Assembly: GCA_017527905.1 (NCBI GenBank)
Contig: JAFXPK010000032.1
Span: 1-64,000, forward strand
Source of the DNA: Paludibacteraceae bacterium
Lineage (GTDB): Bacteria; Bacteroidota; Bacteroidia; Bacteroidales; Paludibacteraceae
Length of the DNA stretch: 64,000 nt
Direction: 5' to 3'
Each line of letters starts with the position of its first letter. Positions within the stretch are counted from its first letter, which is position 1. The position numbers were made by a program, and so were the translations under genes. Positions 1 to 64,000 of this stretch are shown here, piece by piece. Under the pieces are notes generated by a model, which saw only the letters and a program-made list of their open reading frames with translations, was not told the DNA's origin and ran no database searches.

Positions 1-7
1 CTTCGGA

Positions 8-572
8 ACTGTTTTAGACTACCCAAAAGTACAAAATTGAAAGCAATTCACAACCTTGATCTCATTGATCAATGCTTCATCAAACTGTTTTAGACTACCC
101 AAAAGTACAAAATTGAAAGCAATTCACAACTGATGTTCGTACGTTGTTTACTTTGGTTGCACTGTTTTAGACTACCCAAAAGTACAAAATTGAAAGCAAT
201 TCACAACCTCCGGTTGCGTCTGGCAATTATGTTCAGAACTGTTTTAGACTACCCAAAAGTACAAAATTGAAAGCAATTCACAACTAACACAATAAGACAT
301 GATCGATCTATTCACTGTTTTAGACTACCCAAAAGTACAAAATTGAAAGCAATTCACAACCGCAAGGGAGAGGGCGAGTATATATGTCCGACTGTTTTAG
401 ACTACCCAAAAGTACAAAATTGAAAGCAATTCACAACGACAAGAAAGCGACCTTTGAGTCCAAGGTGACTGTTTTAGACTACCCAAAAGTACAAAATTGA
501 AAGCAATTCACAACCCCTGACTACTGATGGTAACGAACCCGCCGACTGTTTTAGACTACCCAAAAGTACAAA
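8..572 (-). CRISPR. Type II-C CRISPR array, 47-bp repeats, 29-30-bp spacers
   Basis: Seven identical 47-bp repeats start at 8, 84, 161, 238, 314, 391 and 468. An eighth, truncated copy of 28 bp lies at 545-572. Seven spacers of 29-30 bp lie between them. Bases 1-7 are the end of another spacer, so the array continues left of the window. By analogy with other Bacteroidetes 47-bp repeats, the crRNA sense is the minus strand: the repeat begins GTTGTGAATTGC and ends AAAACAGT. Its first 22 nt can pair with the anti-repeat of the tracrRNA at 6378-6454. The truncated copy lies 3 bp from the cas2 stop codon. In minus-strand orientation it lacks its first 19 nt, which suggests the cas-proximal end is the old (trailer) end. 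That polarity is inference. Confidence 0.98.
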
Positions 573-575
573 TTT

Positions 576-920
576 TTAAAACAGTGTTAGCTGGATAGGT
601 AGTTGTGCCTCATCCGTTTTCCGCTTTTGCTTTTTGGTTCCGATAAAGTTCTGCATGTTGCCGAACTGCTTGTCCGTCACCCGCAGAATACTGACTTGCC
701 CCGTTTCCGGCAATAGGTTCTGCACTCGTTTGGTATGCACGTCCGCATTCTCCGAGCTGGGACAGTGCCGCACATAGACGGAGTATTGCATCATGGTGAA
801 GCCATCTCCCTGCAATCGTTTGCGGAAGTCGGCATATGCCTGACGATCCTTCTTGGTCTCCGTGGGAAGATCGAAAAAAACAAATAGCCACATAATCCTA
901 TATTCACTGAGCCGTTCCAT
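576..920 (-). CDS. cas2: CRISPR-associated endonuclease Cas2
   Basis: 114-residue Cas2, the small ferredoxin-fold subunit of the Cas1-Cas2 spacer integrase. The N-terminus has the Cas2 beta-1 strand ending in the conserved acidic residue (FVFFDLP, D17), followed by the TETKKDRQAYADFRK helix. The length is normal for type II Cas2. It lies 7 nt downstream of cas1 in the same direction, so the two are probably co-transcribed. Its stop codon is 3 bp from the truncated last CRISPR repeat, so there is no room for a separate leader on this side of the array. The start at M1 keeps the ERLSEYRIMW stretch typical of this group; M10 is a less likely alternative. Confidence 0.96.
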   Translation of the reverse strand: MERLSEYRIMWLFVFFDLPTETKKDRQAYADFRKRLQGDGFTMMQYSVYVRHCPSSENADVHTKRVQNLLPETGQVSILRVTDKQFGNMQNFIGTKKQKRKTDEAQLPIQLTLF

Positions 921-927
921 TTCCTGT

Positions 928-1857
928 TCACATTATTGGGTACTGTATCTTGCGCGATTCTCCGGCAAAACATTTGTAGAGAGAGGCTGTCGTTTGTCCC
1001 ACGGCCACCATAAGCGGGCTTTGTTGTCCGTTGATGGTCACGTCGAGCATGGGGATGGTCAACAGTCTTTGTTTGTGTTCTATGGTGATGGCTTCCGGGT
1101 ATCCGATCTGGTCGGTCAGGTCCACCACGAGTGCGTCCACGTAAGGGCGGTAGGGTTCCATGATATCATCTGCTAGACAATAGGCGTTGTAGCGGTTGTG
1201 GTGATGGATGCCCAAGGTGGGAAGCAGTCCGCTGGCCACCAAGGAACGTGCGACGATGGCGCGCAGGATAGCGTAGCCGTAGTTGAGGAGGAGATTGGGG
1301 GAGGAGCCTTCCCTGCCACGGGTGAAGTCGGGTATGGCGGGGAAGATGGTCTTCCAGTAGAAGGCGGCGGCTCGTCCCTCCACGTTTTCGGAGTCGCCGC
1401 TTTTCACTTCACCCACCCAACGTCTCATGTTCTCCACCTGTTCTCCACGTTTGGAGGCGAGGACCGCCGCTTGGTTGGCGATTTTCTGTTGCACGGTCTG
1501 TTGCCAGAGTTGTTTCTTCAAGGGTAGGGAAGCGTCGATTTGGCACCTGAACCTTTCGCTTTGGGTGGTATTTCCCTCCAGGGGTAGTTGTAGACCGATG
1601 GGGAGGTGGCTTCCGTCGCAGGTGATCACGGCGCAGTTGTTCTCCAGCATCTCCGCCAACAAGCCTTGGGTCAGGGTGATTTGTTGGCAGTCCAGCACGA
1701 CCACACCGATGTCTTCGATGGGGATGGTGGTGACGGTCTCCTTCTTCATTTCGTCCGTCAGGTTGCTTTTCTCCACCTCCGGCAGCTTGATGACCAGTTG
1801 GTGGTTGCGCAGGGATAGGTAGGCGGGGTTGCTGAAACAGAGTGTACGTTTTATCAT
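928..1857 (-). CDS. cas1: CRISPR-associated endonuclease Cas1 (type II)
   Basis: 309-residue Cas1, the metal-dependent integrase that joins new spacers to the array together with Cas2. The N-terminal beta domain runs to about residue 85 and the alpha-helical catalytic domain follows. The metal-binding residues can be seen: E160 in NVEGRAAAFYW, the histidine in LGIHHHNRYN (about H218-H219), and the acidic patch DDIMEPYRP (D231/E234). Full length for type II-C. It sits between cas9 (143 nt upstream) and cas2 (7 nt downstream). No cas4 or csn2 gene follows, which fits subtype II-C. Confidence 0.97.
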   Translation of the reverse strand: MIKRTLCFSNPAYLSLRNHQLVIKLPEVEKSNLTDEMKKETVTTIPIEDIGVVVLDCQQITLTQGLLAEMLENNCAVITCDGSHLPIGLQLPLEGNTTQSERFRCQIDASLPLKKQLWQQTVQQKIANQAAVLASKRGEQVENMRRWVGEVKSGDSENVEGRAAAFYWKTIFPAIPDFTRGREGSSPNLLLNYGYAILRAIVARSLVASGLLPTLGIHHHNRYNAYCLADDIMEPYRPYVDALVVDLTDQIGYPEAITIEHKQRLLTIPMLDVTINGQQSPLMVAVGQTTASLYKCFAGESRKIQYPIM

Positions 1858-1894
1858 AGGCTAATCTGTTTTTATTTCTACTTTTGCAGTTTTG

Positions 1895-1931
1895 AATTTC
1901 AGTTGTACGATTTTTTCGTACAACTGAAATT
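1895..1931. repeat. Perfect 16-bp inverted repeat between cas9 and cas1
   Basis: Arms 1895-1910 and 1916-1931 are perfectly complementary, with a 5-nt T-rich loop on the plus strand. It lies in the 143-bp gap after the cas9 stop and before the cas1 start. In the cas mRNA it would be a very stable hairpin with an A-rich loop. No U-tract follows, so it is not a standard intrinsic terminator. It could be an mRNA processing or stability element, or a protein-binding site. A TAnnTTTG sequence at 1879-1886 on the plus strand lies directly before it. Confidence 0.85.
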
Positions 1932-2000
1932 TCTCCTTTCCATTTTTCAGGTCGCTTCAAATCCTTTTAGATGATTAGCTGTTGGTTATTGGTCCTTTAC

Positions 2001-5000
2001 TTATAAAAACGTGATTCTACCCAAATCGGTGATTTCAAAATCACGACCTTCTATTAAACAATTGAAATTATTTGCTCCTATTTTTAACCTATACTGATAC
2101 TTGTTCCGATTAAATTCAGTTTCTCCGTCATCTAGTTCTTTGTCAGGTCGAGCTTCGATATGGTTTTGCAAGAAAACGTAGTCAGAACCGCTATTATTGA
2201 ATTTGTACACAACAAACATACGTTTATTCAATTCTTTTGGCGGCAAATCGATTAATTCTTCTGGCGTTTTCTCCCACATAAGAACTCGTGTACCTGCTTT
2301 TAAAATGGTGTTTAAGGGAAGTTCACTCTTCTTGTGTTTGATCTTCTGAAAATACGGTTCCGATTTAATTCGATCGATATTTTTTATACCTAATTTGGCT
2401 ATTTCAAAGTAATTAAGGAAAAGGTATTTTCGTTCGATTTTCCCTTTTACAATACCTTCGTATAACAAACATAAGTAATTTCCGTCGTTTTGGGCATAAT
2501 ATGAATTTTTGTATTCATAATTGGACTCGTAAGTTTGTTTCTTTATGCATATAGCTTTGTCTTTAGTAAAGAAGCCCATTCCCACCTTAGCTTTACAACG
2601 AACATGTCTAATTGACAATATTGGACGGCCGTTTTTGTCTTGTTTTATAAAATTGTCATCTTTATCTATCATCCATATTGGATCTTTTAGTGCAGACTCA
2701 AATGATTTGCCTTCTGACATACGTTTTTGAACTATCAATTCAATTGTTCGTCTAACATTTGGGTCTATTATTTTTTTCAAATCATCTACTTTTTTGAAAC
2801 TTTCTATTGGCATATTTGAAACCAATGAAACAATATCTTCTCCTTTTTTATCCTTTTCGTAAACATATTTTCCATCCTTTTGCTGCGGAATTCCTGCATC
2901 ATCTGTTGATGGGTATTTGATTGCTCCAAAAATTGATTCTTTATGCAATTGTCCACGAATGCAGTCTCCTGTTATCCATTTGTTTGCGAATTCACCATTT
3001 TTGTTCTTCAAATACACTTCTTTCCCTCGAATGCGAGCTTTTCGTTTCGCAGGTGTAAGTGTTTGATCCTTAGTGATATGATTCACTAAAATGTTATTCT
3101 CGATATATGGAACAATATCTGATATGTTACCTGTTAATCCACAACCTTTTTTTTCTCTCTCTAATTCCTTTTCAAGGTAAGAAGTATCTTCATTAAGTTT
3201 TTTCTTCTCTTGGATTTTATAAAATAGTTCAAGCATCTTGTCTCGCTTTGCAGCTGTTGGCACCAGTGTTAACATTGTGGCATCAATTGCGTGGTGCGAA
3301 TGTTTTTCTCGACTTTTCTTTTCGTCAATGCTCTGAATGCCAAGCATCTTCCTGAAATTGGCGGTTACACTACCTTTCTGAACCTCAACCTTGTTAAATA
3401 CAGTCTTAAGGTAGTGATAGGCATATTTTGTTATAATTCTTGTGTCAACTAATTGACTATTGCGAAATCCGGATGTCACCTCTGTCATGGTAAATCTATT
3501 CACTTTGTTCTGCCAATAGTCCAATTCCATTTGCCATAGATGTCGTTGACGAATACAATGATCTTTCCCGTCTTTATCTTGTGCTCGTTTCGATTGTGCT
3601 TTCCAAAATTCGACATTGTCTCTCAGCAATTCCACTTTTTCGAACCATGGTTGCAACCGAAGTTTTATGTCCTCGTAGTTTGCAAGTTGTGTTGGAATTT
3701 GGTTCTTTTTTACAGTCCTATTAAAATGGGCATCACATATAGTTAAATTCGCTAGCGAATCATCAAATGATTGGCTTCTTGGAATTGTGTGCTCAATGTC
3801 GAAAGCATTGTCGTCAAACAGATTTGTGATGTTAATAATCTTCCCTGTGTAAAGACATCGACAACCTTGTTCTAACCACAAACGATATTTTGTAATGTCT
3901 TTCTTGTATTCTAAATCTTTTGCCTTCAACACACTTTTCTCTTTTGTGTTGGAAGGTGTATGTGATGTTTCTATCATATCGTGTTGCTCGCATATTAATC
4001 GAGCTTGGTCTATGTCGACATCGTTTATTTCTCTGTTAGGAAAATGTTCTTTGATGATTTTTGCGTATTCTTTGTTTTCTGCTTCTCTTTCTCTTTGATA
4101 GGATTCAATAGCCCATCGCATATTGGCATCGTTCAGTTCACGTGCAGTTTCAATTACTATGCGAGTGTTTTCATCTATTAGGGCGTTCCCGTTTTCATCA
4201 ACCTCTTTTAGCATGGCATTAATTTGTCGTCGCAAAATATGCAACACACGCATTGCCATTGGGTTTTTCAATGCTCCAATTACAGGACTACCGAGTAACT
4301 TTAACCATCTGCCATCTTCAATTTGACTATCTTTCGCAGGCGCATAAAACTCTATCATCGAAGGGTGGTATATTTCTTTTCGTAATTCGTCTTCTGACAT
4401 TATTTTGTATGCATTGTGTAGGAAGGCGGCTAAGGCATCGGTCACTTTCGGCAGTTTGAAATAGTCGCGTTCCTCTGATGCAAAGAACTCTTGATATAAT
4501 CTGGCTACTTCGGCAAGTATTTGTTCTTGTTCCGTATTATCTTTCTTTGCCCAGGTCTTTTCGCCAATAGTTGCAATCGTAGTCCTTTTAACATCGCGCA
4601 AATCTGAATCGACAAGTTTGTATTTGCAATTCTTAAATGCGAATTGATCATCGGGTTCTAGTGATTTGTAGTCTGCGATAAGAGAGTTGGCTATGTTATA
4701 CAACAGTTTTTGTTCTCTATTTGTTTTAATTATTTCGTCAATTTGAGAAGTGATATGTTCCTCTACGTCTGCCCATTTCTTTTTGAAGATATCGGGCAGT
4801 TTTGCTAGCAGTACTGCATCAGTATAAATCAAACCTTTTTGCAGAAACCGGTTTATGTTCTTTGTGGCTTTCAAACTCAACATTCCATAACCTTGTTGAA
4901 TCGCACCATATATTCGAACCAACTGCTTCGTCTGGCTATCGTCAAAATGCAATTTCTTCTTTGCAAACTCTTCAACATATTCGGGCTCATCAAACGAAAA

Positions 5001-6323
5001 ACAAACATGCCATAAATCTTCAGCTGTATATTTGATGCTTTTTATTTCTCCTGTTTTCTTATTTGTTTTTTCTTCGTCCGAGTTGTATTCCCAGTTTTCC
5101 CAATTATCACCAAGTAAGTTTTTTAATCTTCCAGAAATAGGGCAACCAGACACGCTTGTTTTATCCTTATAATTGATTGTTTTCGATTTATAATCAAGTT
5201 GCTTGCCTTTACAAACCTTTCCTTCTATCCATTTCCGAATATCTTCAAATTTAAATGAATTGAAAGTTCGTAAGAATATTTTGTTGTATAGCTGCTCTTT
5301 TTGTTCTATTGTAAGGGTCTCTTTTAACTCTTCGCCAAATCTGATATTGTTTATCAGACCCCAAGCCCTAAATTTTTCAAATTCAGGGTGGCTGATCGGA
5401 CATCGTGATTTGTTCGGCTCAAGCGTACATTTGCCGACTGTCCCTTTCTGCGAGCGCAAGGGACGCTTGTAAAAGATGGTACCTTCACCTTTTTTCTCGC
5501 TAATAAGATGCTTGTAAAAATCGCTCTCTTTGTCCAATCCTTTTTGAAAATCAAATATTTGTATAATCTCTTTTTTGTATTGCGAACGCACCGCTTGGTA
5601 TTCACTATTACGAACACGTACACCATTCTTTTCCAAATGCGCAAAAGCACAACCGATTGTTTTAAGTTGATGTTTCTCCATGTATTCGACCAACTTGCCT
5701 GACTTTTTCTCTTCTGATTTTTTTAAAGCTTCAGTCAAGTCCGTTTCTTGTCCATCTGCAAGGTCAATATTCTCTTGCTCTTTAATAGTTTCCCCCTTAC
5801 TGCTTCTGAATCCACGGCGTTGAGCAATATGATAAATAGCCCTACCTAATTTATATCTATCTGTTTGATTAGAGAAGTCAAATTGTTTCTCCATCAATTC
5901 TGCTCTCAACTGGAATGGACTTGAATAATCGGACACACCATCTCCATTAAAATCGAGACGTACCCACCGCTCAAATTCAATAGCATCAGTAGGGTATTGA
6001 CGCTTGAGGCCTTTCTCTTTGTCATATTTGCTCCACTTCTCAAGGTCGTTTATGCTAAGCGGGCAATACCCATTTTCAATTAATAATTTTAAGGTGGCCC
6101 AAATCCTATATTTTCGAGCTTGGTATAAACGGCGGGTTGTACGTTTCTTGGTTCGTTCAGCTGCGTACGAAAATTCAACGCCTTTTTTTTCTCCAACCCC
6201 CGATTTGAATATGATAGAGCTAAAATATTCAAGTTGTTCGATAATGTTTTTCCCTTTATCTTCGTTGCGAAGAGAGATGCCTATTGAATTTGTTCCTGGG
6301 TCTAGTCCTAATGTTTTATTCAT
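2001..6323 (-). CDS. cas9: RNA-guided endonuclease Cas9 (type II-C)
   Basis: 1,440-residue Cas9, in the usual size range for Bacteroidetes II-C enzymes. All nuclease motifs are intact: RuvC-I with D8 in LGLDPGTNSIG; the arginine-rich bridge helix at about 57-73 (RTKKRTTRRLYQARKYR); RuvC-II with E725 in IVIETAREL; HNH with D842, H845 and N868 (DIEHTIPRS, DAHFNR); and RuvC-III with H1011 and D1014 (HSHHAIDAT). Both DNA strands should therefore be cut. The last 350 or so residues form the wedge and PAM-interacting region, so the PAM cannot be read directly. The start ATG is at 6323 with a TAAATTTG promoter element about 24 bp upstream. It is divergent from the tracrRNA gene and heads the cas9-cas1-cas2-array block. 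Confidence 0.98.
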   Translation of the reverse strand: MNKTLGLDPGTNSIGISLRNEDKGKNIIEQLEYFSSIIFKSGVGEKKGVEFSYAAERTKKRTTRRLYQARKYRIWATLKLLIENGYCPLSINDLEKWSKYDKEKGLKRQYPTDAIEFERWVRLDFNGDGVSDYSSPFQLRAELMEKQFDFSNQTDRYKLGRAIYHIAQRRGFRSSKGETIKEQENIDLADGQETDLTEALKKSEEKKSGKLVEYMEKHQLKTIGCAFAHLEKNGVRVRNSEYQAVRSQYKKEIIQIFDFQKGLDKESDFYKHLISEKKGEGTIFYKRPLRSQKGTVGKCTLEPNKSRCPISHPEFEKFRAWGLINNIRFGEELKETLTIEQKEQLYNKIFLRTFNSFKFEDIRKWIEGKVCKGKQLDYKSKTINYKDKTSVSGCPISGRLKNLLGDNWENWEYNSDEEKTNKKTGEIKSIKYTAEDLWHVCFSFDEPEYVEEFAKKKLHFDDSQTKQLVRIYGAIQQGYGMLSLKATKNINRFLQKGLIYTDAVLLAKLPDIFKKKWADVEEHITSQIDEIIKTNREQKLLYNIANSLIADYKSLEPDDQFAFKNCKYKLVDSDLRDVKRTTIATIGEKTWAKKDNTEQEQILAEVARLYQEFFASEERDYFKLPKVTDALAAFLHNAYKIMSEDELRKEIYHPSMIEFYAPAKDSQIEDGRWLKLLGSPVIGALKNPMAMRVLHILRRQINAMLKEVDENGNALIDENTRIVIETARELNDANMRWAIESYQREREAENKEYAKIIKEHFPNREINDVDIDQARLICEQHDMIETSHTPSNTKEKSVLKAKDLEYKKDITKYRLWLEQGCRCLYTGKIINITNLFDDNAFDIEHTIPRSQSFDDSLANLTICDAHFNRTVKKNQIPTQLANYEDIKLRLQPWFEKVELLRDNVEFWKAQSKRAQDKDGKDHCIRQRHLWQMELDYWQNKVNRFTMTEVTSGFRNSQLVDTRIITKYAYHYLKTVFNKVEVQKGSVTANFRKMLGIQSIDEKKSREKHSHHAIDATMLTLVPTAAKRDKMLELFYKIQEKKKLNEDTSYLEKELEREKKGCGLTGNISDIVPYIENNILVNHITKDQTLTPAKRKARIRGKEVYLKNKNGEFANKWITGDCIRGQLHKESIFGAIKYPSTDDAGIPQQKDGKYVYEKDKKGEDIVSLVSNMPIESFKKVDDLKKIIDPNVRRTIELIVQKRMSEGKSFESALKDPIWMIDKDDNFIKQDKNGRPILSIRHVRCKAKVGMGFFTKDKAICIKKQTYESNYEYKNSYYAQNDGNYLCLLYEGIVKGKIERKYLFLNYFEIAKLGIKNIDRIKSEPYFQKIKHKKSELPLNTILKAGTRVLMWEKTPEELIDLPPKELNKRMFVVYKFNNSGSDYVFLQNHIEARPDKELDDGETEFNRNKYQYRLKIGANNFNCLIEGRDFEITDLGRITFL

Positions 6324-6346
6324 GATATTTTTCTTTTATGTTTTTC

Positions 6347-6354
6347 CAAATTTA
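6347..6354 (-). promoter_or_regulatory. cas9 promoter, -7 element TAAATTTG
   Basis: On the minus strand TAAATTTG matches the Bacteroidetes -7 consensus TAnnTTTG. Predicted transcription start is about 6340, giving a leader of roughly 17 nt before the cas9 ATG. The -33 element is weak. It lies back to back with the tracrRNA promoter (6367-6374), so the two oppositely directed promoters occupy under 30 bp. Confidence 0.6.
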
Positions 6355-6366
6355 TAAAAATTTTTA

Positions 6367-6374
6367 TATTTTTG
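6367..6374 (+). promoter_or_regulatory. tracrRNA promoter, -7 element TATTTTTG
   Basis: TATTTTTG matches TAnnTTTG and is placed 4-6 bp before the anti-repeat. That is where the -7 element of a tracrRNA starting at about 6378-6381 should be. The -33 element is degenerate (a T-run at 6341-6345). Confidence 0.6.
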
Positions 6375-6377
6375 CAT

Positions 6378-6454
6378 AAATTGAAAGACTTTTCACAATA
6401 AGGCTATAAGCCGAAGAGTTCTGAGCCCTGCGTACTCCGTAGGGCTATTTTTTT
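6378..6454 (+). ncRNA. tracrRNA
   Basis: The anti-repeat lies at about 6379-6401 and pairs with the first 22 nt of the minus-strand repeat. It forms an 8-bp lower stem starting with a G-U pair, a symmetric U-U/U-U bulge, a G-C pair, a bulged A, and about 10 bp of upper stem. A small nexus-like hairpin follows (GGCT-ATA-AGCC, 6402-6412). Then comes an intrinsic terminator: a 9-bp stem built on AGCCCT/AGGGCT at 6424-6446 and seven Ts at 6448-6454. The predicted RNA is about 77 nt. It is encoded on the strand opposite to cas9, immediately upstream of it. This is the guide-RNA partner that Cas9 and RNase III need for crRNA maturation. Confidence 0.93.
6424..6454 (+). terminator. Intrinsic terminator of the tracrRNA
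   Basis: AGCCCTGCG pairs with CGTAGGGCT (one G-U) around a 5-nt loop, followed by T7. The ATG of a short membrane-protein ORF starts at 6455, the first base after the T-run. Confidence 0.88.
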
Positions 6455-6580
6455 ATGAGCGAGTTTGCGCTCCAAGAATCCGCGACCGTAATTCTTCTGA
6501 TTGGGGCAGTGCTTTTGGGCGTGAATCTGTTTCTGATCTTGAAATTGTCTAATATTATTAATCTTTATAAAATTCATTGA
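6455..6580 (+). CDS. Small membrane protein, 41 residues (hypothetical)
   Basis: A 41-residue ORF starts at the ATG directly after the tracrRNA terminator and stops 3 nt before the ATG of the next membrane-protein gene. The product has a short polar N-terminus (MSEFALQESAT), one strongly hydrophobic segment of about 20 residues (ILLIGAVLLGVNLFLILKL), and a short basic tail. The tight spacing to the next gene and the clean single-span topology argue that it is translated. There is no recognisable ribosome binding site and no promoter other than that of the tracrRNA, so expression would need terminator read-through. I do not recognise a family. Confidence 0.45.
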   Translation: MSEFALQESATVILLIGAVLLGVNLFLILKLSNIINLYKIH

Positions 6581-6583
6581 GCC

Positions 6584-7036
6584 ATGGATCTTCGTCGTTT
6601 GTTGTCCCTTGTCCTTATTTTCCGAGTCATCACTCTGATTCTATGGGTGATTGCTGTGGCGTTTATTATTGCCTTTATTGCAATATGGCTCGGGGAACAA
6701 AGATTCGGTGATCCTTTGTTTGTCCCTCTATATATTTTTAGTGTGCTTTTGATCGCATATTATGTTTATACTATCGCACTTATTTCCTGGGCGAAGAAGG
6801 GTAGTGAGGGATCTCTCCAGATCTTGCGTGGGACGTTGATTTTCAGTGGTGTATTCTTGCTGATCTTGACGGTGTTGTCCTTTTATGTGGCTATCGCCTT
6901 TTCGATGATCACCCATCCCCTTGCCGTGTTCTTATTGTTGTTCAGTTCCGCCCTGCCGGTTCTTTGTTTTCTCTTTACCATCAAATTGAACGAAGCCCAT
7001 AAGGAAGCTCTGCGGGAAACGGATCAGTCCTGCTAA
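6584..7036 (+). CDS. Four-helix integral membrane protein (hypothetical)
   Basis: 150 residues with four predicted membrane spans at about 10-36, 46-68, 82-106 and 109-132. The C-terminus is short and charged (KLNEAHKEALRETDQSC). No catalytic motif and no family I recognise. It begins 3 nt after the stop of the 41-residue membrane ORF, which suggests coupled translation, and ends about 50 nt before the dxs promoter region. It lies next to the CRISPR-Cas locus on the same strand as the tracrRNA. Whether that proximity has any meaning is unknown. Confidence 0.75.
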   Translation: MDLRRLLSLVLIFRVITLILWVIAVAFIIAFIAIWLGEQRFGDPLFVPLYIFSVLLIAYYVYTIALISWAKKGSEGSLQILRGTLIFSGVFLLILTVLSFYVAIAFSMITHPLAVFLLLFSSALPVLCFLFTIKLNEAHKEALRETDQSC

Positions 7037-7087
7037 ATCCTTCCTTTTCAGGATGAAATGTGCGGTCTGAAATAATAGGGGCATGGC

Positions 7088-7120
7088 TTGTCAATCGTAT
7101 CGAAATTATTCCTAATTTTG
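7088..7120 (+). promoter_or_regulatory. dxs promoter (TTG-N22-TAATTTTG)
   Basis: A -33-like TTG (7088-7090) and a -7 element TAATTTTG (7113-7120) are separated by 22 bp, close to the Bacteroidetes consensus. Predicted start about 7126, some 35 nt before the dxs start codon. Confidence 0.6.
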
Positions 7121-7160
7121 CGTTAGGCAATTATTGTAGTGGATTTAATAGTTTGGTGAT

Positions 7161-9056
7161 TTGGAATCATTGTTAGATAAGATAGATACTCCGTCCGATC
7201 TGAAGAAGTTGGACGAGTCCCAGTTACCTCAGGTGTGTGACGAGTTGCGCCGTTTCATCATCGACGAGCTCTCGCATAATCCGGGACACCTGGCTTCGAG
7301 CCTTGGCGTCGTGGAGTTGACGGTCGCATTGCATTACGTGTATGACGTGCCGGAGGATAAGATTGTCTGGGACGTGGGTCACCAGGCTTACGGACATAAG
7401 ATCCTCACAGGGCGTAGAACCCGCTTCTCCACCAACCGTCAGTTCGGTGGTATCAGTGGTTTCCCTAACCCTCACGAGAGCGAGTACGACTCCTTCGTGG
7501 CGGGCCATGCCTCCAACTCCATCTCGGCTGCCTTGGGTATCTCCATCGCTGACGATAAGCTGGGCAAGCACCAAGCCCATACGGTGGCTGTCATCGGTGA
7601 CGCCGCCATGTCGGGCGGTCTGGCTTTCGAGGGACTGAACAACGCCTCCGCCTATCCTAACAATCTATTGGTCGTGCTCAACGACAACCACATGGCCATC
7701 GATGCGCCGGTGGGGGGTATGAGCGAGTACCTCGTGCGTCTGACCACCTCCGCCACCTACAACAAATGGCGCTATAAGCTCTACCGTTTCTTCGCGAAAC
7801 TGGGATGGGTGAAGGAGGACGAGAAGGCGAAGCATATCCGTTTCCACAACTCGGTCAAGGCGGCCATCGCCAATGAACATAACCTTTTCGAGGTGCTCAA
7901 CCTCCGATACTTCGGTCCGGTGGACGGCCACGACGTGGTCAGCCTCGTGAAGATCCTTCGTTCGATCAAGGATTACAAGGGGCCGAAGGTGCTGCATATC
8001 AAGACGAAAAAAGGCAAGGGCTTCAAGCCTGCGGAGGAAGCCGCCGCGATCTGGCATGCGCCGGGCAAATTCAACAAGGAGACGGGCGAGCGGGTCGTGG
8101 CACCTATCACGAAGGATACGCCGCCCCTGTTCCAGGACGTGTTCGGACATACCTTGGTCGAATTGGCGCGCATGAACGATAAGGTGGTGGGCATCACCCC
8201 AGCCATGCCTTCGGGCTGTTCCATGTCCTTCCTGATGCATGAGATGCCCGACCGTGTCTTCGACGTGGGTATCGCGGAGGGCCATGCGGTCACCTTCTCC
8301 GCCGGCTTGGCGAAGGAGGGCATGATGCCTTTCTGTAACATATATTCCTCCTTCATGCAACGCGCGTATGACAACGTGATCCATGATGTCTGCCTGCAGA
8401 ATCTGGACATGGTCATGTGCCTGGACCGTGCGGGATTGGTCGGCTCTGACGGTGCGACCCACCACGGAGCGTTCGATCTGGCGGCCTTCCGTTGCGTGCC
8501 GAACCTCACGATCGCTTCTCCGATGAATGTGATCGAGCTTCGTAACCTGATGTACACGGCCTCCTTGCCGGGTCACGGACCTTTCATGATCCGCTACCCG
8601 CGTGGCAAGGGCGTCTTGTTGGATTGGCACAAGGAGATGGAGGAGATGCCGGTGGGCAAGGGCGTTTGCCTGAAGAAGGGGACCTCTTCGCTTGCGGTCC
8701 TCTCGCTCGGTCCGTTGGGCCATGCGGCGGCAAAGGCGATCGCCAAGGCGGAGGAGAACGGCATGAGCGTTTCGCACTATAACATGCTCTTCCTGAAACC
8801 GTTGGACGAAGAGTTGTTGAATGAGGTCGCCAAGACATACCAATCCGTCATCACGGTCGAGGATGGTGTCGTGTCGGGTGGATTCGGCTCCGCCGTGTTG
8901 GAGTACTTCGCAGACCATGACGTGGCGATGCATGTGAAGCGCATCGGTATTCCGAATATCTTCGCCACCCATGGCACACAAGAAGAGTTGTATCATTACT
9001 ATGGGATGGACGCTGACGGTATCTACGCCGCCATCGAGTCTGTCCTGAAAAAATAA
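7161..9056 (+). CDS. dxs: 1-deoxy-D-xylulose-5-phosphate synthase
   Basis: 631-residue thiamine-diphosphate enzyme that condenses pyruvate and glyceraldehyde 3-phosphate, the first step of the MEP isoprenoid pathway (also feeding thiamine and pyridoxal synthesis). Key motifs: [10 protein letters not shown] near residue 70 (active-site His), the ThDP/Mg motif GDAAMSGG...LNDN at about 146-177, and the catalytic-glutamate region [18 protein letters not shown] near 370. The start is TTG at 7161: an in-frame stop lies 12 nt upstream, and the DXS-typical N-terminus [14 protein letters not shown] follows at once, so no ATG fits. The next gene starts 9 nt downstream. Confidence 0.97.
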
Positions 9057-9065
9057 GGGAAGTCT

Positions 9066-9839
9066 ATGGACGAAAAGAAAGCATTTAAGATCTTGGCGTG
9101 CGTCGCAGGTGCAGCTGTGGTTGCCTATGTGCTGCTCATCACGGTTTTTTCAGAGACGTGGGACTATTGGGCCGCCATCCATAAAAACACGGTTCGAGGA
9201 TACGTGGAGTACCGGGAGAAGTATCCGCAAAGCAAGTACATGGAGGGTTTGAACGAGCGGAAGAGCTTGTTGGAAGAACCTTATTTCAAGGATCGTAGGA
9301 AGACGAATACGGTGGAGGCCTACGACGAGTACCTCTTTGCCTTCCCGCATGACAAATACACGGCTGAGGCCACCCGCCTGCGGGATAGTATCGTATATTG
9401 GCAGAGCGAGGTGGAGAAGTATGGCAAGAACTCGCTGGAACAGGGTAGTATGCCTTACCAGGATCAATATGGATTGCCTAAGAAGCCACGCAAAGACTCC
9501 AATTCGGACATTGTGGTGGTGGCGCCCATCTCGTTCGATGTAGTCGCCTTCATCAAGGAAAAGGATGAGAACGGCAAGGTGGTGAGCCATGCCTACATCA
9601 AGGCGGACAGCACCTATACCTTCCGCATCGACAATGGATCCTATCAGGCGTTTTTCTACATTGGTAGGGGATGGCATCCAGAGAAGACGATGCCGACAGG
9701 ACTGAAGGGCGGTTTCCTGCTCTTCGAGACCTATTCCAAGGATGATCCGGTCACGCTCACGGACGAGGTCATCACCTATCGATTGAGTATGCGTCAGAAG
9801 AAATACAGTACGAGGAGGGAAGTGTTCGGAGCGGATTAA
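9066..9839 (+). CDS. Membrane-anchored protein of unknown function
   Basis: 257 residues. One N-terminal membrane anchor (about residues 9-29, ILACVAGAAVVAYVLLITVF) leaves the rest outside the cytoplasmic membrane. Residues 45-115 hold two imperfect copies of a helical motif of the form YxEYxxxFPxxKYxxEAxxLR, reminiscent of TPR-like pairs. The C-terminal half (about 145-257) looks like a beta-rich domain. It starts 9 nt after dxs and ends 14 nt from a convergent gene, so it is probably co-transcribed with dxs. I do not recognise the family. Confidence 0.8.
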   Translation: MDEKKAFKILACVAGAAVVAYVLLITVFSETWDYWAAIHKNTVRGYVEYREKYPQSKYMEGLNERKSLLEEPYFKDRRKTNTVEAYDEYLFAFPHDKYTAEATRLRDSIVYWQSEVEKYGKNSLEQGSMPYQDQYGLPKKPRKDSNSDIVVVAPISFDVVAFIKEKDENGKVVSHAYIKADSTYTFRIDNGSYQAFFYIGRGWHPEKTMPTGLKGGFLLFETYSKDDPVTLTDEVITYRLSMRQKKYSTRREVFGAD

Positions 9840-9853
9840 TCCTTTCTTCGGAG

Positions 9854-11314
9854 TTATTCCTCTCCTCCCTTCAGTTTCAGTTCCGTACGGTTATTCAGTT
9901 CCCTACCTGCCTTTGTGTTGTTGGAGGCTATAGGTTGTGTTAGTCCTTGGCTGGCGCATTCCATCCGATCTTCAGGTATGCCTTTGCGTATCAGCGCTTG
10001 TTTGAATGCTTCGGCCCGTTTCTGGCCAATCGTGAAGCTTTTATCCTCCTTTATCGTATTATCTGTGTGTCCGATGATGAGGACGTTGACGTCCGGGTTC
10101 TTGGCCAAGTAGGTGTAGATCACGTCGAAGGAACGTTCGATCTCCTCCGGGAAGGTCGGGATGCTGTTCGGGTAGGCGTAGTTGGCCTCGTCCGCGATTC
10201 GTTTGAGTGCGAAGACGGCCTCTTTCTTCTCCCTCACGGCAGCCAAGCGGAGAGCCTCGATACGGGTTCTTTCCTTCTCCATCAGTTGGTCGTTCTCCTC
10301 CTCCCTACGGATGCGTTCCCTTTGTTCTTGCAGTTTGCGTTCCCTCTTCAGTTTCTCGGCGGCTGCGGCGATTTCTTTCTGCCTTTCCCTTTCTATCCTT
10401 CTGTTCTCGACGATTTGTTCAGCCTCCTTTTCCCTCTTCTTGTCTTTGAGGTTAAAGCGCAGACCAAGCTTCACACCCGTTTTGAGGGGGTGTACGTCTT
10501 TGACTTGTTTGCTTCCGAAAGCACCGATGTATTTTTCTCCGTCATAGATGTTCTTCTCTTGCGGAATGATCGCGTTGGTGATTCCGTAGTGGGCGTAGGC
10601 CCCCAAGTAGAAGGCGGTCTTTTTCCCTACCGAGTAGTTGAACCCCAGTTCGAAGTGGGCGCCCAGACAGGTCGCCATGTTGATGATTTCGTCGGATTGG
10701 TTGGCCTGCTCGGTCTTGAATCCGTGGTTGATGAGGTCTTCGTATTCCACGTTGGTCGATTCGAACCATCCTGACGTGGTGAAGGTGCCGCTTTGTGCGG
10801 TATACTCTTTGATTACAGGGATGGAGAGTGTCGCTCCCATGCCTAGGAGGAATCCCCACCTGTCGCTAAAGTTCTTTGTGCATTGGATGGAGAAGGGCAC
10901 CTCGACGGAGAGGATGTCTTGCCGTTCCTTCCAATCCTTGAATTGGGTGTTGAGGGTATAGTTGAGGTTGTTGTCGTCGTGGATGAATGTTTGCGAGTAG
11001 CTATGGTTGAAGATCGTCTCGCCTCGGTATGAGCATACCTGCGCACCGATACCTATACCCCAGTGCCTTGGAATAAACATATACTTCAATTCCATCAAGC
11101 CGCCAGTTCCCCGTTGTGCTTCCCCGCCTTCCGCCTCTAGCCGGAAGGAGTGCCATCCACCTCCGAGGTTGAGGCATAGGTAATGCCTCGTCCCCAGATA
11201 AGGGACCGAGTCTATGGCGAGCTTGCCGCTGCTCGCATAGGAGAGTGCGGTCAAGCAGGTGAGGATGAAGTATATAATCGTTCTTTTCATTGCTTCCTTG
11301 TCTGTATGTTTCAA
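9854..11314 (-). CDS. OmpA-family outer membrane protein with coiled-coil linker
   Basis: 486 residues. Signal peptide at 1-27 (TIIYFILTCLTALSYASS); outer-membrane beta-barrel-like region to about 285; a long charged coiled coil at about 290-365 rich in KREKE and RIEREREK; then a C-terminal OmpA domain binding peptidoglycan (VLIIGHTDN, GQKRAEAFKQAL, ASQGLTQPIASN, NRTELKL). The coiled coil probably spans part of the periplasm. It lies 15 nt downstream of the 1,012-residue secreted protein and is likely co-transcribed with it, suggesting the OmpA protein helps display or anchor that product. That role is inference. Confidence 0.88.
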   Translation of the reverse strand: MKHTDKEAMKRTIIYFILTCLTALSYASSGKLAIDSVPYLGTRHYLCLNLGGGWHSFRLEAEGGEAQRGTGGLMELKYMFIPRHWGIGIGAQVCSYRGETIFNHSYSQTFIHDDNNLNYTLNTQFKDWKERQDILSVEVPFSIQCTKNFSDRWGFLLGMGATLSIPVIKEYTAQSGTFTTSGWFESTNVEYEDLINHGFKTEQANQSDEIINMATCLGAHFELGFNYSVGKKTAFYLGAYAHYGITNAIIPQEKNIYDGEKYIGAFGSKQVKDVHPLKTGVKLGLRFNLKDKKREKEAEQIVENRRIERERQKEIAAAAEKLKRERKLQEQRERIRREEENDQLMEKERTRIEALRLAAVREKKEAVFALKRIADEANYAYPNSIPTFPEEIERSFDVIYTYLAKNPDVNVLIIGHTDNTIKEDKSFTIGQKRAEAFKQALIRKGIPEDRMECASQGLTQPIASNNTKAGRELNNRTELKLKGGEE

Positions 11315-11329
11315 CCAGCGTGTGTCCCG

Positions 11330-14300
11330 CTATTCCTTGATCACCTTCAGGCTTATACCATCCACATTGATGATGTAGTTGCCCGCCGGCATAAGGCTGG
11401 TGTTCAAATCTATTTTATTCCCCGTGAATCGTTCCGTGATGACGGTGGACCCGAGTTGGTTGATGATGGAGAGCGTGTGTTGGGTCTCCTCGAAGTTGAT
11501 GAGCGTTACGGTTGCCCCCTCTTTTATAGGGTTTTGTGAAACCGATATGCTACGGGCTCCTTTGACGATCTTGTCCCATACGCTTCTGCTGCAGGTGCGG
11601 ACTTCCGAGTCCGTCCCCACGTTGACCCTTACGTAGTAGCTTCCTGTGAGGCCACCCAACTCCTGGTAGTAAGGTCTGGTCGCTCCGTCGATCATCTCCC
11701 CGTTGTGGTACCATTGGTATGAGTGGAACTGGTTCGTGCGGTTGTCTATGCTGACAACGTCCTCGAAGATCGCCAATATGTAGGTTTTGCTCAGGTTCAC
11801 GTTGAATTTGACAGGGTAGGCTTGGGTAGCCGTCATGTTCCCGTTGCGGAAATAGACGTTGGCGCTGTACTCGCCTGGCAGGCATTCGTCAGGGGTCAAT
11901 ATGTTGATCCTTGAGTCGGCGGACACCGGCGTCCAGTCTATGTCTTCGAATCCCTGTTTCTTGGCATCCTCGCTGAAATCCATTTTGTAATCGATAGGAA
12001 CGCCTTGGAGCACCGTGTAGCTGATAGGCTCTTCGCTGCCTGGACAATATCCTTCGTTCTTGACGTAGAAGATGGAACCGTCCGCATATTCCCGCATGAT
12101 TATGTCTTTGTAAAGCTTATCCACCAATTCATACTCCTTCTTGTCGCAGTTGTGGCAAGTGTACATCTTCTTGCCCATGTTTTCTGTCGTAGGGACGATG
12201 ACGAACACACCCTCGTCCCAATCATGTCCGGTGGCTGGTATCATGACGGACGATCTCCATAAATCCTCTTGACAGTTCAGGCATTTTATGACGTACGTGG
12301 TGACGCCAGGCTCGGTGCAGGAGGCTGGAATTTCCCGGTCTACGAGTGTGTCGCTGGCTTGGTGGCCAGTGGCTGGGATGCTTGTGCTCTCGATTTTCTC
12401 GCTGCATCGGGTACAGTGCTTGGATTTCTTCCCCTCCTTTGTGCAGGTGGCGGCGATGTCCACCGTATATTTCGTGGAGAAGTCATGCCCCAGTTTGTCT
12501 GTCGCCTGAGTCCTTGTCTGTTGGCAATTCTCATGGATGCAAGAGTAGCTGACGATGCCGGACGTGGTGCAGGTGGCGGCGATTACAGTCTTCGGGTCTC
12601 CCCAAGAGTGTCCTTCCGCAGGAATGAATGTGCTGTTGATCGTTTCGCTGCATCTTGAGCAGTGCTGGGATTGTCTGCCGGACCTGACACAAGTGGCGGG
12701 CAGGTCTACGGTGTATTCCTGGCTGAAGTCATGTCCCAGCGGCTCGATTGACTCTGTTAGCGTCGAATCGCAGTTCTCTCTTGTGCAGAGATGGAATAGG
12801 GCACCTTTCCCCGTGCAGGTGGCCTCTTTGGATACGATGCCTTCGTCCCAGGCGTGACCCAATGCCGGGACGACCGTCGTGTCGATCGCTCCGCAGCCGT
12901 AGGAGGTGCAGGTGCGCAGGAACATTCCGTCCGTCTCGCAGGTAGGGGAAACGGTGGTGTCGCCCTGGCCCCATTTGTGGCCTCGCGCGGGTATCTCCGT
13001 GATGTTATCCACCTCTCTGCAACGGGAGCAGTGCCAAGACTTGCTGCCGGGTTCCGTGCAGGTCGGGAATTTATCTGTTATGAAATCCTCTATGAAATCG
13101 TGTCCGAGCGGTTCGATTTCCTCCTCTTTGGTTCCTTTGCAGGATTTCACCGTGCAACGGAACAGCCTGATTCCTGCCGTCACGCAGGTCGCTTTTTTCT
13201 CTATTTCGCCGTTGTTCCAGCTATGGCCGAGGGCAGGTATCGCCCTGATGTCCGTCTTCTCATCGCACATGGTGCAATGTCTGGACTCCTGACCGTCCTG
13301 GTCGCAGGAGGCAGGGAAATCCACGGTGTATTCATCTTCGAAGATGTGGTCCTCCAGGCCTGTCTCTTCCGTCCAATACGCTTGGCATGGATAGTTGGTG
13401 CAGTAGTGGGTCAGTTCTCCGTTTTCCGTGCAAGTCGGGTATTTGGTGATGATGCCATCGCTCCAAGTGTGACCCGTGGCGGGGATGAGTGTGTTCTCGA
13501 TTTTCTGGTTGCATCTTGTGCAGTGCCTTGATTTTGTGCCGGCCCGCTCGCAGGAAGCGGGCACGTCTATGATGAACTCCTCTGGGAAAACATGTCCCAA
13601 GGCGGTGTCCGTGACATGGATGCGTAGGCATTCCGCTCCGCACTTCTCGAATAGGCAGTAGTATACTTCGTCGTGGGAGCCCTCCAGGTTGCAGGTGGAA
13701 GGAACTTGGTTCTCGATTATGATATTTTCCCCCTTCTCGAAATGGTGGCCCTCTATCGTGAAGGTGCCGGCGGATGTGATGAGTTGGTAGTTAGGGTTGA
13801 GGCCATCCTCGAGGACGGATATAGGGTATGTGCCGACCTCTTCTCCCTCTTCCCTGGCTACGGATATTCCCAGAAGGGAATCCCCCTCCACGAGGCCTTC
13901 CACGGTGTAGGATAGGGTAGGGTCTGCCAGCCCGATGTGTTTGGATGTGTCCGTAGGCTTCACGTGCACATCTTTCTTTGTGATTGTCCAGCTCTTGCTT
14001 ATGCTGAATGGGTTTTCCTCCGTGCCGGATATTTCTATGACGTAGTTATCCGCATCTTTCGCGCTCCGTGTGCCGCTTACCGTGTAGTCCACGCCTTCGG
14101 TGAACGTTTTGTCACCCTTGATGGTGATGGATGGAGAGTGGAGTTCTCCGTCGTAGGTGTACGATGATTGGTCGAGGTCGATCATCTCTTCCGAGAGGAT
14201 GGTGTCGGATTCGTTGTATGATGGTTCCGCCAACGGTTGTTGGTCGGCGACGGTTCCCAAGGAGTCAAAGTCGGTGCTCGCCTCCTGGGCAGAGGCGACA

Positions 14301-14368
14301 TCTACGGTTATCACCGTAAGGAACAGCGATATGAACACCGATGCTATTTTATCAGTCGAGATTTTCAT
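11330..14368 (-). CDS. Secreted protein with MBG-like domains, Cys-rich tandem repeats and a T9SS sorting tail
   Basis: 1,012 residues. Signal peptide at 1-27. Residues 60-210 look like two MBG-type beta domains (YTYDGELHSPSITIKG; ADPTLSYTVEGLVEGDSL). About 210-745 hold some 12-13 tandem repeats of about 41 residues of the form PASC-x4-G-x4-HC-x2-C-x8-IPATGH. Two subtypes largely alternate, one with CxxC and one with Cx4C spacing of the last cysteines, so the cysteines may form a disulphide ladder or bind metal. The tail (about 940-1012: SVSQNPIKEGATVTLINF, MPAGNYIINVDG) is a type A T9SS sorting domain. A TATATTTG promoter element at 14545-14552 gives a leader of about 170 nt. Family beyond these domains unknown. 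Confidence 0.88.
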   Translation of the reverse strand: MKISTDKIASVFISLFLTVITVDVASAQEASTDFDSLGTVADQQPLAEPSYNESDTILSEEMIDLDQSSYTYDGELHSPSITIKGDKTFTEGVDYTVSGTRSAKDADNYVIEISGTEENPFSISKSWTITKKDVHVKPTDTSKHIGLADPTLSYTVEGLVEGDSLLGISVAREEGEEVGTYPISVLEDGLNPNYQLITSAGTFTIEGHHFEKGENIIIENQVPSTCNLEGSHDEVYYCLFEKCGAECLRIHVTDTALGHVFPEEFIIDVPASCERAGTKSRHCTRCNQKIENTLIPATGHTWSDGIITKYPTCTENGELTHYCTNYPCQAYWTEETGLEDHIFEDEYTVDFPASCDQDGQESRHCTMCDEKTDIRAIPALGHSWNNGEIEKKATCVTAGIRLFRCTVKSCKGTKEEEIEPLGHDFIEDFITDKFPTCTEPGSKSWHCSRCREVDNITEIPARGHKWGQGDTTVSPTCETDGMFLRTCTSYGCGAIDTTVVPALGHAWDEGIVSKEATCTGKGALFHLCTRENCDSTLTESIEPLGHDFSQEYTVDLPATCVRSGRQSQHCSRCSETINSTFIPAEGHSWGDPKTVIAATCTTSGIVSYSCIHENCQQTRTQATDKLGHDFSTKYTVDIAATCTKEGKKSKHCTRCSEKIESTSIPATGHQASDTLVDREIPASCTEPGVTTYVIKCLNCQEDLWRSSVMIPATGHDWDEGVFVIVPTTENMGKKMYTCHNCDKKEYELVDKLYKDIIMREYADGSIFYVKNEGYCPGSEEPISYTVLQGVPIDYKMDFSEDAKKQGFEDIDWTPVSADSRINILTPDECLPGEYSANVYFRNGNMTATQAYPVKFNVNLSKTYILAIFEDVVSIDNRTNQFHSYQWYHNGEMIDGATRPYYQELGGLTGSYYVRVNVGTDSEVRTCSRSVWDKIVKGARSISVSQNPIKEGATVTLINFEETQHTLSIINQLGSTVITERFTGNKIDLNTSLMPAGNYIINVDGISLKVIKE

Positions 14369-14787
14369 GACTCCTTCCTTTCTGTAAACATACCATCACT
14401 CATATACCTTGGCATTGTCATATACATTGGCTTCTGTAGAAGTTCGTTTGTCCCTCTGAGGGGTATGAGGCCTGACTCATGGTGCCCTGCGCTCGGGATT
14501 TGTCTCCTCCTATTTGTAGCGACTAATTTTTCTCGTATATATAACAAATATACTATATCTGTCGGATAATATGAAATTTGAAATGTGTGTTTGTATTGAA
14601 TTTAGTCAATATTAAAGCGTATTTTATGGATGTAATTTATAACATTTGACTTGCTTGCTGGAGAGGGTATGGGGGTGGGATGGTTAGGCTGGCAGGAGAC
14701 AGACCGCCCGCCGGCTTCATTTCAGGCGCAGGGAAGGCTCCCGATCGTCTTGTGGGGCTAGAATCCATGGGGATGATTCTCCAAAGA
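14369..14787. other. Gene-free interval: long leader and promoter of the Cys-repeat gene
   Basis: About 420 bp without a convincing ORF on either strand. The part nearest the 1,012-residue gene is its untranslated leader (about 14369-14538), following the minus-strand -7 element TATATTTG at 14545-14552. The leader has a short complementary pair near 14445-14465 (CCTCAtacccctcaGAGG) but matches no riboswitch I know. From 14585 to 14787 I see nothing definable. Confidence 0.5.
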
Positions 14788-14820
14788 GAGAGGGCGTACA
14801 AATCGCTTGTACGCCCTCTC
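14788..14820 (-). terminator. Hairpin terminator downstream of the TSP3-OmpA gene
   Basis: A perfect 14-bp stem (14788-14801 with 14807-14820) and a 5-nt loop, 21 nt after the stop of the OmpA gene. The T-tract after it is weak (TCTTTGG), so termination may be partial or the hairpin may protect the 3' end. Confidence 0.7.
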
Positions 14821-14841
14821 GAAAGAATAGTATTAGATTTA

Positions 14842-16341
14842 TTATTTCTCGAATCTAACTTTGAACTCAACGCGGCGGTTCTTAGCGCGACCAGCCTTCG
14901 TCTTGTTGTCGGCTACTGGTTGGTCTTGTCCGAATCCTGCAGAGCTCAAACGGCTAGCGTCTACGCCCTTGCTCTCCAAGTAAGCCTTGACAGCAGCGGC
15001 GCGATCCTCAGAAAGTTTCTGGTTCTTCTCAGCGTTTCCTACGTTGTCGGTGTGACCGTTGATGGAAAGCTTGTAAGAAGGATTCTCCTTCATGATCTTA
15101 ACGACGTCGTCCAAAATCTTGTTAGAAGACTTCTTGATCTTAGCAGAACCAGTCTCGAATTCGATACCGTTCAAAGCCTTCTCGAATACTTTCTTAACCT
15201 CTTCCTTGATTTCAGGACAACCCTTGTTCTCCTTAACACCTGCTACCTCAGGACAAACATCCTCGTAGTCAGCGACACCGTCACCGTCGGTATCCTTAGG
15301 GCAACCCTTCTCGTCAACTGTACCGTTGGCCAAGTTAGCGCCTGCAGGAGTGTTCTCGCACTCGTCTTTGTAATCAGGCACACCGTCGCCGTCAGAATCC
15401 TTAGGGCAACCGTTCTCGTCTACGCCCTTAGCGATTTCCTCAGCGGTGTTCTCAGGACATTTATCCTTGAAGTCAGCAACACCATCCTTGTCGGTATCCT
15501 TAGGACAACCATTCTCGTCGATACCCTCAGAAACCTCCTCCAAGGTGTTGTTAGGACATTTATCCAAATAGTCAGGCACACCATCCTTATCGGAATCCTT
15601 AGGACAACCGTTCTCGTCTACGCCCATAGCGATTTCCTCAGGAGTGTTGTCTGGACATTTATCTTTGCTGTTCTCCACGCCATCGTTATCTCTATCCTTG
15701 TCAAGGGCGAAGCTATACACGATACCCAAGTTGTGCAAGAGGTGTTGATCCGCAAAGTCACCGCATAATCTGTTATCTGGCTTGTCACCGTTTCCGATAG
15801 GGTAGCCATAGGTAGCGAAGTAGCGGATAGCGAATGCCTCGTTGATTCTCAAGTCGCAGCCGAGACCACCGCCCAATGCGAAGCTGACAGCTTTGTTGTC
15901 GTCAGTTGTTGTTTGGTAGCTGTTGTCGTTTTGGTCTAATCCGTAAATTGCTCTTGCTCCCAAAGAAACGAATGCGAATGGGTGTAGAAGGCTCTCTTTG
16001 AATTTATCGCTGTGGAGGAATTTGTACTTTCCTTGAACGGCGCCGAATCCCAAGCCTGCCTTGAACTCACCGTCTGTTGGGTTGAAGTCCCCACCTTTGG
16101 TTCCGTAACGTCCCCACAATGCGTGAACTCCCACGTCAAATTTCTCGTTCATGAAATGTTCGAACGTTAAAGAAGCAGATCCGTAGAAATCGCTTGCTGG
16201 GTGAAAGAAGTGATTGCCCCAATCGTTGGCGGCCTCAACTTTACCTCCATAGAGGCCCACGCTCCATGGCTTTTCCTTGCTTTGCGCCGCAACTGATAGA
16301 GTGGTCAAAGCGGCACAGACGAATACGAAAATTTTTTTCAT
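14842..16341 (-). CDS. OmpA/OprF-like outer membrane protein with thrombospondin type 3 repeats
   Basis: 499 residues. Signal peptide at 1-19; an eight-stranded OmpA-like barrel to about 210; then five calcium-binding thrombospondin type 3 repeats (DxDxDGVxDxxDxCP, about 215-365) each joined by an ENGCPKD-type loop; then an OmpA peptidoglycan-binding domain (about 385-499: FETGSAKI, INGHTDNVG, LSEDRAAAVKAYLESKGV, AKNRRVEFKVR). It should link the outer membrane to peptidoglycan with a calcium-stiffened spacer. A minus-strand -7 element TATATTTG at 16402-16409 gives a leader of about 55 nt, so it has its own promoter. It resembles the major OmpA-type porin of the group. Confidence 0.93.
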   Translation of the reverse strand: MKKIFVFVCAALTTLSVAAQSKEKPWSVGLYGGKVEAANDWGNHFFHPASDFYGSASLTFEHFMNEKFDVGVHALWGRYGTKGGDFNPTDGEFKAGLGFGAVQGKYKFLHSDKFKESLLHPFAFVSLGARAIYGLDQNDNSYQTTTDDNKAVSFALGGGLGCDLRINEAFAIRYFATYGYPIGNGDKPDNRLCGDFADQHLLHNLGIVYSFALDKDRDNDGVENSKDKCPDNTPEEIAMGVDENGCPKDSDKDGVPDYLDKCPNNTLEEVSEGIDENGCPKDTDKDGVADFKDKCPENTAEEIAKGVDENGCPKDSDGDGVPDYKDECENTPAGANLANGTVDEKGCPKDTDGDGVADYEDVCPEVAGVKENKGCPEIKEEVKKVFEKALNGIEFETGSAKIKKSSNKILDDVVKIMKENPSYKLSINGHTDNVGNAEKNQKLSEDRAAAVKAYLESKGVDASRLSSAGFGQDQPVADNKTKAGRAKNRRVEFKVRFEK

Positions 16342-16503
16342 CTTTGAAAAATTAGTTATGTTTTAATAATTTATTTGAATTTTATTTTTAACAACTTTAT
16401 GCAAATATAGTCTAAATTATGTAAATGAAACTAAAATTGGAGGGATATTTTTTTCGCATTCGTCGATTTTGTTACGCTTTTTTCGTGTGTTTCCGCCTTG
16501 TGG

Positions 16504-17496
16504 TTAATTCCTGTAATAGCGTGTGTATTTTTTCCTGCTTCTTCCGTAGTTGGCGTAGCATCCTTTCCCTTTCGTGCGGATTTTGAATTCTATGCCCAAT
16601 TCGTGTGTCCCGTAGTTGCCGTGTCTGAGGTTGGAGAAGTTGTAGTCGTAGGAGTAGTAGGCCTGGAAGAACCCGAAGGCGAACCCTGCGAGGAATCCCA
16701 CTTCGTTCGGTATCTTGTAGGTGGCTCCCACGTAGAACAGGTCCGCCGGCATGTTGTCGTATTCTGTGACGTAATAGTAATAGAGCGATAGCTGGTGCTT
16801 CATCACGTCCTTGGAATTGGTCTGCTTGTCTCCGTTGTAGTAGTAGAGGGCGTATGCGGGGCATAGCCTCCACCATTCGGAGGTCTGCATGTTGTAGTTC
16901 ATGAATCCGTAGAATGTCCTGTTCATGGTGACTTCGTCCGTTCCCTTCAGCAGGTGCATGGCGGACGCTCCGAACTCGAAGTTCTGGAGCAGTATCTCGA
17001 ATCCCGCGTCCACATCGGCGGCGTTGCCCTTCTCCAGACATTCGACCACCTTGGCTATGTTCTGGCTTTCGTATCGGCTGTCGTTGACGATTTCGTTCGA
17101 GTTATATCCTTTGTTCATCATACCTGCCGATGCTCCCAGGTTGAGGTAGGAGTCGTCACCGATGGGTATGCAGAAGGAGTAGACGACTTTAGGATTGATC
17201 ATGTGTTGATATCCTATCTTGTCTGTCAAAATGTTTAGTCCTACCTGTGAGTGGGCCCCCAGGAAAAAATATTTTCCCGAGAAGAACAGGTCTTTGGGCA
17301 TTCCGTCCAAATTCGTCCATTGTAGCCTGCCTCCTGCTTGGATGGTGGCATATTGTAGTTCGGGTATATATGCAGGGTTGAAAAAGCTATATTGCAGCTG
17401 CTTGTTCGTGAAGAAGGGCATTTCCTGTGCGGACAAACCCATCATCATGAGCAATGAGGCTATGGTGCATATAATCCGTCTTTTCATGTTCATCAT
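16504..17496 (-). CDS. PorP/SprF-family type IX secretion system membrane protein
   Basis: 330 residues. Signal peptide (IICTIASLLMMMGLSAQ) and a beta-barrel-like body with the family N-terminus (FFTNKQLQYSFFNPAY, then QWTNLDGMPK). PorP/SprF proteins are outer-membrane partners that attach or export T9SS cargo bearing type B sorting domains. The start codon overlaps the stop of the 4,399-residue adhesin upstream (4-nt overlap, 17493-17496). Translation is therefore probably coupled, and this PorP-like protein is almost certainly the dedicated partner of that adhesin, as with SprB-SprF pairs. Confidence 0.9.
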   Translation of the reverse strand: MMNMKRRIICTIASLLMMMGLSAQEMPFFTNKQLQYSFFNPAYIPELQYATIQAGGRLQWTNLDGMPKDLFFSGKYFFLGAHSQVGLNILTDKIGYQHMINPKVVYSFCIPIGDDSYLNLGASAGMMNKGYNSNEIVNDSRYESQNIAKVVECLEKGNAADVDAGFEILLQNFEFGASAMHLLKGTDEVTMNRTFYGFMNYNMQTSEWWRLCPAYALYYYNGDKQTNSKDVMKHQLSLYYYYVTEYDNMPADLFYVGATYKIPNEVGFLAGFAFGFFQAYYSYDYNFSNLRHGNYGTHELGIEFKIRTKGKGCYANYGRSRKKYTRYYRN

Positions 17497-20400
17497 CTTA
17501 CAACTGTTATGTATCCTGTCCGTATTTTCTTTTCTCCTTTCTCGAAGTAGGTGAGCGAGTAGAAGTAGGTATCCTCAGACGCTGGTTCGCCTTTGTAAGT
17601 ACCGTCCCAACCGCTTCCTTGATAGATGAGCGTGCCAACTCTGTCGTAGATCTGGACGTCGTAGTTCTCCATGAAGATGTAGGAGCCGTCGGCGATCATC
17701 GTATTCGGCACGAAGAGGAATGGATCGATCTTTAGGATGGTGCTGGTGCTTTTCCTACATCCGTATTTGTGCTCTACGATCAGTTCTACAGGGATGTCTC
17801 TCCTGCTGTGGATGAGCGTATCGTTGTAGAGGTGGGAGACCTCATTGCTGGTCGAGTCGATCCAAGACTGTCCGTCCCCGAAATTCCAGGTGAACGTGTA
17901 CAACTCGCTTCCTGATGGTGTCGTGGTTTCCTTGAATTCAACCTCCTTCACGTCGTCGCTCAGCGCATACTCGGTGTCGTCGATGGTGCTGTAGGCGATG
18001 ATAGGGTCTTCGAGATATGCCACCTCGAGTATGAAGGACTCTGTCGCCAAGCACCCGTTCTCGTCGATTCCGGATACGTTTATTTGCCTGTTCTTGTCAG
18101 CGATGAAGTGAATGTTCTTTTCTGTCATGGTGGTGTCATCCAAAGTCCATCTGATGTCGGTGAGGGCATCCTCCACGCTGAGGATGACGAGAGAGTCCCT
18201 ACAGCTTGTCTTGTTGCCTGTGATGGTGAGTTCCTTGTAAGGATATGCGTCCACCGTGAATTCAATCGTGTCTTTGCAACCCAGCTCCTTCTCCGTGGCG
18301 ATGAGCATGAAGTCGTTCCTTGCGGTGATAGGCTCGTTGTAGGTTGAACCTGTCTTGACAATTCCTTCGGTGAGGTTCGTCCATTCGTATTCACGGGCGT
18401 TGTCTCCTTGGGCGGTGAAGTTGGCGAGGCTACCGTAGCAGTAGGTGCTTTCTTGCTTCTCAACCTTCAGATTGTCCACTTGGTGCATGTTGATGGTCAA
18501 TGTGTGGTGAGCGGCGCAACCTTCTTCGTTGTGTACCGCTATCTCATATTGGCCGCTCTTGCCAAGGTCTTGGTTGATGTTGCTGTATCGGATATTGTCC
18601 GTGAGGTTCCAAATCGTGTCGATGGCCTCTGTCACGTTGTTCTTACGGACTATGTCGTCGATGGTCACCCTGTTCCTTGCGCAGGTGTCGAAGGTGAGTT
18701 CCCTAGGCTTCACTGCGTTGTGGAAGATGACGTCCACGCTGGTGTCCGCATAGCAGTAGATGTCGTGGAATGTGCTTCTACCCTCTACTTGGAGTGTCCT
18801 GGTCTCCGCTCCGTTCGATGTCAGGGTGATGGATGGAGTCTTTTCCCCGTTGCTCCATTCGTATTGTTCCGCACCGTCGGCTGTCAGTGTGACGGTTTGG
18901 TCGGTGCAGGCGTCTCCACCTCCCGTGATGTTGATGACGATCGGTTGGTTGACGTCGATGACGAGGGACGCCGTGTCGCGGCATACGTTCATGCTATCTA
19001 TGAAGTATGCGAAGTAGGTGTTGCTCTTGGTCACACTTTCGGCGATGAAGCTTTGTCCGTCGATGTTCTGGAACGAAACGCTGTATTTGGCTGTTCCGCC
19101 TCTGTAGCTGCTTTGCGCGAATCGACCGAGGTCGACCGACTCTCCGTAGCAGATAGCGGTGTCTTTGTCTATGGCCTCGATAGCCGGATAGATGGTGATC
19201 ATTGCGGAGTCCGCCTCACTCACACAACCGCTCTCGTCTTGTACTTGACGAATGAGGAAGAGCTTCTGCGTGGCGATGTCCGTTGTGATGGTTGTCACGT
19301 TCGTGTCTTGTCTGGAAGGGTAGCTGGAGAGATCCTCCCACAATAGCCTTACATTGTTGCTGTTGGTGCTTCCCAATAGCTGGTGCTCTCCTGTGTTTTG
19401 GCAGAAGTTCTGGTTGGCAATGCTTGGACGTATTGGTTGCTTGTTGAATTTAAGCGTTGTGACATCCGTTGATTGGCATACGAGTCCGGCATCTTCATAC
19501 TGGTATGTGATGCGGTATTGACCTCCTTGCGTGATGGCGTCCGCTTGAGCGGTCACGTCTGTCGCCGACCCGTTCTGGATGATTTCGTAGGTGGTGACCT
19601 CGATGTTTGGCGTGTATTTACCCGCCTTTGCGGTGTTCTTGCTGAAGAGGGTCAAATCGACGCTGTTCGGCTCACATGTGGTGGTGTCCTTCAACTGAAT
19701 GCGTATTTGTGGAAGCACAGAGACGTCTACTCGGGTCTGACCACTGTGACACTGTGTCTGCAGGTTCATTTGGCTGACGAGGTAGTGGGTGTCTCCCTCC
19801 TCGACGATAGGGGAGACTGCCGTCTCGTTCGTATTGAAGAGTGTGTCTCCCTGCTCGTTGGTCCATACCAGACCAAGCGTCTCGGTGTTCCTTGCCACTG
19901 TGTTGATCACCAATGGCTGGTCTGCACCTGCCGTGTCTTGGCAGAATCGGAAGATAGTGTCTGCCAAGGTGATAGGGTTCTCGTTGACCGTGATGGTGAC
20001 GTCGATGCTGTCTTGGCAGAAGAGCGAGCCGATCTTCTTCTCACCGATTAGGCGGAAGGTCTCTGTCTTGTCTACGTTCTTCGAGTAAGGGAAGGCTGCG
20101 CCAGTCGCATTGTCTCCGTTCTCCCTGAACCAAGTGTAGGTGTCCGCACGGGTGGCGATGAGGTCAGTTACTTCGTCGCCCTCGCAAATGATGGTGTTGC
20201 CCTCTGTCGCTATGGCGAGTGAATCGTATACGATCACTTCCGTGGTATCCATTCTCTCACAGCGGGAGATGGCTTCTGTCGCCTTGGTCACGTACTTTCC
20301 GGATGCGCCGATGATGGTTGGGTCCGCAATGCTGGAGAGGTTGCCTGACTCGTTCACCTTGTAGTAGGTGATGTTCTTCTCTTCAGGGCTGCCGAAGTAG

Positions 20401-23400
20401 GCGGCTTCCGCTTTCTCCTTCAAGTCTACAGTGGTGGCATAGCAAGCTTCCATGAGTCCGATTGGCTGGAAGCCGATGCTTTCCCTCACGTCGAAGTCGA
20501 AGGTGTCAGGTTCACTGAGACATCTTGTCTTCAGATCGATGGCGAACAGGTTGTAGCGTGTCTTGCCATATTGGGTAGTGGAGAGTGTCAACGTGTCGGA
20601 CGTAGTCTCTCCGTTGGCGTTCTTCCATACGAAGGATTGGTTCACGCTGTTGACGCCCGTCTTCTTGGCGGTGAGTTTCACGTCGCCGATGCCTTGGCAA
20701 AGGATCGTGTCGCCGATGAGTTGTGGCACGCCAGGCTGCTTGTGGAACTGGATGGAGATGGTCTTGCTTGCGTCGCAATGCTTGTCATCCGTGTAGTATA
20801 CCTCATACAGACCGCTTTCGCTGATGGCTGTCTCGTTGCTGATGACGGTTCCGTTCAGCTCTGTGCGGACGTAGGTCGGTTGTGTTCCGCCACTGATGCT
20901 CTTGGCGAGGTTCGTGATCAGGTCGTAGGTGAATGGTTGGCAGATCGTGTCCGGATTGTCCAATCCGATGGTGATCTGTGGATTCACGTGAACGGTTACG
21001 TTGCTGCGAGGGCTGACGCATCCCGTGTTCCTGTTGGTGGTCTCCACCTCAAACTTGAAGGCGGTGGACTTTGTCTTCTCCACTTGGATGGTCTCGTCGT
21101 TGGAGAAGAGCGTGGTGTCGTTCTGGTACCATTGGATGCTGTAGCTGCTGATGTCGCTGCTGCTACGTCCTAAGTTGATCTCCTCCGTGCTTGTGGCGCT
21201 GGTGTCTTGGCAGATGGAGATGACGGTGTCTTCGAGCCTTGCAGGGTTCACGTTGACTGTGATCTTCTTGCTGACAGTGTCGGCACATGTGGTTCCGTTC
21301 AATTTCTCTATTAGGATGAAGGTGGTATCCTGCATGATCTCCTTGTAGGTGAAGGAAGCCGTGGTGTTGAGCGTCTTCTCGTCTCCTTCTATCTTCCATG
21401 CGTAGGAAACCGGACGTTCGTCTCCGACTGCCTCCAATTTCACGTCGTTGCCTTCACAGAGGACGTCAGCCCCTTCGATGGTGAAGGTCGGCAATTGGTG
21501 GAAGATGAGCTTCAATGAGTTTTCTGCGGTACACTTCGATTGGTCATCCTCTATCGTGAATTGATAGAGGGAAGTGTCTTGTCTCGATTTTGTCACCTTG
21601 CTCAACTCGTTCTCTCCGACCACATAACCATTCTCGGTAGCGTTGAAGATCAATGTGGTGTGCGGAGTTTGGTTGATTGCGAAGGAGGCCATCGCCTGCT
21701 CGTAGAGGTTGATCTCTTCGCCTGCGCACAACTCCATCGTTCCGTCATTGCCCAATGGAGTAACCTTGATGGCTTCTTTCACAATGACGATGATGGTGTC
21801 GTCTTCACTGACACAGCCCGTCAATACGTTCTTGCTGAAAGCGGTGTATTGGGAGGTCGGTGGAGTGCTTGGTATCTCTATCGTGTCTCCGTAGAGGGTG
21901 GACTTGTGGTCGCCCCAGAAGATGGAGGTGGTCCGCTTGTCGTTGCTATGGGCTGCGGTGAGATGCAATTGCCCGTTGCTTTGGCAGAAGTAGATGGTAT
22001 CCAACCCGTTCTCGATGATAGGGGTGGATGGCTTCTGGTTGATGGTGACATAGACTGAATCGGAAGCGGAGCATACACCATCCACAACGGTGTAGGTATA
22101 TAGCATGCTATCGATGTTCTCGGTGTACTCTATTTGACTAGCCTCCGCATCGGTGATGGCGGATGATGTGCCGTTGATGACCTTCCCGTAGGTGATGTCG
22201 CAACTACCGATGTTGGTGATGTTGGTGGTGGTCGATGCGGTGAGGTAATCCGTCACCTTGCTCTTGAAGTCGATGACTTCAGGTTGGCAGACTGCCGGAA
22301 GATCCTCCATGTCCAGCTTGATGGCCTTGTTGACCACGAATGGCACGACGGTATCCTTGTAACAACCTGTGATTTTGTTGTACTGACGGATGGTGTACTT
22401 GATGGTACGTGACTTGCCTGCCACACTTGTCGTGTCTGTGTTGATTGGGTTAGCGATGGAGTCACCCTTCTCGTCGAACCATTGGATGGCGAGTTCAGCC
22501 AACGGGTTAGTGGCGGTCTCGTTCCTGGTCACAGGGATCAGGTGTGTGCCGGAAAGTTGGCAGAAGGTGTCGCTGAGCACGGTGGCTGCGACAGGGATCT
22601 CACGCACGTCCATGGAGACCATGAGGGAGTCGTAGCAAGTGAGTCCGACGGCAGGGAAGGCCTCCGTTGCCTTGAGGTAAATGGATTCGCTCTGCTCCGA
22701 GTTGAATCGGGTAGGGTCGTTGATGAGCCTGCCGTCCGTCTCCCTGAACCACTCGTATTGGTAGCCCCTGTTCGGTGTTGGAAGAGCGGTATCTTGGAAT
22801 TGACATACGGTGATCGGATCGATTGGATCGATGACCGGCAATCCATGGAATACGATGGTGGCGGTATCGGTGAGGCCACAACCGCTGACATAATCCTTGA
22901 TTTGGATGAGGTAGCGGGTCGTGTCGGTCTCGTTCTTCGCCTTTGTGGAGGCTATCTTCTCAGAGACAGCTTGGCTGGACGGTGTGACACCGTTCAGTCT
23001 GAAGATGCTGAAGCGGATGTCGCGTACGCTGTTCTTCGTGTTCTTGTCCACTTGCTCCTGAACCATTTGGATCAGGTCGATGGAGTCACGGAAGCAGAGG
23101 TCTTGTGTGCCGACTGCCGTGTACTCGATAGGGAAGGAGATGACCGCATGGATCGTGTCGACGTCGCTGACGCAACCCGTCTTCTCGTTCTTGGTGAAGG
23201 CCATGTAGTTGCCATAGTTAGCGGATATCTCCAACTCATCGCCCGTGACGGTGGAGGTGTACTCGCCCCAATAGACTTGGGTCGGGTACTTCGATTCGTT
23301 CTTGTTCTCCGCGTGGAGGATGATTGGAGCATCGTCCTGGCAGAAATAGATGGTATCCTTGCCGCCTTCGATGATAGGCTTGAGCGGTTTCTTGTTGATG

Positions 23401-26400
23401 GTGACGAATACGGAGTCGGAAGCGGAGCATACTCCGTCGACTACGGTATAGGTGTAGAGCACGCTGTCCTTGTCGTTGGTGTACTCTATTTGGCTAGCCT
23501 CCGCATCGCTGATGACGGTTTGCGCACCGTTGATGATTTTTCCGTAAGTGATGTCGCAGTTGCCGATGTTGGAGAGGTTGGTGGTCGTCGATGCGGTGAG
23601 GTAATCCATCACCTTGCTTTTGAAGTCGATGACTTCAGGTTGGCAGACAGCGGCGAGGTCTTCCATTTCCAATCGAAGAGCTTTGTTGACCACGAATGGA
23701 ACGGTGGTATCCTTGTAACATCCAGTTACCTTGTTGTACTGACGGATGGTGTACTTGATGGTGCGTGACTTAGCGTTCACGATCATCGTGTCCGTATTGA
23801 TTGGGTTGGCGATGGAGTCACCCTTCTCGTCGAACCATTGGATGGAGAGGTCGGCCATTGGATTGGCCGCCGTCTCGTTGCGTGTCACAGGGATCAGGTG
23901 AGTGCCGGAGAATTGGCAGAAGGTGTCGCTGAGCACGGTGGCTGCGACAGGGATCTCACGCACGTCCATGGAGACCATGAGGGAGTCGTAGCAAGCGAGT
24001 CCGACGGCAGGGAAGGTCTCCGTTGCCTTGAGGTAAATGGATTCGCTCTGCTCCGAGTTGAATCGGGTAGGGTCGTTGATGATCCTGCCGTCCGTCTCCC
24101 TGAACCACTCGTATTGGTAGCCTCTGTTCGGCGTCGGAAGAGCGGTGTCTTGGAATTGACATACGGTGATCGGATCGATCGGGTCGATGACCGGCAATCC
24201 ATGGAATACGATGGTGGCCGTGTCTTGGAATTCACAACCGCTGACGTAATCCTTGATTTGGATGAGGTAGCGGGTCGTGTCGGTCTCGTTCTTCGCCTTT
24301 GTGGAGGCTATCTTTTCTGAGATCGCTTGGCTGGACGGTGTGACACCGTTCAGTCTGAAGATGTTGAAGCGGATGTCGCGTACACTGTTCTTCGTGTTCT
24401 TGTCCACTTGCTCCTGAACCATTTGGATCAGGTCGATGGAGTCACGGAAGCAGAGGTCTTGCGTTCCGATTGCAGAGAATTCGATAGGAACGGAGATGAC
24501 CGCATGGATCGTGTCGACGTCGCTGACGCAACCTGTCTTCTCGTTCTTGGTGAAGGCCATGTAGTTGCCGTAGTTGGCAGAGATCTCCAACTCGTTGCCA
24601 GTGACGGTGGAGGTGTACTCGCCCCAATAGATTTGGGTCTGGTACTTCGATTCGTTCTTGTTCTCCGCGTGGAGGATGATTGGAGCATCGTCCTGGCAGA
24701 AGTAGATGGTATCCTTGCCGCCTTCGATGATAGGCTTGAGCGGTTTCTTGTTGATGGTGACGAAGACGGAGTCGGAAGCGGAGCATACGTTGTCCGCATC
24801 CGTCACGGTGTAGGCGTAGAGCACGCTGTCCTTGTCGTTGATGTATGCCAACTGGTTCGCCTCGGCCTCGCTGAGGAGGGTAGCCGATCCGTTGAGGACT
24901 CTGCTATATTGGTATTGGAGTCCTGCAGTGTTGGTGAAGTGGGTTGAACCGATGTTGTTCGAGATGTAATCTTTCACTGCCTGGGAGAGGGAGATGGTCT
25001 CCGGCTCGCAGACGGCTGACAGGTCAGGCATGTTCAGCACAGGAGTTTGCTTGAGGGTCACGTAGATGGACGTATCCTTGAAGCAAGAGGTGCTGGTGTT
25101 GGTTTGTCTCACCGTATATTTCAGTCTCTTGGTGAGGTCATTCATAACAATCGCATCGGTCACGATAGGGTTGTTAATGGAATCACCTTCAGGGGAGAAC
25201 CACTGCAGCTTCAGGTTCGTTGCCGTGTTGTATGCGTCGTTGGACGGTTGTACGGCGACGTTGATCTTCTTGTCAGGGTTGTTCTGGCAGAAAGACGTGT
25301 CGTTTACAAGCGCATTGTCCGGAGTAGGGTAGACGGTCACGTCCACGTCGAAGGTGTCCGCACAACCGTATAGTTTATCTTTCTCAGCCAATCGGATGGT
25401 CTCATCCGTGGAGAGGGACAAGCGTGTCGGGTTCCCTGTTATCGCTGTGCCATCGGACCTCAACCATTGGTAAATATAGGTTGGGTCGGTCGGTGTAGGC
25501 AGTTCCGCCTCCACGTTTTGGCAGGCGTACAAGTCATTGTCGACATATGCGTTCGGCAATCCGTGGAAGATGACCGTGGCCGTGTCTATGCGGGAACATC
25601 CGCTGATGGTGTCCAAAATGTCGATGAGGTAGCGGGTGGTGTCGTCCTCTGTTCTTGTCTTGGAAGAACGCACCTCGCTGGTGATCTCTATACCTCTTGA
25701 GTTGTTGTTAAGCAGGAACACTTTGAATCCTAGCGCCTTCTCCAGGATGATGTCGTTGACACTGCTCAATAGTCTTTGAACGGTGTCTCGGAGGGAAATC
25801 TCTTCGCCGAAGCAGAATTCCTTTGTGCCGAATCCGTTGTATTTGATGGTGTTCTCCACCCGGATGTTGATCTCCACCTTGTCGCTGACGCAGGCTGTTA
25901 CCGTGTCTTTCTGGTAGATGGCGTACTTGGCGCTTCTGTTTTGGGAGGTGATGATGGATTCTTCAGGCTCCCAAACGACGGTGGTGTTTTGGTCTAAATT
26001 GTTGATTTTGGAGTCTATCTTTTCCGCCAGACTGACAGTGTCTCCGATGGCGCATAGATAGATGGTGTCCTTGCTGAATAGCGGAGTGTGCGGCTTCGGG
26101 TTGACGATAGCGTTCGCGCCCACCAATTCTCCGTAGCATCCTGTTGTCTTATCCTTGTATTGCGCGAAGTATAGGCTATTGTTCATCGTTTGGAGGTATC
26201 TGCCCGCTGTGGTGTCCACAATCATATCTGTGGTCGCGACCTCCGTGGTGTCCGCTTTGTATGTGTATAGCGTGTATTTCGGATCGATGGAGATGTTGAA
26301 CTTCTGGGCCATGTCCCCTTCGCACATGACGATGGTGTCTATCTCCGGTTTGTCTTTCACGTTGTCGTGGATGTACACGCTGACGGTCAGCCAAGGACCT

Positions 26401-29400
26401 TTACAACCCATGGTGGTTGCTTGGCGCATGCAGTAGAATAACGTGTCCGGTTGATCGAAGTCTATGTCGATATATTTCTCTTTGCGGTTGGCGAAATATT
26501 TTTCGGTGGTGTCGCAGTCGTCTTGTAAGTTATCCTTTCTGTACCATTCCATGATGTAGTCTCTGGACGGATAACCGACGGTTGGAAGTCTCTTACTGCT
26601 GTAAGGGTTTCCTCCGACACAATAGTTCAACGCGATCTGTGTTTCGCTGAGGTTGATGGAGGTTGTCGTGTCACCGATCATGGCGTAGCTGGTGATGGCG
26701 TCGGCCACAACGATCTTGAAGGTGTCCGGCTCGCTCACACAACTGTTGCTGTCGATTCGTACGACCACGAACATATTGTCGTTTGCGGCGGAAGTGTTCG
26801 TCATAGGATCACCTCCGTCGGTGACAATGTCGTAGGCGGTGCTTTTGTATTTGTTGATAGGCAAATTGCTTGTCGCATAGTCGATGTGAGACCATACCCA
26901 TTTATATCCGTTAGGACCGAATGCGCCTTGCTCGTCGAGGTATGCGTTGAAATCGTTGAGTGGCGTATCTCCGGTACAGTAGCGAACCGAATCCACTCCG
27001 CCGGCGAACTGAGGCTTGGTCTTGTCGTAGCAGTTCACTTTGATGGTCATGATGCTTCCTGCGCCCAAACAACCTTTTGCGGTCTTCCCTTGAACCACGA
27101 AGTTGAGGAGTCTGTAGCCGTCCGTTCCGCAAGGTGAGTCGGTGTCCAGCATGTCGAGCAGCCTATCCAATGAAATGGAGTCTTTCTCTATCGCATGCCT
27201 TATTTTTCCGTCCGCATCGCTTGGGAATGTCTCGTCGTAGGAGTAGAACAGCAAGTTGCTTATGTCGTAACCTGTGCTGTTGAGTGCCTGCAAGGCATCT
27301 ATCACGTCGTCTGTGGTTGGGCGGTAGTATTGGCAGATGACGATGGTGTCCGTCTTCAGCGTGTCCGCTGCCGGGTTGACGGTGATCTCGATGGTGGACG
27401 GGTTGCTTTCGCAATGGTCTTTGTAGAAGGTCACATCGTAGCGGAAGGAAGTTGTCTGCTTGTTCTCGACGGAGTCTTTCGGCACGTAGATGGTGTCACC
27501 CACGCCGATCTTTGTCCGGGTGAGGTTGTCTGCCGCATCTTTCGTCACGTTGTACCAATACACGTCATAGTCTATTTGTTGAGGCGTCTTGGTGACGAAC
27601 AGTTTGATGGAGTCCTCCGGATTCAGCGATTGACAGAAGGTGTTCTCCGGATTTTTGGTTAGGTCAGGCAACTGGTCTATTTTCAAGTCCAGCACTTTGA
27701 TGAAGAACTCGAACGGGGTGCCGTTGCAACTTTGCGCCAAGTCTTTTTGCCAGAGGCTGACTTCCCTCAATCCAGGTTTGTCCGTGTCGAGGAAACCGGC
27801 TTTGTGAATGTTCCATATCGCCACCTCGTTGAATGTTTGGTCGACAAGTCCGTTGAAGGTTATGTTCTGCGCTTCCGCAGTGTCGTTGACTTCCGCATAG
27901 ACGTTGTAATCCCTGAACGACTTGTGTATTTCCAGATTGTCCGGCTCGTTCCCCAAACAGAGATATATGGTGTCTTTTTGTTGGATCGTATCTCCGTTAT
28001 AGACGATGATAGGATCTTCCAGGTCGTGCTTGACGAACTTGATAGGGATGAAGTCGCTACAAGTTTTTTTGTTGATTTCCCATGGGGATTTGTAGTATAT
28101 CTGGAGTATCATGCTTTGGTCGATCGTATACTCCTCCGATTCCAGTGTCTCGTCAAGCAAAGAGATGTATTGGCTCTTCTCGTAATAATTTGCGGGAGAG
28201 GTGTCTTTATCTTTGAATAGGACGAGCACGTCGCTGAACTCCCTCTTCATGTTGATGATGGAGTCGATGGAGTCGGCCTGTAGTTCAGCCTCGCAGTCAA
28301 GGAAGGCTTGGAAGTCTTGGTTCATCGCTCCGGTCGAGGAGATGGACGGCAATCCGCCATCCAAGGTGCTGAGCAATTGTTCCAGCCTAGATTTGTTTAC
28401 ACCATTTTTCGCGGCGAAATCGATCAATTTGTTCCGCTTCGATTGTTCCCAGATGCAAGAGTCGTTTTTTCTGATGGAATCTATCTCGAAGTCCATCTTC
28501 GCCAATTGCTTCCTGATCATGGCTGGTGTCAGTTTAATTGGGTCGCAGAAGTGGATGATGATGGAGTCGGGCATTTCTGTGCAACTGCCCGTGGCATCGA
28601 CGTTGATTTCCACTTGCTTGGTGCGGTTTTTCTGGAAGACGCCGTTTTGTGTCTTAGAGTATCCGTTGAGGCCTTTACATCCGCCGCCGCCTCCTCCTCC
28701 GCCGCTGCCGCTTCCGCCGTTGCCTTCACATTTCAGTTTGTCCCAGTCAATGTCATGTTCATAGGAGCTCTCGATGACGGAGGTGTCTTTGGAGGCAGGG
28801 TCGCTAACGTTCATTTCCGCCTGTGGCACAACCCTAGGCGACTCTCCCACGTAGAGTGTTTTGTTGTAGACAGGGTCATCGTCTTTCTTCGTGCGAAGGG
28901 TGAGAGATATGGTGATGGCATCGGTGTCTTGGATGGCGTTTGGAATGATGAGGGTAGGGAAAGAGAATATCAGTTCCCTTGTTTTCACAAGCGTTGGTTT
29001 GTTTGTGGCGTAGTTATCGTTTTCCTTGTCTATCGACTCTAAATAGGCGTTTAGACTGGTGAGATATTTTTTTCGGAAATTCCCGCTTTTGGTTTCGTTC
29101 CACCCATACACCTTGTCGTCAGCAGTGTACTCGGTTTTATCGGTTCCGTTCACTGTGGTTATGGTCGGTTTGGTGTAGGCTCCGTTGTTGTTCGTTCCGT
29201 TATTGGTGACATCAGTCAACGTGGAGTGGAAGGAGATGTCGAAGCTGGTGATGGAGTCCACGTACTCGGAGATAGGGACTCTCACCTCGATATTGGTCAG
29301 ACCATTCTTGTTGTTCCCTGTTTTCACGTAAAGTCTGCAGGTGAAGGTTGAGTCTGGTTCAATGTCCGTTTTGTCCACTTCTATAGGCAATGCCACTTCA

Positions 29401-30692
29401 GGTGCGTCTGGCGCACCGATGTAAAGCAACGAGTTCGTGAAGAAGTGGTACTCCGTTGTTGGTGTGATGACGATGTTGAAGCTGCTGTCGCCTTGATTTA
29501 TGTAGGTGTAGTTCCCTGGATCAAGGGTGGTTTTCTGCAAATCGTAGCCTCTGACTTGGCTGATGAACGAGTGTATGTTGCATCCGAGTTTTCCCTCGTA
29601 TTGGTAATTAATCAATCCTCTGAAGTGCGCTTCGTCCTGACTCGCCGCATTTGGATCGGCGCAGTCTTCAATCTTGTAAGGTATTTTCGTTTTGGCGAAA
29701 CCGTAGTAGTTCTTCGTGTCTGAAGAATTGCCATTCAGTTTGCCATCCTTGTTGGATACTATTTTCTCTTGGCTTTGGGTGGACATACCTCCGAAAGCCG
29801 CATATGCGAAGGATATGGTGTCGCTTATTCTGTAGGCATTCGCAGAACCGAAACTGAGGTTCGTGTATATTGGTCTTGGTGTTGTACCTGTCTGTTGGGA
29901 TTCTCCGAATTGGTCACCTTCGTATACCATGATGCTTCGTTTTTGCAACAATGGATGTTCGTAAACCAGGGTGAAGTTCCATCCGCTGAAGAGACCTGCG
30001 TTTTCTCCCGCTTGCGTGTTCGCTAGTTTAGCGTCCACATTGGCGACATAGATGCGGTAATCACCTCCACCGTAAGGGGTAACGTCCGAGACGAGGGCTG
30101 TGATGATATCTTTTATGTCTGCGTGGCACACGTAAAATCCGTCGTTCGCGCCATTTTCGGATGATGTTATGACTTTAGCGGTTGCACTTACTTCGATGAA
30201 ATCTCTGAGGGCGACGTTGTTTGTGGTTAAGGATTGCCCTTGACTATTAGTGATTTTGATGTAAACCTTTGATGGAGTGGCATCTTGAGTGTTGTATCGA
30301 CCACCCCAAGTGAGTCTTGCGCAATCCACATTGAGTTTTCCACATGTGCCAGGCGCTTCGATGCAAAATTCGGCATAGTTGGAATTCTTTATCGTGAACG
30401 AAGCCGATGTCGTCGATGAGACGCTGCTATAGTATTGGGCAGCTCCCCCTGGCGTTTTCAGGATGTATTTGAGGTTCGTTTTTCCTTTTTCGACATCCTC
30501 GTCAATGGTCGCACCTGCCGCCAAATCAATTTGGGTGTTGGTGTTACCCACCATGAAACAGTTTCCGTTGATGGTCCCCGAGTATATAGGGGTAATGCTG
30601 TCGCTGGCTACGCTTTGCGCATAACCATTCCCTATGGACAATATTAGTACCCCTACTATAACTGATAATATTTTTAATCCCTTTGTTTTCAT
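17493..30692 (-). CDS. Giant T9SS-secreted repeat adhesin with type B C-terminal domain (SprB-like)
   Basis: 4,399 residues. Signal peptide at 1-25 (LSVIVGVLILSIGNGYAQ). An N-terminal globular region of about 650 residues ends in a poly-glycine linker near 655-668. About 3,600 residues of beta-sandwich (Ig-like) modules follow, each typically with one FCQ or LCF cysteine and one GC cysteine and many TDTxxY stretches. These are arranged in super-repeats of about 450 residues, two of which are nearly identical (1,356-bp period, about 22015-24727). A PKD-like domain (FTWNFGDGQSW) sits near 4270, followed by a type B gliding-motility-associated sorting domain at about 4325-4399 (VPNTMI, VQIYDRVGTLIYQGSGWDGTYKG). 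Probably a cell-surface filament for adhesion or motility. It is coupled to the PorP/SprF-like gene. Confidence 0.92.
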   Translation of the reverse strand: MKTKGLKILSVIVGVLILSIGNGYAQSVASDSITPIYSGTINGNCFMVGNTNTQIDLAAGATIDEDVEKGKTNLKYILKTPGGAAQYYSSVSSTTSASFTIKNSNYAEFCIEAPGTCGKLNVDCARLTWGGRYNTQDATPSKVYIKITNSQGQSLTTNNVALRDFIEVSATAKVITSSENGANDGFYVCHADIKDIITALVSDVTPYGGGDYRIYVANVDAKLANTQAGENAGLFSGWNFTLVYEHPLLQKRSIMVYEGDQFGESQQTGTTPRPIYTNLSFGSANAYRISDTISFAYAAFGGMSTQSQEKIVSNKDGKLNGNSSDTKNYYGFAKTKIPYKIEDCADPNAASQDEAHFRGLINYQYEGKLGCNIHSFISQVRGYDLQKTTLDPGNYTYINQGDSSFNIVITPTTEYHFFTNSLLYIGAPDAPEVALPIEVDKTDIEPDSTFTCRLYVKTGNNKNGLTNIEVRVPISEYVDSITSFDISFHSTLTDVTNNGTNNNGAYTKPTITTVNGTDKTEYTADDKVYGWNETKSGNFRKKYLTSLNAYLESIDKENDNYATNKPTLVKTRELIFSFPTLIIPNAIQDTDAITISLTLRTKKDDDPVYNKTLYVGESPRVVPQAEMNVSDPASKDTSVIESSYEHDIDWDKLKCEGNGGSGSGGGGGGGGCKGLNGYSKTQNGVFQKNRTKQVEINVDATGSCTEMPDSIIIHFCDPIKLTPAMIRKQLAKMDFEIDSIRKNDSCIWEQSKRNKLIDFAAKNGVNKSRLEQLLSTLDGGLPSISSTGAMNQDFQAFLDCEAELQADSIDSIINMKREFSDVLVLFKDKDTSPANYYEKSQYISLLDETLESEEYTIDQSMILQIYYKSPWEINKKTCSDFIPIKFVKHDLEDPIIVYNGDTIQQKDTIYLCLGNEPDNLEIHKSFRDYNVYAEVNDTAEAQNITFNGLVDQTFNEVAIWNIHKAGFLDTDKPGLREVSLWQKDLAQSCNGTPFEFFIKVLDLKIDQLPDLTKNPENTFCQSLNPEDSIKLFVTKTPQQIDYDVYWYNVTKDAADNLTRTKIGVGDTIYVPKDSVENKQTTSFRYDVTFYKDHCESNPSTIEITVNPAADTLKTDTIVICQYYRPTTDDVIDALQALNSTGYDISNLLFYSYDETFPSDADGKIRHAIEKDSISLDRLLDMLDTDSPCGTDGYRLLNFVVQGKTAKGCLGAGSIMTIKVNCYDKTKPQFAGGVDSVRYCTGDTPLNDFNAYLDEQGAFGPNGYKWVWSHIDYATSNLPINKYKSTAYDIVTDGGDPMTNTSAANDNMFVVVRIDSNSCVSEPDTFKIVVADAITSYAMIGDTTTSINLSETQIALNYCVGGNPYSSKRLPTVGYPSRDYIMEWYRKDNLQDDCDTTEKYFANRKEKYIDIDFDQPDTLFYCMRQATTMGCKGPWLTVSVYIHDNVKDKPEIDTIVMCEGDMAQKFNISIDPKYTLYTYKADTTEVATTDMIVDTTAGRYLQTMNNSLYFAQYKDKTTGCYGELVGANAIVNPKPHTPLFSKDTIYLCAIGDTVSLAEKIDSKINNLDQNTTVVWEPEESIITSQNRSAKYAIYQKDTVTACVSDKVEINIRVENTIKYNGFGTKEFCFGEEISLRDTVQRLLSSVNDIILEKALGFKVFLLNNNSRGIEITSEVRSSKTRTEDDTTRYLIDILDTISGCSRIDTATVIFHGLPNAYVDNDLYACQNVEAELPTPTDPTYIYQWLRSDGTAITGNPTRLSLSTDETIRLAEKDKLYGCADTFDVDVTVYPTPDNALVNDTSFCQNNPDKKINVAVQPSNDAYNTATNLKLQWFSPEGDSINNPIVTDAIVMNDLTKRLKYTVRQTNTSTSCFKDTSIYVTLKQTPVLNMPDLSAVCEPETISLSQAVKDYISNNIGSTHFTNTAGLQYQYSRVLNGSATLLSEAEANQLAYINDKDSVLYAYTVTDADNVCSASDSVFVTINKKPLKPIIEGGKDTIYFCQDDAPIILHAENKNESKYQTQIYWGEYTSTVTGNELEISANYGNYMAFTKNEKTGCVSDVDTIHAVISVPIEFSAIGTQDLCFRDSIDLIQMVQEQVDKNTKNSVRDIRFNIFRLNGVTPSSQAISEKIASTKAKNETDTTRYLIQIKDYVSGCEFQDTATIVFHGLPVIDPIDPITVCQFQDTALPTPNRGYQYEWFRETDGRIINDPTRFNSEQSESIYLKATETFPAVGLACYDSLMVSMDVREIPVAATVLSDTFCQFSGTHLIPVTRNETAANPMADLSIQWFDEKGDSIANPINTDTMIVNAKSRTIKYTIRQYNKVTGCYKDTTVPFVVNKALRLEMEDLAAVCQPEVIDFKSKVMDYLTASTTTNLSNIGNCDITYGKIINGAQTVISDAEASQIEYTNDKDSVLYTYTVVDGVCSASDSVFVTINKKPLKPIIEGGKDTIYFCQDDAPIILHAENKNESKYPTQVYWGEYTSTVTGDELEISANYGNYMAFTKNEKTGCVSDVDTIHAVISFPIEYTAVGTQDLCFRDSIDLIQMVQEQVDKNTKNSVRDIRFSIFRLNGVTPSSQAVSEKIASTKAKNETDTTRYLIQIKDYVSGCGLTDTATIVFHGLPVIDPIDPITVCQFQDTALPTPNRGYQYEWFRETDGRLINDPTRFNSEQSESIYLKATEAFPAVGLTCYDSLMVSMDVREIPVAATVLSDTFCQLSGTHLIPVTRNETATNPLAELAIQWFDEKGDSIANPINTDTTSVAGKSRTIKYTIRQYNKITGCYKDTVVPFVVNKAIKLDMEDLPAVCQPEVIDFKSKVTDYLTASTTTNITNIGSCDITYGKVINGTSSAITDAEASQIEYTENIDSMLYTYTVVDGVCSASDSVYVTINQKPSTPIIENGLDTIYFCQSNGQLHLTAAHSNDKRTTSIFWGDHKSTLYGDTIEIPSTPPTSQYTAFSKNVLTGCVSEDDTIIVIVKEAIKVTPLGNDGTMELCAGEEINLYEQAMASFAINQTPHTTLIFNATENGYVVGENELSKVTKSRQDTSLYQFTIEDDQSKCTAENSLKLIFHQLPTFTIEGADVLCEGNDVKLEAVGDERPVSYAWKIEGDEKTLNTTASFTYKEIMQDTTFILIEKLNGTTCADTVSKKITVNVNPARLEDTVISICQDTSATSTEEINLGRSSSDISSYSIQWYQNDTTLFSNDETIQVEKTKSTAFKFEVETTNRNTGCVSPRSNVTVHVNPQITIGLDNPDTICQPFTYDLITNLAKSISGGTQPTYVRTELNGTVISNETAISESGLYEVYYTDDKHCDASKTISIQFHKQPGVPQLIGDTILCQGIGDVKLTAKKTGVNSVNQSFVWKNANGETTSDTLTLSTTQYGKTRYNLFAIDLKTRCLSEPDTFDFDVRESIGFQPIGLMEACYATTVDLKEKAEAAYFGSPEEKNITYYKVNESGNLSSIADPTIIGASGKYVTKATEAISRCERMDTTEVIVYDSLAIATEGNTIICEGDEVTDLIATRADTYTWFRENGDNATGAAFPYSKNVDKTETFRLIGEKKIGSLFCQDSIDVTITVNENPITLADTIFRFCQDTAGADQPLVINTVARNTETLGLVWTNEQGDTLFNTNETAVSPIVEEGDTHYLVSQMNLQTQCHSGQTRVDVSVLPQIRIQLKDTTTCEPNSVDLTLFSKNTAKAGKYTPNIEVTTYEIIQNGSATDVTAQADAITQGGQYRITYQYEDAGLVCQSTDVTTLKFNKQPIRPSIANQNFCQNTGEHQLLGSTNSNNVRLLWEDLSSYPSRQDTNVTTITTDIATQKLFLIRQVQDESGCVSEADSAMITIYPAIEAIDKDTAICYGESVDLGRFAQSSYRGGTAKYSVSFQNIDGQSFIAESVTKSNTYFAYFIDSMNVCRDTASLVIDVNQPIVINITGGGDACTDQTVTLTADGAEQYEWSNGEKTPSITLTSNGAETRTLQVEGRSTFHDIYCYADTSVDVIFHNAVKPRELTFDTCARNRVTIDDIVRKNNVTEAIDTIWNLTDNIRYSNINQDLGKSGQYEIAVHNEEGCAAHHTLTINMHQVDNLKVEKQESTYCYGSLANFTAQGDNAREYEWTNLTEGIVKTGSTYNEPITARNDFMLIATEKELGCKDTIEFTVDAYPYKELTITGNKTSCRDSLVILSVEDALTDIRWTLDDTTMTEKNIHFIADKNRQINVSGIDENGCLATESFILEVAYLEDPIIAYSTIDDTEYALSDDVKEVEFKETTTPSGSELYTFTWNFGDGQSWIDSTSNEVSHLYNDTLIHSRRDIPVELIVEHKYGCRKSTSTILKIDPFLFVPNTMIADGSYIFMENYDVQIYDRVGTLIYQGSGWDGTYKGEPASEDTYFYSLTYFEKGEKKIRTGYITVVR
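22015..24727 (-). repeat. Tandem 1,356-bp in-frame duplication inside the giant adhesin gene
   Basis: Identical anchors recur at exactly 1,356-bp spacing: 22381 and 23737; 23371 and 24727; and, less perfectly, 22015 and 23371. The period is 452 codons, so the frame is kept. Long stretches, for example about 22500-22900 against 23860-24260, differ at only a few bases, so the copy is recent or kept alike by gene conversion. More divergent copies flank both sides. Confidence 0.88.
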
Positions 30693-31031
30693 CCGTCTAA
30701 TATTTGTTGCTTTAAAATTGTGCTAAGTTACTCATTATTTTTCATAGAGTTATGTTCTTTCCTCCTGAAATTTCAGAGTTGGGCATATTCTCTCTTTCTC
30801 GCATTTATTTTTTGGAATAATGTTAGAATTATTGATTATTTATATTGTTGATTTTTAGTATGAATTTAATGGTAAATTGACGTCGTTTTCGGACGAGCGG
30901 ATGATGCTATTTTACACAAGAAATGGACGTTGGACGAACTGTGGAATCGTTCGTTTCTCTTTTTTGCCTTTTGTCTATGGATTGATGCGAAAATAAATGG
31001 CGAAAGTGTGGTCTGTCTTGAAAAATATGCA
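30693..31031. other. Divergent promoter interval between the giant adhesin gene and rplU
   Basis: About 340 bp of AT-rich sequence with no convincing ORF. On the minus strand TAACTTAG at 30723-30730 is a 7-of-8 match to the -7 element and could start adhesin transcription near 30717. On the plus strand the rplU promoter follows. Nothing else is recognisable. Confidence 0.5.
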
Positions 31032-31039
31032 TATCTTTG
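31032..31039 (+). promoter_or_regulatory. rplU-rpmA promoter, -7 element TATCTTTG
   Basis: TATCTTTG matches TAnnTTTG exactly. Predicted start about 31045, with a leader of about 70 nt. That leader carries a hairpin at 31067-31083 (GTGGTC, loop GAAG, GACCCAC with one bulged C), a possible autoregulatory site for L21. Confidence 0.6.
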
Positions 31040-31114
31040 CAACGTTTTTCCTACGTGGTACAATAAGTGGTCGAAGGACCCACCACCGGATGTAATTTAA
31101 AAGTTTTTATTACA

Positions 31115-31432
31115 ATGTACGCAATTGTAGAAATTCAAGGACAACAGTTCAAGGTTGAAAAGGACATGAAGTTGTTCGTCCACCACATCGCAGAATCACA
31201 GAGCGGTGCTGAAGTGGAGTTCGAGAAAGTGTTGTTGATCGACAATGATGGTAACATCACCATCGGCGCTCCAGTTATCTCTGGCGCTAAGGTTGTCGCT
31301 GAGGTTGTTTCTCCTCTCGTTAAGGGTGACAAGGTTTTGGTCTTCCACAAGAAGAGAAGAAAAGGTTACCGTAAGTTGAACGGTCACCGTCAACAATTCA
31401 CTGAGTTGAAAATTAAAAACGTAGTCGCTTAA
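31115..31432 (+). CDS. rplU: 50S ribosomal protein bL21
   Basis: 105 residues starting [17 protein letters not shown], the canonical bL21 N-terminus, and ending with [17 protein letters not shown]. It binds 23S rRNA in the large subunit. An in-frame GTG at 31067 would add 16 residues that bL21 does not have, and lies inside the leader hairpin, so the ATG at 31115 is chosen. rpmA follows 17 nt downstream in the conserved rplU-rpmA operon. Confidence 0.97.
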
Positions 31433-31449
31433 CTTTAAAGATTAGGAAA

Positions 31450-31728
31450 ATGGCACACAAAAAAGGAGTTGGTAGTTCCAAGAACGGTCGTGAGTCAGCA
31501 AGTAAGCGACTCGGTGTTAAGATTTTCGGTGGTCAGTTTGCTAAGGCTGGTAACATCTTGATTCGTCAACGTGGTACCGTGCACCACCCAGGTGAGAATG
31601 TAGGTATGGGTAAGGATCACACGCTGTTCGCTTTGGTGGACGGTATCGTGGTTTTCAGAAAGAAGAAGGACAATCGTTCTTATGTTTCTGTAGATCCTGT
31701 TAATTGCCCAGTTGAGACGAAAGAGTAA
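31450..31728 (+). CDS. rpmA: 50S ribosomal protein bL27
   Basis: 92 residues. It has the bL27 N-terminus [22 protein letters not shown], whose tail reaches the peptidyl-transferase centre, and the core [23 protein letters not shown]. There is no cleavable N-terminal extension of the Firmicutes type. It is second in the rplU operon, with an intrinsic terminator 29 nt after the stop. Confidence 0.98.
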
Positions 31729-31756
31729 ATTTGTTTCATATTTGTTGTTTTTTTTT

Positions 31757-31794
31757 CGGGGATTCGATTTGATATCGCGTCCCCGTTTTGTTTT
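31757..31794 (+). terminator. Intrinsic terminator after rpmA
   Basis: Stem CGGGGA (31757-31762) with TCCCCG (31780-31785), followed by TTTTGTTTT. A T9 run also precedes the stem, so as an A-run on the other strand it may work less well for the convergent gene. Confidence 0.8.
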
Positions 31795-31816
31795 CCTCCC
31801 CTTGGCTCTCCTATCT

Positions 31817-32815
31817 CTATTTTGACAGAGCGTTGTAGGCTAGATTGATTTCCTTGAACTTCTCGGTTAATACCTGTTTCATCTCCTCGTCTTGTACGGT
31901 GTCGGGGTGGTACTTCTTCGCCAATTTGTAGTATGCTGATTGTATCTCGTCTGGTGTGGCTTCCCCCTCCAGACCTAAAATGCGAAGGTATGGATCGGAG
32001 GTTGACTCGGATTGGACTTCTGTGGATAATTCGTTGGTGTTGCTCTCTTCCTTGGCATCCTTGGCTTCTTTGTTTTCTTTTTTATTGTAATTTCTTGAAT
32101 ATTTGCGTGATAGGTATTCGATGTCCTCGTCTTCCAGACCGATGCGTTTCATGATGTCATTCAATAGTCTCCATTCCCCTACGTCAATGCCTTTGCTTAG
32201 GCGGGCGATGTCGAAGAGGAACTCGGTGAATCCTAATCGCTCGGCGTAACTCATGTTGGCGGTTAACCAAGTGCAGGCCTGCTTCACGAATTTCGGATTG
32301 TTGATTCTCATGTTTGTCTCTAACGCCTCTCGGATCTCTTTGTAGTCGGAGGAACTGTAATGACTCCTCAGGTAATTTTTGGCAGCTTTCATCTCTCCCC
32401 TCGATGTGATTCCGTCGGCTTTCATGATCAATGATACTATGCCCGCAATCCCACTGTTTCGACGCTTGCGCTGCGTCTCTTGGGATTGTCTTGGCCCAGC
32501 ATCCTTCTCTTTCTTCTCTTCCTCTTCCCTCGGACAGAGACTCCAACGCCATGTCTCGATTTTTTCTGATAAAAAGGCAATGAGTTGTATAAGTAAATAG
32601 ACTGCAACACAGTCAACCGCCATGAATAATGGTAAAAAAAACATTGTCCAACTTTTATCGCTGCCGAAGATTGTGCCTACTATTCCTATCAAAGTGCAGA
32701 TTATCACAATCTTGGCATAAATATTATTGGTTATTTTCTTCACCCAGGTTCCGAAACTTTTCCCATAGCCTGGCGCATCCGCTGACCTTCTTATTTTGTG
32801 ATTCCTGCGAGACAT
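31817..32815 (-). CDS. Membrane-anchored DnaJ-domain protein with TerB-like region (DjlA-like)
   Basis: 332 residues. Two membrane segments lie at about 33-52 and 59-84. A charged linker (REEEEKKEKDAG) follows. About 120-235 is an all-helical TerB-like region (SLIMKADGITSRGEMKAAKNYL), then a lysine/glutamate-rich linker. A C-terminal J domain lies at about 270-332 with an intact HPD (KKYHPDTVQ). This is the general layout of DjlA: a membrane co-chaperone that stimulates DnaK ATPase at the membrane face. It is last in the likely pepD-pspC-uvrB operon, 40 nt after uvrB. Confidence 0.85.
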   Translation of the reverse strand: MSRRNHKIRRSADAPGYGKSFGTWVKKITNNIYAKIVIICTLIGIVGTIFGSDKSWTMFFLPLFMAVDCVAVYLLIQLIAFLSEKIETWRWSLCPREEEEKKEKDAGPRQSQETQRKRRNSGIAGIVSLIMKADGITSRGEMKAAKNYLRSHYSSSDYKEIREALETNMRINNPKFVKQACTWLTANMSYAERLGFTEFLFDIARLSKGIDVGEWRLLNDIMKRIGLEDEDIEYLSRKYSRNYNKKENKEAKDAKEESNTNELSTEVQSESTSDPYLRILGLEGEATPDEIQSAYYKLAKKYHPDTVQDEEMKQVLTEKFKEINLAYNALSK

Positions 32816-32855
32816 GATTGCTTCCCTAATGTTAATGAGGGGTGGAGGATGCTGT

Positions 32856-34868
32856 TCATCCTTTTTTCTTGGCTAATGCCGCCTCCAGTTTCACAATCTC
32901 GTCCCTGTATTGCGCTGCCTCCAGGAACTCCAGCCTCTTGGCGCATTCCTTCATCATCTTCTTCGCCTGCTCCAATGCTCTTTCCAGGTCTGCGGTGGAT
33001 TGGTATTCGGCACGTTCTTCCGCCGCATATCGGGCGGTACTGCTTGCCTTGTATTCTTTGCGCTCGGTAGGCTCTTCCTTTGTCAGGATGGCTTTGCTGT
33101 TCTTGCCGACGGCCTTAGGCGTTATGTTATGCTCTATGTTGTATTGCATCTGCTTCTCCCGTCTGCGGTTGGTCTCGTCGATGGTCAGCTGCATGCTTCG
33201 CGTGATTTTGTCGGCGTACATGATGACGAGTCCGTTGAGGTTTCTTGCGGCTCTTCCTGCGGTTTGGGTGAGTGCCCTGTGCGAGCGTAGCATACCCTCC
33301 TTGTCGGCATCCAGGATGGCTACCAACGACACTTGCGGCAGGTCGAGTCCCTCCCTGAGCAGGTTCACGCCCACGAGCACGTCGAAGAGCCCGTTGCGTA
33401 GGTCCTCCATGATCTTCACGCGTTCGAGCGTCTCCACGTCGGAGTGGATGTAGTTGCTTCGTATGCCCATCTTGCAGAGGTATGCCTGTAGTTCTTCCGC
33501 CATGCGCTTCGTAAGGGTGGTGACGAGCACCCGTTCGTCCTTTTCCGTGCGGGTGTGGATCTCCTCGATGAGGTCGTCTATCTGGTTGAGCGTCGGGCGG
33601 ACCTCGATGACAGGGTCTAGCAGGCCTGTCGGGCGGATGATTTGCTCCACGAATATCCCCTCCGATTTCTCCAACTCATAGTCAGCAGGCGTGGCGCTGA
33701 CGTATATCGCTTGTCCCACCATGCTCTCGAATTCCTCGAATTTGAGCGGACGGTTGTCCAATGCGGAGGGTAACCTGAACCCGAAGTCCACGAGCGTGCG
33801 CTTCCTGGAGTAGTCTCCTCCGTACATGGCGTGTATCTGCGGTATCGTCACGTGGCTCTCGTCGACGACGAGCAGGAAGTCTTTCGGGAAGTAGTCCAAC
33901 AGGCAGAATGGGCGTGTGCCTGGCGCTCGTCCGTCGAAGTAGCGTGAGTAGTTCTCTATGCCTGAGCAGTGTCCCAACTCGCGGATCATCTCCATGTCGT
34001 AGTTCACCCTCTCGTAGAGACGTTTCGCTTCGAAGACCTTGCCGATGCTCTGGAAATACTCCACCTGCGTGGTGAGGTCGTCCCCGATCTCTATGAGCGC
34101 CTTGTTGATCCTTTCTGGCGTGGTCACGAAGAGGTTGGCGGCATAGATGTTGATCTCCTCGAACGATTCGATGTGCATGCCGTTGACCGGGTCTATGGAT
34201 TCTATCTCTTCCACCTCGTCGCCCCAGAAATGGATGCGTATGATGTAGTCCGCATAGGCTAGGAAGATGTCTATCGTGTCTCCCTTCACCCTGAATCGTC
34301 CGTGGTCGAGCTCTATTTCGTTTCGTACATATAGGCTCTCCACCAGTTTGCGCATGAGCACGGTCATGCTGATGAGCTGGCCTTGCTTCACGTTGATCAT
34401 GGTGTCGTGGAAGTCGTCGGGGTTGCCTATGCCGTAGAGGCAGGAGACGGACGATACGATGATGACGTCTCTTCGTCCGGACAGCAATGCCGAGGTGGCG
34501 GCGAGACGGAGCTTCTCCAGTTCGTCGTTGATGGAGAGGTCCTTCTCGATGTAAGTGTCGGTGTTGGGCAAGTAGGCTTCCGGCTGGAAGTAGTCGTAGT
34601 AGGAGACGAAGTACTCCACGGCGTTCTCCGGGAAGAATGCCTTGAACTCACCGTAGAGTTGCGCCGCCAAGGTCTTGTTGTGGCTGAGGACCAGCGTAGG
34701 CCGTTTCAGTTCCTTGATGACGTTGGCGATGGTGAACGTCTTGCCCGAACCGGTGACTCCAAGCAGTGTTTGATGCTTCGTGCCGGCGGCCGCCTCCTTC
34801 ACCAGTTCGTTGATGGCTTGGGGCTGGTCTCCTGTCGGTGCGAATTCTGATACTAGCTTGAAGTCCAT
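32856..34868 (-). CDS. uvrB: Excinuclease ABC subunit B
   Basis: 670 residues, full length. UvrB is the DNA-damage verifying helicase-like subunit of nucleotide excision repair. Walker A is GVTGSGKT at 37-44. The beta-hairpin that probes the lesion lies near 90-115 (YFVSYYDYFQPEAYLP). Walker B is LLVVDESHV. Helicase motifs V and VI are near 500-545 (VGVNLLREGLD, QTAGRAARN). The C-terminal UVR domain that binds UvrC or UvrA is at about 630-665. It starts 4 nt after the pspC-like gene. Confidence 0.98.
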   Translation of the reverse strand: MDFKLVSEFAPTGDQPQAINELVKEAAAGTKHQTLLGVTGSGKTFTIANVIKELKRPTLVLSHNKTLAAQLYGEFKAFFPENAVEYFVSYYDYFQPEAYLPNTDTYIEKDLSINDELEKLRLAATSALLSGRRDVIIVSSVSCLYGIGNPDDFHDTMINVKQGQLISMTVLMRKLVESLYVRNEIELDHGRFRVKGDTIDIFLAYADYIIRIHFWGDEVEEIESIDPVNGMHIESFEEINIYAANLFVTTPERINKALIEIGDDLTTQVEYFQSIGKVFEAKRLYERVNYDMEMIRELGHCSGIENYSRYFDGRAPGTRPFCLLDYFPKDFLLVVDESHVTIPQIHAMYGGDYSRKRTLVDFGFRLPSALDNRPLKFEEFESMVGQAIYVSATPADYELEKSEGIFVEQIIRPTGLLDPVIEVRPTLNQIDDLIEEIHTRTEKDERVLVTTLTKRMAEELQAYLCKMGIRSNYIHSDVETLERVKIMEDLRNGLFDVLVGVNLLREGLDLPQVSLVAILDADKEGMLRSHRALTQTAGRAARNLNGLVIMYADKITRSMQLTIDETNRRREKQMQYNIEHNITPKAVGKNSKAILTKEEPTERKEYKASSTARYAAEERAEYQSTADLERALEQAKKMMKECAKRLEFLEAAQYRDEIVKLEAALAKKKG

Positions 34869-34872
34869 ACGA

Positions 34873-35055
34873 TTAGTTATTTTTCATGATGGCATAGCAG
34901 ATCAGGTAAGCGACGATTCCGCCTACGACTGCGCTCAAGATGATGATGATGGTCCAGATGATTCTGGTGAGTGTCACATCCACGTCAAAGTATTTGGCGA
35001 ATCCGCCAGCAACACCTAGAAACACTTTGTCGTTTGATAATTCAAACTTCTTCAT
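34873..35055 (-). CDS. PspC-domain membrane protein
   Basis: 60 residues from the ATG at 35055 (MKKFELSNDKVFLGVAGGFA). An upstream in-frame start at 35112 would overlap the end of pepD and add a basic stretch not seen in the family. PspC domains carry a short amphipathic region followed by one or two membrane spans (here TRIIWTIIIILSAVVGGIVAYLI, split). In other bacteria they belong to envelope-stress responses. No pspA or pspF gene is nearby. It is probably co-transcribed with pepD (34 nt upstream) and uvrB (4 nt downstream). Confidence 0.88.
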   Translation of the reverse strand: MKKFELSNDKVFLGVAGGFAKYFDVDVTLTRIIWTIIIILSAVVGGIVAYLICYAIMKNN

Positions 35056-35089
35056 TCCTTTTCGTTTATCGTTTATGTAATAGTTCCTG

Positions 35090-36538
35090 TTATATCTTTT
35101 CCAGCACATCAATCAGGTGTTTCCAGAACTTCTCGACGGTCGGTATTTCGCAACGCTCTGCGGGCGAGTGGTTGCCGATGATGGTAGGGCCGATGGAGAT
35201 CATGTCCATGTCCGGATACTTCTCGATGATGAGTCCGCATTCCAGGCCTGCGTGGATGGCGCCCACCACAGGTTTCTCCCCGAAGAGTTTCTCGTAGGAG
35301 CCCGCCACGATGTTCTTTAGTTCGGAGTTCATGTTCGGCTTCCATCCCGGGTATCCGTCACTATGTTTCACGCTTGCCCCTGCCAATGAGAAGACGGCCT
35401 CCACACGGTCTTTGATGTCGTGTTTCTTGCTGTTAGTCGAGCTTCGCTGGCTGGTGGCCACGACGATTTTACCCTCTTTCTCCTTGATGGATGCGAGGTT
35501 GGTGGAGGTCTCCGGCAACCCTTCTATCTCTGTGCTCATCTCGATCACGCCATGCGGACAAGCGTAGAGCGCGCTGATGAGTCTGTTGGCTCCTTCCTGC
35601 TCGTATACCGATACCTCTGCGTCGGCCGATTCGAGGTCGATGACTAGCTCCTTTTCCGTCGGGTATTCGTTTTCAATCGTGTGGATGTAGTGGTTCAGGT
35701 CCACACGGATCTCCTCCTTCTTGTCCCATCCGATGCAGAGGGTGGCGTGCGCTTCCCTTGGGATAGCGTTGTGGAGGTTACCCCCTTCGATACGACTGAG
35801 GTGGATCGGGAATTTCTTCGATTCGTTCCAGAGGAATCTGGACAATATCTTGATAGCGTTGCCTCTTCCTTTGTTGATGTCGTCTCCGGAGTGTCCTCCT
35901 TGTAGGCCTTTGACGAATATGTGGAGGAAGAATGCGCCTTGAGGGGCGGTTACTTTTTTCAGGTCGAATGTGGCGACGGTGTCGATACCTCCCGCGCAGC
36001 CGATGCAGAATCGTCCGTCCTCCTCAGAGTCCAGGTTGATGAGTCTCCTCGATTGGAGCCAACCCGCCTTGACGTGTTGCGCACCGGTCAGTCCACGCTC
36101 CTCATCCACCGTGATGAGGCATTCGAGCGGACCGTGTTGGATCGTGTCGGACTCCAGTACCGCTAGGATGGCGGCCACACCGATTCCGTCGTCCGCCCCG
36201 AGTGTAGTGCCTTGCGCCTTCAGCCAATCCCCCTCCACGATGGTGCGGATAGGGTCGTTGTCGAAGTCATGCTCCGTGCCTGCGTTCTTCTCGCAGACCA
36301 TGTCCATGTGCGCCTGTAGGAGTACGGAAGGCGCAGACTCTCTTCCCTTCGTGGCCTTCTTGCGGATGAGCACGTTGCCTACTTCATCCATTTCGGCTTC
36401 CAAACTATGCTTTCGCGCGAATTCCATAAGGAAAGCACCTATTTTTCCCTCTTTACCGGAAGGGTGGGGTATGTCGCATATATCCTTGAATCTTGCCCAT
36501 AGTTCTTGGGGCTTCAAATCATTTATCGTCTTCATCAT
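35090..36538 (-). CDS. pepD: Xaa-His dipeptidase (aminoacyl-histidine dipeptidase, M20C family)
   Basis: 482 residues, the usual PepD length. The di-zinc ligands of M20 peptidases can be seen: QAHMDMVCEK near 78, GTTLGADDGIGVA near 115, the general-base pair in TVDEERGLTGA near 145, and the late histidine in AIHAGLECG near 455. It cleaves dipeptides such as carnosine or Xaa-His in the cytoplasm. The start is the first ATG of an ATG-ATG pair. A near-consensus -7 element (TATCTTTA on the minus strand, 36558-36565) lies about 20 bp upstream. It is first in the likely pepD-pspC-uvrB-dnaJ-like operon. Confidence 0.95.
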   Translation of the reverse strand: MMKTINDLKPQELWARFKDICDIPHPSGKEGKIGAFLMEFARKHSLEAEMDEVGNVLIRKKATKGRESAPSVLLQAHMDMVCEKNAGTEHDFDNDPIRTIVEGDWLKAQGTTLGADDGIGVAAILAVLESDTIQHGPLECLITVDEERGLTGAQHVKAGWLQSRRLINLDSEEDGRFCIGCAGGIDTVATFDLKKVTAPQGAFFLHIFVKGLQGGHSGDDINKGRGNAIKILSRFLWNESKKFPIHLSRIEGGNLHNAIPREAHATLCIGWDKKEEIRVDLNHYIHTIENEYPTEKELVIDLESADAEVSVYEQEGANRLISALYACPHGVIEMSTEIEGLPETSTNLASIKEKEGKIVVATSQRSSTNSKKHDIKDRVEAVFSLAGASVKHSDGYPGWKPNMNSELKNIVAGSYEKLFGEKPVVGAIHAGLECGLIIEKYPDMDMISIGPTIIGNHSPAERCEIPTVEKFWKHLIDVLEKI

Positions 36539-36602
36539 TTTATATTTTTTTGCTTTGTAAAGATACGTTTTTATGGCGATGTTGCCAATAGATTATCCGT
36601 AT

Positions 36603-36638
36603 AAAAAAAGTAAGCTTGAGACTAACACTAGCCCCAAG
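36603..36638 (-). terminator. Intrinsic terminator of the candidate sigma-54 small RNA
   Basis: A perfectly closed 10-bp stem with two G-U pairs and a 4-nt loop (36615-36638), then CTTAC and seven Ts. One of the strongest terminator signatures in the window. Confidence 0.85.
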
Positions 36639-36740
36639 CCCCACTACACTGATACTTTAAACAACCTATATAGACACAGGGGCTTTCGCCAACTGTGGCA
36701 AATTCTTTTATTCAAGAGAGTCCCAAATTGTTCCTCTATA
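36603..36740 (-). ncRNA. Candidate small RNA driven by a sigma-54-type promoter
   Basis: A transcription unit of about 138 nt with no ORF. It starts 12 nt after the -12 GC of a sigma-54-like promoter and ends at a strong intrinsic terminator. The RNA would fold a hairpin at 36675-36697: CACAG/CTGTG around an internal loop, GGC/GCC and a GAAA tetraloop. The terminator hairpin has 10 bp (CTTGGGGCTA / TAGTCTCAAG, loop GTGT, 36615-36638) with T7 at 36603-36609. The terminator separates it from pepD downstream. I know no described RNA family with this sequence. Confidence 0.65.
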
Positions 36741-36751
36741 TCTAAGTAAGG

Positions 36752-36766
36752 GCAAAAATCGTGCCA
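36752..36766 (-). promoter_or_regulatory. Sigma-54-type promoter (TGGCACG-N4-TTGC)
   Basis: The minus strand reads TGGCACG, four bases, TTGC. That is the -24/-12 consensus of RpoN promoters with exact GG-to-GC spacing. No TAnnTTTG element lies at the matching place. If used, transcription would begin near 36740 and depend on an enhancer-binding activator. Confidence 0.7.
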
Positions 36767-36986
36767 TTGTCTCACTTTTGGGGCGTAAAAATTTCAATTA
36801 CCCAATTTATCTTGACTATATCGTAGAATGTTGCTGTTGTATTGATGTGTTTTTTTACCTAAAAATGGGCGATTCCACACTTTTTCCCTTGGAGATGGCC
36901 CTGCGATTTAGTGTGCGGGAGGTGATGCTGAATGGATTGGACGCACCTTTATTCCCTCGGAAGGGTCTCTTTTCCTTTCTTTTTTG

Positions 36987-36994
36987 TAATTTTG
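36987..36994 (+). promoter_or_regulatory. recG promoter, -7 element TAATTTTG
   Basis: An exact TAnnTTTG match ending 26 bp before the recG ATG; predicted start about 37000. The -33 element is not clear. Between this element and the sigma-54 promoter (36767-36986) I see no gene, only AT-rich sequence and an unconvincing 73-codon frame. Confidence 0.55.
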
Positions 36995-37020
36995 TGTAGA
37001 GCTGATCAGGATTTATTGTT

Positions 37021-39132
37021 ATGCCCGATTTTTTGGAGAAAGAGATAACCTATTTGCCTGGGGTGGGACCTAAGAAGGCGGATGTGCTGAAGAAGGAATT
37101 GAATGTTTCCTCCTATGGCGACTTGTTGTATTGTTTCCCCTATCGGTACATCGACCGTAGTAAATTCTATCGGATACGTGATGTCTCTCCGGCCTCCATG
37201 TATGTTCAGATACGTGGCATTATTCTGAAGGTGAACACGCAGGGAGAGGGACGCAAGCAACGGGTCGTGATACTTTTCTCTGACGGGGAGTCGACCATTG
37301 AGTTGTTGTTCTTCAAGGGGGTGAAGTATATTCTTGAGAAGTATAAGCCTGGACATGAATACGTTGTCTTCGGTAAGGTCTCCGAGTTTAATGGACAATA
37401 TAATCTAGTTCATCCTGACATGGAGACCATCAATGAGGCGATGTCCAAGCAGGCGCTGGGAGGTGTGCAGGGAATGTACAACACTTCCGAAAAGATGAAG
37501 AACGCCTTCCTGACCTCCCGTGTATTGCAGAAGTACATCTCCGAGATCTTCAATTCGATGGGGGAGGCTCGCATCCCCGAGTCGTTGCCTTCCTATCTTG
37601 TGGAGCAACATCACATGATGTCCCGGCATGATGCGTTGAAGAATGTCCATTTCCCGCAGACCCCCGATGCGTTGCGTTTGGCTCAGTTTCGTCTGAAATT
37701 TGAGGAACTGTTTGTCATCCAGTTGAATATGCTCCGCCAACGGAACTATCGGAGGCTTCGCTTTGTGGGTTTTAAGTTTACGAAGATCGGTGACACTTTC
37801 AATTCATTCTATAAGCATAATCTTCCGTTCGAGCTTACCAATGCGCAGAAGAAGGTGATCAAGGAGATTTACGGAGACCTTTCCAGCGGCAAGCAGATGA
37901 ACCGTCTTCTGCAGGGGGATGTCGGCAGTGGAAAGACCATGGTGGCGCTGATGTCCATGTTGATGGCTTTGGACAATGGCTTCCAAGCCTCGATGATGGC
38001 TCCGACGGAGATCTTGGCGCAGCAGCATTTCGCCTCCATTTCGCAGATGTTGAATGGGATGGATGTGCGTGTGGCGTTGCTGACCGGTTCGTCGAAGAAG
38101 AAGGAGCGGGAAGCTATTCTGCAGGGAGTGCGGGATGGTTCCGTGCAGATTTTGATAGGAACCCATGCCTTGCTGGAGGATGATGTGGTCTTTTCACGTT
38201 TAGGTTTGGTGGTCATTGATGAGCAACACCGCTTTGGTGTCGCCCAGCGCGCCAAGTTGTGGAGCAAAAGCGACCAGCCGCCTCATGTGTTGGTGATGAC
38301 CGCGACCCCTATACCCCGCACGTTGGCGATGACGCTTTACGGCGACTTGGATGTCTCCGTCATAGATGAGTTGCCTCCCGGACGTAAGCCGGTGCAGACG
38401 ATTCACCGTCTGGACAATGCTCGAGGCATGTTGTATGATTTCATCAAGAAGCAGATCGCCTTGGGAAGACAGGCATATATCGTCTATCCGATGATACAGG
38501 AGTCCGAGCGCTCCGACTATGCGAACATTGAGGCTGGCTACGAGTCCCTTCAGCAGATATTCCCTGAACCACAGTACCATTTGGGCATGGTGCACGGGAA
38601 GATGAAGCCGGAGGAGAAGGATGCGCAGATGAGGCAGTTCGCGGCGGGTGAGTTGAACATTCTCGTGGCCACCACCGTGATCGAGGTGGGCGTCAATGTG
38701 CCCAACGCCTCCGTCATGCTGATCGAGAGCGCTGAGCGTTTCGGTTTGTCCCAGCTCCATCAGTTGCGGGGCAGGGTAGGACGAGGCGCCGACCAATCGT
38801 ATTGCATGTTGGTCACTTCCCCGAAATTATCCAGTGAAGGAAGACAGCGCATGGAGGTGATGACCCGCACGAACAATGGGTTCGAGATTTCTGAGGTCGA
38901 TTTGAAGATGCGCGGTCCGGGAGACTTGGAGGGAACGCAGCAGAGCGGTGTCGCCATCAGTCTCAAGATAGCCAATTTGGCGACGGATGGTCAGATCATA
39001 CAGTTCGCCCGTGAGGTGGCGGAGAAGGTGCTGGATGAGGATCCGGACCTGCTGAAGGAGAAGAACATCCTATTGAACCAGCGTCTTGACCGTATGGCGC
39101 GGGAGACTAAGAATTGGGGCGTTATTTCATGA
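37021..39132 (+). CDS. recG: ATP-dependent DNA helicase RecG
   Basis: 703 residues. RecG remodels stalled replication forks and Holliday junctions. The N-terminal wedge/OB region starts FLEKEITYLPGVGPKKADVLKKEL. Helicase motifs: Walker A LLQGDVGSGKTMVAL near 300, DEQH box IDEQHRFGVAQR near 400, motif III VMTATPIPRT near 425, motif VI QLRGRVGRGADQSYC near 580, and the TRG region following. Full length and intact. The next gene starts 16 nt after the stop. Confidence 0.98.
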   Translation: MPDFLEKEITYLPGVGPKKADVLKKELNVSSYGDLLYCFPYRYIDRSKFYRIRDVSPASMYVQIRGIILKVNTQGEGRKQRVVILFSDGESTIELLFFKGVKYILEKYKPGHEYVVFGKVSEFNGQYNLVHPDMETINEAMSKQALGGVQGMYNTSEKMKNAFLTSRVLQKYISEIFNSMGEARIPESLPSYLVEQHHMMSRHDALKNVHFPQTPDALRLAQFRLKFEELFVIQLNMLRQRNYRRLRFVGFKFTKIGDTFNSFYKHNLPFELTNAQKKVIKEIYGDLSSGKQMNRLLQGDVGSGKTMVALMSMLMALDNGFQASMMAPTEILAQQHFASISQMLNGMDVRVALLTGSSKKKEREAILQGVRDGSVQILIGTHALLEDDVVFSRLGLVVIDEQHRFGVAQRAKLWSKSDQPPHVLVMTATPIPRTLAMTLYGDLDVSVIDELPPGRKPVQTIHRLDNARGMLYDFIKKQIALGRQAYIVYPMIQESERSDYANIEAGYESLQQIFPEPQYHLGMVHGKMKPEEKDAQMRQFAAGELNILVATTVIEVGVNVPNASVMLIESAERFGLSQLHQLRGRVGRGADQSYCMLVTSPKLSSEGRQRMEVMTRTNNGFEISEVDLKMRGPGDLEGTQQSGVAISLKIANLATDGQIIQFAREVAEKVLDEDPDLLKEKNILLNQRLDRMARETKNWGVIS

Positions 39133-39148
39133 TTCTAATTATAAGTTT

Positions 39149-39634
39149 ATGGATGAGCGGGAAAGTTTCGAAGAGAGTGCCTACGTCGATTTAGACGATA
39201 GGATTGAACCCTTGTTGGAAAAACCATATTGGGTTGTGGATATGCTTCCGAAGCAGGTCCCTGCGCAGTCTGACGGGCAGTATTTCAGGGTAGAGGCTTA
39301 TTTCTTTCAAGATATTGGGAGGAGGAAATCCTTGTATGCTAAATTCGCCCGTGTGATGATGAAATTGAACTGTTATGTCGGTATTGATGTGCGGTGTTCG
39401 GAGAATCGGTGGATAAGCAATCCAGACCCTGCGTTTTTGTTTGATCGGATTCTCTTTGACGGAGAAGGGGAACGTTCCGTTTATGTTCTATTCGACAACC
39501 GTGAGTCGTTGGTGGTGTTGCATGACGAGGACACCAATATGACCGTTTACAATGTCCGTGCGGACCTTTTGGAATTGCTTCGTTCGCTGGCCGCATCCGA
39601 AGGCTTGTTTGTGTGGTCCCCCTCAGTCCAGTAG
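39149..39634 (+). CDS. Conserved-looking hypothetical protein (161 residues)
   Basis: 161 residues from ATG 39149. An earlier in-frame Met inside recG would overlap recG by 47 nt, so the later start is preferred. The acidic N-terminus (ERESFEESAYVDLDDR) leads into a mixed alpha/beta domain with DMLPKQVPAQSDGQYFRVEAYF and DRILFDGEGERSVYVLFDN. There is no signal peptide, membrane span or catalytic motif I recognise. It lies 16 nt after recG and is probably co-transcribed with it. The DUF3885-type proteins of Bacteroidetes look somewhat similar, but I cannot confirm that. Confidence 0.8.
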   Translation: MDERESFEESAYVDLDDRIEPLLEKPYWVVDMLPKQVPAQSDGQYFRVEAYFFQDIGRRKSLYAKFARVMMKLNCYVGIDVRCSENRWISNPDPAFLFDRILFDGEGERSVYVLFDNRESLVVLHDEDTNMTVYNVRADLLELLRSLAASEGLFVWSPSVQ

Positions 39635-39760
39635 GGTATAGTTTCTTTCTCTGTTTGTCTGTTTGGGGAGGGTGTTTCCTCCGTTTCAATTTCCAGGTGA
39701 ATTTGATGCCTCATATGTGTGGACAGTCCGTCCAGGCAGATGGTTTGTTTGTCTATACCC
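39634..39760 (+). other. Structured 3' region closed by an 8-bp inverted repeat
   Basis: GGGTATAG (39634-39641) pairs with CTATACCC (39753-39760). Inside are two further hairpins: GGAGG-GTGTTT-CCTCC and TGGAC-AGTCC-GTCCA. The closing stem begins on the stop codon of the preceding gene. This multi-branch layout is unlike the flanking sequence. It may be a 3'-UTR RNA structure or a small RNA, on either strand. Confidence 0.4.
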
Positions 39761-39787
39761 TTTCTGGGAAGTTTCAAATAGGGTTGC

Positions 39788-39826
39788 AAAAAAAAAAGAG
39801 CCATCCCGAAGGACAGCTCTTTTTTA
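39788..39826. terminator. Bidirectional intrinsic terminator
   Basis: An A-run, then AGAGC...GCTCT with an inner TCC-CGAA-GGA hairpin, then a T-run. It lies between two convergent genes (ends at 39634 and 39845), so it can serve both strands. Confidence 0.9.
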
Positions 39827-39844
39827 TTATCTTGTTACAGGTTA

Positions 39845-41077
39845 TTATTTAGAGAACAAGCTAACCTCTACACGACGGTTCTTTGCTCTACCTGCAGCAG
39901 TGTTGTTAGAAGCGATTGGCTTGCTGCTACCGAATCCCTCAGACTCGATGTTAGCGCCATCAACACCTCTGTTAGTCAAGTAAGCGCGAACAGAAGCTGC
40001 ACGATCCTTAGAAAGTTGCAAGTTCTTAGCTGCCTTACCTACGTTGTCAGTGTGACCAGACAACTTAACTGACCATTCTGGGTGCTTAACGAGCAACTCA
40101 GCCAAACCATTCAAGTATTGGAATGAACCTTCCTTGATGATAGCCTTGCCAGACTCGAATTCCAAGTTAGACATTGCAGTCTCGATGATCTTAGCTTCCT
40201 CAACAGTTGGCTTGTAAGCAACTTTTGGTCTTGTAGCCCTGATGTGGCGATCCAAAGAGTCTTGAGTGAACTTGATATCGTTTTGCAACTTCTTGATTTG
40301 AGCGTTTTGATCGTCGATCTTCTGCTCCATCTTAGCAACAGCCTCTTCGCAAGCCTTCTTTTGAGCGTCGAATACGTTGCTGAAGTCAGGCAACTCAACT
40401 TGAGGGATGTAATCAGCCCAAGCGATGTTGCGGATGTTGCTCTCGCCAGCGAATTTAACGCGAACACCGGCTACTGCAGTTCCGTAAGAACGGCCAGCTG
40501 CGCCACCTACGAAATCAGAGTTAGTGTGGAGACGATAGTGAGCACCCAAGAAGATGCCGATCCACTTGCTTACGTTGTACTCCAACTTAGAACCGCCAAC
40601 GAACAACATCTTTGCGCCGTTGTCGTCTTTACCGTTTTGGAACTCATAGTTGTAGATAGTTGCACCCAAACCAGCTGTTCCGAACCAGTTCAATTTCTGC
40701 CATCCTGCAGAACGATATGGAGCGATGATGTTAGAAAGGTTGATTGATCCGAAGATGTCGATGTCGTGGAACTTAGCGTCCAACTCAGCGCGTCCATTGA
40801 TAGGATCTTGATCCTTCTTGATGAACATGTACTCGAGACCCAATCCCCAACGTGGATTGAATGTTCTCTCAACCAAACCACCGATTGCCAAACCAACTTT
40901 TTGATCTGATGCTCTCAGGTAGTTGATACCACCATCTACTGCTACTGACCAGTGGTTGAATGACTCTGATGCTGATGCCTCTGCTTGTGCTTGATCTGCA
41001 TCCGTTGCTGCGTCTTGTGCGTTAGCAGTAAATGCTAAGCCCATTGCGGCGAATAAAGCCAAAAAACTTTTTTTCAT
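39845..41077 (-). CDS. OmpA-family major outer membrane protein
   Basis: 410 residues. Signal peptide at 1-20 (LALFAAMGLAFTANAQ). A beta-barrel domain runs from about 40 to 220 (WSVAVDGGINYLRASDQKVG, WGLGLEYMFIKKD). A heptad-rich coiled coil at about 240-285 (ACEEAVAKMEQKIDDQNAQI) leads to a C-terminal OmpA domain (LSGHTDNVGKAAKNLQLS, AGRAKNRRVEV). It tethers the outer membrane to peptidoglycan. Codon use is biased like that of the ribosomal genes here (for example CGT, GCT, AAG), suggesting high expression. It has its own promoter region after rpsA (GATATTTG on the minus strand, 7 of 8 to consensus) and a strong terminator. Confidence 0.93.
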   Translation of the reverse strand: MKKSFLALFAAMGLAFTANAQDAATDADQAQAEASASESFNHWSVAVDGGINYLRASDQKVGLAIGGLVERTFNPRWGLGLEYMFIKKDQDPINGRAELDAKFHDIDIFGSINLSNIIAPYRSAGWQKLNWFGTAGLGATIYNYEFQNGKDDNGAKMLFVGGSKLEYNVSKWIGIFLGAHYRLHTNSDFVGGAAGRSYGTAVAGVRVKFAGESNIRNIAWADYIPQVELPDFSNVFDAQKKACEEAVAKMEQKIDDQNAQIKKLQNDIKFTQDSLDRHIRATRPKVAYKPTVEEAKIIETAMSNLEFESGKAIIKEGSFQYLNGLAELLVKHPEWSVKLSGHTDNVGKAAKNLQLSKDRAASVRAYLTNRGVDGANIESEGFGSSKPIASNNTAAGRAKNRRVEVSLFSK

Positions 41078-41173
41078 ACTCTCTTGTTATAAAATTAATT
41101 GTTTAAAAATTCTAATTCCACACAAATATCCGAATTTTTTTTCATATATAAAAATTATTCGAATAATTTGCGT

Positions 41174-42973
41174 TTATTTTTTTTCGTTGGCATCCAACTG
41201 GTTTTTCAATGCTGCCAACTCTTCGATATCACCCAATGTGGCCTTTTCCACTGCGATTAGTGGCTCAGCTTTCTTGGTTGATTTCTTTTTGCGAGTCTCT
41301 TTCTTCTCCTCAGTCTCCTCTCCGTTAGCTGCTTTTTGAGCATCCTCGAAGATACGGCTGTGGGACAGGATGATTCTCTTAGAGTCTTTGTTGAACTCGA
41401 TAACCTTGAACGGCAACTTCTCGTCCACCTTAGCCATGGTCTTGTCTTCCTTAACCAAGTGCTTTGGAGTAGCGAAACCTTCCACGCCGTAAGGCAATGC
41501 GATAACCGCACCCTTGTCCATCATTTCGATGATGGTACCCTCGTGGATAGAATCTACCGTGAAGATGTCACCAAATACGTCCCAAGGATTGTCTTCCAAT
41601 TGCTTGTGGCCCAAGCTCAAGCGACGGTTCTCCTTGTCGATCTCCAACACTTGAACCTCGATGTCCGCACCGATCTGAGTGAACTCTGATGGGTGTTTGA
41701 TCTTCTTCGTCCAAGACAAGTCAGAGATGTGGATCAAACCATCTACGCCCTCAGCGATCTCAACGAATACTCCGAAGTTCGTGAAGTTGCGAACCTTTGC
41801 GGTGTGCTTCGTGCCGACAGCATAGTCTGTATCGATGGTATCCCATGGATCTGGTTTCAATTGCTTGATGCCCAAAGACATCTTTCTCTCCTCGCGGTCC
41901 AACGTCAAAACGACAGCCTCTACCTCGTCGCCGACCTTCATGAAGTCTTGTGCGCTGCGCAAGTGCTGTGACCATGACATCTCGGATACGTGGATCAAGC
42001 CTTCTACGCCTGGAGCGATCTCTACGAATGCTCCGTAGTCAGCCATCACAACTACCTTACCCTTCACCTTGTCACCTACCTTCAAGTTAGGATCCAAAGC
42101 ATCCCATGGATGAGGAGTCAATTGCTTCAAACCAAGGGCGATGCGCTTCTTGTCGTCGTCGAAGTCGAGGATTACGACGTTCAACTTCTGATCCAACTCC
42201 ACGATCTCCTCTGGGTGAGTTACACGGCCCCAAGACAAGTCTGTGATGTGGATCAAACCGTCTACGCCACCCAAGTCGATGAATACACCGTAAGAAGTGA
42301 TGTTCTTGACAGTTCCTTCCAATACTTGTCCCTTCTCGAGCTTCGAGATGATATCTTTCTTCTGTTGCTCCAACTCTGCCTCGATGAGCGCTTTGTGGGA
42401 TACAACAACATTCTTGAATTCGTGGTTGATTTTTACGACTTTGAATTCCATTGTCTTGCCTACGAACACATCGTAATCACGGATAGGCTTAACATCGATT
42501 TGTGAACCTGGCAAGAATGCCTCGATGCCGAATACGTCCACAATCATACCACCCTTCGTGCGGCACTTGATGTAACCAGTGATAACTTTGTCGTTCTCCA
42601 ATGCCTCGTTGACGCAATCCCAAGAGCGGGCTGCACGGGCTTTCTTGTGTGAAAGGATCAATTGTCCCTTCTTGTCCTCTTGGCTCTCGATGTATACCTC
42701 TACTTCGTCGCCAATCTTCAAATCAGGGTTGTAACGGAACTCGTTCATGGAAACGATACCGTCTGACTTGTAGCCTACATTGACTACAACTTCCCTCTTG
42801 TTCATTGAAATAACCTTTCCGATGACTACGTCCTTGTCCTTTACGACGTTCAATGTGTCATCGTACTTCTTGGTCAGTTCTTCGCGGCTTACATTCGTCT
42901 GTACGTCGCCATTCTCGTAAGCGTCCCAATCAAAACCTTCTATAGGCGCTACGTTTTTTGTTAATTCACTCAT
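41174..42973 (-). CDS. rpsA: 30S ribosomal protein bS1
   Basis: 599 residues with six S1 RNA-binding OB-fold domains. The repeated core GVFVEIAEGVDGLIHISDLSW appears in variants at about 60, 145, 230, 320, 405 and 490. It ends in a lysine/glutamate-rich tail (EETEEKKETRKKKSTKK). S1 helps recruit mRNA to the small subunit, which matters in Bacteroidetes where Shine-Dalgarno sequences are mostly absent. It has a single-gene layout with its own promoter (-7 element TAACTTTG at 43032-43039, minus strand) and is followed by the ompA-family gene. Confidence 0.97.
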   Translation of the reverse strand: MSELTKNVAPIEGFDWDAYENGDVQTNVSREELTKKYDDTLNVVKDKDVVIGKVISMNKREVVVNVGYKSDGIVSMNEFRYNPDLKIGDEVEVYIESQEDKKGQLILSHKKARAARSWDCVNEALENDKVITGYIKCRTKGGMIVDVFGIEAFLPGSQIDVKPIRDYDVFVGKTMEFKVVKINHEFKNVVVSHKALIEAELEQQKKDIISKLEKGQVLEGTVKNITSYGVFIDLGGVDGLIHITDLSWGRVTHPEEIVELDQKLNVVILDFDDDKKRIALGLKQLTPHPWDALDPNLKVGDKVKGKVVVMADYGAFVEIAPGVEGLIHVSEMSWSQHLRSAQDFMKVGDEVEAVVLTLDREERKMSLGIKQLKPDPWDTIDTDYAVGTKHTAKVRNFTNFGVFVEIAEGVDGLIHISDLSWTKKIKHPSEFTQIGADIEVQVLEIDKENRRLSLGHKQLEDNPWDVFGDIFTVDSIHEGTIIEMMDKGAVIALPYGVEGFATPKHLVKEDKTMAKVDEKLPFKVIEFNKDSKRIILSHSRIFEDAQKAANGEETEEKKETRKKKSTKKAEPLIAVEKATLGDIEELAALKNQLDANEKK

Positions 42974-43031
42974 TTTAATTAATTTAATAATAATTAGTCG
43001 TTAGACATTATAATTATGCAAAAAATCGGTG

Positions 43032-43039
43032 CAAAGTTA
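43032..43039 (-). promoter_or_regulatory. rpsA promoter, -7 element TAACTTTG
   Basis: Minus-strand TAACTTTG fits TAnnTTTG exactly. Predicted start about 43026, with an AT-rich leader of about 50 nt. Confidence 0.6.
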
Positions 43040-43127
43040 CTCTTTTTTCTTTAATTAGAAAGGATTGCGGCTTTTTTTTCGTGGCAAATGCGGCTGGAGA
43101 TTTCTTTTGATGTACAAGTATTTACTA

Positions 43128-43198
43128 TTTAACTATTTACGATTTACTATTTGGGTGTTTGGAATTTACTATTTAGCTATTTACCATTTACTATTTAA
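43128..43198. repeat. Degenerate 22-bp tandem repeat (ATTTACTATTT family)
   Basis: Four copies of ATTTACTATTT are spaced 22 bp apart, with related intervening bases (for example AACTATTTACG). The same family occurs inverted at 48846-48902. Function unknown. The rest of 43040-43127 and 43199-43369 shows nothing definable. Confidence 0.75.
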
Positions 43199-43369
43199 GG
43201 TGTGATGTGCGTGGGGGTTGTTCCTTGCGCTTGGATGATACCGCTGTGGAAGACCCTATCTCCTTTTGTATTTATATTTATACGTTTTTGTGGGTGTTTC
43301 TTCTTAATGATTGATTCATAGTTATTTGTGTGCTTTTCCCTCCCTTGGTGCCCTGGCGGCTGGACATGG

Positions 43370-43563
43370 AAAAAGCCGCACCGAAATTAATTAAACTCCT
43401 TAAGATAGGAATTCGGCGTGTTCCATTCTTTGTAATCCACCGTGTCACGAAGACAACCCGAAGGTGTGGCCCGCCATTGAGATGGAAGTTTACGCCTGTT
43501 GTTTGTTGTAATTGTTAAGTTTAACCATAATATACGGTGCGGCGTTCCTTAATCTTTATTTTC
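43370..43563 (-). ncRNA. ssrS: 6S-like RNA (candidate ssrS)
   Basis: About 194 nt on the minus strand with the architecture of 6S RNA, which binds housekeeping RNA polymerase. A 9-bp perfect closing stem (GCCGCACCG/CGGTGCGGC) is followed by a large asymmetric central bubble whose 3' side carries a small hairpin (TTCCT-ATCTTA-AGGAG). A long apical rod follows, with GGCGT/ACGCC, TTCCAT/ATGGAA, CC..ACC/GGTGG and TGTC/GACA nested in order. It ends in five Ts right after the closing stem and is preceded by a consensus promoter. I identify it by structure and size, not by a family match. The 62-codon plus-strand frame across it is not credible. Confidence 0.65.
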
Positions 43564-43568
43564 TACCT

Positions 43569-43599
43569 CAAAGATAACTCTTTTTTTCTGTTTCTGCAA
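43569..43599 (-). promoter_or_regulatory. Promoter of the 6S-like RNA (TTG-N20-TATCTTTG)
   Basis: On the minus strand a TTG (43597-43599) and an exact -7 element TATCTTTG (43569-43576) are 20 bp apart. Predicted start about 43563. One of the best promoters in the window. Confidence 0.75.
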
Positions 43600-43634
43600 G
43601 GGGTTGCGCTATGGTCTTTTCACATATTATTTCG

Positions 43635-43642
43635 TAAATTTG
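43635..43642 (+). promoter_or_regulatory. Promoter of the rsmI-like gene, -7 element TAAATTTG
   Basis: An exact TAnnTTTG match; predicted start about 43648, some 45 nt before the ATG. It is divergent from the 6S-like RNA promoter 40 bp away. Confidence 0.55.
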
Positions 43643-43694
43643 CGGTGATTTTTGTTTTTCGGACGCCTCTGTCCCCTTTTTATTCTCTGAGACA

Positions 43695-44399
43695 ATGACT
43701 GGTATTATTTATTTGATTCCTAATACATTGGGCGACTGCGATGTGAACCATGTCTTGCCTTCCTATAATCGGGAGGTCATCCTTCGCCTTAAGCATTATA
43801 TCGTGGAGGACGTGCGCACCGCCAGACGTTTCCTGAAAAAGGTGGACGCTTCGATTAACATTGACGAACTCACATTCTATACGCTGAACAATCATACCTC
43901 CCCCGAGGAGATTTCTTCGTACCTGTTGCCGGCCATGTCTGGTCTGGATATGGGCATCATCTCGGAGGCGGGTTGCCCTGCCATCGCTGACCCGGGTGCG
44001 GATATCGCCCGTCTCGCGCAGGAGAAGGATATCCGTGTCGTCCCTTTGGTGGGCCCTTCCTCGATCCTGCTGGCCTTGATGGCTTCGGGTTTCAACGGAC
44101 AGAGCTTCGCCTTCGTGGGGTATCTGCCGATCAAGCCGAACGAGCGTGACCAGCGTATCCGCCAGTTGGAGAAGCGCGCGCACGTGGAGCGCCAGTCCCA
44201 GATATTCATCGAGACGCCTTACCGTAACGATAAGATGTTCGAGAATCTTTTGTCTGTTTGCCAGTCTGGCACGAAGATCTGCGTCGCCTGCGACATCACG
44301 CTTGAGACGGAGTACATCAAGACGAAGAGCGTCGCCCAGTGGAAATCCGCCAAGCGTCCTAGTCTGGACAAACGTCCTTGTATATTTATATTGTATTAG
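43695..44399 (+). CDS. RsmI-like SAM-dependent methyltransferase (tetrapyrrole methylase fold)
   Basis: 234 residues. The fold signatures are MGIISEAGCPAIADPGADIARLAQ (the RsmI-type SDAGxPxxSDPG loop) and VVPLVGPSSILLALMASGFNGQSFAFVGYLP. RsmI 2'-O-methylates C1402 of 16S rRNA. This protein is shorter than the roughly 280-residue E. coli enzyme and matches the compact Bacteroidetes form, so the exact rRNA target is less certain. It overlaps the 3' end of the convergent phosphatase gene by 14 nt. Confidence 0.85.
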   Translation: MTGIIYLIPNTLGDCDVNHVLPSYNREVILRLKHYIVEDVRTARRFLKKVDASINIDELTFYTLNNHTSPEEISSYLLPAMSGLDMGIISEAGCPAIADPGADIARLAQEKDIRVVPLVGPSSILLALMASGFNGQSFAFVGYLPIKPNERDQRIRQLEKRAHVERQSQIFIETPYRNDKMFENLLSVCQSGTKICVACDITLETEYIKTKSVAQWKSAKRPSLDKRPCIFILY

Positions 44400-45030
44400 A
44401 GTGGTCCGCCTCCTCGTCGATGCCGGCGAGGTGTTCCGTGTCGTTCCATGACATCACGTTCCAGATGCCGTCCCTTTTCTCCACGACCGCTATGGCTGTG
44501 GACAGGGGGTGCACCGCATGCGCGATTTCCGATATGGGTTGGTACTTGAAGTAGGTGTAGAGTGTTTTCAGTAAGGCGCCGTGGGTGACCACGAGGATGG
44601 TCTTCCCGGGATTCTCGGCGGCGGTCTTCTCCATGAACCGGCCGGCCCGTTTCCTCACCTCGTCGTAAGTCTCGCAACCCTCCCGCTTGTATTGCTCGGG
44701 GTGGTGCCAAAAGAGGTCGATCTCTTCCGGATACTTTTCCATGAGGTCGTCGATGAGTATGCCTTGCCAATCGCCCATCAGGATCTCCTTCAGCGCGTTG
44801 TCGGGGATGATGGGCAGGTTCCGTTTCCCTAGTATGAGCTGGGTGGTCTTCATGGCTCTCCGCTGCGGACTGGAGAATACGAGGTCGAAGTCAACATCCT
44901 CGAGCCTTTTCCCCAAAGCGATCGCTTGCCTCTCGCCGAGGGGGGTGAGGTCCGTCTCATGCTGCCCTTGCATTCTCTTCTCCTGGTTCCAGTCTGTCTG
45001 ACCGTGCCTGACTAGGTAAAAGCGTGTCAT
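44386..45030 (-). CDS. Histidine phosphatase family protein (phosphoglycerate mutase-like)
   Basis: 214 residues from ATG 45030 (MTRFYLVRHGQTDWNQ). A longer in-frame start at 45156 would overlap rpmF and its terminator and is rejected. It has the RHG phosphohistidine motif near residue 9, the SSPQRRAMKTTQ motif near 57, and the second histidine in VVTHGALLKTL near 155. Acidic residues in the EEIDLFWHHPEQY region fit a small-molecule or broad phosphatase. GpmB or CobC (alpha-ribazole phosphatase) are possible, but no cobalamin genes are nearby. Function beyond phosphatase is not assigned. Confidence 0.88.
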   Translation of the reverse strand: MTRFYLVRHGQTDWNQEKRMQGQHETDLTPLGERQAIALGKRLEDVDFDLVFSSPQRRAMKTTQLILGKRNLPIIPDNALKEILMGDWQGILIDDLMEKYPEEIDLFWHHPEQYKREGCETYDEVRKRAGRFMEKTAAENPGKTILVVTHGALLKTLYTYFKYQPISEIAHAVHPLSTAIAVVEKRDGIWNVMSWNDTEHLAGIDEEADHSNTI

Positions 45031-45042
45031 GTCTCGTCCGTG

Positions 45043-45079
45043 GAAAAAGAAAGGAGTCGCACGCGATGGTCGACTCCTT
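45043..45079 (-). terminator. Intrinsic terminator after rpmF
   Basis: A 9-bp perfect stem (AAGGAGTCG/CGACTCCTT, 45051-45059 with 45071-45079), followed on the minus strand by TCTTTTT. It ends the yceD-rpmF operon just before the phosphatase start. Confidence 0.85.
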
Positions 45080-45106
45080 CCTGTTCGTTCTGTTTTAAGG
45101 CGATGA

Positions 45107-45292
45107 TTAAACAGCTTCTTGTTTAACGATAGCCTCCATGCCGCGGTAGTATCCACAAGAACCGCATACTCTGTGGTATAAGTGGAGTGCGCCGCACTTA
45201 GGACATACTGCCAATGTCGGAGCTACTGCCGTGTAATGAGTTCTTCTCTTCGCTCCTCTTGATTTACCTTGTCTTCGTTTAGGATGTGCCAT
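45107..45292 (-). CDS. rpmF: 50S ribosomal protein bL32
   Basis: 61 residues. MAHPKRRQGKSRGAKRRTHY is the bL32 N-terminus. The two CxxC pairs (CPKCGALHLYHRVCGSCGYY) show the zinc-binding form. It lies 17 nt downstream of the DUF177 gene, the conserved yceD-rpmF arrangement. Confidence 0.98.
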   Translation of the reverse strand: MAHPKRRQGKSRGAKRRTHYTAVAPTLAVCPKCGALHLYHRVCGSCGYYRGMEAIVKQEAV

Positions 45293-45309
45293 TTTGTTTA
45301 TAATTTAAA

Positions 45310-45873
45310 TTAGTTATTGTCTATGAGTTTTTTCAGGGCGTCCCAGCGGGGGTCGTTTTTCTTCTCTCCGCCTTCGTCGGTGCCGTCGCCTCCTGCCGTC
45401 TCTTCGCCGGACTCACGCTCTATCGCCAGGTGCGCTTTGAGTGCTTTGGCGGTCTCCTCGTCGCATTCCCCTTCCGGGTGGATGTGCCTGATCGGTATGT
45501 GGAGGGCGATGAACTCATACATGTACCATGAGAGATCCATCTCTCCATCCTCCTCGGAGACGATTACCAACTGGTCGTCCTCTTCTTCCTTGTTTTCCCC
45601 GAACTTCACGGTGAGGTGCTCCTCACAGGATATCGGTTGATCCATCTCTCCCAAACATCTGTCGCACAATACTTTTATTGCGCCCTCCATTTGGAACGTC
45701 AAGAGGAAAGAATGCTCACTTTTTTTGATGGTGACGTCCGCCCGTACGTTTCCTTTCCGTATCTCCGGACCATCAACTTCCTCGAAAAATTTGTCGTCCA
45801 ACATGTATTGGTATTGATGCGTGCCGACTTTCAAATCTTTCAGCGGAATTATATATGTTTCTTCTCTTCCCAC
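45310..45873 (-). CDS. DUF177/YceD-family protein
   Basis: 187 residues. It has the YceD hallmark CDRCLGEMDQPI, an acidic central region (GENKEEEDDQLVIVSEEDGEMDLSWYMYE), HIHPEGECDEE, and the C-terminal DPRWDALKKLIDNN. The family is almost always encoded just before rpmF and is linked to 23S rRNA accumulation and large-subunit assembly in other organisms. A -7 element TAATTTTG on the minus strand (45899-45906) lies about 25 bp upstream, so the leader is short. Confidence 0.92.
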   Translation of the reverse strand: MGREETYIIPLKDLKVGTHQYQYMLDDKFFEEVDGPEIRKGNVRADVTIKKSEHSFLLTFQMEGAIKVLCDRCLGEMDQPISCEEHLTVKFGENKEEEDDQLVIVSEEDGEMDLSWYMYEFIALHIPIRHIHPEGECDEETAKALKAHLAIERESGEETAGGDGTDEGGEKKNDPRWDALKKLIDNN

Positions 45874-45898
45874 TTTCGTATGGATTCTAAAAACTCCG

Positions 45899-45906
45899 CA
45901 AAATTA
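45899..45906 (-). promoter_or_regulatory. yceD-rpmF promoter, -7 element TAATTTTG
   Basis: An exact TAnnTTTG match on the minus strand; predicted start about 45893. The -33 element is not distinct. Confidence 0.55.
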
Positions 45907-45997
45907 CAAAAAATAGTGACATCTTGGACTTCCTGCCCGTCCATTTTTGTATTTTTTTGTAACAATTGAGTTAATTATTTTATATTCAATTGGTTAT

Positions 45998-47149
45998 TTA
46001 TCTGTTTAGTATGATTCTAAAGGTGGTTCCCTTGTCGATTTCGGAGTGTTTGACGAATATTTTCCCTTTATGATATTCCTCGATAATCCTTTTCACGAGG
46101 GACAGGCCCAGTCCCCAACCTCTCTTTTTAGTGGTGAAGCCGGGGGAGAAGACCGTCTCGAATTTGGACTTCGGAATGCCTTTGCCGGTGTCGCTCACGT
46201 CGATGATCACCTTCTCCTTCTCTTGGAACACGTCCACGTTGATGTGTCCCTCTCCCTCCATGGCGTCGATGGCGTTCTTGCACAGGTTCTCGATGACCCA
46301 TTCGAAGAGGGGTTGGTTGAGGGCGACGACGATAGGTTCCTCGCTCTTGGATTGGTAGGTGATCTGCACCTTGTTGGAGGTGCGCTTCCGCATGTAGGAC
46401 AATGAGTTCTGCAGGATAGGTTCTATGCTGATCGGGGAGAGCTCCGGCTTGGAACCGATCTTGGAGAATCGTTCCGCGATGGTGCGCAGGCGGTTGACGT
46501 CCTTCTCCATCTCCGTCATGAGGTCCGGGTTGACGTTCTCCTCCTTCAGTATCTCGACCCAGGCGAGTAGGGAAGAAATCGGGGTCCCCAGCTGATGGGC
46601 CGTCTCCTTGGATAGTCCGACCCACACCCTGTTCTGCTCGGAGCGTTTGGCGCTGGCGAAGACGAAGAAGATGATGGCGAAGAAGGCGAGTATGATGCCC
46701 CATTGGATGTAGGGGTAGTATTCCAGCTTGTTGAGCATGGTCGAGTTGCCGTAGTAGAGGTGGTGCTTGACGTTTTCGTCGATGGTGATCTCTATGGGGC
46801 GGTTCTCCCGCTGGAACTTCTTGGCCATCTCCCGCAGGAACTCTTCGCTGTTCTCTTCCGGCACCTCTATGTTGCGGTGGACGGTCACGTTCCCTGTCTC
46901 GTCGACGACAAGCACAGGGATGTTGGTGTTGCCCTCTATGACCTTCATGAGGAAGGCGAGGTCTGACTCGTCGGTGTCCGTCACGAGTCTGTGGGTGGCC
47001 TCCGCCCAGAGGCTGATCCTTTGGCGCTCTTCTTGGGCCATCTCCTTGGTCAACAGGTGGGTGTAGTACATGGATACCCCCACGATCAGCAGGGCGATCG
47101 AGGAGAAGATGTACTTTATCTTTTTCAGGTTGTTGAAGGAGGTTTTCAT
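45998..47149 (-). CDS. Membrane sensor histidine kinase (orphan)
   Basis: 383 residues. Two membrane segments lie at about 11-30 and 148-165 and flank a 115-residue periplasmic sensor region. The HisKA region has the phospho-acceptor histidine in SKETAHQLGTPISSLLAW. The HATPase_c domain follows with N box ENLCKNAIDAM, G1 DTGKGIP, F box FSPGFTTKKRG and G2 WGLGLSLV. All motifs are intact, so it should be active. It is the third gene of frr-rsgA-kinase (4 nt after rsgA), with no response regulator in the window, so its partner is unknown. Confidence 0.92.
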   Translation of the reverse strand: MKTSFNNLKKIKYIFSSIALLIVGVSMYYTHLLTKEMAQEERQRISLWAEATHRLVTDTDESDLAFLMKVIEGNTNIPVLVVDETGNVTVHRNIEVPEENSEEFLREMAKKFQRENRPIEITIDENVKHHLYYGNSTMLNKLEYYPYIQWGIILAFFAIIFFVFASAKRSEQNRVWVGLSKETAHQLGTPISSLLAWVEILKEENVNPDLMTEMEKDVNRLRTIAERFSKIGSKPELSPISIEPILQNSLSYMRKRTSNKVQITYQSKSEEPIVVALNQPLFEWVIENLCKNAIDAMEGEGHINVDVFQEKEKVIIDVSDTGKGIPKSKFETVFSPGFTTKKRGWGLGLSLVKRIIEEYHKGKIFVKHSEIDKGTTFRIILNR

Positions 47150-47153
47150 GGCT

Positions 47154-48080
47154 CTATCTGTATTTCCCCTCGTCGCAGTCTTCCATGATGCTGAGGTAAC
47201 TGTTGTAGCGGGATATGCTGATGGTGTGTTCCTCTATCGCGCGGAGCACGGAGCAGCCCGGCTCGTGTATGTGGGTGCAGTTGCCGAACCGGCAGTTGCT
47301 GGATTCCCTGAAGATCTCGGGGAAGTAGTGGCCGACCTCCTCTTTCTTGAAGTCGATGGTGCCGAACCCCTTGATGCCTGGGGTGTCGATGAGGCTGGTC
47401 TCCTCGTCCAGTTCGAACATCTCGGAGAAGGTGGTGGTGTGCATGCCTTTGTTGTGCACGTCTGATATCTCCCCGGTCTTGGCGCTGAAGGTGGGGCAGA
47501 TGGCGTTGATGAGCGATGATTTGCCCACGCCCGAGTTGCCGGAGAGGAGCGATGTCTTGCCTTGTATCATCTCCTTGAGCCGCTCGATGTTCTCCCCCGT
47601 CTGCGCGGATACGGCGATGCAGGGGTAGCCGATGGTCTCGTAGAGGTTGATGAGGGCGTTCATGTACTCTTTCTCGCCCTCGTCGTAGAGGTCCGTCTTG
47701 TTGATGACGAGGATGGAGCGCACCTGGTAGGCCTCGCTTGTCGCCAGGGCGCGGTCTATGAATGTGGTGGAGGTCTCCGGGTGGTTGATGGTGACCGTCA
47801 GCAGCAGCTGGTCGACGTTCGCCGCGATGATGTGCAGCTGCTTGGAGAGGTTCGTGGGTTTGCGCACGATGTAGTTCTTGCGGTCCTCGATTCCGTGGAT
47901 CCAACCGATGCCGGAGGCGGGCATATCGAAAGAAACCCGATCGCCGACGGCAACCGGGTTAGTGCTTTTGATACCCTTGATTCGGAAGTTACCCTTGATC
48001 TTGCATTCGTAGAGTTGGCCGTCGGAATCGCTTTTGACCCAATAGCCGCTTCCTGTGTTTTTGACCACAAGTCCGATCAT
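47154..48080 (-). CDS. rsgA: Ribosome small-subunit-dependent GTPase A
   Basis: 308 residues. RsgA is a circularly permuted GTPase that checks late 30S maturation. An N-terminal OB fold ([22 protein letters not shown]) is followed by the GTPase motifs in permuted order: NKTD near 125 (G4), GNSGVGKSS near 182 (G1), DTPGIKGF near 232 (G3). The C-terminal zinc domain has [16 protein letters not shown]. Its start overlaps the frr stop by 4 nt (48077-48080), so translation is probably coupled. Confidence 0.97.
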
Positions 48081-48637
48081 ACTGTCATCACCTCTTTCTC
48101 TTTGGCGGCGAGGATATCCTCGACTTTCTTGATGAACTTGTCGTGGATCTTCTGTACTTCAGCCTCGGCGTCTTTCTCGGCGTCCTCGGCCAAGCCGTTC
48201 TTGATCTCCTTCTTCAGGCCGTCGATGGCGTCTCTTCTGGCGTTGCGGATGCTGATCTTGGCGTCCTCGCCCTCGGCGCGGGTCTGCTTCACCAAAGTCT
48301 TACGGCGCTCCTCCGTCAACGGTGGGATGCCCAGGCGGATGATCTCTCCGTTGTTCTCAGGCGTGATGCCCACCTCGGAAGCCATGATGGCCTTCTCGAT
48401 CTCAGGGATCAGTTTCTTCTCCCAAGGTTGGATCGCGATGGTGTGGGCGTCTGGTGTGGTGATGGTCGCCACGTTGGAGAGAGGCACCACGCTACCGTAG
48501 TAGTCCACGCGTACACCGTCCAGGATGCGCACGTTCGCTTTACCTGCCCTGATGCGCGCCAAAGCGTCGTCCAAAAAGAGTAGGGACTGCTCCATCTTCT
48601 CCTCCGCTGCCTTCAAATATTCTTTTATTTCTGCCAT
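48077..48637 (-). CDS. frr: Ribosome recycling factor
   Basis: 186 residues, normal for RRF, which splits the post-termination ribosome with EF-G. It has the family signatures [27 protein letters not shown] near 20-47, [16 protein letters not shown] near 85, and [12 protein letters not shown] near 120, in the long three-helix bundle flanking domain II. It is first in the frr-rsgA-histidine kinase operon. A 7-of-8 promoter match (TATTTTCG on the minus strand) lies about 50 nt upstream. Confidence 0.97.
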
Positions 48638-48733
48638 AATAATCTATTATTAGTGTTTTGTTTGTGATATTAATTGCGCGAAAATAGGAAAAAAAACGAA
48701 ACCCGTATTGTTTCGTCGCGAATAATGTATTTT

Positions 48734-48836
48734 GCCCACGGAAAATTCATTTAAACCCAAGGCGTTGTCCGTGGGCTATATTTGTCAGGGCCTTTCAGAC
48801 CTATTCGCACACTTCTATGAAGGGAAAGACCCTAAG
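48734..48836. other. Two adjacent inverted repeats in the frr-expansin interval
   Basis: GCCCACGGA (48734-48742) pairs perfectly with TCCGTGGGC (48768-48776). A second hairpin, AGGG-C-CTTTC with GAAAG-A-CCCT, spans about 48786-48836. A TAnnTTTG sequence (TATATTTG, 48777-48784, plus strand) sits between them. Neither stem is followed by a T-run, so these are not standard terminators. Confidence 0.45.
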
Positions 48837-48845
48837 GAGTAATGT

Positions 48846-48902
48846 GCATCGTTAAATCGTAAATACCTAGTAGTAAATCGTAAATGTCTAAATAGTAAAT
48901 AG
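48846..48902. repeat. Second copy of the ATTTACTATTT repeat family (inverted)
   Basis: About 57 bp of TAAATCGTAAAT/TAAATAGTAAAT units with a 21-22-bp period. This is the reverse complement of the family at 43128-43198. It ends exactly at the stop codon of the expansin-like gene. Confidence 0.7.
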
Positions 48903-49832
48903 TTATTGTTTTGCCCGCAAATGGTGGCGTACGTGTCCCGCGCGGTCTATCTCCTTCAGGATTGTCGGGCTGGTTCTCTCCTTGAGGGCTTCTAGCGCCT
49001 CGTCCCAATCCTTGTAGGAGCGCAGGAACCTGCCTGTGATGTCGTAGGCCTCTATGCGCAGGAGGTCCTGGAGGGGTTCCTCCTTCATGGTCACCTCAAT
49101 GCTCGTAGGTTTCTCCTCTCCGCAGTTGTGGAAGGGGAACTGTACGCCCGTGTTGATCTCCACGCCTGCCTCGTATTCGATCGGGGCGGTTGTGACGGTG
49201 TCCCCCTCGCATGATATGAAACGGAAGACGTATGGCCCGATCTTCGTCTTGTCCTCGTCTATGCCTGCGTTCTCGACGTAGAAGTTATACATTTCGCGGT
49301 GGATGGGCACGAAGGTGCCGTCGCTGCGTTGGTACTCTAATTGGCTGATTCTGTAGCGGATATCGTAGAATATCGCCTGGAAGAAGAATTGGCTGGACCC
49401 CTTCTCGAATTTGACCTTGATGTCTCCTGGTTCCTCGCAGGGGATGAATTGCCAGCGTATGGGTATCCTGCCCGCTTCCATGGTCCCTATCTTGACGAAG
49501 GAGCCAGTGCTGAAATCGATGTCGCCCGGCTTGCATTCCGGACAGCGGTCCACCACCTTCACGGTGACTTCCCCCAGCGGACCGAACGCCCTCACGCAGG
49601 CGCCGCAGGCGAAGCTGCTGTCGTATTGGGAGTGGTTCATCGCGCAGTGGAAGATGTCGTCCTCTTCCACGTATATGCCGCAGTTTCCGCCGTTGCTGCC
49701 GGCCACGCCGCCGTACTGCGTGCCTTCGCCGGTGTACCATGTGGTGTCGCATGCCTGGATGGGGAATGCGTTCGCGGTGAGCCTAGTGAGCAGGCACAGC
49801 GCGAGGAGGGTAAGGGTTTGGGTGCTTTTCAT
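48903..49832 (-). CDS. Secreted bacterial expansin-like protein
   Basis: 309 residues. Signal peptide at 1-22. About 28-133 is a six-cysteine double-psi beta-barrel of the expansin/GH45-like type (TWYTGEGTQYGGVAGSNGGNC, VTVKVVDRCPECKPGDIDFS), with the Asp of DIDFS matching the key acidic residue of expansins. About 136-225 matches the expansin D2/CBM63 domain: KVKFEKGSSQFFFQAIFYD, where FFF replaces the cellulose-binding tryptophans, then MYNFYV. A tail of about 75 residues is unusual for expansins and contains LRIEAYDITGRFLRSY, loosely like a T9SS tail. Expansins loosen cellulose-containing walls without hydrolysis. It is transcribed alone. Confidence 0.82.
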   Translation of the reverse strand: MKSTQTLTLLALCLLTRLTANAFPIQACDTTWYTGEGTQYGGVAGSNGGNCGIYVEEDDIFHCAMNHSQYDSSFACGACVRAFGPLGEVTVKVVDRCPECKPGDIDFSTGSFVKIGTMEAGRIPIRWQFIPCEEPGDIKVKFEKGSSQFFFQAIFYDIRYRISQLEYQRSDGTFVPIHREMYNFYVENAGIDEDKTKIGPYVFRFISCEGDTVTTAPIEYEAGVEINTGVQFPFHNCGEEKPTSIEVTMKEEPLQDLLRIEAYDITGRFLRSYKDWDEALEALKERTSPTILKEIDRAGHVRHHLRAKQ

Positions 49833-50146
49833 AATCCGTGAGTGTTATAGTTTTATCGGATAAGGGTTGTTTTTTAATTCAAATTCCTCATTTTTAGCAT
49901 AGTATGAATGCTATACTTGTCGGGCCATCATTCGGTGACGTTGCCGGTTCTGCGCTATCGAATCATCTCCTACACATCATAATGGTATGTAACCGAACAA
50001 CTTAAACCGACAAAAAGACAAATTATCCGTAAAAATAGAAATTATATAAGGGAAAGAAAACTTTATGGACATATTTTTTGGAATTTGTGTATTTTTTTTT
50101 TTTTTGTATAACTAAGCATTATGTCTCACCCATAAATCTAAAGCTT
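49833..50146. other. Divergent intergenic region with a T14 homopolymer
   Basis: About 314 bp between the expansin-like gene and the 2,500-residue repeat gene. It holds a short inverted repeat (TAGCAT-7 nt-ATGCTA near 49898-49916) and a run of 14 Ts at 50092-50105, 41 bp before the ATG of the large gene. No exact TAnnTTTG promoter is visible on the plus strand. Confidence 0.6.
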
Positions 50147-53100
50147 ATGAGAAAGACCTTTACCACATTATTTTTGTTGCTGATCACCTGCTGTGTTGCG
50201 TCCGCAGCCAACTATCTCACCTTTACGGCGATGGTAGACGGAGCCTATTTCTCCAAATCTGTCACAGGGTCAGCAAATCCGAACATTGAATACTCTTTGG
50301 ATGATGGGCAGACATGGACCGAACTCGCGAAAAAAGCAGTCACTTTGGAAAAGGTGGGTGACAAGGCACTGCTAAGAGGCTTCAATCCGGAGGGGTTTTC
50401 CTTCGGAATCAATAGTTACACATCTTTTGTCTTAAATAGTCCCATCGCCGCAAGTGGTAGTGTGATGAGTCTGATTGACGGAGTGGGTGAAACCGATACG
50501 ATCCCCAATGCGAGGTGTTTTTACAGATTGTTTTACAAATGCCCCGGCCTGACGTTTGTGCCAGAACTCCCCGCTACAACATTGGCTGAGAGCTGTTATG
50601 TGGAAATGTTTAATAATTGCGAGATATCGTATGCGCCCGCACTTCCTGCCACGAAGTTGGCTAAGGATTGCTACAACAGTATGTTTGATGGTTGCAGTTA
50701 CTTGAAACAGGCGCCAGAACTCCCTGCGACAACATTGGCTGAGGGGTGCTATCAAAACATGTTTAGGAAATGTAGAAATATAACGAGTGCACCCGCACTC
50801 CCCGCCATGGAATTGGCTAATAAATGCTATAGCGGAATGTTTAATGGATGTACTGGCCTGAAACAGGCTCCTGAACTGCCCGCTACCACATTGGACAGTG
50901 CATGTTACTTCGGAATGTTTAGCGGTTGCACTGGCCTGACGCAGGCTCCTGAACTGCCCGCCACCACAATGGGCAATGCTTGCTACAAGGAAATGTTTTA
51001 TGGTTGCACTGGCCTGACGCAGACTCCTGAACTCCCTGCCACCACGTTGGATATTGGGTGCTACAATGGAATGTTTTATGGTTGTACCGGCCTGACGCAA
51101 GCTCCTGAGCTATCCGTCACGGAACTGGCTGATGGATGCTATAGCAGAATGTTTTATGGTTGTACTGGCCTGACGCAGGCACCGGAACTGCCGGCCACCA
51201 CGCTAAGCAGCTATTGCTACGATGGAATGTTTTACGGTTGTACTAATCTGACGCAGGCTCCTGCACTGCCCGCCACTACGCTAAGTGCAAGTTGCTACGC
51301 ATATATGTTTAGAGGATGTGCCGGCCTGACGCAAGCTCCTGAACTGCCCGCCACGGAATTGACCGAGGCCTGCTACATGTATATGTTCTATGGTTGTACA
51401 GGTCTGACGCAAGCGCCTGAACTGCCCGCCGCCACACTGGTCAAGGATTGTTATGCGTATATGTTCGACTATTGCAAAAACATCTCCCAAATCAAGGTCA
51501 ACTTCACCGAATGGATGGAGTGGGATCCCGAACGTCGCTATGGAGATGCGGGTTCTTGGGTCTATTCAGTCGCCAGAAACGGAACATTCATCTGCCCGAA
51601 AGCGTTGCCTCAACAATACGATGAATACGGCAGAAAAATACCTGCGAGATGGACGGCGCAATATATCGATGCCGAAGATCCCGACACGACGAGCTGTATC
51701 GCTTGGATGGACAACCTCACCATTCACGTGACCAGAGCCGAGGGCCTGGTCGAAGTTTACAACCTTGACGGTGAACTGGTGCATAGCGCCCAAGCCAGCA
51801 CCACCGACACGACCAGCTTCACAATGCCCGATTATGGTGCCTATTTCGTCAAGAACGATACGAATACCGTGGAAGTTTGCCTATACAATTATCTCACTTT
51901 CACGGCAGGAGTGGACAGCTGCCGTTTCGCCATAAGACGTAAATCGTCATTGCCATGTAATATCACATACTCTTTGGACCACGGACAGACATGGTCCATA
52001 TACTTCTTCAGCGACACGATCACGTTGGCAAAAAAGGGAGACAAAGTTTTATTGCGAGGAAACAATCCGAATGGAGTCTCCTTAAGCTATGACGTTAATG
52101 TCACTAGCCCTGAAAGATATATCCACTTCGACATCATCGATTCCATCGCCGCGAGTGGTAGCGTGATGAGCCTGATAGACAGTACGGGGCGTAAGGATAC
52201 GATACCATCTCAATGGTGCTTCTACGGATTGTTTGCTGGCTGCGACAAGCTGACGCAGGCCCCCGAGCTTCCTGCCACCACACTGGCCGGCCATTGTTAC
52301 CAGAATATGTTCCAAGGATGCAGTAGCCTGAAACAAGCTCCTGTACTCCCCGCCACCACGCTGACTGACTATTGCTACCAAAATATGTTTTATGGATGCA
52401 GTAGCCTGACACAGGCGCCTGCACTTCCTGCCATCGCATTGGCTCCCAGTTGCTACTTCGGTATGTTCTCCCAATGCACTGGTTTGACGCAAGCGCCCGC
52501 ACTGCCTGCCACCACGCTGGCCTACTATTGCTATGCGGACATGTTTAAAGGTTGCACCAATCTGACGCAAGCGCCGGAACTGCCCGCCACCACGCTGGCC
52601 AACAGTTGCTATGTCGCTATGTTCGCGGATTGTGAGAATCTGTCACAGGCTCCTGCACTCCCCGCCACGAGGTTGTTCAATTATTGCTACCAAAGTATGT
52701 TTGAGGGATGCACCAGCCTGACACAGGCGCCCGCACTGCCCGCCACCACAATGGCCTACTATTGCTACTGCAGAATGTTCGAGCGTTGTAGAGGATTAAC
52801 GCAAGCGCCCGAACTGCCAGCCCTCAAATTACATAATGGATGCTACTCCCTTATGTTCGCCGGCTGTACCAGCTTGACGCAGGCGCCGGAACTCCCCGCC
52901 ACCACACTGGTTGATGAGTGCTACAAATACATGTTTAAGAACTGCACCGGCCTGACGCAGGCACCGGAATTGCCCGCCACGAAACTCGTTACGGCTTGTT
53001 ACGGACACATGTTTGATGGATGTAGTAATTTATCCTTCATCAAGGTCAACTTCACGAATTGGGTCACATGGTATTCCGATACGGATGATGAAGACACCTG

Positions 53101-56100
53101 GGTCAAAAACGTTGCTCCTACCGGCACATTCATCTGTCCGAAGGATTTGACTGTACAATATGGCGTCAATAGAATTCCGGAGGGATGGAATGTGCAGTTC
53201 ATCAAGGAGGAGGTGGTCTTCTCCGCTTGGGGTGAGGATCTTACCCTCCGCGTGGTCGGTGCCGAGGGTCTCGTCGAGGTCTATGACGCCAACGGAGAAC
53301 TGTTGCACAATGCGCAGGCCAGCTTCGAAGACACGACCAGCTTCTTAATGCCCGACTACGGAGTTTACGTCGTCAAGACAGACTCTGACAGCGTGCGGGT
53401 TAGTTTATACAACTACCTTACCCTTACCCCGGAGCGGGTAGGATTGGGTTTCTCCGTGGAATCCAACACCTGGCCGACAAGTATGGATTTCCCTACTATC
53501 CAATACTCGTTGGACAATGGACGGACATGGGATACGCTTTCTGTCGGCCATGAAATCTCTTTGGAAAAGAAAGGGGCCAAAGTCCTCTTGAGGGGAGATA
53601 ATCCTGATGGATTCTCACAGAGTAGCAATGCCTATGTGTACTTTAAGTTGCGGGGATCCTTCTCCGCAAGCGGTAGCGTGATGAGCCTCGTCGACAGTAC
53701 GGCTACAAGTATGGTGGTTCCAACCTCTGGTTGCTTCTACGGCTTGTTCCAGAATTGCACCAGTCTGACGCAGGCGCCTGAACTGCCCGCCACCACATTG
53801 GCGGATAGTTGTTATGCGAAGATGTTCAACGGTTGCACCAGTCTGACGCAAGCGCCTGAACTGCCCGCCACGACGCTGGCCAAGTATTGCTATGACGGAA
53901 TCTTCAGCGGTTGCACCAGCTTGACGCAAGCGCCTGAGCTCTCCGCTACCACATTGGCCGATTATTGTTACCGCAATATGTTCAGCGGTTGTACCAGCCT
54001 GACGCAAGCGCCCGTGCTGGCGGTCACGTCACTGGTTGCCGGTTGCTACTATGGAATGTTTAGTGGATGCACCGGCCTGACGCAAACGCCTGAATTGCCC
54101 GCCACCACGCTGGCTAACAGTTGCTACTATGAAATGTTCATGGGTTGTGCGAACCTGACACAGGCACCTGAACTCTCCGCCACGACGTTGGCTGCCAACT
54201 GTTACGCCGGAATGTTTGAGGAATGCCGCATCTTGCCGCAGGCGCCGGTACTGCCTGCCACTACATTGGCTTACGGTTGCTACAGCCGCATGTTCTATAA
54301 TTGCGATAGCCTGACGCAGACGCCTGAACTGCCTGCCACCACATTGGCTGGTAGTTGCTACGAAGCTATGTTCTCTGCGTGCAATAAACTGACGCAGGCA
54401 CCGGTACTGCCCGCCACCACGCTGGCACCTTTCTGCTATAAAAACATGTTCTCGGGCTGCCTCTCTTTCACGCAAGCGCCTGAACTTCCTGCCACCACGA
54501 TGGAACATTCTTGCTACTATGGGATGTTCGATAATTGCCCGAAACTGACGCAGGCGCCGGCACTTCCGGCCACCAAGTTGTCTGAATACTGCTATGCGTT
54601 CATGTTCTCCCGTTGTTCTACCATCACGCAGGCGCCGGAGATGTCCGCTACCGATTTCGCGGAGTTCAGTTGTCAATACATGTTCAACTCCTGCACCAGC
54701 CTGACGCAGGCGCCTGAACTGCTCGCCACCACAATGCCAGACTATAGCCTCACACTCATGTTCAATGACTGTGAGAACCTTTCTTACATCAAGGTCCACT
54801 TCACCGAGTGGGCTATGTGGGACGAAGTGTATAACACCTGGGTTGCTGGTGTCGCTCCTGCCGGTACATTTGTCTGTCCGAGAGAATTGCCCGTGAAATA
54901 TGGAGAGGGCAGGATCCCTGTGGGTTGGGAGGTGCGATATATCGGTGAGGGGGAGGTGCCCGATTCGGTCTCTTTCTCCGTTTGGACGGAGGACCGTACC
55001 ATCCATGTGATCGGTGCCGAGGGGCTCATCGAGGTCTATGACGCCAACGGGGAACTGTTGCAAAACGCGCAGGCTACCACCGACACGACCAGCTTCTTAA
55101 TGCCCGACTACGGAGTCTACGTCGTCAAGTCCGACACTGACAGCGTGAGAGTTGTCTTGTGCGACTACCTCACCTTCACAGCCGAACAGGACGGTGCTAA
55201 TTTCACGTTAAAATATAAGCTAAACTATAATTCGCTGAATCCTAATGAGGAGAAACCTAATCTCCTATACTCATTGGACGGTGGCAAGTCATGGATTAGA
55301 GCCACCTACGGGGAGGCAGTCATTTTGAAGAATAAAGGCGACAAGGCGCTGCTAAAGGGAATTAACCTGGAAGGATTCTCCCGAAGCAGCGATGGCTACG
55401 CTTACTTCGAGTTGCGAGGCTCCATCGCGGCGAGCGGTAGCGTGATGAGCCTGATAAGTGACACTGCGGACAGCGATGTGATACCGAACGCAGGTTGCTT
55501 CTACGGCTTGTTCTACAACTGCTCTAGTCTGAAGCAGGCACCGAAACTTCCAGCCACCACGCTGACGGAGAGTTGTTATGCGGAGATGTTTTACGGATGC
55601 CGTGGACTGACGGAGGCTCCTGAACTGCCCGCCACGACGTTGGTCAACAACTGCTACCAAGAAATGTTTTATGGATGCAAGGGGCTGACGCGGACACCGG
55701 ACCTTCCCGCTACCACATTGGCCGATTATTGCTACTCGGACATGTTCAGGAACTGTACCAGCCTGACGCAAATAGTCGCATTGCCCGTCACCACTTTGGC
55801 TGGCTATTGCTATAACGGAATGTTTAGGGGTTGTACGGCCTTGACGCAGGCGCCTGAACTCCCAGCCGACACGCTGGCGGTGGGTTGTTATACGGACATG
55901 TTTAACAGTTGTAGTAGCCTGACGCAGACGCCGGAGCTTTCCTCCACCACGCTGGCGAAGAATTGCTACTACGGGATGTTTAAGGAATGTACGAATCTGA
56001 CGCAGGCACCGGTGCTCCCGGCAACGACATTAGCGGGTAATTGCTACTATAGGATGTTCGAAGGTTGCCTTAGCTTGACGCAGGCGCCGGAGCTCCCTGC

Positions 56101-57649
56101 CACCACGCTGGCTTACGGTTGCTATTATGAAATGTTCAAAAGCTGCGTTGGGCTGACGCAGGCACCTCTGCTCCCAAGTACCCAAATGGCTGGGCATTGC
56201 TACCGTGGCATGTTCTCGGGGTGCACCGGCCTCACGCAAGCGCCTGAACTTCCTGCCACCACGCTGGCTGGCTATTGCTACTACGGGATGTTCGATAATT
56301 GTGTGAGCCTGTCGCAGGCACCGGCACTTCCGGCCACTAAACTGGCGGAATACTGCTATGCGTTCATGTTCTCCCGTTGCTCCACCCTCACACAGGCGCC
56401 TGTAATGTCCGCTACCGATTTTGTGGAGTTCAGTTGCCAATACATGTTCAACTCCTGCACCAGCCTGACGCAGGCGCCTGAACTGCTCGCCACCACAATG
56501 CCTGACTATAGCTGCATGCTTATGTTCAATGATTGTGGGAATCTTTCCTACATCAAGGTCCACTTCACCGAATGGCCAAAGTGGGAAGATGAAGCCATTT
56601 ATGACAAATGGGTGGTCGACGTTGCTCCATCTGGCACATTTGTCTGCCCGAGAGAATTGGCTGTGGAATATGGAGTCAATAGGATCCCGGAGGGCTGGGA
56701 GGTGCAGTTCATCGAGCCGGAGATTGTGGATGCCAACTACCTTACATTCACGGTGCTGGAGGATAGTTCCTCCATCACGGCGACGGACGTCAAAGGGGAG
56801 GATGCCGGCAAGTTGAGAAGCCTATCGCTAAAGGATACGGATCTGCGCTATTCCCTCGATGGCGGCAAAACGTGGAACGTGATGGAAAACGGTGTGCCGG
56901 TTCTCTTGCCGAAGGCGGGTGATAGCGTCATGCTCAAGGGTTATAACCCTGATGGACTATCGAACTATACCGACCGCATACGCTTCGAGATGAGGGGCAA
57001 GCTGGCTGCGAGCGGTAGCGTGATGAGCCTGATAGACAATTCGGGCAAAACGACGGATATACCGAACTCCTACTGCTTCGCCAACCTCTTCGATGGATGC
57101 GGAAGCCTGACGCAGGCGCCTGAACTGCCTTCCACTGTGCTGAAGCCGCACTGCTATTTCGCGATGTTCCGCAACTGTACTTCCTTACAGTCTGTCTCCA
57201 TGCTCCCTGCGGCGGAATTGACGGAGGGCTGCTACGAGGAGATGTTCTATGGCTGCGAAAACCTCTCCGAGATTGAGGTGGCCTTCACGGACTGGGCGGA
57301 CGGCACCACGGATTGGATGTACGGAGTCGCTCCGTCCGGCACCTTCACCTGCCCTGACGCCCTCGCCGAGAAGATGAGCGCCAGCAACATTCCGGAAGGA
57401 TGGTTGCTTCCTTCCGGCGAAGAAGTCACCAACGAGGAGGACACCGCTTCCTGTGGCATCTCTGTTTGGACGGAAAACGGAACCATCTGCGTGCGTGGGG
57501 CGGAGGGTGCTATCGAAGTGTTCGGAGTCAAAGGTGAATTGATACGTACCTTGCGTGGAAATGCTTCAGGGACTGTGCGCTTCAACATGCCTGCGGGCAG
57601 GGTTTATATCCTCAAGATCGGCGCACAACGCGTGAAGGTGTTACTGTGA
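50147..57649 (+). CDS. Giant secreted protein with 26-residue LRR-like repeats and repeated tail domains
   Basis: 2,500 residues from ATG 50147 (MRKTFTTLFLLLITCCVASA, a clean signal peptide; an upstream in-frame Met would spoil it). Five modules follow. Each opens with a beta header (YLTFT, YSLDxGxTW, GDKxLLRG, AASGSVMSL) and then carries an array of 26-residue repeats of the form CxSLTQAPELPATTLAxxCYxxMFxG, about 55 in total, resembling BspA/DUF285-type surface repeats. The first four close with a GTFxCP...RIPxGW segment. Modules 1-3 and the C-terminus then carry a domain of about 65 residues (GAEGxIEVYDANGELL, MPDYGVYVVK) that looks like a T9SS type A sorting tail. Probably cell-surface or secreted. 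Exact family uncertain. Confidence 0.88.
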   Translation: MRKTFTTLFLLLITCCVASAANYLTFTAMVDGAYFSKSVTGSANPNIEYSLDDGQTWTELAKKAVTLEKVGDKALLRGFNPEGFSFGINSYTSFVLNSPIAASGSVMSLIDGVGETDTIPNARCFYRLFYKCPGLTFVPELPATTLAESCYVEMFNNCEISYAPALPATKLAKDCYNSMFDGCSYLKQAPELPATTLAEGCYQNMFRKCRNITSAPALPAMELANKCYSGMFNGCTGLKQAPELPATTLDSACYFGMFSGCTGLTQAPELPATTMGNACYKEMFYGCTGLTQTPELPATTLDIGCYNGMFYGCTGLTQAPELSVTELADGCYSRMFYGCTGLTQAPELPATTLSSYCYDGMFYGCTNLTQAPALPATTLSASCYAYMFRGCAGLTQAPELPATELTEACYMYMFYGCTGLTQAPELPAATLVKDCYAYMFDYCKNISQIKVNFTEWMEWDPERRYGDAGSWVYSVARNGTFICPKALPQQYDEYGRKIPARWTAQYIDAEDPDTTSCIAWMDNLTIHVTRAEGLVEVYNLDGELVHSAQASTTDTTSFTMPDYGAYFVKNDTNTVEVCLYNYLTFTAGVDSCRFAIRRKSSLPCNITYSLDHGQTWSIYFFSDTITLAKKGDKVLLRGNNPNGVSLSYDVNVTSPERYIHFDIIDSIAASGSVMSLIDSTGRKDTIPSQWCFYGLFAGCDKLTQAPELPATTLAGHCYQNMFQGCSSLKQAPVLPATTLTDYCYQNMFYGCSSLTQAPALPAIALAPSCYFGMFSQCTGLTQAPALPATTLAYYCYADMFKGCTNLTQAPELPATTLANSCYVAMFADCENLSQAPALPATRLFNYCYQSMFEGCTSLTQAPALPATTMAYYCYCRMFERCRGLTQAPELPALKLHNGCYSLMFAGCTSLTQAPELPATTLVDECYKYMFKNCTGLTQAPELPATKLVTACYGHMFDGCSNLSFIKVNFTNWVTWYSDTDDEDTWVKNVAPTGTFICPKDLTVQYGVNRIPEGWNVQFIKEEVVFSAWGEDLTLRVVGAEGLVEVYDANGELLHNAQASFEDTTSFLMPDYGVYVVKTDSDSVRVSLYNYLTLTPERVGLGFSVESNTWPTSMDFPTIQYSLDNGRTWDTLSVGHEISLEKKGAKVLLRGDNPDGFSQSSNAYVYFKLRGSFSASGSVMSLVDSTATSMVVPTSGCFYGLFQNCTSLTQAPELPATTLADSCYAKMFNGCTSLTQAPELPATTLAKYCYDGIFSGCTSLTQAPELSATTLADYCYRNMFSGCTSLTQAPVLAVTSLVAGCYYGMFSGCTGLTQTPELPATTLANSCYYEMFMGCANLTQAPELSATTLAANCYAGMFEECRILPQAPVLPATTLAYGCYSRMFYNCDSLTQTPELPATTLAGSCYEAMFSACNKLTQAPVLPATTLAPFCYKNMFSGCLSFTQAPELPATTMEHSCYYGMFDNCPKLTQAPALPATKLSEYCYAFMFSRCSTITQAPEMSATDFAEFSCQYMFNSCTSLTQAPELLATTMPDYSLTLMFNDCENLSYIKVHFTEWAMWDEVYNTWVAGVAPAGTFVCPRELPVKYGEGRIPVGWEVRYIGEGEVPDSVSFSVWTEDRTIHVIGAEGLIEVYDANGELLQNAQATTDTTSFLMPDYGVYVVKSDTDSVRVVLCDYLTFTAEQDGANFTLKYKLNYNSLNPNEEKPNLLYSLDGGKSWIRATYGEAVILKNKGDKALLKGINLEGFSRSSDGYAYFELRGSIAASGSVMSLISDTADSDVIPNAGCFYGLFYNCSSLKQAPKLPATTLTESCYAEMFYGCRGLTEAPELPATTLVNNCYQEMFYGCKGLTRTPDLPATTLADYCYSDMFRNCTSLTQIVALPVTTLAGYCYNGMFRGCTALTQAPELPADTLAVGCYTDMFNSCSSLTQTPELSSTTLAKNCYYGMFKECTNLTQAPVLPATTLAGNCYYRMFEGCLSLTQAPELPATTLAYGCYYEMFKSCVGLTQAPLLPSTQMAGHCYRGMFSGCTGLTQAPELPATTLAGYCYYGMFDNCVSLSQAPALPATKLAEYCYAFMFSRCSTLTQAPVMSATDFVEFSCQYMFNSCTSLTQAPELLATTMPDYSCMLMFNDCGNLSYIKVHFTEWPKWEDEAIYDKWVVDVAPSGTFVCPRELAVEYGVNRIPEGWEVQFIEPEIVDANYLTFTVLEDSSSITATDVKGEDAGKLRSLSLKDTDLRYSLDGGKTWNVMENGVPVLLPKAGDSVMLKGYNPDGLSNYTDRIRFEMRGKLAASGSVMSLIDNSGKTTDIPNSYCFANLFDGCGSLTQAPELPSTVLKPHCYFAMFRNCTSLQSVSMLPAAELTEGCYEEMFYGCENLSEIEVAFTDWADGTTDWMYGVAPSGTFTCPDALAEKMSASNIPEGWLLPSGEEVTNEEDTASCGISVWTENGTICVRGAEGAIEVFGVKGELIRTLRGNASGTVRFNMPAGRVYILKIGAQRVKVLL

Positions 57650-57676
57650 GGCTTGGGGTATTGTAGGACTTAAAGG

Positions 57677-57709
57677 AAAGGCGGACAACATTGCGCATTG
57701 TCTGCCTTT
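57677..57709. terminator. Bidirectional terminator between the repeat gene and the AlkD-like gene
   Basis: A 12-bp stem AAAGGCGGACAA/TTGTCTGCCTTT (one G-T pair) with a 9-nt loop, followed on the plus strand by CTTATTTCTT and on the minus strand by CCTTTAAG. It lies between convergent gene ends at 57649 and 57711. Confidence 0.75.
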
Positions 57710-57710
57710 C

Positions 57711-58415
57711 TTATTTCTTCAGGTATGCCTTCCGCTCCTCTTCCGGGAATTTCTCGATGGCGTATCTCAGGGTGGTCCTTGGCATTGTCTGGTAGCGGGT
57801 GGAGAGGTACTCTTTTAGCTTCCCGGCATCCTTCTTCCCCGCCTCCCGCAGGAGCCAGCCCGTCGCTTTCTGGATGAGGTCGTGCGGGTGGTGGAGCAGT
57901 ATGTCCGCTATTCGGAAGGTGTCGTCGGTCTCTCCGTTACGGATGAACTTCATGGTGCTGACGATGCCGATGCGTTGCTCCCAGATGGTCTTGCCCTTCT
58001 CCGCCAGTTCGTAGAGTAGGGCACGGTCTTTGTCGAGGAGCCACGTGCCGATGATCTCGTAGCAGGTGAGGTCGACGAGGTCCCAGTTGTTGATATGGGC
58101 GGTGTGGCTGAGGTAGAAATCCACGCACCTCTTCCGCATGTCGGGATCGCCCTTCGCATGGCTGAAGATCTGTATGAGTATCAGCAGCGCCGCTAGGCGG
58201 ATTTCGTGGTAGGGGGAGGCGACGCACTCCTCCAACTCGTCGAAGCTGGTGCTCTTCCATTGTTGCTTGACGATCTCCCTGGTCGTGGGCACTTTAATCC
58301 CCAGGAAGAGGTCTCCCTCCCCGTATTGCCCCGGCCCTGTCTTGAAGAAGCGGGAGAGGTGGCGGGCTTGCGCCTCGTCCTTGTGCGCCATCAGTATCTT
58401 CGCTAACTCGCTCAT
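57711..58415 (-). CDS. AlkD-like DNA alkylation repair protein (HEAT-repeat glycosylase)
   Basis: 234 residues, all helical, of the AlkC/AlkD family that excises N3- and N7-alkylpurines. The residues known to matter in Bacillus AlkD can be matched: W and D in NNWDLVDLTCYEIIG, R in WEQRIGIVSTMKF, and W in IQKATGWLLREAGKKD. It therefore looks catalytically intact. The C-terminus ends in YAIEKFPEEERKAYLKK, as in the family. It is convergent with the giant repeat gene. The start at ATG 58415 lies 18 nt after the stop of the next upstream gene. Confidence 0.92.
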   Translation of the reverse strand: MSELAKILMAHKDEAQARHLSRFFKTGPGQYGEGDLFLGIKVPTTREIVKQQWKSTSFDELEECVASPYHEIRLAALLILIQIFSHAKGDPDMRKRCVDFYLSHTAHINNWDLVDLTCYEIIGTWLLDKDRALLYELAEKGKTIWEQRIGIVSTMKFIRNGETDDTFRIADILLHHPHDLIQKATGWLLREAGKKDAGKLKEYLSTRYQTMPRTTLRYAIEKFPEEERKAYLKK

Positions 58416-58433
58416 ATGCGCTGCGGGTCGTGT

Positions 58434-59543
58434 TTATTGGTTCTCCTTGAAGAATTCCTGCATCTTCTGGCACAGGACGTCCATCTTCCCTTTATTCCCC
58501 TTGTTGTTGTAGATTTTTGTGAACTCCTCGTGGAACTCGATGAACGTCAGCTTGCCGCATTTCTTGTTCTTGCCGTTGTAGCTGCAGAGGCGGTTCTCCA
58601 GCTCGATCTGGTATAGTTCGTTGCCCCCTTTCTCCTTGCAGTAGGCCAAGTATAGGGAGGAGCAGAGGAAGTCTCTGAAACACTCATCCTTCTTGCCCGA
58701 TCCTTTCAGGAAATGCTCGATGAAGGGCTGACAGAGGGATTGGAAGAACGGATGCTCGCATTTGGCGTTCGCGTGGCAGCTCCAGCTGTCGTATACCATG
58801 CCGCATCCGGTCTGGAACAGCGTGCTCGATTTCTTTTTGTTTTCGTAGGTGCGGATGGTGTGCCGGAAGTCGAATGGAGAGACTTTGGCGGTGATATACG
58901 CGTACGGTTTCTTCGTCTTGTTGTTCAGCCAGGTGAATTGCTCGTTGATGACCTGGTCCACCCAAGTGAGGTAGGAGGTGATGAGCGGAGAGAGTTCCGC
59001 TATGTTGTTGTCGTAGCGGATGACGCTGGCGAACTCTTCCAGCATGGGCAAGGCGACTTTCATGAGGGAGTCCCCTTTGCGGCTGACGCCTGTGTATCGG
59101 GGGTCCTTCTCGATGTGCCCTGATTTGTAGCGGTAGAAGTAGGAGGCGGCGCTCAGCTCGCTCAAGTCATCCTCCACCGTGTTCAGCCATTCCACGAGCT
59201 TGTAGCTGGTGTATTTGGCGGTGTTGATGGTGCCGATCGTGGAATTGTATAGGTTGGAGAAGTCCCAAGGGGAGGTGAAGTTCAGCGCGTCGTTGCTTCC
59301 CTTGACGTTCTTCTTCTGGCTCTCGTTCTGGTAGGTGCGGATGGAGTTCGCCAGCAGGAGGAATCCGTTCACGTTCGAGAATTCGACGTTGGAATAGCTG
59401 CTTTTGAAGAATTCGTCCTCCCGCCAGTATTTGTTCGTCTCGTTCGTTTTGCCTTGCGCCATTGCGCCTTGGCATCCGATGACCACTAACGCCGCGACGA
59501 GAAATGCCTTTTTCACCCTTGATGTTTGTCTGAATCTATTCAT
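58434..59543 (-). CDS. Secreted protein of unknown function
   Basis: 369 residues. The basic N-terminus and hydrophobic stretch (KKAFLVAALVVIGCQGAMAQG) look like a signal peptide with cleavage near residue 30. VIGC could instead be read as a lipobox, but it lies well inside the segment. The mature part is mostly helical, polar and lysine-rich, with a cysteine-containing C-terminal half (GCGMVYDSWSCHANAKCEH, CFRDFLC, KKCGK). I recognise no domain. It is probably co-transcribed with the AlkD-like gene 18 nt downstream. Confidence 0.75.
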   Translation of the reverse strand: MNRFRQTSRVKKAFLVAALVVIGCQGAMAQGKTNETNKYWREDEFFKSSYSNVEFSNVNGFLLLANSIRTYQNESQKKNVKGSNDALNFTSPWDFSNLYNSTIGTINTAKYTSYKLVEWLNTVEDDLSELSAASYFYRYKSGHIEKDPRYTGVSRKGDSLMKVALPMLEEFASVIRYDNNIAELSPLITSYLTWVDQVINEQFTWLNNKTKKPYAYITAKVSPFDFRHTIRTYENKKKSSTLFQTGCGMVYDSWSCHANAKCEHPFFQSLCQPFIEHFLKGSGKKDECFRDFLCSSLYLAYCKEKGGNELYQIELENRLCSYNGKNKKCGKLTFIEFHEEFTKIYNNKGNKGKMDVLCQKMQEFFKENQ

Positions 59544-59726
59544 GATATTGGACTCTTATTTGTTTGTTATATATACTATACGCTCACTTTTAAGATGCAA
59601 TATTCGTTATTTTTATCGGTTTTTCCAACTGCCATTTGCTTATTTTACCCTATTGATTGATATTTTTATATGAATTTTAATAAAAATATATTCCGCGAAA
59701 AAAATAAAATAAAAAAGGCTTTTCGT
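59544..59726. other. AT-rich interval upstream of the small-RNA promoter
   Basis: About 180 bp, very AT-rich with A- and T-runs, between the divergent unknown secreted gene and the small-RNA/kdsB unit. No ORF and no clear minus-strand promoter was found. Confidence 0.4.
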
Positions 59727-59757
59727 TTTGTCAGGTGAGAAATCGGACTTATCTTTG
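59727..59757 (+). promoter_or_regulatory. Consensus promoter TTTG-N19-TATCTTTG
   Basis: The best full match in the window to the Bacteroidetes housekeeping promoter: TTTG at 59727-59730, exactly 19 bp, then TATCTTTG at 59750-59757. Predicted start about 59763. It leads into a terminator 75 nt later, not directly into kdsB. Confidence 0.8.
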
Positions 59758-59762
59758 TGACG

Positions 59763-59839
59763 CAAACAAAACAGGTAGATTTTTTCATAGTTAAGGTGGG
59801 TGTGCAGAAGTCGGGAGATTTTTGCACACTAATTTTTTT
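59763..59839 (+). ncRNA. Candidate small RNA or attenuated leader upstream of kdsB
   Basis: About 77 nt between a consensus promoter and a strong intrinsic terminator: a 10-bp stem GTGTGCAGAA/TTTTGCACAC with one G-U pair at 59800-59829, then T7 at 59833-59839. No ORF. kdsB has its own promoter 80 nt further on, so this is more likely an independent small RNA than a leader, but attenuation of kdsB cannot be excluded. Confidence 0.6.
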
Positions 59840-59912
59840 GTCCGATTGCCTATGAAAACGCCTCCTTCCCCTTTATTTTCTTCCTAATTTTTCTTACTCT
59901 CTACATTATTGT

Positions 59913-59920
59913 TACCTTTG
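59913..59920 (+). promoter_or_regulatory. kdsB promoter, -7 element TACCTTTG
   Basis: An exact TAnnTTTG match 20 bp before the ATG; predicted start about 59926, leader about 15 nt. The -33 region is T-rich without a clear TTTG. Confidence 0.6.
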
Positions 59921-59940
59921 CTCATCTTAATGAAGATATT

Positions 59941-60720
59941 ATGGATAAGAGTGATTTTATAGGGATAATCCCTGCCAGATATGCCTCCTCCCGTTTCCCG
60001 GGCAAGCCTTTGGTGAAGATCGGCGGGAAGAGTATGATCCAACGTGTGTATGAGCAGGTCTCCAAGGTGCTGGACTGCGTCTATGTGGCGACGGACGACA
60101 CCCGTATCTCTGAGGCGGTCACCGCTTTCGGCGGCAAGGTGATGATGACCTCCGACCAGCACAAGAGCGGTACGGACCGTTGCTTCGAGGCTTATGTCAA
60201 GTCGGGGACGGGTAGGAGAGTGATCGTGAATATCCAAGGCGATGAACCCTTCATCCAACCGAAGCAGATAGAGCGTCTGTGCGCTTGCTTCGATGACCCG
60301 GGAACGCAGCTGGCTACGCTCGTCAAGCCCTTCAAGGCGGAGGATGGCGTCGAGGCGCTGTTCAACCCTAACACCCCGAAGGTGGTGCTGAACAAGAACA
60401 GCGAGGCGATTTATTTCAGCCGCTCGGTCATTCCGTACAAGCGTGGGGCGGAGGAGAAGGAGTGGCTCTCCCGCCATCAGTATTACAAGCATATCGGACT
60501 CTACGCTTACCGTAGCGATGTGCTGGCCGAGATCACGAAGTTGCCTCAATCTTCGCTGGAGCTGGCGGAGTCGCTGGAGCAGTTGCGCTGGATCGAGAAC
60601 GGCTACAAGATCAAGGTGGGCATCACCGAGATGGAGACCATAGGCATCGACACGCCTGACGATCTGTTGCGCGCGGAGCAGTTCCTCCGTAGCCGTGAAC
60701 AGCAGGGCGAATCGTTTTGA
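59941..60720 (+). CDS. kdsB: 3-deoxy-manno-octulosonate cytidylyltransferase
   Basis: 259 residues. It activates KDO with CTP to CMP-KDO for the LPS inner core. The signatures are GIIPARYASSRFPGKPL near 8-24 (nucleotide-binding loop), VYVATDD near 48, the TSDQHKSGTDRCFEA motif near 70, NIQGDEPFI near 98, and the late RYIENGY-like RWIENGYKIKVG near 222. Full length. It is followed after 74 nt by the M16-like gene. Confidence 0.97.
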   Translation: MDKSDFIGIIPARYASSRFPGKPLVKIGGKSMIQRVYEQVSKVLDCVYVATDDTRISEAVTAFGGKVMMTSDQHKSGTDRCFEAYVKSGTGRRVIVNIQGDEPFIQPKQIERLCACFDDPGTQLATLVKPFKAEDGVEALFNPNTPKVVLNKNSEAIYFSRSVIPYKRGAEEKEWLSRHQYYKHIGLYAYRSDVLAEITKLPQSSLELAESLEQLRWIENGYKIKVGITEMETIGIDTPDDLLRAEQFLRSREQQGESF

Positions 60721-60794
60721 TTGATTGTTTTGAATGGATATGAAAAATAGGGTTGAGATGGATTGTTGGAACCCTCATAAATTTGTGAAGGCAT

Positions 60795-62081
60795 ATGGAT
60801 CGTAGTGTTTGCCCTGAAATGGGTCGTGTCACGGGTGTTTCTTTCCCCAAGGCTTCGCTTGCCCGCTTGCGGAACGGGGCGAGGTTGCATGAACTGCCGT
60901 TCGGCGACGGGGATATCGTCCGTGTGGATTGCGTATTCAAGGCGGGTGCGTTCTTCCAGCCTCAGTTGCTGGTGGCGAGTTTCGCGGGACAGATGATGCG
61001 GGAGGGAACCCGTACCCATTCGTCGTCCGAAATAGCGGAGGCTTTGGACTCGCATGGCGCATCGCTCGCCATCAATGTATCGTACGAGTCGGCCTGCGTC
61101 ACGTTGTATGCGTTGACGAGGCATCTGGAGCCTATGTTGAGGCTGCTGACGGAGATCGTCACGGAGCCCGCATATCCCGAGAAGGAGTTCACGACATACC
61201 TGAACAAACGCAAACAGCAGTTCCTGATACAGAACGAGCGGGTTTCGACACTCGCCTCCCGCAACCTGAATGCGGCGCTGTTCGGACCGAAAAGCCTTTA
61301 CGGTTCGGCGGGCGAGTTGGAGGATTTCGACCGCTTGGATGTGGAGATGCTCAAGCGTTTCCATCAGGCCAATTATACCTTCGGCGATTGCGACGTCATC
61401 GTTTCCGGCAAGGTGGACGACAAGGTGCGCTGCCTGATCGACGCGACCCTCGGAACGGTTCCCGCGACCACGCATGACAGACCGGCGACCTCCATTTACG
61501 TGAGTGACGAACTGAATGCCACCTACCGCTTCGCCGAGAAGGCGGATAGCGTACAGTCCGCCATCCTCATGGGCAGCATCTGCATGTCTGCGAAAGACCC
61601 TGACTACCATGCGTTCTCGGTCCTCAATACGGTTCTGGGAGGTTATTTCGGCAGTAGGCTGATGTCGAACGTGCGGGAGGAGAAGGGCTTCACCTATGGC
61701 ATCGGTTCGTATGTCTGGTCGCTCCCCGAGATGGGACGATTCACCATCTCCACGCAGACGGCCACCGAGTTTGTGGAGCCTGCGATCGGGGAGATCAAGA
61801 AAGAGATGAACCTCCTGTGCGAGTCGCTGATACCGGCGGACGAGCTGGATTCGGTCCGCAGTTACATGCTGGGGGAGAACGCCAGGGTTCTGGACGGTTC
61901 CTTCTCCTTCGTGGACGCCTACCTCTCCTTCTTGTCGCAAGGGGTGGACGGCACTGAATTTTACAGAAAGAGTGAGAAAACCATATTGTCCGTCACGGCG
62001 GACGAACTTATCGGCCTGGCGCGGAAGTACTTCGACATGGAACGCTTCTGCATCTCTGTGGCCGGCCAAAAAACGAAGTGA
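60795..62081 (+). CDS. M16-family peptidase homologue lacking the zinc motif
   Basis: 428 residues with the two tandem M16 (pitrilysin/insulinase-like) half-domains, seen in the second half as VLNTVLGGYFGSRLMSNVREEKGFTYGIGS. At the place where active enzymes carry HxxEH (usually AHFLEHMxFKGT) this protein reads ASFAGQMMREGT, so the zinc-binding histidines and the catalytic glutamate are missing. It has no signal peptide. It may be a non-catalytic partner like the inactive subunits of other M16 pairs, but no catalytic M16 gene is adjacent. Its stop overlaps the start of the AlaX-like gene (TGATG). Confidence 0.88.
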   Translation: MDRSVCPEMGRVTGVSFPKASLARLRNGARLHELPFGDGDIVRVDCVFKAGAFFQPQLLVASFAGQMMREGTRTHSSSEIAEALDSHGASLAINVSYESACVTLYALTRHLEPMLRLLTEIVTEPAYPEKEFTTYLNKRKQQFLIQNERVSTLASRNLNAALFGPKSLYGSAGELEDFDRLDVEMLKRFHQANYTFGDCDVIVSGKVDDKVRCLIDATLGTVPATTHDRPATSIYVSDELNATYRFAEKADSVQSAILMGSICMSAKDPDYHAFSVLNTVLGGYFGSRLMSNVREEKGFTYGIGSYVWSLPEMGRFTISTQTATEFVEPAIGEIKKEMNLLCESLIPADELDSVRSYMLGENARVLDGSFSFVDAYLSFLSQGVDGTEFYRKSEKTILSVTADELIGLARKYFDMERFCISVAGQKTK

Positions 62082-62545
62082 TGGAAGCGACGGAACAGGC
62101 AAGCCTGAAATTCAGGGACCAAGGGATCGCACCTTCGCATACGGCGGAGCATCTGTTGAACCAGACCATGGTGCGGATGTTCGGGTGCGGCAGGGCGGTC
62201 TCCGCTCATGTGGAGCGCAAGAAATCGAAGTGCGATTACCTCCTGCCGTCGGACCTGACGGAACAGCAGGTGGCGGAGTTGGAGCGGCGCATGAACGAGG
62301 TCATCGGCCAGCATCTGCAGGTCTATTGCGAATATATGCCCAAGGCGGAGGCGGAGCGGCTGTTCGATCTCTCCAAGCTCCCGGAGCATACGGACGGTGA
62401 CCTGCGCATTGTCCGTATAGGCACGTACGACGCGTGTCCGTGCGTGGGCGCCCATGTCGAGAACACGAGCGAATTGGGCCGTTTCAAGGTGCTCTCCTCC
62501 TCGTTCGAGGGCGGTGTCTGCAGGATCCGTTGGAGACTGGAATGA
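62081..62545 (+). CDS. AlaX-like alanyl-tRNA editing domain protein
   Basis: 154 residues from the ATG that overlaps the upstream stop codon. It matches the stand-alone editing domain related to the AlaRS/ThrRS second additional domain. The zinc or catalytic motifs are present: HxxxH in SHTAEHLLNQTMVRMFG near residue 20, and CxxxH in CPCVGAHVENTSELG near 125. Such proteins remove serine or glycine mischarged on tRNA-Ala in trans. The size fits short AlaX forms without the oligomerisation region. Coupled to the M16-like gene. Confidence 0.88.
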   Translation: MEATEQASLKFRDQGIAPSHTAEHLLNQTMVRMFGCGRAVSAHVERKKSKCDYLLPSDLTEQQVAELERRMNEVIGQHLQVYCEYMPKAEAERLFDLSKLPEHTDGDLRIVRIGTYDACPCVGAHVENTSELGRFKVLSSSFEGGVCRIRWRLE

Positions 62546-62582
62546 GCGGCCGGCGAGGAGGACCCGAATCTTTTCTTCGGAT

Positions 62583-62696
62583 ATGGTTGAGGTTTTTCTT
62601 GTGAAATATTATATATTCGTTGAAAATAATAGTTCGTTATGCGGCTTTATATATACTTTAGTTTTCATAGTATTCTTTGTAGTATTCGCTGATTAG
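62583..62696 (+). CDS. Possible 37-residue hydrophobic peptide
   Basis: A short ORF MVEVFLVKYYIFVENNSS followed by a hydrophobic run (GFIYTLVFIVFFVVFAD) stops 1 nt before the ATG of the PqqD-like gene. The tight spacing is like translational coupling, and a PqqD-like protein often sits next to a peptide substrate. However, the stretch is very AT-rich, so a chance hydrophobic frame is quite possible. Confidence 0.25.
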   Translation: MVEVFLVKYYIFVENNSSLCGFIYTLVFIVFFVVFAD

Positions 62697-62697
62697 T

Positions 62698-62940
62698 ATG
62701 AACTTAGTTTCTGGAATGATAGTAAATGATTCTGGGTATGTGTTCAATTCCATGACGGGTGAGAGCTTCTCCATAAACCAGACGGCGAGGTTGGTTTTAA
62801 CCTTGCTAGGGGAGGGATGCTCCAAAATGGATATATATAACCGCCTCTTGTCGGAGTATGATGTGGAGGCTTCCTCGCTGGAGGCTGACGTGGATGATTT
62901 CTTTTATTTGTTGAGGAAATATAGAATCTTGGTGGACTGA
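62698..62940 (+). CDS. PqqD-like (RiPP recognition element) protein
   Basis: 80 residues, the size of stand-alone PqqD proteins. The winged-helix pattern can be seen: GYVFNSMTGESFSINQTARLVLTLL, then GCSKMDIYNRLLSEYDV and DVDDFFYLLRKYRILVD. PqqD-type domains bind leader peptides and hand them to modifying enzymes. The stop codon overlaps the ATP-grasp start (TGATG), so the two are a coupled pair, and the ATP-grasp enzyme is the likely client. Related PqqD-like proteins also occur in non-peptide clusters of Bacteroidetes. Confidence 0.8.
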   Translation: MNLVSGMIVNDSGYVFNSMTGESFSINQTARLVLTLLGEGCSKMDIYNRLLSEYDVEASSLEADVDDFFYLLRKYRILVD

Positions 62941-63980
62941 TGAGAAGCTTGGTGGTGGCGATAAGTGGAATGAATGCGACGGACAATCCGGGTCCGGGGG
63001 TCGGGGTCGCCAGAAGCCTGAGACAGTCTGGTTTCGCCGATTTCCGTGTCGTGGGCTTTTGCTACGGGTCCTTGGAGCCGGGCGCCTACATGCAGGACAT
63101 CACGGACGTGTCGTATCTGCTGCCTTTCCCTAGCGAGGGTATGGTGACATTCCTGGATAGGCTGCGTTACATCCATGAGCGGGAACATATAGACATCATC
63201 ATCCCGAACCTGGACGCCGAGCTGTTCATCTACATCAAGATCAAGGATAAACTGGAGGAGATGGGCATCCGCCTCTGCTTGCCCACTATCGAACAGTTCG
63301 ACTCCAGACAGAAATACCGCTTGCCGGACTTCGGGGAGAAGATGGGCTTTAGTGTCCCGAAGAGTTTCCGGTGCAATACGGTGGAGGACCTCCTCTCGTC
63401 GGAGAACGAGTTGCGGTACCCCATTATGATGAAGGGCAACTTCTATGAGGCCTATTATGCGGGGTACAGGGAACAGGCGGTCACCTATTTCTGGAACCTT
63501 TTGGCCAAATGGGGAGCCCCGGTCATCGCCCAACAATACATCTCCGGTGGTGAGTTCAACGTCGTGGGCGTGGGGGACGGGAAGGGCAACCTCATCTCTT
63601 GCGTGCCGATGCACAAGCAGTTCATCACCGACAAGGGAAAGGCGTGGGCGGGTGTCACCATCAAGGACGACCAGCTGATGGATTCGGCCCGCCGCTTTGT
63701 CGAGACCACCCGTTGGATGGGCGCTTTTGAGTTGGAACTATTGAGGGGGGACGATGGTGTCCTCTATCTTATCGAGATAAACCCTAGGATGCCGGCTTGG
63801 GTCTATTTGGCCACTGCGGCGGGGGAGAACATACCGGAACAGATCGTTCAATTGGCTTTGGGGGAGACGCCTAGCCAGTTCGACCATTACGATGTGGGGA
63901 AGATGTTCATCCGCTATTCCTGGGACATGGTGGTTAACCAATCTGAGTTCGGACAGTTCTCAGTGAAAGGAGAGAAGTGA
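62940..63980 (+). CDS. ATP-grasp (CarB-like) ligase
   Basis: 346 residues. An N-terminal pre-ATP-grasp domain (GMNATDNPGPGVGVARSLRQS, IDIIIPNLDAELFIYIKIKD) is followed by the ATP-grasp fold. YPIMMKGNFYEAYYAG is the lysine of the P-loop-like strand, AQQYISGGEFNVVGVGDGKG the hinge, and YLIEINPRMPAW the metal-binding glutamate/asparagine motif. Such enzymes make amide or related bonds by acyl-phosphate; the substrate cannot be read. It lies directly after the PqqD-like gene, and the next gene starts 1 nt after its stop, so a multi-gene biosynthetic operon leaves the window here. Confidence 0.88.
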   Translation: MRSLVVAISGMNATDNPGPGVGVARSLRQSGFADFRVVGFCYGSLEPGAYMQDITDVSYLLPFPSEGMVTFLDRLRYIHEREHIDIIIPNLDAELFIYIKIKDKLEEMGIRLCLPTIEQFDSRQKYRLPDFGEKMGFSVPKSFRCNTVEDLLSSENELRYPIMMKGNFYEAYYAGYREQAVTYFWNLLAKWGAPVIAQQYISGGEFNVVGVGDGKGNLISCVPMHKQFITDKGKAWAGVTIKDDQLMDSARRFVETTRWMGAFELELLRGDDGVLYLIEINPRMPAWVYLATAAGENIPEQIVQLALGETPSQFDHYDVGKMFIRYSWDMVVNQSEFGQFSVKGEK

Positions 63981-63981
63981 T

Positions 63982-64000
63982 ATGGAAAAGAAGAAATACG
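63982..64000 (+). CDS. Start of a gene cut by the right edge
   Basis: An ATG 1 nt after the ATP-grasp stop begins MEKKKY and runs off the window. Only six codons can be seen, so the product is unknown. Its position implies the same operon as the PqqD-like and ATP-grasp genes. Confidence 0.45.

Follow-up and report, generated by a model that had tools for sequence, protein, structure and literature searches.

A probable, conserved small RNA gene with a sigma-54-type promoter between recG and pepD in an uncultured rumen Paludibacteraceae bacterium

The DNA analyzed here, referred to as the window, is a stretch of 64,000 nucleotides from contig C53 of an uncultured rumen bacterium with a genome of 3.27 Mb in 53 contigs. 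Judging from its sequence and conservation, the minus strand between the divergent genes recG (37021-39132, plus strand) and pepD (35090-36538, minus strand) very probably carries a free-standing, sigma-54-dependent gene for a small RNA (sRNA) of about 138 nt, the conserved core of which would act in trans, either by base pairing or by binding a partner.

An earlier note on this DNA had described a sigma-54 promoter, a GAAA-tetraloop hairpin and a strong terminator, in that order on the minus strand and without an ORF. All three elements are present. The promoter, TGGCACGATTTTTGC (TGGCACG-ATTT-TTGC; 36752..36766, minus), matches the consensus, with GG at -24 and GC at -12 at fixed spacing (TGGCAC-N5-TTGC), and counting 12 bases past the -12 C to reach +1 gives a predicted RNA of ~138 nt at 36603..36740 (minus). 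Hairpin 1 (CACAG-TTGGC-GAAA-GCCC-CTGTG, with an inner GGC/GCC; 36675..36697, minus) is followed by a 23-base core, ATAGGTTGTTTAAARTATCAGTG / ATAGGTTGTTTAAAGTATCAGTG (36647..36669, minus), which is unpaired in the consensus structure and is presumed to be the pairing or binding region. The intrinsic terminator (36603..36645, minus) consists of a hairpin at 36641-36612, with an extended lower stem, and a run of seven T residues at 36609-36603; its stem of 13 pairs is the longest within the 3.5 kb scanned. The predicted RNA folds better than shuffled sequences (z = -2.2), and the short frames within the unit show no conservation across relatives. In an Rfam search of the sRNA, no family, riboswitches included, scored above its curated cut-off.

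The earlier proposal of a stand-alone unit is borne out by the surrounding genes, since recG is oriented away from it and pepD is equipped with a separate, conserved promoter past the terminator. This sigma-ABfr-type promoter (TTGGCA...TATCTTTAC; 36560..36588, minus) lies 3' of the sRNA terminator, and 22 of its 32 columns are kept in an alignment of eight distinct loci. With no minus-strand gene upstream reading into the region, the terminator on that strand can only belong to a transcript initiated within the divergent intergenic stretch. Elsewhere in the window, a 4399-codon ORF (17493-30692, minus) probably encodes a giant secreted surface protein: it has a signal peptide and repeated domains, and its C terminus is of the gliding-motility type.

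The near relatives of the host are genomes assembled from metagenomes, labelled "Paludibacteraceae bacterium" or UBA1181 and for the most part of rumen or gut origin. The sRNA DNA is present in nine of the 16 genomes of the genus, at the recG-pepD junction in nine species, and the promoter and hairpins are retained there, as had been anticipated for close relatives. Among the seven genus members without the sRNA, pepD has different neighbours in six and was not found in the seventh. A covariance model, suggested in the earlier note, was built from seven sequences and searched against 358 genomes of the family. It gave 89-127 bits in the same nine genomes and three weak matches elsewhere (25-32 bits), and no credible match in the 358 genomes fell outside the genus. 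The weak matches (L148-L150) were dropped, as they are located at the terminators of other genes.

Conservation within the unit is sharply position-specific. In the eight-locus alignment, 12 of 15 promoter columns are kept, followed by 44 bases in which none is kept, while 22 of the 23 core columns are invariant. When the window is compared with the two most distant species, identity is 87% in the promoter, 20-25% in the next 44 bases and 96% in the core. The most conserved part is the core, which lies between the two hairpins and is absent from the earlier note. Both stems carry compensatory changes (in hairpin 1, A-U to G-C, and inner G-C/G-U), but the covariation evidence is modest because there are just seven distinct sequences. 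The GAAA loop described in the earlier note is not conserved, being AAUA, UGAG or GAA in relatives. A search of viral contigs for the core did not find it.

Several observations favour sigma-54 as the factor that would drive this promoter. Nine species have the site in the same position, although two of them lack the -12 C (TTTGA in L012, TTTGT in L017). The genome encodes a single rpoN gene. It also has three clear activators of sigma-54: L096 carries a receiver domain, L097 sits next to an lptE-like gene, and L098 is NtrC-like. A scan for other RpoN sites, also suggested earlier, depended on the pattern used: the strict -24/-12 pattern had five matches in the genome against three in the reversed control, which is not clearly above chance, whereas a spacer-specific form with a T-rich spacer (TGGCAYRNWTTTTG) had nine against none, and 114 against nine over the 16 genus genomes. 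Upstream of the sRNA promoter, seven of the nine species have a recognisable block (TATAGTCAAGATAAATTGGGTAA; 36798..36820, minus) that is a possible activator site. The other sigma-54 promoters do not share it: when the upstream regions of the nine sigma-54 sites were compared, no 8-base word was common to three or more.

Sigma-54-type sites were also fetched from the related genomes and grouped by what follows them. Conserved sites precede htpG (six genomes), a thioredoxin-like gene (five genomes) and genes for exported proteins. In Flavobacterium psychrophilum, the measured sigma-54 regulon, served by three activators, comprises GroESL, DnaK, GrpE, HtpG and ClpB, together with a thioredoxin-family protein, exported proteins and Rfp36, a putative regulatory RNA (PMC9723704), and a comparative study found HSP90 sites enriched in Bacteroidia (PMC12316311). 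The earlier note had offered nitrogen or stress as the controlling signal. Nitrogen found no support, and the sites before htpG, thioredoxin and exported-protein genes, in agreement with the F. psychrophilum regulon, make protein or envelope stress the better guess. The best reading of these sites is that the sRNA would belong to a protein-quality or envelope stress regulon.

Messenger RNA targets were sought by pattern searches, which are limited in reach. In the 16 genomes, TTTAAACAACCT gave no conserved complementary target, and within the closest seven its sole occurrence is in the RNA gene. Duplexes predicted with RNAduplex between the core and eight sigma-54 leaders were no better than shuffles. 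When the 18-mer CTGATACTTTAAACAACC was searched with three mismatches allowed, the only conserved match lay antisense to a tRNA-His gene. This corresponds to a same-sense resemblance between the core and the D-arm region of that gene, at 15 of 18 bases (L202, G000:C13:80301-80318), which is not a target and probably reflects chance. An apparent pairing site, CAAACAACC, near exported-gene promoters was also rejected, as it is located upstream of the inferred start sites of those genes.

Other explanations can be envisaged for the same data. Given that the strict motif alone occurs in the genome at close to chance frequency, the RNA might be transcribed from a housekeeping or other promoter and the -24/-12 match be coincidental. 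Against this, the site shows position-specific conservation across nine species although the sequence on either side has diverged, and we regard this alternative as improbable. Improbable to a similar degree is a sigma-54-driven pepD leader with a regulated terminator, that is, an attenuator or riboswitch rather than a separate RNA. The unit is on the same strand as pepD, with its terminator ~65 bases ahead of the start codon, and hairpin 1 of the window contains AAGCCCC, which could base-pair with the terminator's GGGGCTT. However, this pairing is broken in two relatives (L012 and L018), the Rfam search returned no riboswitch, and pepD would be served by its own promoter after the terminator. 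There is even less to recommend an mRNA for a very small protein, a very remote prospect in our judgement. Frames of 23-33 codons with TTG or ATG starts do end in YRLFKVSV, within the core, in several close species, but the starts vary, L012 has an in-frame stop, the frame is shifted by 1-2 bases with loss of the stop codon in L014 and L015, and conservation of the core is spread over all codon positions.

A less distant alternative accepts a real sigma-54-driven RNA and differs from the best explanation solely in the last step: the RNA would be a decoy that binds a protein or another RNA through UAUCAGU, instead of pairing with mRNA. This motif, part of the core, recurs in three groups of leaders belonging to sigma-54-associated exported-protein genes, with ~0.02 occurrences expected per 400 nt, and may mark a common partner; the failure of the searches for complementary targets points the same way. 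However, UAUCAGU is only seven bases long and was singled out post hoc, the groups of leaders may be related to one another, and some of them lack the motif; we consider the decoy unlikely, if deserving of attention. The exported-protein genes concerned (L130, L133, L134 and relatives) have the sigma-54-type promoter 350-430 bases upstream, many of their leaders carry UAUCAGU, and a second, housekeeping-type promoter apparently lies between the sigma-54-type promoter and the gene.

Under the preferred reading, a free-standing trans-acting sRNA, sigma-54 RNA polymerase opened by one of the three activators would begin transcription near 36740 and end it at the T-run at 36603. The RNA would have a variable 5' segment, a short hairpin, the unpaired 23-base core and the terminator hairpin. 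Its core would most likely act in trans, with messenger RNAs as pairing partners or, alternatively, by binding a shared partner. We infer a base-pairing sRNA from this shape, with its conserved unpaired core between two hairpins and its variable 5' end. The sigma-54 response, with its htpG, thioredoxin and exported-protein genes, would thereby gain a post-transcriptional output.

Other conserved stretches follow sigma-54-type promoters in the genus. In one group (L138 at G000:C53:88019, minus; L237, L248, L261, L271, L274), the promoter is followed by ~105 nt up to a terminator, near-identical in six species from just past the promoter and with unrelated flanks; this is probably a second sigma-54 small RNA. 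In another (L243, L251, L259, L269, L273, L287, L290), ~100 nt with a terminator are near-identical in seven species, probably a third such RNA, although no member of this group turned up among the sigma-54-type sites in the genome that contains the window. The only Rfam RNA at the loci L138 and L243 was a nearby tRNA. These two groups strengthen the case that sigma-54 drives small RNAs in the genus. A further group (L136 at G000:C51:58891; L235, L252, L264, L279) has a conserved ~175 nt up to a CCGCG terminator and no clear gene, and in yet another (L132 at G000:C42:133876; L238, L249, L257, L266, L282) the promoter precedes a 36-codon basic ORF (MKGNEKKPKKVEKKAKHIAAYLAAEESASHIDAKKK), the DNA from promoter through ORF being almost invariant in six species. 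Quite tentatively, several unrelated, strongly conserved sRNAs (the present one, the L138 and L243 groups and perhaps L136) might form a Qrr-like, multi-RNA arm of the sigma-54 stress regulon that tunes surface-protein mRNAs, perhaps via UAUCAGU.

Most of what is known of sRNA control in the Bacteroidota comes from Bacteroides, in which the RNAs described so far are under housekeeping-type promoters. Two maps of Bacteroides thetaiotaomicron report the housekeeping motif and PM2 only, with RpoN unmentioned (PMC7366714, PMC10994844). A conserved sigma-54 RNA, together with its probable sister RNAs, would connect an activator-dependent stress regulon with post-transcriptional regulation in bacteria of the gut and rumen, and the sRNA unit is a compact, testable system.

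Sigma-54-dependent small RNAs are already a known kind in Proteobacteria; the sequence family described here is the part without an Rfam match. Qrr of Vibrio, CrcZ and NrsZ of Pseudomonas and GlmY of enterobacteria are likewise stand-alone, with sigma-54 promoters and intrinsic terminators, but they belong to another phylum, with other activators and signals, and no sequence relation to them was seen. The window also holds a Bacteroidales-1 / 6S-like RNA (RF01693) at 43368-43544 (minus, 80 bits). It too is a conserved Bacteroidales sRNA but a separate gene, the model of which the present RNA does not match. The earlier view that no such RNA had been described holds for Bacteroidales in the literature searched, but not for the phylum: Rfp36 of F. 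psychrophilum, likewise a putative regulatory RNA, is listed with a promoter of the sigma-54 (SM4) type and shares its regulon with HtpG, thioredoxin and exported proteins (PMC9723704), although it comes from another class of the Bacteroidota and is likened to the present RNA by description, not by sequence.
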